DNA of 36,860 nt from Akkermansiaceae bacterium (GTDB taxonomy: Bacteria > Verrucomicrobiota > Verrucomicrobiia > Verrucomicrobiales > Akkermansiaceae), in assembly GCA_903875675.1 (NCBI GenBank), contig CAIQXC010000431.1, forward strand, positions 1 to 36,860, read 5' to 3'. Below are positions 1-36,860 of the stretch, piece by piece. Within the stretch, counting starts at the first letter, position 1. Each line of letters starts with the position of its first letter. The position numbers and the translations under genes were made by a program. Below the pieces are notes generated by a model. It ran no database searches. It was not told the DNA's origin and saw nothing but the letters and a program-made list of their open reading frames with translations.

Positions 1-5
1 CGGGC

Positions 6-281
6 ATGGCAGCCCAACTGATGCTTTTTGAGACCGATGCGACGCCCCGAGCCGACGGATGCATCCTGCTGCGGCCACGGCGCTTGGTGGATGGCAAGGA
101 GATCGGAGCGGCGAAGGCGGCGGGGTTGTTGGGATTCAAGGATACAGAGACCATATACGGCTTGATCCAGTGCGGGGAAATTAAGGGTTGGAAACCTGCC
201 AGCGTGCGCGGCAACGGGAAATATCGAATCGACCTAGGGAGCGTATTGGACTATAAGGAGCGGCGGCTGAAGGAACGGTGA
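6..281 (+). CDS. Small HTH / excisionase-like DNA-binding protein
   Basis: 91-aa ORF with MerR/excisionase-like pattern (AKAAGLLGFKDTETIYGLIQCGEIKGWKP...GKYRIDLGSVLDYKERR). Confidence 0.55.
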   Translation: MAAQLMLFETDATPRADGCILLRPRRLVDGKEIGAAKAAGLLGFKDTETIYGLIQCGEIKGWKPASVRGNGKYRIDLGSVLDYKERRLKER

Positions 282-441
282 TTTTTTCACGGTCATCCGG
301 CATGGTGCACCGGCCATGGGTCATAGGAAGAGCAAAAAAGGTGGCGGGAGGCGGCGGGCTGTGACGGGGGGTGTTGGCGGGGTTTTGCCAAGGTGTGGCA
401 AGGTGCGTTCGTCGTTAGGCAAGCCGCCACCCAACCCCACC

Positions 442-879
442 ATGAAAACAACCATCGCATCATTACTGCGCCACGCATTCACCGCCCTCGCCAGCATCGG
501 AGGGTTGCTCCTTTCCGCCAATCTCATCAACCCGGGCGACGTCGCCGAAGTGAACGCCGCAGGCGTATCCATTGGCACGGCGCTCGTGGGGATCCTGACG
601 GCGTTGGTCGCCCGGCTGGTCCTCGCATTCACGGGGAAACTTCTCACCGGGGGTGTGCCCGGGGAATCCAGCGGGACGACCGGGGGGGCGTTGCCGCTGC
701 TTGTGCTGGTTGGCACGCTGGTGGGTATCATGGGATGCCTGCCAGCGTGCTCCGCAACGCAGCTGGCCGCTGCCCAAAGCGTGCCAGTATCCACCACGGT
801 GCACACCAAGTACGGGACGGCTTCCTATACCACGGCCGGTGGCCTGGTGCTGGATGTGGATGCCAAGTCCGGAAAATAA
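442..879 (+). CDS. Holin-like small membrane protein
   Basis: Start chosen at ATG 442 (MKTTIASLLRHAFTAL...); two or three hydrophobic stretches; directly upstream of the endolysin. Function inferred from position. Confidence 0.5.
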   Translation: MKTTIASLLRHAFTALASIGGLLLSANLINPGDVAEVNAAGVSIGTALVGILTALVARLVLAFTGKLLTGGVPGESSGTTGGALPLLVLVGTLVGIMGCLPACSATQLAAAQSVPVSTTVHTKYGTASYTTAGGLVLDVDAKSGK

Positions 880-898
880 TTTCCCACAGGGAGTTACC

Positions 899-953
899 GG
901 AGGGGCGGGGATTCCAGGCAATCATTAGATCCACACGCATCCCCAGCCCCTCC
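899..953. repeat. Imperfect inverted repeat between holin-like and endolysin genes
   Basis: ggaggggcggggat (899-912) against atccccagcccctcc (939-953): 14 bp with one bulged A. Confidence 0.5.
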
Positions 954-979
954 AAACCCAATTCTAGCAACCGCAGATT

Positions 980-1630
980 ATGAGCCTACCCGATACCATC
1001 AAACTCATCCAGGGCGAACTGGGTGCCGAGCGCGACGGCGTGTTCGGCCCGGTGACGGCCGCCGCCGTGTTGCTGGCACTGCACCAACGCAACTTGGAAA
1101 ATCCGGTGGCATCGGTCTCCACCCAGACTCCGGTCTCCTCTGCAACGATCCAATTCGATGAGCGCAGCGAGGCCACCCTCGCCACTCTGGACCCCAAGGC
1201 CCAGCCGATGTTCCGGCAGTTCCTCTGCCTGGCCAAGGCGACGGCTGCGACCTTCGGCTGCGATTACTGCCTGATCAGTGGCTACCGCTCATGGGCTGAG
1301 CAGGACGCTCTATATGCCCAGGGCCGAAAAACCGACGGACCTATAGTCACCCATGCAGCGGGGGGTTACAGTTTCCACAATTTCAAGATATCAGGGGATG
1401 CAGGCGTGTTCTTCGGAAAGCTCTATATGGATGGAGGGACCCCAGCGCAACAGGCAAAGGCACACCAGGTGCACGCGGCCTGCGCCCAGCATGCAGCGGC
1501 CTGCGGCCTGCTCTGCGGAGCCTCATGGACGAGCATGCCGGACGAGCCACACTATCAGGTGGATGTCGGCCACGACTCCCCCACCGCCGCCGACCGCGCG
1601 AACTTCCAAGCGAAAGGCTCGATCCTATGA
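980..1630 (+). CDS. Endolysin, M15-type peptidase with N-terminal peptidoglycan-binding-like region
   Basis: N-terminus IKLIQGELGAERDGVFGPVTAAAV is PG_binding_1-like; SGYRSWAEQDALYAQGR...HNFKISGDAGVFF...PDEPHYQVDVGH resembles VanY/M15 endolysins. Confidence 0.8.
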   Translation: MSLPDTIKLIQGELGAERDGVFGPVTAAAVLLALHQRNLENPVASVSTQTPVSSATIQFDERSEATLATLDPKAQPMFRQFLCLAKATAATFGCDYCLISGYRSWAEQDALYAQGRKTDGPIVTHAAGGYSFHNFKISGDAGVFFGKLYMDGGTPAQQAKAHQVHAACAQHAAACGLLCGASWTSMPDEPHYQVDVGHDSPTAADRANFQAKGSIL

Positions 1631-1962
1631 ATAGAGGCCGCAAGATCTATACCCGGATGCTGGAAAGCGCCGACCGCATGGCCGCGATCCGCGCCCTGGG
1701 CAATACAGATATCTACGCGCTTGTCCGGCATATCTTCCGCCAGGAGTTGGAGGCAACGGATACCGGTAGTCTGATTTGCGGCATGGCGCATTGCGTTGTC
1801 ATGGAGCGCTTCCTGGCAAGGGAGGCGAAAGACGACAAGACCCAAGACTTCAAGACGCAAGACGCAAGAGAAGAGGCTAGAGAAGATGTAAGAGAAGAGG
1901 CTAGAGTAGAGCAAGCGGCCAGAGATTGCGCGGGTGCCATGGGGGAAGGATATCTGCCATGA
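1627..1962 (+). CDS. Hypothetical phage protein with low-complexity charged C-terminus
   Basis: ATGA overlap with the endolysin stop; C-terminal DDKTQDFKTQDAREEAREDVREEARVEQ repeats. Confidence 0.6.
   Translation: MNRGRKIYTRMLESADRMAAIRALGNTDIYALVRHIFRQELEATDTGSLICGMAHCVVMERFLAREAKDDKTQDFKTQDAREEAREDVREEARVEQAARDCAGAMGEGYLP
1843..1875 (+). repeat. 33-bp dispersed repeat, copy 1 (within a phage CDS)
   Basis: caagacttcaagacgcaagacgcaagagaagag; matches the reverse complement of 30098-30130 with 2 mismatches. Confidence 0.75.
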
Positions 1963-2474
1963 TCCGCACTCTCGCAGAAGTCATCAATGGCCAGGAGGTC
2001 ATGCATGTGTCGTTGCCGATGATGACCACCTTCACGACGGCAATTATCGCGGCCATTGGCATGATCTTCGTGCGGGGCCAGCGGCGCGAACAACGCTTGC
2101 GCGAGTCCATCCGCATCGAGCATCCGGTGCCTGAGGTGCCGGTTCACCTCCAGGGCGGCCACGTCGCAGTTTCCATGCCAGAAAAATTTCTCACGCGCTC
2201 CGAGTTTCTGGAATACAAGAGCGACATCAAGAGCGACATCCGCGAAATGCGCGTGCTCTATGATAAGGCGCTGTGCCTCATGACCGACCTCGGCGAGTCC
2301 CTCCACAAGCGCATCAGCGAGAACGATGAAAGCGGGGCCGAGCGCCGCCGCCGCATCCACGATAAACTCAACGAGCACTCCGATCAACTCTCCCGCATCG
2401 ACTCCCGCACCGAGGTTTCCAAATCTATCGGCAAGCTCGGAGCGGCTATCATGACCCTCGCCAAGAAAGACTGA
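1959..2474 (+). CDS. Membrane-anchored coiled-coil protein (Mu gp25 region; possible spanin-like)
   Basis: Start at ATG 1959 (MIRTLAEVING...); one TM segment (LPMMTTFTTAIIAAIGMIFV) then a long charged helix; position between lysis and packaging genes. Confidence 0.5.
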   Translation: MIRTLAEVINGQEVMHVSLPMMTTFTTAIIAAIGMIFVRGQRREQRLRESIRIEHPVPEVPVHLQGGHVAVSMPEKFLTRSEFLEYKSDIKSDIREMRVLYDKALCLMTDLGESLHKRISENDESGAERRRRIHDKLNEHSDQLSRIDSRTEVSKSIGKLGAAIMTLAKKD

Positions 2475-2481
2475 TTGCGCC

Positions 2482-2754
2482 ATGCCACACTCACCCGCTA
2501 CCCCCATTGCCCTGATCCGCCGCCGCCTGCGTGAAGTGCTGGCCATGGCCCCCGGCTACGGCAAGACGGAAGCCATGTTGCTGGAGTTTGCCAACGAACT
2601 CAACGGCGGCGGCATTTCGCTCCAGGAACTGCGCGACGCCTGCGAGTGGAATCACCTCCAAGGCTACATCCGCAGCGAGGATGACGAGGATAGCGGCCAG
2701 ACTCTCTGGTTTATCTCCAAGGCCGGCATCGCCAAACAAAAATCCCTCACGTGA
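2482..2754 (+). CDS. Hypothetical small phage protein (Mu gp26 position)
   Basis: 90-aa ORF in tight operonic array directly upstream of the gp27-like gene. Confidence 0.5.
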   Translation: MPHSPATPIALIRRRLREVLAMAPGYGKTEAMLLEFANELNGGGISLQELRDACEWNHLQGYIRSEDDEDSGQTLWFISKAGIAKQKSLT

Positions 2755-3372
2755 ATGGCCACCACCAAAAACCAGCGGCCCTTGCCAACGCGCATCCCCA
2801 AACCGCGCTCGGACGCCAAGCTCAAGAACCTGGCGCGTGTCGATCAGGATACGCTGTGGGTGCTGATGCATCCCACCGATTCCACGGTTCCAGCTTACTC
2901 GCTGGAAGACGCCAGGGTTTACATGCTGGAAGCACATGGGCTCTCCGTGGTGGCTTCCTCGCTCTCGCAATGGCAATCCTGGTATGCGCTCAACCTGCGC
3001 ATGGAAGCGCGGGAAGATGCCGCGGAGCAACTCAAAGCGGAGATGGCCCGCAATCCTCACAACTCAGAGGAAGCCATCCGCCAGGCCGGCCAGCGGCTGT
3101 TCATGACCGAGGGGATCATCGAGCGCAATTTCCGCCAGTTCTCCGGCGCGGCCAAGATGACCGACGAAATAACCAAACTCCAACAGGCGGAAAAGAAGAT
3201 CTCCTTGCTCAAGAAGGCGGGGGACCGCGACGAGCGCAAGCTGCGGCTGCTGGAAGACAAGGCGGCGGAAGCCAAGGCGGTCTTATTGACCTTGACCAGC
3301 AATGCCAAAAGCCGGGGTGGACTCACCCCGGAAACCCTCGCCGAAATCGAACGCGCAGCGGGTCTCCTCTAA
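2755..3372 (+). CDS. Mu gp27-like protein (DUF3486-type; small terminase candidate)
   Basis: 205-aa helical/coiled protein directly upstream of the large terminase; N-terminal HTH-like region; order as in Mu. Confidence 0.65.
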   Translation: MATTKNQRPLPTRIPKPRSDAKLKNLARVDQDTLWVLMHPTDSTVPAYSLEDARVYMLEAHGLSVVASSLSQWQSWYALNLRMEAREDAAEQLKAEMARNPHNSEEAIRQAGQRLFMTEGIIERNFRQFSGAAKMTDEITKLQQAEKKISLLKKAGDRDERKLRLLEDKAAEAKAVLLTLTSNAKSRGGLTPETLAEIERAAGLL

Positions 3373-3380
3373 CTTTCATA

Positions 3381-3399
3381 CTTCATCCTTTACCCTTCA
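3381..3399 (+). repeat. CCTTCAY-type pyrimidine tract (copy A)
   Basis: cttcatcctttacccttca, related to 9119-9144 and 12988-13013. Confidence 0.5.
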
Positions 3400-3413
3400 T
3401 ACTTTCTTCCCAA

Positions 3414-4808
3414 GTGGGCAACGCCAAAAACATCCCGGTTAAAAACACCTTGCTGCTGCCCTATCAGGCGGCTTGGGTGCGGGATACCTCGCGGCTCAAG
3501 ATCGCCGAGAAAAGCCGCCAAATCGGCTGGACCTGGGCGAGTGGTTACGGCCTAGTTAGCCGCAAGAGTTTGCGCGATGCCAAGCTCGATGCCTGGGTCT
3601 CGTCCCGCGATGAAATCCAGGCCCGGCTGTTTCTCGAAGACTGCAAGGCCTTTGCTAAGCTGCTCAATACCGCCGCCAAGGACCTCGGCGAGCAAGTCAT
3701 CGACGATAAGGGCAACACCGCCTTCGTGCTCAGCCTGGCCAATGGCCTGCGCATCCACAGCATGAGCTCCAACCCGGATGCCCAAGCGGGCAAGCGCGGC
3801 GACCGCGACCTGGACGAGTTCGCCCTGCATCCCGATCCGCGCAAGTTGTATGCCATCGCCTACCCCGGTATCACCTGGGGCGGCATCCTGGAAATCTTCT
3901 CCACCCACCGCGGTAGCGCCAATTACTTCAACGGCCTGATCCGAGAGATCAAGGAAAAGGGCAACCCCAAGGGCTGGTCGCTGCATCGGGTCACCCTTCA
4001 AGATGCACTCGATCAGGGCTTCCTCTACAAACTGCAAAGCAAGCTCCCTGCCGATGACGAGCGCCAGGCAATGGATGAGGCGGCTTACTTCGACTTCATC
4101 CGCAAGGGTGCCCCGGATGAAGAAAGCTTCCTGCAAGAGTATATGTGCATCCCGGCGGATGATGCTGCCGCATTCATCGAGTGGGGACTCATCGACGCTT
4201 GTTGCACCGCTGAGGGCGAGGCCTGGGAACTCACCCTTGAGCAGGCCGCCTCTCGCGAAATCTACGGCGGCCTGGATATTGGCCGCCACCACGACCTCAC
4301 CAGCTTCACGGCGGTGGAGAAAGTCGCCGGCCTGCGCCCCGTGCGCAAACGCATCGACCTGCAAGGCCTGCCATTCTCCCAACAAGAAGCGATCCTCTAT
4401 CCGTGGTTCGAGGTCTGCAAGCGGGTGTGCATCGACGCCACCGGCCTCGGCATGCAATTCGCCGAGCGCGGCCAGGAACGCTTTGGCAAGTACAAGATCG
4501 AGCCGATCACCTTCACCGGCGGCATGAAGGAAGAGCTGGCCTATCCGGTGCGAATGGCCTTTGAGGACCGCAGCGTACGCATCCCCTTCACAGACGACAA
4601 ACTCAAGACCGATATCCGCGCCATCCGCAAGGAAGTCACTGCCTCGGGCAACGTGCGCTTCGCCGCTGACCGTGGCCAGAATGGTCACGCCGACCGGTTC
4701 TGGGGCGTCGCCCTGGCATTGCATGCCGCCAAGTCGGCAGGGGGGTTCACCTTCACCCCCCGCCCGGCAGGGCGCCGCAGCCGAAAGACGGAAAGGAGCG
4801 TGCAATGA
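3414..4808 (+). CDS. Large terminase, Mu gp28-like
   Basis: GTG start at 3414 proposed (VGNAKNIPVKNTLLLPYQAAWVRDTSRLKIAEKSRQIGWTWASGYG). Features: Walker-A-like region, nuclease-like IYGGLDIGRHHDLT, and VCIDATGLGMQFAE. Confidence 0.85.
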   Translation: MGNAKNIPVKNTLLLPYQAAWVRDTSRLKIAEKSRQIGWTWASGYGLVSRKSLRDAKLDAWVSSRDEIQARLFLEDCKAFAKLLNTAAKDLGEQVIDDKGNTAFVLSLANGLRIHSMSSNPDAQAGKRGDRDLDEFALHPDPRKLYAIAYPGITWGGILEIFSTHRGSANYFNGLIREIKEKGNPKGWSLHRVTLQDALDQGFLYKLQSKLPADDERQAMDEAAYFDFIRKGAPDEESFLQEYMCIPADDAAAFIEWGLIDACCTAEGEAWELTLEQAASREIYGGLDIGRHHDLTSFTAVEKVAGLRPVRKRIDLQGLPFSQQEAILYPWFEVCKRVCIDATGLGMQFAERGQERFGKYKIEPITFTGGMKEELAYPVRMAFEDRSVRIPFTDDKLKTDIRAIRKEVTASGNVRFAADRGQNGHADRFWGVALALHAAKSAGGFTFTPRPAGRRSRKTERSVQ

Positions 4809-5026
4809 CGGCCCGCCAAAGATGCCTAACCGATACCGTGACGAAAAGCCGCGCGATGGCCCCCAATCCCGACCGCGCTCCAGGATCGATTCTGACGGGG
4901 GGCACCCCCTCTTCCGCCCGATTGGCCGTCTTTTCATTCCAAGGCGAATTGCAACGGGTTTCCGGCGTTTTGCAACGGGGTTGGGAAACTTTAATGAATC
5001 TTAATCTACAGGAGGTCGCCCCATGA
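4805..5026 (+). CDS. Small ORFan overlapping terminase and portal genes
   Basis: ATGA overlaps at both ends (4805 with terminase stop, 5023 with portal start); contains an AGGAGG-like SD for the portal gene. Confidence 0.35.
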   Translation: MTARQRCLTDTVTKSRAMAPNPDRAPGSILTGGTPSSARLAVFSFQGELQRVSGVLQRGWETLMNLNLQEVAP

Positions 5027-6654
5027 GCCGAAACGAGCCAGCCAACCCACCCGCCAAGGGCGGCTTCGTCCGCCGGATGGGCCGGATCTTCAATCGCGCC
5101 ATCGCCTCGGTTTCCTACCAGATCCACATCGCCGCCGCCAACCTTTGGCGCGATAACTACAATCCGCTGCGTTCGCTGACCATTGCGCGGGCGGTGCACC
5201 TCTTGGAAGAAGGCGAGCGCGGCGCTTATGCCGATCTGCAATGGACGTATCGCTTCATCGAAATGCAGGATGCCACCCTCGGCGCTCTGATCGAGCGGCG
5301 CACCTCCGCGATCCAGGAAATGGACTGGGATATCAAGGTCACCCCCAAGTTGCCAGCGGGCAAGGAAGCCATCGCCCAACGCCAGGCTGCCGCTCTCAGC
5401 GATGCCTACAACGCCATCACCAATCTCTCCGCCGCCTTTGAGGCGCTGGCCATGGCCTCCTTCCGTGGATTCTCCAGGCTGGAAAAAGTCACCGATGGCA
5501 GCGGCAGCATCATCGAGCTCGCGCCAGTGGATCAATGGTTCTGGGTACGCCGGGGCCTCTATGGAGAGTGGCAGCTCAATGCCAATTGCGCCTTCGGTGC
5601 CACCACCGGCGATCCGGTGCCCGAGCCGCGCTTCATCACGCGGGAAGTGACACGCCCGGTCAATCGCGTGGCCCTGGTGGCGTTCGTCAGAAAGTCGCTT
5701 TCGCAAAAGGATTGGGATGGATTCATCGAAGCGTTCGGCATTCCCGCCGTGTTCATCGTCATGCCTTCGGACTTGCCGCAGGATAAAAGCGACGAGTATC
5801 TGGAACTGGCCGACCAGGTGACCAGCGATGCCCGAGGCGTTCTTCCCGCCGGCAGCGATGTGAAAACCGTGGACAATGGCGCGCGCGGCCAAAACCCGTT
5901 CAAGGACCACATCGCCTATCAGGATGAGCAAGTCGTCCTGCGCGGCACCGGTGGCAAGCTCACCATGCTCGCTGAGAGTGGCAGCGGCACCCTCGCCGGA
6001 AATGCCCACGCGGAAACCTTCAAAGCCATCGCCCGCGCCGAGGCGGCTGAAATTTCCGAAATCCTGCGCAAGGGCGTCGATGCGGATATCATTGCCCGCG
6101 TCACCCCGGGCGAGCCCGCCTATGCCTACTTTGAATTGGCCGCCAATGTGGAAATGGACCCCGCCCAAGTCGTCAAGGACCTCGCCCTACTCGAACGCGC
6201 CGGTCTCGAAACCGATGAAAAGTGGATCGAGGAAAAAACCGGCTACCCCGTCAAACGCCGCCTGGTGGCCCCGGCCTCGGTGCGCATGATCGTCCCCGCC
6301 TCCCCCACCATGGACGCCCAGGTGCAGAATCTGGAAGAAGGCACCACCCCTCCGACGATCCGCAACCGAGCCGACGATTACCGCCGCCTGGTCTCCTCTT
6401 CCCTGGCCACCGCATTGGGCGTGCAGAACACCGCACTCAAACCCATATCCGGCCTCATCGACGGTCTTGCAAGTGCCTCGCAGACTCCCGGCATGAGCGA
6501 TGCAGAGTTTCTGCAATTCGTGGAAGCCGCCGCCGCCACCCTGCCCGAACTCTTCGATCCAGCCGCCGCCATGGAACTCTCCAACGAACTGGAAGCCGCC
6601 ATGGGCACCGCCGTCCTCAACGGCGTGCGCTCATCCATCCCACCAAACCCATAA
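5023..6654 (+). CDS. Portal protein, Mu gp29 / DUF935 family
   Basis: 543 aa; MQDATLGALIERRTSAIQEMDWDI, RGFSRLEKV, FGIPAVFIVMP typical of DUF935 portals. Confidence 0.88.
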   Translation: MSRNEPANPPAKGGFVRRMGRIFNRAIASVSYQIHIAAANLWRDNYNPLRSLTIARAVHLLEEGERGAYADLQWTYRFIEMQDATLGALIERRTSAIQEMDWDIKVTPKLPAGKEAIAQRQAAALSDAYNAITNLSAAFEALAMASFRGFSRLEKVTDGSGSIIELAPVDQWFWVRRGLYGEWQLNANCAFGATTGDPVPEPRFITREVTRPVNRVALVAFVRKSLSQKDWDGFIEAFGIPAVFIVMPSDLPQDKSDEYLELADQVTSDARGVLPAGSDVKTVDNGARGQNPFKDHIAYQDEQVVLRGTGGKLTMLAESGSGTLAGNAHAETFKAIARAEAAEISEILRKGVDADIIARVTPGEPAYAYFELAANVEMDPAQVVKDLALLERAGLETDEKWIEEKTGYPVKRRLVAPASVRMIVPASPTMDAQVQNLEEGTTPPTIRNRADDYRRLVSSSLATALGVQNTALKPISGLIDGLASASQTPGMSDAEFLQFVEAAAATLPELFDPAAAMELSNELEAAMGTAVLNGVRSSIPPNP

Positions 6655-6668
6655 CTCCCATCCTTCCC

Positions 6669-7628
6669 ATGAACGCAAAAATTCATAATCGCGCCGGCGA
6701 ACTCCCCGCCGATGGCTGGTACCAGATCGAAGTCACCGGCGAGCACCCGGCGGGCGAGGGCCGCACCCAGGTCATTGACCAGGCGGCCATGGAGTCCATC
6801 GTCAATCGCTTCCAACAAGACGCCGCTGCCGAAAACTTCGCAGGCATGCTGGTAGATGCCGATCACCTATCTCACGACATGGAAAACTCCACAGAGGCCC
6901 TCGGCTGGGCGCAGGAACTTTCTATCCGCAATGGACAACTCTATGCCCGGCTCGATCTCACCGACCTCGGCGAGGCCGCCATACGCAACAAGCGCTACAA
7001 GTTCACCTCCACCGAGTACGATCCGCCGGACATTCAAGACCTTGGCCAGGGCCGCGTGCGCCCGCTTCGCCTCGCCGGGCTCGCCCTCACCAACCGCCCT
7101 AACAATCGAGGGGCCAAACCACTCTCCAACCGCGCCGGGGCCTGTGCCCCTAATTCTCCGATATGCAATACTGAACCGAACCAAATGAAAAACATCGCCG
7201 CCAAACTGAACCTGCCTCCCGAATCCGATGAGGCCGCCATCATCACCCAGATCGAAGCATTGCTCGCCAAGATCAAAGCCCTCGACGCCAAGGAAGCCTC
7301 CTCCACCGCCGACGCCATCATCAACCGCTACGGCGAACGCATCCCCGCCGACAAACGCGCCGACGTTAAGGCCCGCCTCATCGCCAACCGCGAGCATACC
7401 GAGGCCATGCTCGAATTGCTCCCCGCCGACGCCGAACTCGTCGCCAAGCGCAGCGAGCGAATCTTCAATCGCCACACCGCCGGAACTCCCGACGCCGTCG
7501 CCGATGCCAAGGACGATGCATCTGCCAAGCAGATGGCCGCCGTGTCATCCATTCGAAACCGAGAAAAGTGCAACTTCGCTACCGCATGGCAAATCGCTAA
7601 GGGAGAAAAGCCTGAACTCTTCCGCTGA
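6669..7628 (+). CDS. Mu gpI-like prohead protease with fused C-terminal scaffold
   Basis: Start at ATG 6669 (MNAKIHNRAGELPADGWYQIEVTGEH); MLVDADHLSHDMENSTEALGWAQEL and LRLAGLALTNRPNN typical of Mu protease I family. Confidence 0.8.
   Translation: MNAKIHNRAGELPADGWYQIEVTGEHPAGEGRTQVIDQAAMESIVNRFQQDAAAENFAGMLVDADHLSHDMENSTEALGWAQELSIRNGQLYARLDLTDLGEAAIRNKRYKFTSTEYDPPDIQDLGQGRVRPLRLAGLALTNRPNNRGAKPLSNRAGACAPNSPICNTEPNQMKNIAAKLNLPPESDEAAIITQIEALLAKIKALDAKEASSTADAIINRYGERIPADKRADVKARLIANREHTEAMLELLPADAELVAKRSERIFNRHTAGTPDAVADAKDDASAKQMAAVSSIRNREKCNFATAWQIAKGEKPELFR
7185..7628 (+). CDS. Candidate nested in-frame scaffold (Mu gpZ-like)
   Basis: Internal in-frame ATG 7185 (MKNIAAKLNLPPESDEAAIITQIEALLAKIKAL) after a linker-like stretch; order as in Mu I/Z. 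Confidence 0.5.
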   Translation: MKNIAAKLNLPPESDEAAIITQIEALLAKIKALDAKEASSTADAIINRYGERIPADKRADVKARLIANREHTEAMLELLPADAELVAKRSERIFNRHTAGTPDAVADAKDDASAKQMAAVSSIRNREKCNFATAWQIAKGEKPELFR

Positions 7629-7688
7629 AGTTTATCCACCTCAACTATCACCTATCTACTTTCTACCATCTCCAACTGATCCACATAT

Positions 7689-8081
7689 ATGAGAGCACGC
7701 CACGAAGCCATTTTCGCCATCACCCCCACCGTCGATCACACCGGCCTGGAGGGTTCCTTTATTCTCGCCACCGGTGCGATTGTCACATCCGCCACCACGG
7801 CCCCCCTGTCTATCGGCTGTATCTTGGAGGGGTTTACCACCAAGCAGAAAGACTCCGTTGCTCTGAATAGCTTTGGCGGTACCCTCAAAGTCAAACTATC
7901 GGCCACGCCCGGTGCCGTCGTCTTCGGTTCCTATCTGGTGCTGGACGGGGCTACCCTTGGGGCCGTCAAACTGGACCCCGGCACCGGAACCCCCCGAATC
8001 CAGGTGGCACGCGCACTGGAAGCAGGTGCAGCCAATGAACTCATCGAGGCTTACCTCGTCGAACCCCAAATCCTCGCCTAA
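7689..8081 (+). CDS. Head decoration-like protein (DUF2190/gpD-type)
   Basis: 130-aa beta-rich protein between scaffold and major capsid; small Gly/Thr/Val-rich fold typical of capsid decoration proteins. Confidence 0.55.
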   Translation: MRARHEAIFAITPTVDHTGLEGSFILATGAIVTSATTAPLSIGCILEGFTTKQKDSVALNSFGGTLKVKLSATPGAVVFGSYLVLDGATLGAVKLDPGTGTPRIQVARALEAGAANELIEAYLVEPQILA

Positions 8082-8136
8082 TCCCGCCAGGAATCATCTA
8101 TCTACAATCATTTATCAACAATCATCGATCTAATAT

Positions 8137-9057
8137 ATGAGTGCATCCGCCGCAACAATCAGCCGCTATCTGAGCAACTTCGCCAGTGGTCTCTCGCAAG
8201 ACCGCTCCAACTCGCTCGCAAACTTCATTGCGCCCGTCGTCGCTACCGGATTGGCCCACGGCCAGTATAAGAAGTACGACGGAAAGAACGACTTCCAGAT
8301 TCTGGACACCTCCCGAGCCGTTGGCGGGACGCGTAAGCGAATCGAGTTCAGCGCTACCGACCCATTTTTCAATTGCGTTCCGCAGGGACTGGAAACCACC
8401 ATCGACGACTACGAGCGCCAGCTCGCCGGGGAGACCGGCATCGGCGCATTGCAGGAATCTCGGGTGCGAAACCTGGTAAACGCCGCGATTCTATCACACG
8501 AGAAAAAGGTCTTCGACCTCGTCAAGGCTTCCAAGACTGCTACCGGCGGCATCGGCGTGTGGAGTGTGGCCACCAATGACCCGGTCTCCGAAATTGATTC
8601 CCAAATCGAGGCGATTGCCACCCTCACGGGTCGCATGCCCAACCGCATGGTCTTCGGGCTTGGTGCATGGCGCATCTTCCGCAACCACACGCTCGTCATC
8701 AAGCGCCAGCCTGGTGCAGATCTTGTGGGCATCACCACGGATCAAGCGGCCCGAATGTCCATCAATCCGCAAATTGAGGTGCGCGTGGGCATCCTCTCCA
8801 GCGACACAACCAAGTTCGGTGCTGCCAAGAATGCCGTGAACATCATCGGCGGGGAAGTTTTCCTCTTCTACGCAGCTGATGCTCCAGATCAGATGGACGC
8901 ATCCTTCGCCAAGACCTTCTCGACCAAGACGGGGATGATCGATGCCGTGCGCGAATACCGCGAGGAACGCGCCGCCTCGGACATCTTTTTCGTCGATTGG
9001 AGCGAAGAGGTCCAGGTCGTGGCCCCCGAGTGCGGTTCTCGCATCACCCTGAGCTGA
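8137..9057 (+). CDS. Major capsid protein
   Basis: 306 aa, correct synteny after protease/scaffold/decoration; VVATGLAHGQYKKYD, LTGRMPNRMVFGLGAWRIFRNH, EYREERAASDIFFVDWSEE typical of capsid proteins. Confidence 0.78.
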   Translation: MSASAATISRYLSNFASGLSQDRSNSLANFIAPVVATGLAHGQYKKYDGKNDFQILDTSRAVGGTRKRIEFSATDPFFNCVPQGLETTIDDYERQLAGETGIGALQESRVRNLVNAAILSHEKKVFDLVKASKTATGGIGVWSVATNDPVSEIDSQIEAIATLTGRMPNRMVFGLGAWRIFRNHTLVIKRQPGADLVGITTDQAARMSINPQIEVRVGILSSDTTKFGAAKNAVNIIGGEVFLFYAADAPDQMDASFAKTFSTKTGMIDAVREYREERAASDIFFVDWSEEVQVVAPECGSRITLS

Positions 9058-9073
9058 GAACTACCCCACCCCT

Positions 9074-9113
9074 GAGGTCGGACAGGTCAGACCTGTCTGA
9101 CTTGTCCGACCTC
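9074..9113 (+). repeat. Long hairpin after major capsid gene
   Basis: gaggtcggacaggtcagac / ct / gtctgacttgtccgacctc: 19-bp arms, 2-nt loop, single G-U in RNA. Confidence 0.85.
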
Positions 9114-9118
9114 TCTCT

Positions 9119-9144
9119 CTTCATCCTTCAACCTTCTCCCTTCA
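9119..9144 (+). repeat. CCTTCAY-type pyrimidine tract (copy B)
   Basis: cttcatccttcaaccttctcccttca directly after the 9074-9113 hairpin. Confidence 0.6.
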
Positions 9145-9156
9145 ACCTTTCCCCCC

Positions 9157-9624
9157 ATGCTTCCCGCCTGGCTTGCCCTAACTTCCACCGACCTGCTGTC
9201 TTCCATGACCACGCGGGAGCGCGAGGATTTCGGAAAAACCTCGGTGGGGCTGGGTGTCACGGATCGGGTGATTCCGATCCTCGCCGACCTGGTCGCCGAG
9301 ATTCGCGGATATATCGGATCCCATCCCGGCAATTCCCTCAGCGCGGACGCCGCGCTCATTCCCGGTGAGTTCAAGGCCAAGGCCCTGGCAATCGCCCGTT
9401 GGCGCGTGCTCATTACCATCCCCGGCTACCAACCCGGCGAAGCCCGCAAGCTAGAGTATGAAAAGGCCGACGCATTCTTCAATAACGTCGCCAAAGGCAC
9501 CATCTCCCCCCGCCCGGCCCCCGATGCCGAGGCTACCCAAGTCCCCCAGGGCCGCACCATCGCCTCCCCGCAAATCCGCGCCCGCTCCCGCCGCTTCACC
9601 CGCTCCCAACAAGACGGAATTTGA
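9157..9624 (+). CDS. Mu gp36 / DUF1320-like protein (head completion)
   Basis: 155 aa; LLSSMTTREREDFGKT...ILADLVAEIRGYIGS...KAKALAIARWRVLITIPGY...YEKADAFFNNVAKG pattern. Confidence 0.65.
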   Translation: MLPAWLALTSTDLLSSMTTREREDFGKTSVGLGVTDRVIPILADLVAEIRGYIGSHPGNSLSADAALIPGEFKAKALAIARWRVLITIPGYQPGEARKLEYEKADAFFNNVAKGTISPRPAPDAEATQVPQGRTIASPQIRARSRRFTRSQQDGI

Positions 9625-9636
9625 TAAACAAGCTGT

Positions 9637-9725
9637 AACGCTGAAATGCTGAAATGCTAAAAGTGCTTCGCTCTCTTCCTCTTCTCTAATTTCAGATTTT
9701 CAGCGTTTCAGATTTTCAGCGTTTT
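9637..9725 (+). repeat. Structured spacer with tandem and inverted repeats
   Basis: Perfect 16-bp tandem (tttcagattttcagcg at 9690-9705 and 9706-9721); aacgctgaaa (9637-9646) is complementary to tttcagcgtt at 9698-9707 and 9714-9723. Confidence 0.85.
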
Positions 9726-9732
9726 CCCCCTC

Positions 9733-11196
9733 ATGGTCTCCTTCACCACATCCGCCCCGCTTGCGCACGCCGTCGCCCAGATTTCCGGGCGCACGCCGTT
9801 GGGTAGCGTGCTCAAAAGCGCGGAGTGGGAGCTGGTGCCTGCGGAGCTGCGGATGCGGGCGATGTTTTCCGCCCAAGTGCAAAACGAGCGCATCCTCGCC
9901 GAGGCCCAGCAACGCCTCCAACAGCGTATTAAGTTAGAGCGCTCGCAGTTAGCCGATGGCACGGAAGGTGCACTCATGGACCGCGGCCGCTTCATTGAGG
10001 AAATGCGCCAGGTCCTCAGCGAGGAAGGCTACAAGCGCGGCGAGGCCAAGGCTGGCAGCCTGATGGACCTGAAAAGCACCCGCCGCCTCGGCCTCATCTG
10101 GGATATGAACCTGGCGCAAGCCCAAGGCTATGCCCGCTGGAAAACCGACCAATCCGCCAACGGCCTGGAAGCTGAGCCATGCTACGAACTCATCCGCGTG
10201 GAAAGCCGCAAGGAGCCCCGCGATTGGCCGCTAGTCTGGCTCGAACATGGCGGCAAATTCTACGGTGAGGCCGGCCCGGATTACCCGCTCGCCATGGGCC
10301 GCATGATCGCCCTGAAAACCGATCCGATCTGGCGCTACATTTCGCGTTTCAACTCTCCCTGGCCGCCCTTCGATTGGGATAGCGGCATGGGCCTTACCGG
10401 CATCGACCGCGATGAAGCGGAAGCCCTCGGCGTCATCGGCCCGGATGACGTTATTACTCCACTTCATCGCCCCTTCAACGATAGCTATTCCATGGCCCTC
10501 ACCGGGATCCCGGATTCTGGGCTGGAACGCCTGCGCTCCCAGTTCGGCGACTCAATCCTCATTGACGGCGATGCCATCTCGATCCATACTCCCACCACCA
10601 CCCCCGCCAGCGATGCAATCCAAAGTTTCCTCCCCGAGTCCAGCCTCAGCGACCGAGCCCGCGCCATCGCCGACGCCGGCGCAAATCAAATCCTGGGGCT
10701 TGGATCCGGCAACGATGTTGCCCCTTGGCCACGCGGCTTTGATACCAGCAGCACTACCCCGGAAATCCTCGCCAGCACCAGCGCCGTCGCGGTCGGTCGG
10801 AAATTGCTTTATCACGAGCTCTGGAATGGTTCTGCGGAAGCCGCCGCCGCCTTCGCCGGTTTAATACGCAAGTACCTACCCGATGAGGTAGCGGTCATGG
10901 TGCAAGACAACCATGTCCACGCCTGGCGGCCCGACCTACTCACCCTCACGCCGGAGGCCATCCAGGCTCTCAGCGTGGCCGGTTACAACGGTGTATTGCT
11001 GGGCTACGGGCAAAACATGGGAGTTCTTCCCTATGCCACCGTCATCATTCAGGATGCTGATGGGCTGGTCATTGGCGGATTCCAAGCCCCGGCCGCCACC
11101 GCCAAGGTCTATGCGGCATCCCGTGCCAAGGATTTTACCGACGCCCTTGGCCAGACCGTGCGAGTGCTCATCAATGGCGAGGAGGTGGCGCTGTGA
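9733..11196 (+). CDS. Minor head / morphogenesis protein (Mu gpF-like) with C-terminal extension
   Basis: 487 aa; RRLGLIWDMNLAQAQGYARWK and PIWRYISRFNSPWPPFDWDSGMGLTGIDRDEAEALGVI typical of the gpF/SPP1 gp7 family; extra domain after about residue 290. Confidence 0.72.
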   Translation: MVSFTTSAPLAHAVAQISGRTPLGSVLKSAEWELVPAELRMRAMFSAQVQNERILAEAQQRLQQRIKLERSQLADGTEGALMDRGRFIEEMRQVLSEEGYKRGEAKAGSLMDLKSTRRLGLIWDMNLAQAQGYARWKTDQSANGLEAEPCYELIRVESRKEPRDWPLVWLEHGGKFYGEAGPDYPLAMGRMIALKTDPIWRYISRFNSPWPPFDWDSGMGLTGIDRDEAEALGVIGPDDVITPLHRPFNDSYSMALTGIPDSGLERLRSQFGDSILIDGDAISIHTPTTTPASDAIQSFLPESSLSDRARAIADAGANQILGLGSGNDVAPWPRGFDTSSTTPEILASTSAVAVGRKLLYHELWNGSAEAAAAFAGLIRKYLPDEVAVMVQDNHVHAWRPDLLTLTPEAIQALSVAGYNGVLLGYGQNMGVLPYATVIIQDADGLVIGGFQAPAATAKVYAASRAKDFTDALGQTVRVLINGEEVAL

Positions 11197-11861
11197 TTTC
11201 TGTTTTCGTCACCTCCACCACCTCAGACACCCTCGCCTTCCTCGTCGAGGTAAAAGGGGCCATGGTCAACCGTTCATCGCTCAATGAGGCCCTCGGCAAG
11301 CGCCTTGCAAAGGAGCTGCAAACCTATTTTCGTTCCCGCAGTTCCGAGCCCAATAAGTTTGGCGCTCCCTCTCTCGGCTACTGGAATAAAATCGCCAACG
11401 ACACCCAACTCAACGAGGTCACCGAAAGCGGAGCTACGGTGGCCATTGCCAGCCCGGAATTTCGTCCACGTCTATTCGGGGCGGTCATCGTTCCCACCGG
11501 CGGCCGCAAGTTTCTAACCATCCCGCTCATCCGCGAGTCCTACGGCAAGCGGGCAGCGGAGTACGAGCTAAAGAGTGGCCACAAACTATTCCGCTTGCCT
11601 GGCAGCCGCGTGCTGGTCGAACGCAGCGACAAGGGCGACCGCTCTCTGGCTTCCGACCAGCGCGTGATCATGCGCCGCAGCCGCAGCCGCGTCGTCGGTG
11701 AGGGCTACCAACAAATCAACGTCCGCTCTCGCTCCACCATCCGCGCCGTCTATGCCCTCTGCCCGAGCGTCACGATTCCCAAAGACTCCGCCGCGCTTCC
11801 GAGCCAAGACGTGCTTCTGGAATCGCTCAACAAAACCGCTCAGCAATGGGCCGCCCGATAA
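11193..11861 (+). CDS. Virion morphogenesis-like protein (Mu gpG position)
   Basis: ATGA overlap with gpF-like gene; NEALGKRLAKELQTYFRSRSSEPNKFGAPSLGYW...ATVAIASPEFRPRLFGAVIVPTGGRKFLTIPL typical of phage morphogenesis/minor tail proteins. Confidence 0.55.
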   Translation: MISVFVTSTTSDTLAFLVEVKGAMVNRSSLNEALGKRLAKELQTYFRSRSSEPNKFGAPSLGYWNKIANDTQLNEVTESGATVAIASPEFRPRLFGAVIVPTGGRKFLTIPLIRESYGKRAAEYELKSGHKLFRLPGSRVLVERSDKGDRSLASDQRVIMRRSRSRVVGEGYQQINVRSRSTIRAVYALCPSVTIPKDSAALPSQDVLLESLNKTAQQWAAR

Positions 11862-11881
11862 CATCGCAAACTCCTAGGAAA

Positions 11882-12325
11882 ATGAGCAAACTCTACGACC
11901 TCCGCGCCGATCTGGCCGCCTCCATCATCGACGCCAACATCGGATTCACGGCTAAAAACATCATCCTCAAGCGCCAGACGGACCTATGGAATGACGTGGC
12001 CACGACCTTAGCCATAGACGACCTTGGTATCGTGCTGCACATCGGAATCGCCGAGGGAGAGGCCTCCGAGCCCGATAGTCTTGAAGTGGACCTCACCATC
12101 CCGCTCACCATCCTGTGCCTGCCCCAGGTGGTGGAAGGCTCCGCTCCCGAGGAAGATGTTTGGCAGGCGCTCGTCCAGCACGTCCACGATCTGCGCCTAT
12201 CGGATTCCGAGCCCTACTCAGGGCGTTTCAAATTCAAATCTTTCTCCGATATCGAGATACAGGCCGATGCCGGCACCGGCTACCTCGGCCGGCAAACCGT
12301 TTTCTCCAAACATCTCTCCCTCTGA
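11882..12325 (+). CDS. Tail completion / head-tail joining-like protein
   Basis: 147-aa ORF (start ATG 11882) between morphogenesis and tail-tube genes; positional inference. Confidence 0.45.
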   Translation: MSKLYDLRADLAASIIDANIGFTAKNIILKRQTDLWNDVATTLAIDDLGIVLHIGIAEGEASEPDSLEVDLTIPLTILCLPQVVEGSAPEEDVWQALVQHVHDLRLSDSEPYSGRFKFKSFSDIEIQADAGTGYLGRQTVFSKHLSL

Positions 12326-12360
12326 CTCTTCCAATAACCAACCCCAACTGACTCCAAAAC

Positions 12361-12936
12361 ATGAGTGCCCTAACATTAGTCCGCCGCGAGCTGAAAAACG
12401 CCCGCATGTATTTCGTCCCATCCGGCACCGTGCTGCCGCTGGGTAACGGTTCCTCCAGCCTGACCGTCGATGTAGCGGCGGTATTCCCCGATAACTCTCC
12501 CACCACGAACTACACGGATTACGAGTTCATCAACATCGAGGATGTGAAGGAAAGCACGACGGTCAAAAAGGAAACCTTCACCATCCCAGACCAAGCTGGT
12601 GGCTACCGCGATGAGGATGAGGAAATGGTCACGCAGCGGATGTGGAAGGCCACCACTCACAGCACCAATGCCTATCTGAAGCAGCTCCAAAACGGACTCG
12701 CATCCATCCCAGTGGTGGGTACCGCCCAAGCGCCTGGCGTGAAGAAAGACAACTGCCTCGACGGCGTTTTCCTGCTCGAAATCCAGAACAAGGCTGGGGT
12801 GGTCGTGGAGAGAACGCAAGTGTGGGCTCGCCTGCGCCTGACCGCCCCCGGCGACGTGGGACCGACCACTGCTAAGATTGAGTTCTCGCTCGAGCAGCTC
12901 AACTCGGTTTACAACAGCTACATGGTCGTGGCCTAA
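12361..12936 (+). CDS. Major tail (tube) protein candidate
   Basis: 191 aa, position before tape measure, beta-rich; single copy and no sheath gene nearby. Confidence 0.5.
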   Translation: MSALTLVRRELKNARMYFVPSGTVLPLGNGSSSLTVDVAAVFPDNSPTTNYTDYEFINIEDVKESTTVKKETFTIPDQAGGYRDEDEEMVTQRMWKATTHSTNAYLKQLQNGLASIPVVGTAQAPGVKKDNCLDGVFLLEIQNKAGVVVERTQVWARLRLTAPGDVGPTTAKIEFSLEQLNSVYNSYMVVA

Positions 12937-12947
12937 CCTGCTACCTA

Positions 12948-12980
12948 CGATCCGCCGGATCTCACCCATCCGGCGGATCG
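12948..12980 (+). repeat. Perfect hairpin after tail-tube gene (possible terminator/processing element)
   Basis: cgatccgccggat / ctcaccc / atccggcggatcg: 13-bp perfect stem, 7-nt loop, 12 nt after stop. Confidence 0.85.
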
Positions 12981-12987
12981 GCCTTTC

Positions 12988-13013
12988 CTTCATCCTTCAC
13001 CCTTCACCCTTCA
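12988..13013 (+). repeat. CCTTCAY-type pyrimidine tract (copy C)
   Basis: cttcatccttcacccttcacccttca directly after the 12948-12980 hairpin. Confidence 0.65.
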
Positions 13014-13026
13014 TCCTTACTTCCAG

Positions 13027-14034
13027 ATGCCCACCGCCCCTCCCGTGGTTTATGCAGTCCCCACAGCCACTCCTGGCGACGTGGGAGCGGTGTTTGTGGC
13101 AACGATATCCGCAACAGCCCCGCCGGTGCCACCATCTCCTCCTACGAAAACCCCTGGAAACGTGGGTGCGGTGTTCGCTCCATCCACATCTGCAGCGGCT
13201 CCTCCAGCGCCCCCTTCGGCCCCCACAAAGACCCCAGCAGACTCCGGATCAGTGATGCTTCCTTCCCTCGAAAAAGCTGCAAGTCTCACCAATCAAAATA
13301 TCTTGTGGACTGCGGTGCAGGCAGGGGAGGCAGGAAACCAACTGTCTGTGACCATCGCAACGGCGGCTGTCACCACATCCACCAGCGTATCTGTAGCCAA
13401 TGGAGCCATCACTGTCTATCCCGGAACTCTAGCCCACATGCACATCAATGGCGCGGCCCTGCATGACAAGGATGGCGTACCATTGACTGACGTGGTGCTG
13501 CTCTACGCTGGAATGCATAACGGCTATCCCCACTGGACGGAAACCGGAGAATCCCTGGATGATGTGATTCAGTACTTCGGATGGAGCCTCGAATGGGTAA
13601 GTGGCAGTTGGTACGTAACGCTCAATGGTTCTGATACGCTGTACCAAAGCCACTGTGTCTCCGTGGCCACGAGTCCTGTAGGTCTGACTTACGAATTGAT
13701 TGGTCAAGGCACCGGCACAGCAGTGGTCTATGCAATCGCCAGTTCAAAGGACCAAGTAATAAATGCCGTCTGTGCGTCCTCGGCGTCCTTGGTCATCCAT
13801 GCCAGCCCTTCCGGAGATGTCACGGGAAGCATCAGTGCCTTGGCGCAAACGAATCTGAGCGGTGGCACCGGATCAGCGGTACCATCGTTTCCGATAGTTG
13901 GCTTCTCCGGCAAAACCAAATCCCCCGGCAATGTGGGAGCCGTTTTTTCGGCATCTGCATCTGCTGCTGCCCCTCCCCAGGCATTCACCCCGCCAACGCT
14001 CACACCAGCCACCCCGCCAGTGATCACCCCATAA
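13027..14034 (+). CDS. Pro/Ala/Thr-rich repeat-flanked phage surface/tail protein
   Basis: 335 aa; three PG(D/N)VGAVFxxxxSAxAPP repeats (two N-terminal, one C-terminal) flanking a beta-rich core with ILWTAVQAGEAGNQLSVTI, a common phage tail-protein motif. Confidence 0.6.
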   Translation: MPTAPPVVYAVPTATPGDVGAVFVATISATAPPVPPSPPTKTPGNVGAVFAPSTSAAAPPAPPSAPTKTPADSGSVMLPSLEKAASLTNQNILWTAVQAGEAGNQLSVTIATAAVTTSTSVSVANGAITVYPGTLAHMHINGAALHDKDGVPLTDVVLLYAGMHNGYPHWTETGESLDDVIQYFGWSLEWVSGSWYVTLNGSDTLYQSHCVSVATSPVGLTYELIGQGTGTAVVYAIASSKDQVINAVCASSASLVIHASPSGDVTGSISALAQTNLSGGTGSAVPSFPIVGFSGKTKSPGNVGAVFSASASAAAPPQAFTPPTLTPATPPVITP

Positions 14035-14076
14035 ACACTCACAACGCGTCCTAGTCCCCTCTGCTGTCTCTCTCTT

Positions 14077-14514
14077 ATGATCTCCTCCTGCTACAAACTG
14101 ACCTATGATCCGGCAGGTACTCCTGTGGTGCTGCTGAATTATGGGGACAAGATAGAAGCTGAGTTGGAGTTTCCGCTGGAAAAGAGTGTTGAGGTTGTGC
14201 AGCTGGTGGATGCACCAGCCCCCTTCATCCGTGTGGCCAAAAACGCAGTGGCCAACTTCTCCGTGGCTCGCGCTCTGGACGCGGCATCAGACAAGGAGGC
14301 ACGCGCCGCAGTGCTCGCCGCTCTGGTGCTTTCCCAGTCCGCCACCAAAAAGCCACTCAAGATAGAAGTGCTCGGCTACACCGACCGCTACTGGACGTTC
14401 GCCAACGCCACGATTAAGTCCCACCGCGTGAGGCGCTACCTGGAAACCCCCAAATGCCGATGGGTGCAAGCCCTTGACTTCGTTGCCACCGGTCTGACCC
14501 AAACCGGCCCCTGA
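14077..14514 (+). CDS. Hypothetical tail protein
   Basis: 145 aa, directly upstream of the tape measure gene. Confidence 0.45.
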   Translation: MISSCYKLTYDPAGTPVVLLNYGDKIEAELEFPLEKSVEVVQLVDAPAPFIRVAKNAVANFSVARALDAASDKEARAAVLAALVLSQSATKKPLKIEVLGYTDRYWTFANATIKSHRVRRYLETPKCRWVQALDFVATGLTQTGP

Positions 14515-14517
14515 TCC

Positions 14518-16203
14518 ATGGCATCTGAATCCGACATCCTCATTGCAATCAAGACCACGGCAGACACCGTCGGAGCCGAAGAGGCGGTGAGCGCCATCAA
14601 GAAGGTGGAAGCCGCCGAGGAGGAGCTGTCCCTCCAGGAGCAGCGCAAGAAGCGGCTCGCCGCAGGCGGAATCTCCAGCCTGGCGACGGCCCCTCCAGAC
14701 GAAGCCGCTGCAGCCGAACGGGCCGCGAAACGGGTCGCAAACCGGCTGACCATCGAAAAGGCAGTGGCAGAAGCGCAGGCCAACCGAATCGCCAGCGCAC
14801 AGGTGGCCGCCCGCGAACAGGCCGCAGCAGATTTGGCGTCCGTGCTTGCCGCACGCGAGAAGCTGGCCCTCGAAGAAAAGAATACGGCCGCGGTGCTCAA
14901 GCGCGCAGTCATGCGTGCGGTGCTGCCAGAGTCCCGCCTTAACGAGGCCGGCCGAATGGTAGCCAAAAACAGCGCGGCGATCGGCATGCTGGGAAATATG
15001 GCCAAGAGCTTCGTCACCGGACCATGGGCCATTTTGGTAGCTGCCATGGTAGCCGGTGGCGTGGTGATCAATAAAATTGGGCAGCAGTTCGACAAGCTCA
15101 AGGAGGTGATGCCAAAGGCAGAACTCGGAGCGGTGGCAGAGACATTCATCCATCCGTGGGAAACTGCCAAAAACATGGTCGTAGCCGCCGTCAAGGGCAT
15201 CGGATCCGTGCTCGATAAAGTTTTCCTGGATGGCTCCTACGCCCGAACGAAACAGGGTGTGGCCGAGGCGGTATCCTCGGCTAAAAATGCGGAGAATGCG
15301 AAGGCCAGATACGAGGCCATGGCGGCAGCGTACACGCAAATGGAACATGCCGCATTGGCCTTGCTGGAAGCCACTGGAAAGGCGGAAAGCAGCTACATGC
15401 GGCAGGCGCTGGAGGATGCCGGCAAGCTGGCGAAGGCTCAGGGCGAGTTGGACGCCTCGCGTGCCAAACGAGCGGGGGCGGATACCGGTACCCTGGCCGT
15501 GGATGCCGTGAAGCGGACGGTGGACGAGGACCGGAATGCGGAGAAAATCGCCCAAATAGCGGTGGACGATGCCAATACCAAGCTGCTCAACCTCATCACT
15601 GAGAAACAAAAGGATTCCGCCAATCTGAATAAGCTGCTAGATCAACAAAAGGAATACATAGACAGCAACAAAAAAATTCCCGAAAAGCTGCTCGATGCAA
15701 TCACGAAAACGCGTGACGCGGTGAGTGAAAAGGCAATTCAGATTGTGGAAGCGCAGAATCAATCTGACATCTCGGCGAGTAAGCTGGCAACCCTTATCCA
15801 AGAACATGACATCCAACTGACCCAATCGGCGGAAGAAGCGGTGGATACCGTGGCCACCGAAACGGGCGGCAAGGTGACCGCCATGGTGCAGGACGCTATC
15901 GGCGTGATCCAGAAGGTAGCCGACGACAACGGCGGAAAACTGACAGGTACCGCCAAAGGCGCGATGGATAAACTCACGGCCATCTTCCAAGACAATATCC
16001 CAGACGAGCAGCAGGTGGATGCGATCAACCAAGCCATGAAGGCATTCCGAGGCAGCCAGGATGCGGCCAACGCCGGTGTGGTGACCAACTTCGACGGCAT
16101 GCTAAAAAACATGTCAGGAATGTTGGACGAAATCAGCCGCCATCGAAGCGAGATCAGCGCGATGCAATCCGCCATTCAACAACTGGCAATCCGCAACCGA
16201 TAA
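14518..16203 (+). CDS. Tape measure protein
   Basis: 561 aa, long Ala/Glu/Lys coiled-coil with hydrophobic segment (GPWAILVAAMVAGGVVINKI) between tail tube and distal tail genes. Confidence 0.75.
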   Translation: MASESDILIAIKTTADTVGAEEAVSAIKKVEAAEEELSLQEQRKKRLAAGGISSLATAPPDEAAAAERAAKRVANRLTIEKAVAEAQANRIASAQVAAREQAAADLASVLAAREKLALEEKNTAAVLKRAVMRAVLPESRLNEAGRMVAKNSAAIGMLGNMAKSFVTGPWAILVAAMVAGGVVINKIGQQFDKLKEVMPKAELGAVAETFIHPWETAKNMVVAAVKGIGSVLDKVFLDGSYARTKQGVAEAVSSAKNAENAKARYEAMAAAYTQMEHAALALLEATGKAESSYMRQALEDAGKLAKAQGELDASRAKRAGADTGTLAVDAVKRTVDEDRNAEKIAQIAVDDANTKLLNLITEKQKDSANLNKLLDQQKEYIDSNKKIPEKLLDAITKTRDAVSEKAIQIVEAQNQSDISASKLATLIQEHDIQLTQSAEEAVDTVATETGGKVTAMVQDAIGVIQKVADDNGGKLTGTAKGAMDKLTAIFQDNIPDEQQVDAINQAMKAFRGSQDAANAGVVTNFDGMLKNMSGMLDEISRHRSEISAMQSAIQQLAIRNR

Positions 16204-16212
16204 GTTATTATT

Positions 16213-17925
16213 ATGGCCTGGTTCCTCAAAGGAGACGCTTCAGAACCCCTCGACGCCACCTTGCGGAGTTTCGAGGATCTAAATATTTCGAATGTCTCTT
16301 TGAAATTTGGATCGCTTGCGGAGGATACTTTGACATGGAGCGTCGAGGCCGCCGACGCCACCGGCTCCGGAACGATCCTCCCACGCATGGGGCAGATCGT
16401 CGAATTGTGGTGGGACTCGGCACGCAAGTTCCACGGGCATGTGACTGGCATAAAGGCCGGAATGAAGCAATTCCAAATCACATCCAGCGGCCCATGGTGG
16501 TGGATGGACCGCGTAAACTTGACGTCCAGCGTCCTGCCATACGTCGGGGCAGACGGGGTGAGCGCTGGACAGACGCCGGCGACTCGGCCGGTTTACGTTT
16601 TCAAAGCCGATCCAACGACCAACCCGACAGCGCTCCTCAATAAGTACATCGAAGGGCTGCTGGTGCGAGCGATCGCCAATGGCGTGCCGATGACGGCCGG
16701 AAGTGTGGCGACGATGTATCCCATGATTCAGATGACCCTCTCTGAGCAAACCTGCGCCAGCGCTCTGGCTACGCTGATGGAAGGGTGCCCTGATTCGGTG
16801 GCGTGGTTCGACTACACGGGATCTGGATTGCCAGTGTTCAATATCACCCGCCGGGGAGTCATGTCTCCGGTGACCTATACCATCGCGACGGACTGCGTGG
16901 AGATCGGAGATATTACGCCACGGATGGATCTGGAAGTGGCCCGCAATGAGCTGCACTACGTGACACGCAATGCGACGACGGGCAAACCGGCGTGGGCCTC
17001 ACAGGTGAGCGGTACGGACCCAGGGGGAAAGTTGCAGATCGTCACGGTGTCTGGCCCGGAGATTGTAGATTTTCTTCCTCGGAATGATTTCGAGAGCTAC
17101 GCGCTGAAAACCATGTCGCTCAACACGGTATTCGCGGGAGGGTTCCAGCGCATGGATCCATCCATCCAAAGCATCTTCGATACCTATGGCAACGCGAGGG
17201 ATACGTTGTATCCAGCGGGTCTTCCCATCACGAGCTTCTTTACGGGAGGATCCCCGCCCAAAGAAAAGTGGCATCAATTTCCGCAGTACTCGTGCAAGAC
17301 CGCAGCAGGGGTGGCACTGCTCCCCGGCAGCTATCACTTGATCCTTACCGCATCTCCGCCGAGCTGGCTCACCGACCAGGGATTAGAAGTCACTCTGAGC
17401 CAATGGTTCGTAATGGTCGAGGCACCGGCAAATCAGGGATATTCGCCGTGTTTCGGTGCTTGGAGGCAGGGCTCGACCGACGTGGGGGTGGATACTTGCT
17501 CGGTCGAAACTCCCTGGACGATAAACTGGGCTGTGCGGGAGGCTAAGCTTACCGGATGGGTGCTCCCCAATGCACTGGGCCATACCACGCTGACGACTGT
17601 GTACAAGCCATGGGAATACACCTTTCTCACGCCACCGACGGGATTGGCAGCGGAGTTGGTGGCGGCGCAGAACTGGGTGCCATGGGAGGGACCCATCACG
17701 ATCGTCAGCGACGAATGCTCGGGCGATAACCTCTTGCCCCACAAATTCAATCTGGCCAATGCGCTCGCGGCCTGCTCGACGATGGACGCTCTGGCTAAGA
17801 ACATCAGCCATGATCTCATGCGCGGACGCACGACCATAGATCTGGGGTGCCCAGCAAGGATCGATTTTGGCACGCTGGTTTCCCGAGTAAGGACCGATCC
17901 GAAAGACAATATCGTTTACCTATGA
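16213..17925 (+). CDS. Distal tail / hub-like protein
   Basis: 570 aa after tape measure; N-terminal DTLTWSVEAADATGSGTILPRMGQIVELWWDSARKFHGHVTGI resembles phage tail hub domains. Confidence 0.55.
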   Translation: MAWFLKGDASEPLDATLRSFEDLNISNVSLKFGSLAEDTLTWSVEAADATGSGTILPRMGQIVELWWDSARKFHGHVTGIKAGMKQFQITSSGPWWWMDRVNLTSSVLPYVGADGVSAGQTPATRPVYVFKADPTTNPTALLNKYIEGLLVRAIANGVPMTAGSVATMYPMIQMTLSEQTCASALATLMEGCPDSVAWFDYTGSGLPVFNITRRGVMSPVTYTIATDCVEIGDITPRMDLEVARNELHYVTRNATTGKPAWASQVSGTDPGGKLQIVTVSGPEIVDFLPRNDFESYALKTMSLNTVFAGGFQRMDPSIQSIFDTYGNARDTLYPAGLPITSFFTGGSPPKEKWHQFPQYSCKTAAGVALLPGSYHLILTASPPSWLTDQGLEVTLSQWFVMVEAPANQGYSPCFGAWRQGSTDVGVDTCSVETPWTINWAVREAKLTGWVLPNALGHTTLTTVYKPWEYTFLTPPTGLAAELVAAQNWVPWEGPITIVSDECSGDNLLPHKFNLANALAACSTMDALAKNISHDLMRGRTTIDLGCPARIDFGTLVSRVRTDPKDNIVYL

Positions 17926-18557
17926 ATTATCAATTTGAAGCTGTCTGGATGACTACGCAAGCCAGCGGAACACCGCATGCAGAAGCGTTGCAAGAGGCCA
18001 ATCCTGGACTGGTGATGCATGTCTGCCAATCTCCCCAGGGCGAGGGTGAGGCACGTAAGACGATGTGGCGCAATTGTGACCGAAATATCCGCGAGTGGTG
18101 GGCCAGTAACCGAGATACGGTAAAGTCAGATAGCGTGCTGTTCCTCGAATATGACGTTTTTTGCAATGTGGACTTGCGTCGGCATATTGCGCCGCTGTCC
18201 AAGGAATGCGGAATCGCCGCAGCAAAGATTATTTCCGGGCTGACTGAAATCCGTAATTTCTGGCCCTTTTCCGATATCCCGCTCCTCCCTCGCGGCATGC
18301 AGGCGCTCGCCTGTGCCACCGAGCCTTTGGCTGTGCTGTTGATCTCCCGATCGGCGCTCGATGCCGTCCTGAATCCGTTGCATGACGCGGTTTTCGCCGC
18401 CGACATTTTTTGCGAAACCCGCCTGCCAACGGTGATCCGGTTCGAGGGCTTCGGTGTCGCCTCAATGGATCTCCCGCAAGTGGTTTGCACGCATCAAACT
18501 CCAACTTACCCCGGCATTTGGCATCCGGTGAAAATCCTAGTTTCCGAACGATCATGA
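17922..18557 (+). CDS. Glycosyltransferase-like protein embedded in the tail module
   Basis: 211 aa from ATG 17922 (MNYQFEAVWMTTQASGT); SDSVLFLEYDVFCNVDL (acidic GT-A-like motif), AVLLISRSALDAV, PGIWHPVK; ATGA overlaps with both neighbours. Confidence 0.5.
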   Translation: MNYQFEAVWMTTQASGTPHAEALQEANPGLVMHVCQSPQGEGEARKTMWRNCDRNIREWWASNRDTVKSDSVLFLEYDVFCNVDLRRHIAPLSKECGIAAAKIISGLTEIRNFWPFSDIPLLPRGMQALACATEPLAVLLISRSALDAVLNPLHDAVFAADIFCETRLPTVIRFEGFGVASMDLPQVVCTHQTPTYPGIWHPVKILVSERS

Positions 18558-20638
18558 TTCCAGGATTCCAAGCATTTTCCGATAGTAACGGTAACCTTTG
18601 GATTGCCGACGGCTGGGTCTCGCAACTCCGAAGCGGAATCAGATTGGCGGCGGGCAGCGGACAGGCATTTCCGCCGCTTCTCATCGCGCAGGAAGGCTCT
18701 CGCTTTGTAGCGGCTGCTCCGGCACACGGCGGAACTTTCGTCGGAGGGAGCGGGCGAAACCTGGTGACTACCGGCCTGACTCCAACGGTTTCGGGGCCGA
18801 CGGTGCCTGTGGGGATTTGGCAGCCGCAGAGACCGAATGTTTGGACGCTTGGAATCTTCACTCTCACTAAAACTGGCAGCTCCACGGCCAACATTTCGGA
18901 CGGGACAAACACGGTGGCCAGCCAAACCAGCGGAAGCGCCCCAGTCGGATCGTTTACGAGCACATCGTACGGGCAAACCACGTACAACGGAGGCGGCGCT
19001 TTCACCATCACCTCGGTCGCAGAGCAAGGCGCTCCTGGGACGATTCCGGGTTGCGTTTGCACGGTCTCCGCAGGGACCGCTCAGGCGGGAAATTACCCGC
19101 CTTCAAGCGCCATTGCCTCGGCGTCGGCGAGCGATGCGAGTTGGACCGTTTTGGTAAATGCGGATGGCACGGCGGACCTGTCGCATTCCGGGACCATTGT
19201 GGCGTCGCGGGCAGCTGGTTCTCCATGTGAAATGGCTGGCGTTTACGAAGCCAATTCGACGGGCATGGCGACCTTCAATTCTGGACTTCCATGGCGGGCA
19301 TTTTTCCAAGTGGTTCCGGCGGTAGTTCGGGCCGGATTTGCGTATATAACTTTAACCGAGACTGCAGGAGTTTTGAGCGCGGTTTCCGGGCCTGATTTCT
19401 CCACCGCGTTACCGGCGGATTCAAGCACGGTTTTTCACGTTCCGGTTGCACAATCAGACGGCCTAGGAGGGCTGCTGCAGATCCATACGGGTCTGCTGAT
19501 TTGGCAGTCACAAATTAGCACTGCTGCCGCTGGATCGCTGGCGGGGAACACGCTAAACTCGACGGTCATTTATTCATCGTTGACTACGCTAGGAACGGTC
19601 ACATCTGGTACTTGGAACGCCGGTGTTATATCCGGAGCCTATGGCGGAACGGGTGTCAATAACGGGCTACACACCATCACCCTCAATAACTCAAACTTCG
19701 CTGTATCAGGCACAGCATCCGCGATAATTCTAGCCAGTTCTGGGGCTGGCACGGTGACCTATACGATGCCGACGACTAGTGCGACGATTGCCCGTACCGA
19801 TGCGGGCCAGACGTTTGCCGGATCCCAGACCTTTTCCGGGAAAGTAGCCGGTACCGGGCAGGGAACTACGGCGGCGCTGGGAACCACTGACTTTACCACC
19901 CGCAGCCTGGCAGCGGCAGAGTGGCTTTTTAATCTAAACTCTCATCGGTTGGTAACTCCTGCTGCATCCTCTGTTGGATGGTGCAGTGTGACTGGCGGTG
20001 GGTCGATTTATACTGGTTTTTCCAATGTTTCTATTTCGATTCCTGCATTGGCAGTTGCCAGCTCGTGCTCTTCCACGCTGATTTACTCTAATATGGAAAC
20101 GATGGCCGCGTGGACGGGGCAATGCCCGCTCATCACCATGGACATGGCCTTTGCTTTTCAGGCCTACATAGCCATAGGTAGCGGTAGCAATTGCCGCCTC
20201 AGGCTGATGATGGGGGGGCCGTTGCCGCAGAGTGCGCAGTATTACGCTAATGCCGATCCGCTAACCACTCGGGGGTTTGGAGCTGAGTTTTACTGGTCAA
20301 CGACCAACTCACGCACTGAGGTCAGATTGTTTTGTCACAACGGGACGACCATAAGCTATACCACGGGGGTTCCGTACACGTCATCGGGGTACACCAGCAA
20401 CGGCATCATCTTGGCCAAAACAGGCACCAACCTTTCGCTCTATTGGTCGAGCGCACCAGGCAGCAGACCGACCCTGCTGTCGAGCATGACTATCGATAAT
20501 ACAGCGGGAGTTCGATACTCCTATTACTGCGTCACGGCGGTCGTTGTTGGCAGCTCCGCCGCCGCTGTACCGGCGGGTGGGGGGATTGAATTCAATTTTC
20601 TGAACGAAGTGCGCTACCTCCAAGACTCAGGTCTATGA
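18554..20638 (+). CDS. Tail fibre / receptor-binding-type protein
   Basis: 694 aa from ATG 18554; TLGTVTSGTWNAGVISGAYGGTGVNN and TVTYTMPTTSATIARTDAGQTFAGSQTFSG are hallmark phage tail-fibre motifs. Confidence 0.8.
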   Translation: MIPGFQAFSDSNGNLWIADGWVSQLRSGIRLAAGSGQAFPPLLIAQEGSRFVAAAPAHGGTFVGGSGRNLVTTGLTPTVSGPTVPVGIWQPQRPNVWTLGIFTLTKTGSSTANISDGTNTVASQTSGSAPVGSFTSTSYGQTTYNGGGAFTITSVAEQGAPGTIPGCVCTVSAGTAQAGNYPPSSAIASASASDASWTVLVNADGTADLSHSGTIVASRAAGSPCEMAGVYEANSTGMATFNSGLPWRAFFQVVPAVVRAGFAYITLTETAGVLSAVSGPDFSTALPADSSTVFHVPVAQSDGLGGLLQIHTGLLIWQSQISTAAAGSLAGNTLNSTVIYSSLTTLGTVTSGTWNAGVISGAYGGTGVNNGLHTITLNNSNFAVSGTASAIILASSGAGTVTYTMPTTSATIARTDAGQTFAGSQTFSGKVAGTGQGTTAALGTTDFTTRSLAAAEWLFNLNSHRLVTPAASSVGWCSVTGGGSIYTGFSNVSISIPALAVASSCSSTLIYSNMETMAAWTGQCPLITMDMAFAFQAYIAIGSGSNCRLRLMMGGPLPQSAQYYANADPLTTRGFGAEFYWSTTNSRTEVRLFCHNGTTISYTTGVPYTSSGYTSNGIILAKTGTNLSLYWSSAPGSRPTLLSSMTIDNTAGVRYSYYCVTAVVVGSSAAAVPAGGGIEFNFLNEVRYLQDSGL

Positions 20639-20785
20639 TCATGAACCTTCTACCGAGTCATCCCGCTACCTCCTCCATCGGATTCGATTCCCATACCAGT
20701 CCCCGGCAGTGCCGGGGCTCCCTAGTTGCAATGCCCCTGCACCGGCTATGCCGATTCGCTGCACCGCTCAAATTCCGCGTTTTCT

Positions 20786-21235
20786 TCATTTTCTCATCCA
20801 ACTCAGGGATGGCAGGAGCGAGTTTTTCTCGTTTCGGTGTCCTTTTTTCTCATTTCCGCTGTCTCTTACATCAAATTCCGCCCCCACATGCACCAGGTGC
20901 CAGCCTTGCTCCAACACCGCGTGTCGGGCCGCCGCACTGCCATCCACATAAGCCACCATGCCTTGAAACTCCTTCCCCCGATGCTCCGGCATCCAGTGGA
21001 AAAGACGGTCCATTTTCCCCTTCATCTGCTCGATGGCCGCCAGGTCAAGGCGGCTCTTGACCTCCACAATCATCCCCTTGTTAGTCTTGCCATTGCTTTA
21101 AGCCAACACATCGTATTCCTGCTCCTCTCCGCCTTTGACCACTGAAAACCGGGGCGGGACCGCCTCCATGCCAAAATCCGTCCGCAAGATGCGCTCAATG
21201 GGGGAAAACGCCAGTCCTTCCGCGAAACTACCGGA
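20786..21235 (-). pseudogene. Decayed PD-(D/E)XK-like nuclease/DUF3782-type gene
   Basis: Minus strand reads SGSFAEGLAFSPIERILRTDFGMEAVPPRFSVVKGGEEQEYDVLA*SNGKTNKGMIVEVKSRLDLAAIEQMKGKMDRLFHWMPEHRGKEFQGMVAYVDGSAAARHAVLEQGWHLVHVGAEFDV; in-frame TAA at 21098-21100 and TGA just upstream. Confidence 0.7.
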
Positions 21236-21371
21236 TCAAGTTCGGAGGTGCGGGCGGTGCCACAGTGCGAACGCATCTCGGACTAGCCATGTTGAAGATG
21301 GTATTTCTCGTTTCCTGCGGCAGACATGCCTGCATCACTTTCATCTTATCCGTTGGCAGCCGTACCGATGT

Positions 21372-23216
21372 CTAGCCCAGTGCCTTTTCCATCAGCGTGT
21401 TCATCCGGCTGACCGTGTCGCGGGCGTCTTCCAAGAGGCCTGCGGCGATCAGCGCGCTGTCGAACAACTGATGGGCGACGAGTCCTGCCAATTCTGGATT
21501 GCTGTCTTTGGCGGTGGCCAATTTGCGCAGCAACGGGTGGCGCGGATTGATCTCGAGCTCGACTTTCACCTCGTCCTTGTAGTTTTCATCCATCGCCCGC
21601 ATCATCTGGCGCATTTGCGGGCTGAGGCCGTCGGCGGGCACCAGCGCGATGACCGGGCTATCGACCAAGCGTTTGCCACTGGCCACGGAGGTGACCCGAT
21701 CGCCGAGTTGCGCCTTGAGAAACTCACAGAGGGCGGTGGTCTGGGCCGCATCAAGCGAGTCCCCTGTGGCTTCTTGGGACTCCATGTCCACCCCGGCATG
21801 GCGAATAGACACCAGTTTTTTGCCATCAAATTCGCGCAGCGCGTCCACCACATACTCGTCCACCATTTCGGTGAAAAAGATCACCTCGATGCCACGCGCC
21901 TTGAACGCCTCCAGATAGGGACTGTTCTCGAGGCTGTCCCGATTTGCGCCAACCAAATAGAAAATCTCGTTCTGGCCATCCTTGGCCCGCGTCAGGTAAT
22001 CGGCAAAGCCACACAGCTCACCGGCGGAGGCCATGGATGATTCGAAGCGCAAGAGCTTGGCCAGGGCGTCGCGGTTGGCGTAATCGGTGGCGACGCCTTC
22101 CTTGAAAAACCGGTCGAACTTGCGATAGAACGCGCGGTATTTCTCTGGGTCGGCCTCGGCCTCTTTTTCAAACATTTTGATCACCCGTTTGCTCAGCACG
22201 CTGTTGAGTTTGCGGACTAGAGCGCTGTCCTGCATGGTTTCGCGCGAAATGTTCAAGGGCAGGTCGGCACTATCCACCACCCCCTTCACGAAACGCAGCC
22301 ACTCCGGCAGCAGGCCCTTGGGATCCTCGTCGATGAGCACCTTGCGGCAATACAGCGCCACCCCGCCGCCCACCTTGCCAAAGCCCATGCGCTCAGGATT
22401 TTCGCTCGGCGCAAACAACAGCGCATTAATTGAGAGCGGCGCGTCGGCACTGAAATGCAGCCGATAGGCCGGCTCGTCAAACGCCTTCCCGGCAAATTGA
22501 TAGAATGCCTTGTACTCGTCCTCGGATATCTCCGTCTTGTTCTTCAACCACAGCGCCTCCACCTCGTTGATCCGCTTGCCATTGAGGAAAATCGGGAATC
22601 CAACAAAGTTGCTGTAGGTCTCGATGAGCCTCTTGACCCGCGCCTCGCCGGCATACTCGGCTTGATCTTCCTTCAAGTGCAACACCACCTTGACCCCGCG
22701 CGTCTGGCCAGGCGCTTCCTCAATCGTGTAGCCGCTGCCCCCGTCGCTGGTCCACACCAACTCGTCGCCATCCGCCCGCCAACTGCGCGTGAATACCTCC
22801 ACCTTGTCGGCCACCATGAATGCCGAGTAAAACCCGACCCCAAATTGGCCGATCAGCTTGTTCGGTGCCCCGCCGCTGGCCTTGACCGCGTCCAAAAACG
22901 CCTTGGTTCCCGAGTGGGCGATGGTGCCGAGGCTCTTCGCCAGTTCCTCGCGGGTCATGCCGATGCCATGATCGGCAAGGGTCAGCGTGCGGGCCGTCTC
23001 ATCAGTCGTTAGATGAATCTCCATCGCCAACCCGGGCTCGTGCACGTGCTTTTCGGTTGCCTCCACGTGCCGCAACCGCTCCATCGAATCGGAGGCATTG
23101 GAAATTAATTCTCGCAGGAAAATCTCCTTGTCCGTGTACAACGAGTGAACAACCAAGTCCAATAGTTGGCGGATCTCGGCTTGAAACGGCTGCTGTTCTT
23201 TGATTGCGTCGGTCAT
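21372..23216 (-). CDS. htpG: Chaperone HtpG (Hsp90 family)
   Basis: 614 aa; QAEIRQLLDLVVHSLYTDKEIFLRELISNASDSMERLR, DHGIGMTREEL, IGQFGVGFYSAFMVADKVEV. Confidence 0.98.
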   Translation of the reverse strand: MTDAIKEQQPFQAEIRQLLDLVVHSLYTDKEIFLRELISNASDSMERLRHVEATEKHVHEPGLAMEIHLTTDETARTLTLADHGIGMTREELAKSLGTIAHSGTKAFLDAVKASGGAPNKLIGQFGVGFYSAFMVADKVEVFTRSWRADGDELVWTSDGGSGYTIEEAPGQTRGVKVVLHLKEDQAEYAGEARVKRLIETYSNFVGFPIFLNGKRINEVEALWLKNKTEISEDEYKAFYQFAGKAFDEPAYRLHFSADAPLSINALLFAPSENPERMGFGKVGGGVALYCRKVLIDEDPKGLLPEWLRFVKGVVDSADLPLNISRETMQDSALVRKLNSVLSKRVIKMFEKEAEADPEKYRAFYRKFDRFFKEGVATDYANRDALAKLLRFESSMASAGELCGFADYLTRAKDGQNEIFYLVGANRDSLENSPYLEAFKARGIEVIFFTEMVDEYVVDALREFDGKKLVSIRHAGVDMESQEATGDSLDAAQTTALCEFLKAQLGDRVTSVASGKRLVDSPVIALVPADGLSPQMRQMMRAMDENYKDEVKVELEINPRHPLLRKLATAKDSNPELAGLVAHQLFDSALIAAGLLEDARDTVSRMNTLMEKALG

Positions 23217-23466
23217 GGTCTAATCGTAATTGCTGGGGTTGCGTCCGCTGTCGCGGAACGGGCACCAGCATAGCCGATGGCCCCCACCCTGTCAAAACCC
23301 TGAAAAAACAAAAATCATGATTGACAACGCCCCTCGATTCACATCAAGCGCTTTTTGCAGGAATTCCTCATAAAGGTAGGATATGCGCAATCTTAGCAAC
23401 TCCCCGCAGTGCCAAGCCGGCGCCTTTCGCCTATCATTCATTTCGTCACGCACCCCTACCGCCACC

Positions 23467-23871
23467 ATGATCACCAAAATCGACCACCTCGGCATCGCCG
23501 TCAGATCCATTGATGAAGCCCTCCCTTACTACGAATCCGTGTTGGGCCTCACCTGCGAGGGCCGCGAGGAAGTCGAATCACAAATGGTCAAGACCGCCTT
23601 TTTCGCCGCCGGCGAAGTCCACATCGAATTGCTCGAACCCACGTCCGCCGACAGCCCAATCGCCAAATTCCTTGAGAAGAACGGCCCCGGCATCCACCAC
23701 ATTGCCTTTGCCAGCGACGACATTCACGGCCAGCTCAGCCAGGCCAAGGATCGCGGCGCGCGGCTCATCCACGAGGTGCCTTTCGAGGGTGCCGGCGGCA
23801 AGTTGGTAGCCTTTCTCCATCCAAAATCCAGCTTCGGAGTGCTCACCGAGTTCTGCCAAGCCAAACACTGA
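23467..23871 (+). CDS. mce: Methylmalonyl-CoA epimerase
   Basis: 134 aa from ATG 23467: MITKIDHLGIAVRSIDEALPYYESVLGL...GPGIHHIAFASDDI...FLHPKSSFGVLTEFCQ, VOC-fold epimerase. Confidence 0.93.
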   Translation: MITKIDHLGIAVRSIDEALPYYESVLGLTCEGREEVESQMVKTAFFAAGEVHIELLEPTSADSPIAKFLEKNGPGIHHIAFASDDIHGQLSQAKDRGARLIHEVPFEGAGGKLVAFLHPKSSFGVLTEFCQAKH

Positions 23872-23904
23872 CATCATCCCCCCAATTCTAACCACACTAC
23901 ACTT

Positions 23905-25458
23905 ATGGCCATCGATCCCGCACTTATGGAGAGCCTCAGTCTCCGCCGCATGGAAGCCCTCGACGGAGGCGGCAAGGACCGCATCAAAAAACGCCACGAA
24001 AAAGGCATGCTCACCGCCCGAGAACGCCTCGCGGCCTTCTTCGATGAGGGCGTTTTTATCGAATTCGGAATGCACGCCCATCATTCATGCGTCAACTTCG
24101 GCCTCGAAAAACGTAAAATGCCCGGCGACGGCGTCGTCTGTGCCACTGGCGTGGTGGACGGCCGCCAAGTTGCTGCCTTCGCCCAGGATTTCACCGTCGG
24201 CGGTGGTGCCGTGGGTGCCATCCACGCCAAAAAAATCTGCGACCTGCTAGACTTCGCCATCAAAGCCGGCATGCCCGTCGTCGGCATCAATGACTCCGGC
24301 GGCGCTCGCATCCAGGAAGGCATTGAGGCACTCTCCGGTTACGGCCAGATCTTCTTCCGCAACGTGCTGGCCTCCGGCGTGATCCCCCAAATCTCCATCA
24401 TTGCCGGTCCCTGCGCCGGTGGCGCGGCCTATTCCCCCGCTCTCACCGACTTTATCATCATGACCCGCCGCAACGCCAACATGTTCATCTGCGGCCCCGA
24501 TGTCATCCGCGCCGCCACCGGCCAAACCGCCTCGCTGGACCAATTCGCCAGCGCCGACGCCCACGCCCAGGTCAGCGGCAATATCCACCTCATCGCCGAA
24601 GACGATACCCACGCCATCGCCCTCTGCAAACGCCTCCTGGACTATCTGCCATCCAACAATCTGAGCAATCCGCCGCACCGGATGAACGAGCAGATTGAAA
24701 TTGTCGAGGACCTGCAGATGCACGAAATCATCCCTGCCGATCAAAAGGCACCGCTCGATATGCAGCAGGTCATCGCCCGGGTCATGGACCCCGGCAGCTG
24801 GTTTGAAATCATGCCTGATTTCGCCCCCAACATCCTCGTCGGCTTCGCCCGCCTCGAAGGCCTCGTCATCGGCATCGTCGCCAGCCAACCCACCGTCAAG
24901 GCCGGTTGCATCGATATCGACGCTTCCGACAAAGCCGCACGCTTCATCCGCGTCTGCAACATCTACTCAATCCCGATCCTCTCGATGGTCGATGTGCCCG
25001 GCTTTATGCCTGGGTTGGCTCAGGAACGCGGCGGCATCATCCGCCACGGTGCCAAGATGCTCTTTGCATGGGCCTCGGGCACCGTGCCAAAAATCACCCT
25101 CATCTGCCGCAAAGCCTACGGCGGTGCCTATTTGGCCATGTGCCCCACGGACTTGGGTGCCGACTTTGTGTTCGCTTGGCCCACTGCGGAAATCGCCGTC
25201 ATGGGAGCCCAAGGTGCCATGAAGGTCCTTTACAAAAAGGAACTCGAAGAAGCCGCCGATCCCAAGGCCCTCGAGCAGGAATTGCGCAAAGCCTATAGCG
25301 AAAAATTCTCCTCGCCCTATCAGGCAGCCAGCAATGGCATGATCACCGATGTCATCGATCCCGCCGTCACCCGCTCCACCCTCGCGCTGGCCTTCCGCGG
25401 CATCATGAACAAACACGAAAGCCGCCCTCAGAAAAAACACGGCAACATCCCGCTCTAA
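23905..25458 (+). CDS. mmdA: Methylmalonyl-CoA/propionyl-CoA carboxyltransferase subunit
   Basis: 517 aa; GKDRIKKRHEKGMLTARERLAAFFDEG, GAVGAIHAKKICDLLDFAIKAGMPVVGINDSGGARIQEG, PGFMPGLAQERGGIIRHGAKMLFAWA. Confidence 0.93.
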   Translation: MAIDPALMESLSLRRMEALDGGGKDRIKKRHEKGMLTARERLAAFFDEGVFIEFGMHAHHSCVNFGLEKRKMPGDGVVCATGVVDGRQVAAFAQDFTVGGGAVGAIHAKKICDLLDFAIKAGMPVVGINDSGGARIQEGIEALSGYGQIFFRNVLASGVIPQISIIAGPCAGGAAYSPALTDFIIMTRRNANMFICGPDVIRAATGQTASLDQFASADAHAQVSGNIHLIAEDDTHAIALCKRLLDYLPSNNLSNPPHRMNEQIEIVEDLQMHEIIPADQKAPLDMQQVIARVMDPGSWFEIMPDFAPNILVGFARLEGLVIGIVASQPTVKAGCIDIDASDKAARFIRVCNIYSIPILSMVDVPGFMPGLAQERGGIIRHGAKMLFAWASGTVPKITLICRKAYGGAYLAMCPTDLGADFVFAWPTAEIAVMGAQGAMKVLYKKELEEAADPKALEQELRKAYSEKFSSPYQAASNGMITDVIDPAVTRSTLALAFRGIMNKHESRPQKKHGNIPL

Positions 25459-25462
25459 CACC

Positions 25463-25852
25463 ATGCAGCCCCTCACCTTGCTCGCCGCCGCCTTGGCCCT
25501 TACCCTTGCCGGCATCTTCGACAGCCTCGCCCATTTCGTCGGCTCTCTCGTCATCATCGCCTCTCTCGTCTGGAGCGGCTTCTGCCTCCTCAGATATCTG
25601 CTCAGGCGCGGCTCCCCCGCCGCCAGACCCGTTGCATCCACCCCCGCCGCCATGCCGCGGCAAGCCACGCCAGAACCACGTGCTGTGGTTGCGCCTGATG
25701 CCTCCATCCCGGATGCGATCATCGCCGTGATTGCCGCAGCGGTCCAAACGATGCTCGACGAAAAGCACAAAATCATCTCGATCAAGCCCCAGGATTCCTC
25801 TTGGGAGAAAGCCGGCCGTCAAGCCGTTCTCTCTTCTCACCGCATCCGCTAA
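25463..25852 (+). CDS. OadG-like (sodium pump decarboxylase gamma-type) membrane subunit
   Basis: N-terminal hydrophobic segment and C-terminal AIIAVIAAAVQTMLDEKHKIISIKPQDSSWEKAGRQAVLSSHRIR typical of OadG; located between carboxyltransferase and biotin carrier. Confidence 0.7.
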   Translation: MQPLTLLAAALALTLAGIFDSLAHFVGSLVIIASLVWSGFCLLRYLLRRGSPAARPVASTPAAMPRQATPEPRAVVAPDASIPDAIIAVIAAAVQTMLDEKHKIISIKPQDSSWEKAGRQAVLSSHRIR

Positions 25853-25881
25853 ATTCCCTAACAAACCGAACCATCCTCCCC

Positions 25882-26274
25882 ATGCCTATCAAACATCTCC
25901 GCATCACCGTCGAAGGCAAGTCCTACGATGTCACCGTCGAACGCTACGACGCTCCAGACGCCCCAGACTCGCCGCCCACCCCTCCGTCAACCCAGCCCGT
26001 GGGGTCCGCCGCCGCCACTCCGGTCGCCCGTCCAACCGCAGCGCCCAAGGCCGTCACCGCCCCGGGCGACGTCCTCAGCCCCCTCGCCGGCATTGTCAAG
26101 GCGGTCGATACCCAGGTCGGTGCCGCCGTTAAATCCGGTGACGCGCTCATCACGCTGGAAGCCATGAAAATGTACACCGCCATCCATGCCCCAACCGATG
26201 GCACCGTCACCGCCATCCACGTCAGCCCGGGCGACGCAGTGGACGAGGGCCAAGCACTCTTCACTTTGGCCTGA
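25882..26274 (+). CDS. Biotin carboxyl carrier protein of (methylmalonyl-CoA) decarboxylase/carboxylase
   Basis: 130 aa from ATG 25882; Pro/Ala linker and biotinylation motif LITLEAMKMYTAIHAP. Confidence 0.93.
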   Translation: MPIKHLRITVEGKSYDVTVERYDAPDAPDSPPTPPSTQPVGSAAATPVARPTAAPKAVTAPGDVLSPLAGIVKAVDTQVGAAVKSGDALITLEAMKMYTAIHAPTDGTVTAIHVSPGDAVDEGQALFTLA

Positions 26275-26285
26275 CGCCTTGCGGC

Positions 26286-26309
26286 GGCGGCCATGCCCAA
26301 GTGGCCGCC
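26286..26309 (+). repeat. Hairpin between biotin carrier and CoA-transferase genes
   Basis: ggcggcca / tgcccaag / tggccgcc, 8-bp perfect stem and 8-nt loop. Confidence 0.55.
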
Positions 26310-26451
26310 TGTTGCGGTGCCCGGCAAATTTCCATCATTTGCGACGCCCCGCCTTGCCGCATGCCTTGGCCCGTGCCATGCTCGCGGCCCAAGCGCCCAT
26401 CTTACAACCGACGCGTACCGCACTGATTCACACACACCTCCGCCACCCATT

Positions 26452-27939
26452 ATGCAATTCACCTACCCGATGCTCACTGCCGATGAAGCTGCCGCCCTCG
26501 TCCAAGACGACGAAGTCATTGGCTTCAGCGGCTTCACTCCCGCCGGTGCCGCCAAAGTCATCCCCACCGCCATTGCCGCCAAAGCCCGCGTCGAGCATGA
26601 CGCCGGCCGCCCGTTCAAAGTAGGTGTCATCACCGGAGCCTCCACCGGCCCATCACTCGATGGCGAACTCGCCCGGGCCGATGCCATCAAGTTCCGCACG
26701 CCCTATCAGTCCGACAAAGACCTGCGCGCCAGCATCAACGCCGGCAAGACGCATTTCTTTGACATGCACCTGTCGCTGTTGCCTCAATACGTCCGCTACG
26801 GGTTCCTCGGTGAACTCGACTGGGCAATCGTCGAGGCCGCCGATGTATCAGTGGACGGCAAAATCCTGCTCACCACCAGCGTCGGCGCTGCCCCCACCTT
26901 CCTGTCCCAAGCCAAGCGCATCCTCATCGAGGTCAACAGCCGCCATCCCAAAGACTTGCTAGGCTTCCACGATATCTACGAACCCGAGTCCCCGCCCCAC
27001 CGCCGCCCCATCCCGATCTGCAATGCCGAGGACCGCATCGGCACCCAGCGAGTCTGGGTCGATCCTAAAAAGATCGTCGGCATCGTTGAGTCCAATCGTC
27101 AGGACGAGGTCAAGGAATTCACCCCGGTCACTGACGTCACCACCCGCATCGGCAGGCATGTAGCGGCGTTTCTAGCTGCGGAATTGCGCAACGGCCACAT
27201 TCCCAAAGGGTTTCTACCCATTCAGTCGGGCGTGGGCAATGTCGCCAACGCGGTGCTCGGTGCCATGGGTGAACATCCGGAGATCCCACGCTTCCAGATG
27301 TACACCGAGGTCATCCAGGATTCCGTCATCGACCTCATCAAACAAGACCGCTGCAGCTTCGTCAGCGGCGTCTCCCTCACCCTCAGCAATGCCGTGCTGC
27401 AAGGCGTTTATGATAACTTGGAAAGCTACCGCGGCCGCATGCTGCTGCGGCCCCAGGAAATTACGAACAACCCGGAAATCGTCCGTCGTATCGGCATCGT
27501 CTCGATCAACACCGCTCTAGAGGCTGATATCTTCGGCAATATCAATAGCACCCATGTGTTAGGCCAAAAGATGATGAATGGCATCGGTGGCTCCGGCGAC
27601 TTCACCCGCAACGCCTATATCTCAATTTTTACCTGTCCCTCCACTGCCAAAGGCGGCAGCATATCGGCCATCGTGCCGATGTGTTCACACATGGACCACA
27701 GCGAGCATTCCGTGCAGGTCCTCGTCACCGAGCATGGGGTGGCTGACCTGCGCGGCAAGGACCCCCGCGAACGCGCATCCGCCATCATCGGCAACTGCGT
27801 CGATCCATCCTACCGGGATCTGCTCTGGAACTACTTCAAACTCACGGAAAACGGCCACACCCCACAATCGTTCCGCTCCGCCTTCGCCTTCCACGAAGCC
27901 TTCCTTGAAAGTGGCGACATGCACCACACCCGCTTTTAG
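26452..27939 (+). CDS. Acetyl-CoA hydrolase/transferase family: propionyl-CoA (or acetate):succinate CoA-transferase
   Basis: 495 aa from ATG 26452; DEVIGFSGFTPAGAAKVIPTAIA, GVGNVANAVLGAM, NINSTHVLGQKMMNGIGGSGDFTRNAYISIF. Confidence 0.9.
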   Translation: MQFTYPMLTADEAAALVQDDEVIGFSGFTPAGAAKVIPTAIAAKARVEHDAGRPFKVGVITGASTGPSLDGELARADAIKFRTPYQSDKDLRASINAGKTHFFDMHLSLLPQYVRYGFLGELDWAIVEAADVSVDGKILLTTSVGAAPTFLSQAKRILIEVNSRHPKDLLGFHDIYEPESPPHRRPIPICNAEDRIGTQRVWVDPKKIVGIVESNRQDEVKEFTPVTDVTTRIGRHVAAFLAAELRNGHIPKGFLPIQSGVGNVANAVLGAMGEHPEIPRFQMYTEVIQDSVIDLIKQDRCSFVSGVSLTLSNAVLQGVYDNLESYRGRMLLRPQEITNNPEIVRRIGIVSINTALEADIFGNINSTHVLGQKMMNGIGGSGDFTRNAYISIFTCPSTAKGGSISAIVPMCSHMDHSEHSVQVLVTEHGVADLRGKDPRERASAIIGNCVDPSYRDLLWNYFKLTENGHTPQSFRSAFAFHEAFLESGDMHHTRF

Positions 27940-27955
27940 CCATTCCCCACATCTC

Positions 27956-30022
27956 ATGACATCCCCAGCGCACGCCGAACCCTTGCTCGCAGAATTTCCC
28001 GAACACACCTACGACCAGTGGCATCAAGCCGCCGAACAACTTCTCAAAGGTGCTTCATTCGAGAAACTCCTCGTTAGCAAAACTTACGAGAACATCACGA
28101 TCCAGCCGATCTATCGCAGCGAGGATATCGCCGGGTTCCCCCAGCGCCATCACCTCCCTGGCTCCGGCTCTCAGGTGCGCGCCAGTCAGCCCTCCGGCTT
28201 CCTTAAATCCGGTTGGGATATCTCTCAGGAACTCGTCACCCGCTGCCCCGCCAAGTTCAATAAAATCGCCCTCGAGGGCCTCCGCGGCGGCCAGTCCGAA
28301 TTGAACATCCCCATCACCCGTCGAGGCCTTCCGGCGACCCATGCCTCGTCCATCGGCCTCATCCTCAAGCACCTTTCATCCCTCAACACCGCCCTCACCG
28401 ACGTTGACCTCGGTGCCATCTCCACCTTCTGGCGCGCCGGCTCCGATACCATCCCCGTCGCCGCTCTGGTTTTCGCCGCAGCTCAACAGCGGGGCCTTCC
28501 CCTCGCCACCCTGCACGGCTGCTTCGAAAACGACCCCCTCGCCGATCTCGCCCGCCTCGGTAGCTTGGAGGCAGGTCTTGGCCTGCGCCTCGACCACCTC
28601 GCCGCACTCACCGGATTTGCCAGCACCGAGGCCCCGCACATCCAGACGATTGTCGTCCAAGGCGACGTCTATCACAATGGTGGTGCCTCTGCCACCCAGG
28701 AACTCGGCTACGCCATCGCCACCCTCGTCAGTTATATCGATGAATTGAAAAATCGCGGCATCCCCCCCGCCACCGCTTTCCAACACATCCGCCTGTGCCT
28801 GTCCGTCGGCTCGGACTATTTCATGGAAATCGCCAAACTGCGCGCCGCCCGCTGGCTCGTTAGCAAAGTTGCCGAGGCCTATGGCGTCTCCCATCCGGCC
28901 ATCCACATCCACGCCAGCACCTCGCGTTGGAATAAAACCACCTATGACGCCCACACCAACATGCTGCGCGTCACCGCCGAGGCGTTTGCCGCTGTGGTCG
29001 CCGGAGTGAACAGCCTCCACATCGGCCCCTACGACGAAGCGCTCGGTGGTGGCGACACGTTTTCCCGGCGCATTGCCCGCAATGTTCACATCATTCTGCG
29101 CGAGGAATGCGGGCTGGACCGGGTGATCGATCCGGCGGGTGGCTCTAACTACATCGAATGTCTCACCGACCAGGTTGCGGCAAAAAGTTGGACGATTTTC
29201 CAGGATGTCGATGCCAAGGGCGGCATGCTAAGCAACCTGGAAAACGGCAGCATTCAAGCGGCCGTGGCGGCAGTCTGCAACGCCAAGCTCCAAAACATCC
29301 GCCGCCGCAAAGACAAACTCGTCGGCTGCAACATGTATCCCGATCTCAAGGGCAAAAAACTCACTCCCGCAACCATCACCGCCCCCCACCCGCCAACCGC
29401 CTCCACCACCCCTTGCAGTTTCCAATTGGTGGCTAGCCCTGCCAGCCCATCCCTCCTCACCGAAGCCATCGCCGCCGCCCTCAACGGCACTTCCACCGCC
29501 ACCCTCGCCGCCGCCTGCCTCCCGACCGGTCCCCTCCCCGCCCTAACCATCACGCCTATCCCACAGCGCCGCGCCGCCGAAGAATACGAAGCGCTGCGCG
29601 ATGCAGCCACCACCTTCGCCCTAACCACCGGGACCCCTCCCGCCATCCTCCAACTCAACATCGGCCCCTCCGGCCGCTTCCGCTTGCGTGCCGACTGGAC
29701 CGCCTCATTCTTTGAGGCCGCCGGCTTCGCCGTGGACGGCAGCCGCGATTTTCCATCCATCGCCGAAGCCGTCCAAGCTGCCTCCGCCAGCAAGTCGGGC
29801 ATCGCCGTCATCACATCCGACGACGCCACCTATCTGGAGGCCGTGGTGCCCCTCGCCACCGCCGTCAAAGCCGCCCGAGCAGACATCACGTTGCTGGTCG
29901 CAGGCGCTCCCGGCGACAACGAAGCCGCTTGGCGTGCCGCCGGAGTGGACGACTTCGTCAATGTTCGATCTAACAATTACGAACTGAATCGTCAACTCCT
30001 CGCCAAGGCAGGAGTTCTCTAA
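27956..30022 (+). CDS. mutA: Methylmalonyl-CoA mutase small subunit
   Basis: From ATG 27956; MCM fold ([48 protein letters not shown]) with a degenerate C-terminal B12 domain lacking DxHxxG. Confidence 0.92.
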
Positions 30023-30097
30023 TCATCAAGACACAAGACAAGAATTCTCTGTTCCTTACACTTTTCACCAGCCACTAACCACTCCACCCGATGCTTG

Positions 30098-30130
30098 CTC
30101 TTCTCTTGCGTGTAGCGTCTTGAAGTCTTG
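30098..30130 (-). repeat. 33-bp dispersed repeat, copy 2 (mutA-mutB spacer, inverted)
   Basis: Reverse complement caagacttcaagacgctacacgcaagagaagag; 31/33 identical to 1843-1875. Confidence 0.75.
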
Positions 30131-30152
30131 CTTCCTTTCCTATTCCCCCGCC

Positions 30153-32327
30153 ATGAGCCGCCCGAATTTCTCCTCCATCTCCTACTCCGCCCCATCCTCC
30201 GACCTTAGCTACGCCGATTGGTCCCGGTCCCTGGAGGCAGAACTCGGCAAGCCTATCGATGAAATCGTTTGGGACACCATGGAAAAAATCCCGGTCAAAC
30301 CGCTCTACACCGAGCAGGATACCGCTGGCATGGAACACCTCAAATACCAGGCCGGCATCGCCCCGTTCCTGCGTGGTCCATACGCCACCATGTATTGCTT
30401 CCAACCGTGGACGATCCGCCAGTACGCCGGCTTCTCAACCGCCGAGGAAAGCAACGCATTCTATCGCCGCAACCTCGCCGCCGGCCAAAAAGGCCTCTCA
30501 GTCGCCTTCGACCTCGCCACCCACCGCGGCTATGACTCCGACCATCCGCGCGTCGTCGGGGACGTCGGCAAGGCCGGGGTGGCCATCGACTCGATCCTCG
30601 ATATGAAGGTCCTCTTCGACAGCATCCCGCTGGACAAGGTGTCCGTCTCAATGACCATGAACGGCGCGGTGTTGCCCATCCTTGCGTTTTACATCGTCAC
30701 CGCCCTCGAACAAGGAGCCACCTACGAACAACTCGCCGGCACCATCCAAAATGACATTCTCAAGGAGTACATGGTGCGCAACACCTATATCTATCCGCCC
30801 GGCCCGTCGATGAAGATCATCGCCGACATCTTCGAGTTCACCTCGCAGAAAATGCCCAAGTTCAACTCGATTTCCATCTCCGGCTATCACATGCAGGAAG
30901 CCGGTGCCACCGCCGACCTTGAAATGGCCTACACCCTCGCCGACGGCTGGGAATACCTCCGCACCGGCATCGCCGCCGGCATAGACATCGACGCCTTCGC
31001 CCCACGCCTGTCATTCTTCTGGGCCCAAGGGAAAAACCACTTCATGGAGGTGGCGAAAATGCGCGCTGCACGCGTGCTATGGGCCAAAATCGTCAAAACC
31101 TTCAACCCGAAAAACCCCAAGTCCCTCGCCCTGCGCACCCACTCACAGACGTCCGGTTGGAGCCTAACCGAACAGGACCCCTTCAACAACATCTCGCGCA
31201 CCTGCATCGAGGCCATGGCCGCCACTCTCGGCCACACCCAATCCCTTCACACCAACGCACTCGACGAAGCCATCGCCCTGCCCACCGATTTCTCCGCACG
31301 CATCGCACGCAACACCCAGATCTTCCTGCAAGATGAAACATCCATCTGCCGGGTCATCGACCCCTGGGGCGGTTCCTATTATCTTGAAGCCCTAACTGAC
31401 GCGCTGATCCACAAGGCTTGGGACCACATCATGGAAGCCCAACAACTCGGCGGCATGTCCAAGGCCGTCGAAGCCGGTATTCCCAAAATGCGCATCGAGG
31501 AAGCCTCCGCTCGCCGTCAGGCCCGCATCGACTCCGGCGAGGAAACCATCGTCGGCGTCAACAAATACCGCCTCGCCCAGGAAGCTCCCATCGATATCCT
31601 CGACGTGGACAATACCGCCGTTCGCCTCTCACAAATCGAGCGACTCCACAAACTCCGCGCCGAACGCGACGAAACTCGCTGCCAAGACACTCTAACGGCT
31701 CTTGGTGAATGCGCCGGCGGCGGCCCGGGCAACTTGCTCGAGCTGGCCATCGAGGCCGCCCAAGCGCGTGCCTCCCTCGGCGAAATCTCCGACGCCATGG
31801 AAAAACATTTCGGCCGATACAAGGCGGTCATCCGGACCATTTCAGGCGTTTATGGCAAGGAATTCAACAACCAAGGAGATATGTCAGACATCCCTGAACT
31901 CATCAAACAATTCGAGACACTCGAAGGCCGCCGCCCTCGCCTGATGGTCGCCAAAATGGGCCAGGACGGCCATGACCGCGGTGCCAAGGTGGTCTCCACC
32001 GCCTATGCCGATATGGGCTTTGATGTGGACATCGGCCCGCTGTTCCAGACGCCCGAAGAAACCGCCAAGCAGGCCGTTGAGAACGATGTTCACGTCGTTG
32101 CCATGAGTTCACTCGCCGCCGGCCATAAAACCCTGCTGCCCCAGCTCGTCGCCGCACTCAAACAACTCGGCCGCGAAGATATCATGGTCGTCTGCGGCGG
32201 CGTTATCCCCGCCCAGGACTATGACTTTCTCTATCAAAACGGCGCCGCCGCCATCTTCGGCCCCGGCACCGTCATCCCGGATTCCGCACGCAAAATCCTC
32301 AAGCTCCTGCTCCAACAACTCGAGTGA
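30153..32327 (+). CDS. mutB: Methylmalonyl-CoA mutase large subunit
   Basis: From ATG 30153; [74 protein letters not shown]12-binding [13 protein letters not shown]. Confidence 0.98.
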
Positions 32328-32342
32328 TCTCGCCGTGATAAC

Positions 32343-32927
32343 ATGAACATCAATCCTGCCCCCAAGAACTCTGTTGCACGCCTCGAGGCCTTGGCACAGC
32401 AGGCGCAAGGCTACGCCCTCCACATGATGCGCACGACTGGCAGCGTCCCGCCCACGGTGATTGCTGATACCAAGGATGGCTTCATCTTCTGCATGCCATC
32501 CGGTATGCCGGACGATGCAGCAAAAGACCGGTTTGCCGATGTCGCCAGATATCTGGCTATTGCCTACAGCGCACATGCCATCGTTATGGTGGTGGAGGCC
32601 TGGGTTAGAATGGCCGTTCCCGGCATCAAACTCGACACAGTCACTCCTCCGTCGCAATCACCCGACCGGCAGGAGATGGTCGTGCTGATGCTGGAAGACC
32701 AGGTACGCTCCGCCACCGGCCTGTTACCTATCCAGCGCGAGGGGTCAGGGGAGTTCCAAGAATTTTGCCAAGGCCCGGCACTCAATTTCACATCCACCTC
32801 AGGTCGTTTCGCCGGACTGATGCCGAAACACGTGCCAGGTGCTGGCGAGGTAGCCATGGCCAAGGCGGAACTCCTGAAACTTGGAATGTGCGTGGTGAAC
32901 CAAGGATTTGATCCAGCGGCGAATTGA
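32343..32927 (+). CDS. Hypothetical protein downstream of mutB
   Basis: 194-aa ORF 16 nt after the mutB stop; no family recognised. Confidence 0.6.
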   Translation: MNINPAPKNSVARLEALAQQAQGYALHMMRTTGSVPPTVIADTKDGFIFCMPSGMPDDAAKDRFADVARYLAIAYSAHAIVMVVEAWVRMAVPGIKLDTVTPPSQSPDRQEMVVLMLEDQVRSATGLLPIQREGSGEFQEFCQGPALNFTSTSGRFAGLMPKHVPGAGEVAMAKAELLKLGMCVVNQGFDPAAN

Positions 32928-32993
32928 CTCTCAACAGGAACATTCCATTCACCTGCCGCCGACTGACCGGGCTTGCAAAGAGTCACTGGGACA

Positions 32994-33899
32994 TCAGCGC
33001 TTCCGGCACGCCATTAGCACTCCACTTGCGATCATCGTCAGCGTCAGGAAAGTTGGCTCGGGTACGCTGGCAACACGAAAACCCACGTCGGATACCTCGC
33101 TCGACGGACCGAATCCGTAGCGACCCCAGGAGGCCAGAAAACCGCCGTCGTCCCAGGACCCCCCTCGCATCCCGCGCGACGTACCGTTGACGACTCCGTC
33201 GTTCCACTCCCAGGCGTTGCCGCCGTGGTCATAAGTCCCGTAACTACTCGCTTTCCCATAGCCAACGTCAACCAGGCCAGTGGCAGCTGGATAATAATTC
33301 GCATCCGCCGCGCAAATCGTGTCCTGCCCGTTGGGATAGAGCGAGTACGTTCCGCTCGCCCCGTTGTAATACGCTGCCTTGTACCACTCGTCTTCGCTTG
33401 GAATATATACCCCCGCCCCGGCATTCAACGTGATGATGCCGCTGGTGGCCCCATTGAGCGTGTAGGCTCCCGTCTCCATGCTGGCGCTGCCTTGGCCATT
33501 GCCCAGCCAGTTGCTGAAGCGTGCCGCATCAAACCACGTCACACCAACAATAGGCATATTTGCGTAAGTGCTACTCACGCTGTAGCTGTAGCTGCCACTG
33601 CTGCCGCTTTGGGTGATATTGCTGCCGTAATTGCCCGTGGTCGCCATCGTCGAATTGAAAATTCCAGCGCTGTTAGACGTGCCTTTGGCGTTCAGAAAAT
33701 CAACGTATTGCGCGTTTGTCACTTCATAGGTGCCAATGTTATAGGCGTGGTTTACCGTTCCGTAGCCGTTATAATCAGCAAGGTTACCGGCGTTTCCAAT
33801 GCTCGTCCAACTCAGACTGACCACGGCCATTGCCTGGCTAACTAAGGAGATACTGGCAAAAACGGCCAGTCCAAGGGTAGGGACAATCGGATATTTCAT
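32994..33899 (-). CDS. Secreted SUMF1/FGE-sulfatase-domain protein with PEP-CTERM anchor
   Basis: Signal peptide MKYPIVPTLGLAVFASISLVSQAMA; NIGTYEVTNAQYVDFLNAKG...VGVTWFDAARFSNWLGNG...YIPSEDEWYKAAYYNG...GNAWEWNDGVVNGTSRGMRGGSWDD; C-terminal VPEPTFLTLTMIASGVLMACRKR. Confidence 0.9.
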   Translation of the reverse strand: MKYPIVPTLGLAVFASISLVSQAMAVVSLSWTSIGNAGNLADYNGYGTVNHAYNIGTYEVTNAQYVDFLNAKGTSNSAGIFNSTMATTGNYGSNITQSGSSGSYSYSVSSTYANMPIVGVTWFDAARFSNWLGNGQGSASMETGAYTLNGATSGIITLNAGAGVYIPSEDEWYKAAYYNGASGTYSLYPNGQDTICAADANYYPAATGLVDVGYGKASSYGTYDHGGNAWEWNDGVVNGTSRGMRGGSWDDGGFLASWGRYGFGPSSEVSDVGFRVASVPEPTFLTLTMIASGVLMACRKR

Positions 33900-34104
33900 A
33901 AATTGAGGTGGTGAAGATTCACCGTATTTATGCTGAACCGGAGCCTGCTTGCAACCACAAACGATGCGCAGCATCGAGCAATCTGTCCGCGTTTTTTGCT
34001 ATGGTATCTTCAAGTCTCCTGAGTAACTTGGGTCTGAGGTGCAGCCTCGCTGAGTTTATATCTCAGATGCTTGGACATACGCCGTGTTTGCGCTGCCACT
34101 GCCT

Positions 34105-34140
34105 GGAGTGCGGCGGGAAGGGGGCGGAGCCCGCCACTCC
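34105..34140. repeat. GC-rich imperfect hairpin between SUMF1 and hrpA-like genes
   Basis: ggagtgcggcggg ... cccgccactcc with a 2-nt bulge. Confidence 0.5.
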
Positions 34141-34189
34141 GCTTTGGCTCAACCGGGAGATTTGCCGGGGCACAAAATAACATCGGCGG

Positions 34190-36860
34190 TCACAAGCGGC
34201 CGACGACTTCCTCGATGCGCTTTTCGGAAACCTTGCCGGCACAGCGGACGTCAGGTGCGAAAAGCGAGACCCGGTATTCCTCTAACATCCAACCCGCTTC
34301 CCACAGGCGCACGTCTTCAGGGGCTGCAGTCCAGCGTCTGAACCACGGCAGCCAAAGCCGCCGCAAACGCTCCATTTTCTCCAAATCCTTGATCAGCGGT
34401 AACGACGAGAGCCGGCCCAGCCGAGAGCGAATCGCCTGCAAGCGCCGCGGATAATCGCGGAGCCGCTCAAACCCGGCACGCCACGCGAAATGCCCGCGCA
34501 ACAACCACGCCAGTTGCTCCTCGAGATCTTCCGCCACCGGCCCGAGGTTGCGGTCCTTGCGCTGCGCCAGAATCCACGCCCGCACCTCCGGCAAAATTTC
34601 CACGGCACCGTCCAGACTCTTGCCGACCACCGCAGCAGCCTCGTGCCAACGGCCCCGCGCCCGCTCGGTTAGCTCGCGGAATGCGTCGGGCGAACGAGGA
34701 AAAACCCCGCCAGCCGCCCCTTCCGCAGCTAACAATATCAACTCGTCAAGCGAGGTCCCTCCCGGCCCGAGCCGCGGCAGCTCGATCCTGGCCATCACAC
34801 CTAACGGAAATTTTTTTCGCAGGTAGGCAACCTGTTCCGGGTGGGCCAGCCACAATAGGCGGGCACCACCGCCGCGGTGGCTTTCGCCCGCTTCCCCGGC
34901 ACAGGTGAAGGCGCGCACGCCGACGGTTTTACCGTCGTCCACTAATGCCGGATAGGCCGCGCCTCCGGGCGTTTCGACCCGTTCCGGCAGCACCTCACCA
35001 TCCCAGGTGCTCATGCCGCGTCGTGCGACGTCGGCATTGGCAACGGCCTCGAAGCGCAGGCGCATCCGGTCTGAGAGATGCAATTTAAGGACGGCCACCT
35101 CCTCGCCCATGGCCAGTTCCTCTCCCTCGTCATCACAAACCCACACCTTGGTCACCAGTTCCGGCGGCAGTTTGCTAGAATCAAACTCGCCCGGTTCCAC
35201 CCGTGCCCCGTTGCGTTCCCGCACATAATCGCAGAGTGCCCGGGTGATCGACACATCTTTGGGCGCATATCTCCACAACTCCGCAAAGCCATCGGCCACC
35301 GCCGCAATCGGCTGGCAAATGCGCCGCAAATCCTTCGGCAGCGAACGCAATAATATCTCGGCCCGTTCGCGCAATGTGCCATCCACTCCCCAGCCCGGCA
35401 ACCAGTCCGGCAGCTTCGGCAATTGGTCCACATGCACGCCCAACGTCACCCCGTCGTCTCGCTCGCCAGCCGCCGCATGATAATACAACGCATATCCCTC
35501 GCCTTCGTGCATCAACTCGTCCGGAAACTGATCTAACCCCAAATCCGTCAGATCCTCGTCCATCACGTCAGCCACATCCAACATGATGGCCGCCTCGTTT
35601 TTTTCCAACCACTTATGAAAGGCCGCTGCGGTGTTGATATCGGCGGGAACCCGCTCCTCGAAAAACCGCAGGACCGCCTCATCACTCCACAAGCCGCCCG
35701 GCCGCCGCAGTTTTTGTTCGATGAGCACCAGGTCTTCCTTCATCTCCTTCATCCGCTCCAAAAACTGGCACTGCCGCCGCAAGCCCCCTCCCATCACTCC
35801 TTCACGCAAAAAGATCCCGTGCGCCGCCTTCGGATCCACCCGCCCGTAATGCACACGCCGCCCCGTCACCACCGGCAAACCACCGCACAGCACCGTCTGC
35901 TTCCCGTACACCGCCCCCTGCGCCTCATCCCAGTGCGCCTCACCAAATTTGCTAACACACAAGTGCGGGGCCACCTGCTCGACCCATTCCGGCTCGATGC
36001 GCGCCACTCGCCGGGCCCACAATCGCGAGGTCTCCACCAGCTCCATCCCTAACACCCATTCCCAACGCTTGCCCGCCCCGAACAACCCCGACCCCGGAAA
36101 AATAGCGAAAAATCCGCCTGCCGCGCTGCGGTACGTCTTGTTCTCCCGGTCCCACAGCCCGAACTGCCGAGGCACACCGGCCAGCAACGCTCGGTGAATG
36201 TTCGCATACGGTGCCCATGAGCCGGTCTCCTTGGCCAGCTTGCCTATATGGATTCGCCACTCGCTTTCTAGCAAATCCGCAAGTTCGTCGTGCACGTTCG
36301 CCCATTCCATCACCCGTCGTGCATTGAGAAATGCCGGCCCGGCAAACTTGCGCAACGCGTTGCGCTGCCACCCGCCCCGGCTGTCGCGGAATTTCGACAC
36401 ATCCTTCCACAGCCGCAATATCCCCATGAAATCACTATCGATGTCTTTCCACCGCTCGTGCGCCGTGTCCGCCTCCCGCTGCTTCTCCGCAGGACGTTCC
36501 TTCGGGTCGTTAGACTCCAGAATCGCCACGATCGGTAACACCTCCGCCAAACAATTCTCCTTGCGTGCCTCTAACAGCATCCGCCCGAGCCGAGGGTCAA
36601 CCGGCAGCCGCGCCATCTGACGCCCAAAATCAGTTAGCCCGCGAGCCTTGTCCAGCGCCCCCACTTCGCGCAGCGTCCGGTAGCCCTCTGCCACCGACTT
36701 CGGATTGGGTGGATCGAGAAACGGAAACTCCTCGATGTCCGGCAAATTCAACGATTTCATCCGCAAAATCACCCCGGCGAGAGAACTGCGCCGAATCTCC
36801 GGATCGGTGAACTCCGGCCGATCTAGCATTTCACTCTCCTCGCACAACCTCACACAAATC
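34190..36860 (-). CDS. hrpA: ATP-dependent RNA helicase HrpA-type, C-terminal part (5' end outside window)
   Basis: Open frame runs to the window edge; RLCEESEMLDRPEFTDPEIRRSSLAGVILRMKSLNLPDIEEFPFLDPPNPKSVAEGYRTLREVGAL (DEAH helicase HA2) followed by a long DUF3418-like C-terminus. Confidence 0.93.
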   Translation of the reverse strand, partial: ICVRLCEESEMLDRPEFTDPEIRRSSLAGVILRMKSLNLPDIEEFPFLDPPNPKSVAEGYRTLREVGALDKARGLTDFGRQMARLPVDPRLGRMLLEARKENCLAEVLPIVAILESNDPKERPAEKQREADTAHERWKDIDSDFMGILRLWKDVSKFRDSRGGWQRNALRKFAGPAFLNARRVMEWANVHDELADLLESEWRIHIGKLAKETGSWAPYANIHRALLAGVPRQFGLWDRENKTYRSAAGGFFAIFPGSGLFGAGKRWEWVLGMELVETSRLWARRVARIEPEWVEQVAPHLCVSKFGEAHWDEAQGAVYGKQTVLCGGLPVVTGRRVHYGRVDPKAAHGIFLREGVMGGGLRRQCQFLERMKEMKEDLVLIEQKLRRPGGLWSDEAVLRFFEERVPADINTAAAFHKWLEKNEAAIMLDVADVMDEDLTDLGLDQFPDELMHEGEGYALYYHAAAGERDDGVTLGVHVDQLPKLPDWLPGWGVDGTLRERAEILLRSLPKDLRRICQPIAAVADGFAELWRYAPKDVSITRALCDYVRERNGARVEPGEFDSSKLPPELVTKVWVCDDEGEELAMGEEVAVLKLHLSDRMRLRFEAVANADVARRGMSTWDGEVLPERVETPGGAAYPALVDDGKTVGVRAFTCAGEAGESHRGGGARLLWLAHPEQVAYLRKKFPLGVMARIELPRLGPGGTSLDELILLAAEGAAGGVFPRSPDAFRELTERARGRWHEAAAVVGKSLDGAVEILPEVRAWILAQRKDRNLGPVAEDLEEQLAWLLRGHFAWRAGFERLRDYPRRLQAIRSRLGRLSSLPLIKDLEKMERLRRLWLPWFRRWTAAPEDVRLWEAGWMLEEYRVSLFAPDVRCAGKVSEKRIEEVVGRL

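Follow-up and report, generated by a model that had tools for sequence, protein, structure and literature searches.

The window analysed here is a stretch of 36,860 nucleotides from an Akkermansiaceae genome of 6.56 Mb (G000), which we compare with related genomes that are mostly MAGs. It contains prophage genes and, further on, two genes for subunits of methylmalonyl-CoA mutase. The features that the argument uses are the following.

980 to 1630, + strand: phage endolysin (VanY/M15-type), directly upstream of the tail gene and overlapping its ATG
1627 to 1962, + strand: prophage gene (the tail gene) of 111 aa with the putatively captured array; its homologue in a G047 prophage has 71 aa
1829 to 1915, + strand: the whole repeat-derived stretch in this gene, a single arm without a complementary arm
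1843 to 1875, + strand: the 33-mer, an arm-type unit inside the phage gene, CAAGACTTCAAGACGCAAGACGCAAGAGAAGAG
1959 to 2474, + strand: next phage gene, whose ATG overlaps the stop codon of the array-bearing gene
2751 to 4808, + strand: large terminase, 56-60% identical over ~65% of its length to those of Mu-like phages, e.g. Pseudomonas phage B3
9632 to 9724, no strand assigned: element of the same build with other arms, GCTGAAAT / TTTCAGCG, and loop AGTGCTTCGCTCTCTTCCTCTTCTC
27578 to 30022, + strand: mutA-type methylmalonyl-CoA mutase subunit, upstream of the spacer
30024 to 30135, no strand assigned: complete spacer element of ~112 bp, made of a CAAGAC arm, a ~55-nt loop and a GTCTTG arm
about 30027 to 30041, + strand: left arm of the spacer element, CAAGACACAAGACAA
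30098 to 30130, − strand: right arm of the spacer element, CAAGACTTCAAGACGCTACACGCAAGAGAAGAG
30153 to 32327, + strand: mutB-type methylmalonyl-CoA mutase subunit, downstream of the spacer

A sequence-only reading of the window had pointed to a 33-bp sequence shared, in inverted orientation, between the phage gene and the mutA-mutB spacer. The match is as it was described, with correct coordinates: 31 of 33 positions are identical between 1843-1875 (+) and 30098-30130 (−), leaving two mismatches, and the number of such matches expected from 100 dinucleotide shuffles is 0. The phage copy is indeed translated (in frame as ...DDKTQDFKTQDAREEAREDVREEAR... / KTQDFKTQDAREEAR within the 111-aa gene), and the host copy is untranslated, lying between the two mutase genes. 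The C-terminal location given to the phage copy needs adjustment, since the repeat, which begins around residue 66 of 111, is inside the protein's tail rather than at its extreme end.

The prophage gene and the mutase spacer

The array-bearing gene has the M15-type endolysin on one side and, on the other, a small gene followed by the terminase and a Mu-type portal (Portal_Mu, PF06074). The order endolysin, small genes, TerS, TerL, portal is as in B3 and, with a terminase this similar to those of B3-like phages, we take the carrier to be a Mu/B3-like prophage. Within the gene, period-7 CAAGACN units (1829-1869, by TRF) merge into a period-24 purine-rich repeat (1859-1915), and the whole phage copy, 1829-1915, has no stable single-strand fold and no palindrome. 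All three frames of the CAAGACN strand are free of stop codons, so that capture into a protein is easy.

Comparison with phage homologues had been proposed as a check on this tail, and the sole homologue found, in the G047 prophage, is without it. This protein is 55% identical to the window protein over aa 1-65 and ends at residue 71 (..RFMARGEGKGL*), at the start of the array; both genes overlap the next one by ATGA. Because the homologue stops where the array starts, the last ~40 residues of the window protein are best read as translated array, probably acquired by capture of a repeat. Whether the window phage gained the tail or the other phage lost it is judged from one homologue at 55% identity and from the behaviour of the family elsewhere, not from a third phage. 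A search of INPHARED returned no further homologues of the tail gene. We considered B3ORF26 (70 aa, same position in phage B3) as an outgroup and set it aside, as it belongs to phrog_6410, where the window protein has no match.

The prophage spacers of the window hold further degenerate period-7/8 arrays, at 8092-8132, 9109-9149, 9632-9724 and 12986-13018. An ATG follows directly after most of these; the sense strand of several is rich in pyrimidines, and there is no obvious Shine-Dalgarno sequence. The loop of the element at 9632-9724, AGTGCTTCGCTCTCTTCCTCTTCTC, resembles the loop of CAAGAC elements elsewhere.

In the mutase spacer, the presence of a second, inverted arm at about 30027-30041 identifies 30098-30130 as the right arm of a hairpin-like element, although its single-strand folding is no better than that of shuffled sequence (z −0.5). 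This right arm is two bases off the family form, which G081 keeps. We compared the mutA-mutB spacer across 19 congeners and find that nearly every one has some array just before the start codon, with a heptamer that differs from genome to genome. G000 and G081 carry the CAAGAC element at the same place with different unit numbers, and the same spacer elsewhere contains GTTATNA (G089, G047, G035), CCATCTC (G095), TCTCAAA (G092), ATCCACA (G023) or CTGCTCA (G025). G019, which is 94-97% identical around the locus and the closest to G000 there, has a spacer of 18 bp from which the whole element, exactly the stretch 30024-30135, is missing; by parsimony, this absence would be a loss.

A dispersed heptamer family

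To count the family we use the pattern CAAGACN{1,2}CAAGACN{1,2}CAAGA, with the reversed pattern as control. G000 has 65+41 = 106 matches and the control 0. The pattern is found in 33 of 79 relatives, and the number of matches per congener runs from 0 to 227 among the 49 genus members, many of which have none. When the phage 33-mer itself is compared with the fetched loci, it is matched at 33/33 in 3 places (the phage copy included), at 32/33 in 11 and at 31/33 in 25; more than 80 distinct places reach at least 29/33, and the reversed query finds none with at least 24/33. The mutA-mutB spacer of G081 (L215) and the locus L186 have the 33-mer without any mismatch. Since the phage 33-mer has matches at other loci that are as good or better, nothing sets the two copies in the window apart from other pairs in the family. 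The 33-mer belongs, as one arm, to a degenerate heptamer-array family (CAAGACN, occasionally CAAGACNN) in a freshwater verrucomicrobial lineage. It is thus a dispersed repeat, as had been proposed, scattered over G000 and its congeners and not confined to the two sites; the search of the host genome and its relatives returned many further places.

The arrays consist of head-to-tail units in which 7- and 8-nt lengths are mixed, and most sampled copies lie in spacers (coding status was taken from ORFs only). Among the matches listed in a scan of public genomes, the carriers are mainly Akkermansiaceae/Verrucomicrobia MAGs, together with the isolate Verrucomicrobium sp. BvORR106 and two Acidobacteriota MAGs. 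At L147 and L158, CAAGAC arrays lie in two MAGs labelled Acidobacteriota. Period-7/14 arrays number ~30 in 402 kb of array-rich genomes versus 3 in 220 kb from four single-contig congeners and G009, a comparison of densities that is indicative, part of the G000 sample having been picked for its arrays.

The arms have a preferred arrangement. Out of 233 distinct clusters, 112 show a CAAGAC array, a loop and a GTCTTG array in this order, and the reverse order occurs in 0/233. The loop is often 38 nt long, one common version being GAAGAGCAGATGCAGAAGCGCTGCGCTCTCTTCTC. Many copies, that of the phage among them, consist of one arm alone and have no palindrome. There is also a REP-like relative of ~95 bp (type 2), of the form CTAG-GAGGCTTCGCCTC-AGACC-(CAAGAC)n-...-TTTCAAGGNNTCTAG, which has the palindrome GAGGCTTCGCCTC and the 4-nt CTAG at both ends; written out more fully, it reads CTAGC-GAGGCTTCGCCTC-AGACC-CAAGAC units-...TTTGACCTAACGACAACA...TTTCAAGG..CTAG. 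Type 2 has 38 matches in G000 (e.g. C63:11098, C402:7307 and C761:15324), is present in 13/73 congeners, and is seen at L138, L190, L183, L303, other sites and L121, where the copies are in tandem. At L184 (~4183-4320) the left part of a type-2 element runs straight into a tRNA-Tyr-like 3' half (..ACTGTAAATCTGCTGGCTAACGCC..GGTTCGAATCC..CCACCA).

Arrays come, go and change length between close relatives. Besides the mutA-mutB spacer, two sites have the element in some relatives and not in others, with a remnant in G019 at one of them; at L004 it is present in G000 and G019 and absent in G047. Unit number on one arm is 11 versus 3 between near-identical flanks (L164 vs L194), and it also differs between the copies at L005/L101. 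A size difference at L115/L129 was dropped, as it lies inside a coding gene that has no array there. The flanks of 215 clusters are no richer in direct repeats than random positions.

A second in-gene copy is that in the TatD-family nuclease gene of G000 (PF01026), which contains GTCTTGCGTCTTGCGTCTTCTAGTCTTGCGTCTTGCG in frame; the insert is absent in ~60 congeners, G019 included. The gain amounts to 66 bp and consists of a 37-bp array plus a 29-bp second copy of the flank (24/29 identical), a flank that is single in G019. The score of this flank repeat exceeds that of 20,000/20,000 shuffles and is reached by 1/20,000 real control pairs. Given the absence of flank-repeat enrichment over the 215 clusters, the TatD duplication is one event and not the rule. 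Arrays of the family are read into protein at least twice in G000, in the prophage gene and in the TatD gene. At the same TatD loop, G006:C306 (L341) carries GCGGCTGGAAGAACTGCGGCTGGAAGCCGCAGCTACGG twice as an unrelated repeat inserted in frame, which shows that insertions are tolerated in this loop.

Other coding sequences show related features. A WbuB-like glycosyltransferase of G035 (L161/L399, contig C162) has array-derived KTQDNKTQDARE segments in its loops, including KTQDNKTQDAREE, and its homologues at L400-L406 each have, congener by congener, a different repeat-derived low-complexity loop insert. At L204 (~5058) a CAAGAC array on the antisense strand is in frame in a long ORF resembling an N6-adenine methylase/restriction-type protein. 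Isoleucyl-tRNA synthetase at L130 was a candidate for a third gene insertion and was rejected: the segment is also present, with ordinary divergence, in G035, G089 and G006, and its CAAGAC-like match is due to chance.

The claim of the sequence-only reading that the repeat enters both genes and spacers is supported by the phage gene, by the TatD gene (polarised by ~60 congeners) and by spacer copies that are present or absent among close relatives. Its term 'mobile-like' holds for the gains and losses, which are real; with no transposase link at the 24 Y1 loci sampled and no general target duplication over 215 clusters, mobility is shown in part and active transposition is not shown.

How the arrays may arise and spread

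The reading that we favour, with a probability of about 0.7, is that of a lineage-specific long simple-sequence repeat that acts like a short interspersed element, is propagated by slippage and ectopic copying, and has had one of its arms captured by a prophage gene. Arrays would lengthen and shorten through replication slippage of 7-nt units, new sites would be seeded by ectopic recombination or template switching among the many near-identical arrays, and some copies may ride on the REP-like carrier elements. In the prophage, one arm would have inserted downstream of a short phage gene and ahead of the following start codon. As the CAAGACN strand is stop-free in every frame, the upstream reading frame could run through it, giving the protein a new charged tail of ~40 residues rich in K/E/R/D. 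Slippage together with ectopic copying explains most of the picture, including the observed gains and losses. Against slippage alone stand the exact 33-mers found across species and the common loop cores, which look more like the copying of a defined element.

We regard it as unlikely that the family is a miniature element of the REP/REPIN kind, with the heptamer arrays as cargo or arms, which a RAYT or an IS200/IS605-type Y1 transposase moves. Y1_Tnp genes (PF01797) are present in 72/73 congeners, with 10 such genes in G000, and the type-2 relative, with its palindrome, CTAG ends, tandem copy and spread over G000 and 13/73 congeners, also fits. The number of arrays correlates weakly with the number of Y1 genes (rho 0.40, p 0.005), but the correlation with genome size is nearly as strong (rho 0.32) and array-free genomes carry Y1 genes too. 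At 24 sampled Y1 loci neither a type-2 palindrome nor a CAAGAC (type-1) element adjoins the gene; a single CAAGAC match of 2 units stands at one locus. Many copies, moreover, are palindrome-free solo arms like that of the phage, and there is no general target duplication.

Somewhat less probable still is that selection and not mobility is at work, with functional leaders or spacers (pyrimidine-rich 5' leaders free of a Shine-Dalgarno sequence, or regulator-binding sites) arising repeatedly in place. Almost every congener has an array, each with a different heptamer, just before the start codon in the mutA-mutB spacer; three phage spacers of the window have pyrimidine-rich arrays beside an ATG; and the TAACTGA repeats of Beggiatoaceae have been interpreted likewise (PMC4679880). 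This does not fit the copies inside the phage and TatD genes, which have no leader role, nor the orthologous spacers of close relatives that are without an array, and the exact sequence common to unrelated loci calls for copying. Some copies may be retained because they serve as leaders or regulatory spacers; the gene-internal copies are left unexplained by this.

A more speculative idea, which we hold to be unlikely, is that array-rich verrucomicrobia possess a dedicated activity that writes or moves repeats, for example a polymerase that carries a template or repair synthesis acting on staggered breaks, and that it inserts short lineage-specific heptamer runs at chromosomal breaks. If it were true, such an activity would account for long target duplications of the 29-bp TatD type, for the replacement of one heptamer word by another at a single spacer, and for new tails and loops built into phage and host proteins.

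Two further explanations concern the pair of copies in the window. A single recombination that moved the stretch straight from the host mutA-mutB spacer into the phage, or the other way round, is very improbable: the 31/33 identity that suggests such an exchange is equalled or bettered elsewhere (the mutA-mutB arm of G081 has 33/33, that of G000 just 31/33), and the identity ends at the edges of the repeat. That a low-complexity K/E/R-rich coding tail merely came to resemble a simple-sequence spacer is next to impossible, for all its purine-rich low complexity and its stop-free forward frames, given 0 matches expected in shuffles, 0 in the reversed-pattern controls and a homologue without the tail.

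In these Verrucomicrobia slippage can be tested against insertion, since there are closely related genomes that differ by gains and losses, a clean insertion into a gene accompanied by a 29-bp duplication, and a phage copy made into protein. Array capture would also be a simple way for phage proteins to acquire charged tails.

Relation to known repeats

The closest known kind is the heptameric long simple-sequence repeats (LSSR), of which the cyanobacterial STRR, also heptamer repeats, are an example. The CAAGAC family has the corresponding features, namely head-to-tail 7-nt units, many dispersed and mainly intergenic copies, and variation in unit number. In most of the bacterial genomes examined, heptamers are reported to outnumber every other class of long simple repeat. 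Heptanucleotide repeats in general have been attributed to slippage that favours 7-nt units, and no mechanism is evident for how they spread (PMC4679880). As with the TAACTGA arrays of Beggiatoaceae (PMC4679880), the units are degenerate, and copies often lie just before start codons, sometimes in ORFs, with a patchy distribution and close relatives whose spacers are without them. Differently from these known heptamer repeats, many CAAGAC copies are convergent arm-loop-arm units with conserved loops, several heptamer words substitute for one another at one spacer across the genus, and there are documented cases of a prophage gene with an array and of a host gene with a polarised gain in frame.

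The GGGAATC / GGGGA(C/T)T heptamers of Xanthomonas and Nostoc (PMC4692102) similarly form more than 100 arrays per genome with variable unit number and some inverted pairs, and they showed no association with mobile elements in that study; CAAGAC differs from them in having no G-quadruplex potential and in its gene capture and hairpin cores. Geobacter metallireducens has multicopy heptanucleotide elements made of four heptamers (GGGACCG), dispersed between and within genes, which differ in heptamer and lineage and for which we know of no prophage capture (PMC2700814). Borg tandem repeats (PMC9879509) are likewise found in spacers and ORFs of an extrachromosomal element, evolve fast, and create new disordered protein segments. 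They are perfect, with ORF units divisible by three, whereas the units here are 7-8 nt and degenerate, so that the encoded tail is loosely periodic.

REP/GTAG palindromes with their RAYTs (PMC3733652), in which Opitutus terrae, also of the Verrucomicrobia, is rich as regards GTAG REPs, are comparable as short dispersed elements, some of them in genes, and the type-2 relative shares the palindrome and has CTAG ends. The phage copy differs in lacking a palindrome, and the type-2 tag is CTAG, not GTAG/CGTC (PMC3733652). No RAYT/Y1 gene flanked by the repeats was seen among the 24 Y1 loci sampled. The short target-site duplication that marks MITEs and insertion sequences is not apparent as any excess of flanking direct repeats over the 215 clusters, and usual MITE duplications are shorter than the 29 bp of the TatD copy. 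We found no account of heptamer arrays in Verrucomicrobia in the open-access full-text literature. Judged from sequence comparison, the features that appear to be new here are the lineage, the build of arm, loop and arm, the replacement of heptamer words by one another at a single spacer, and the capture of arrays by genes in both a prophage and its host.
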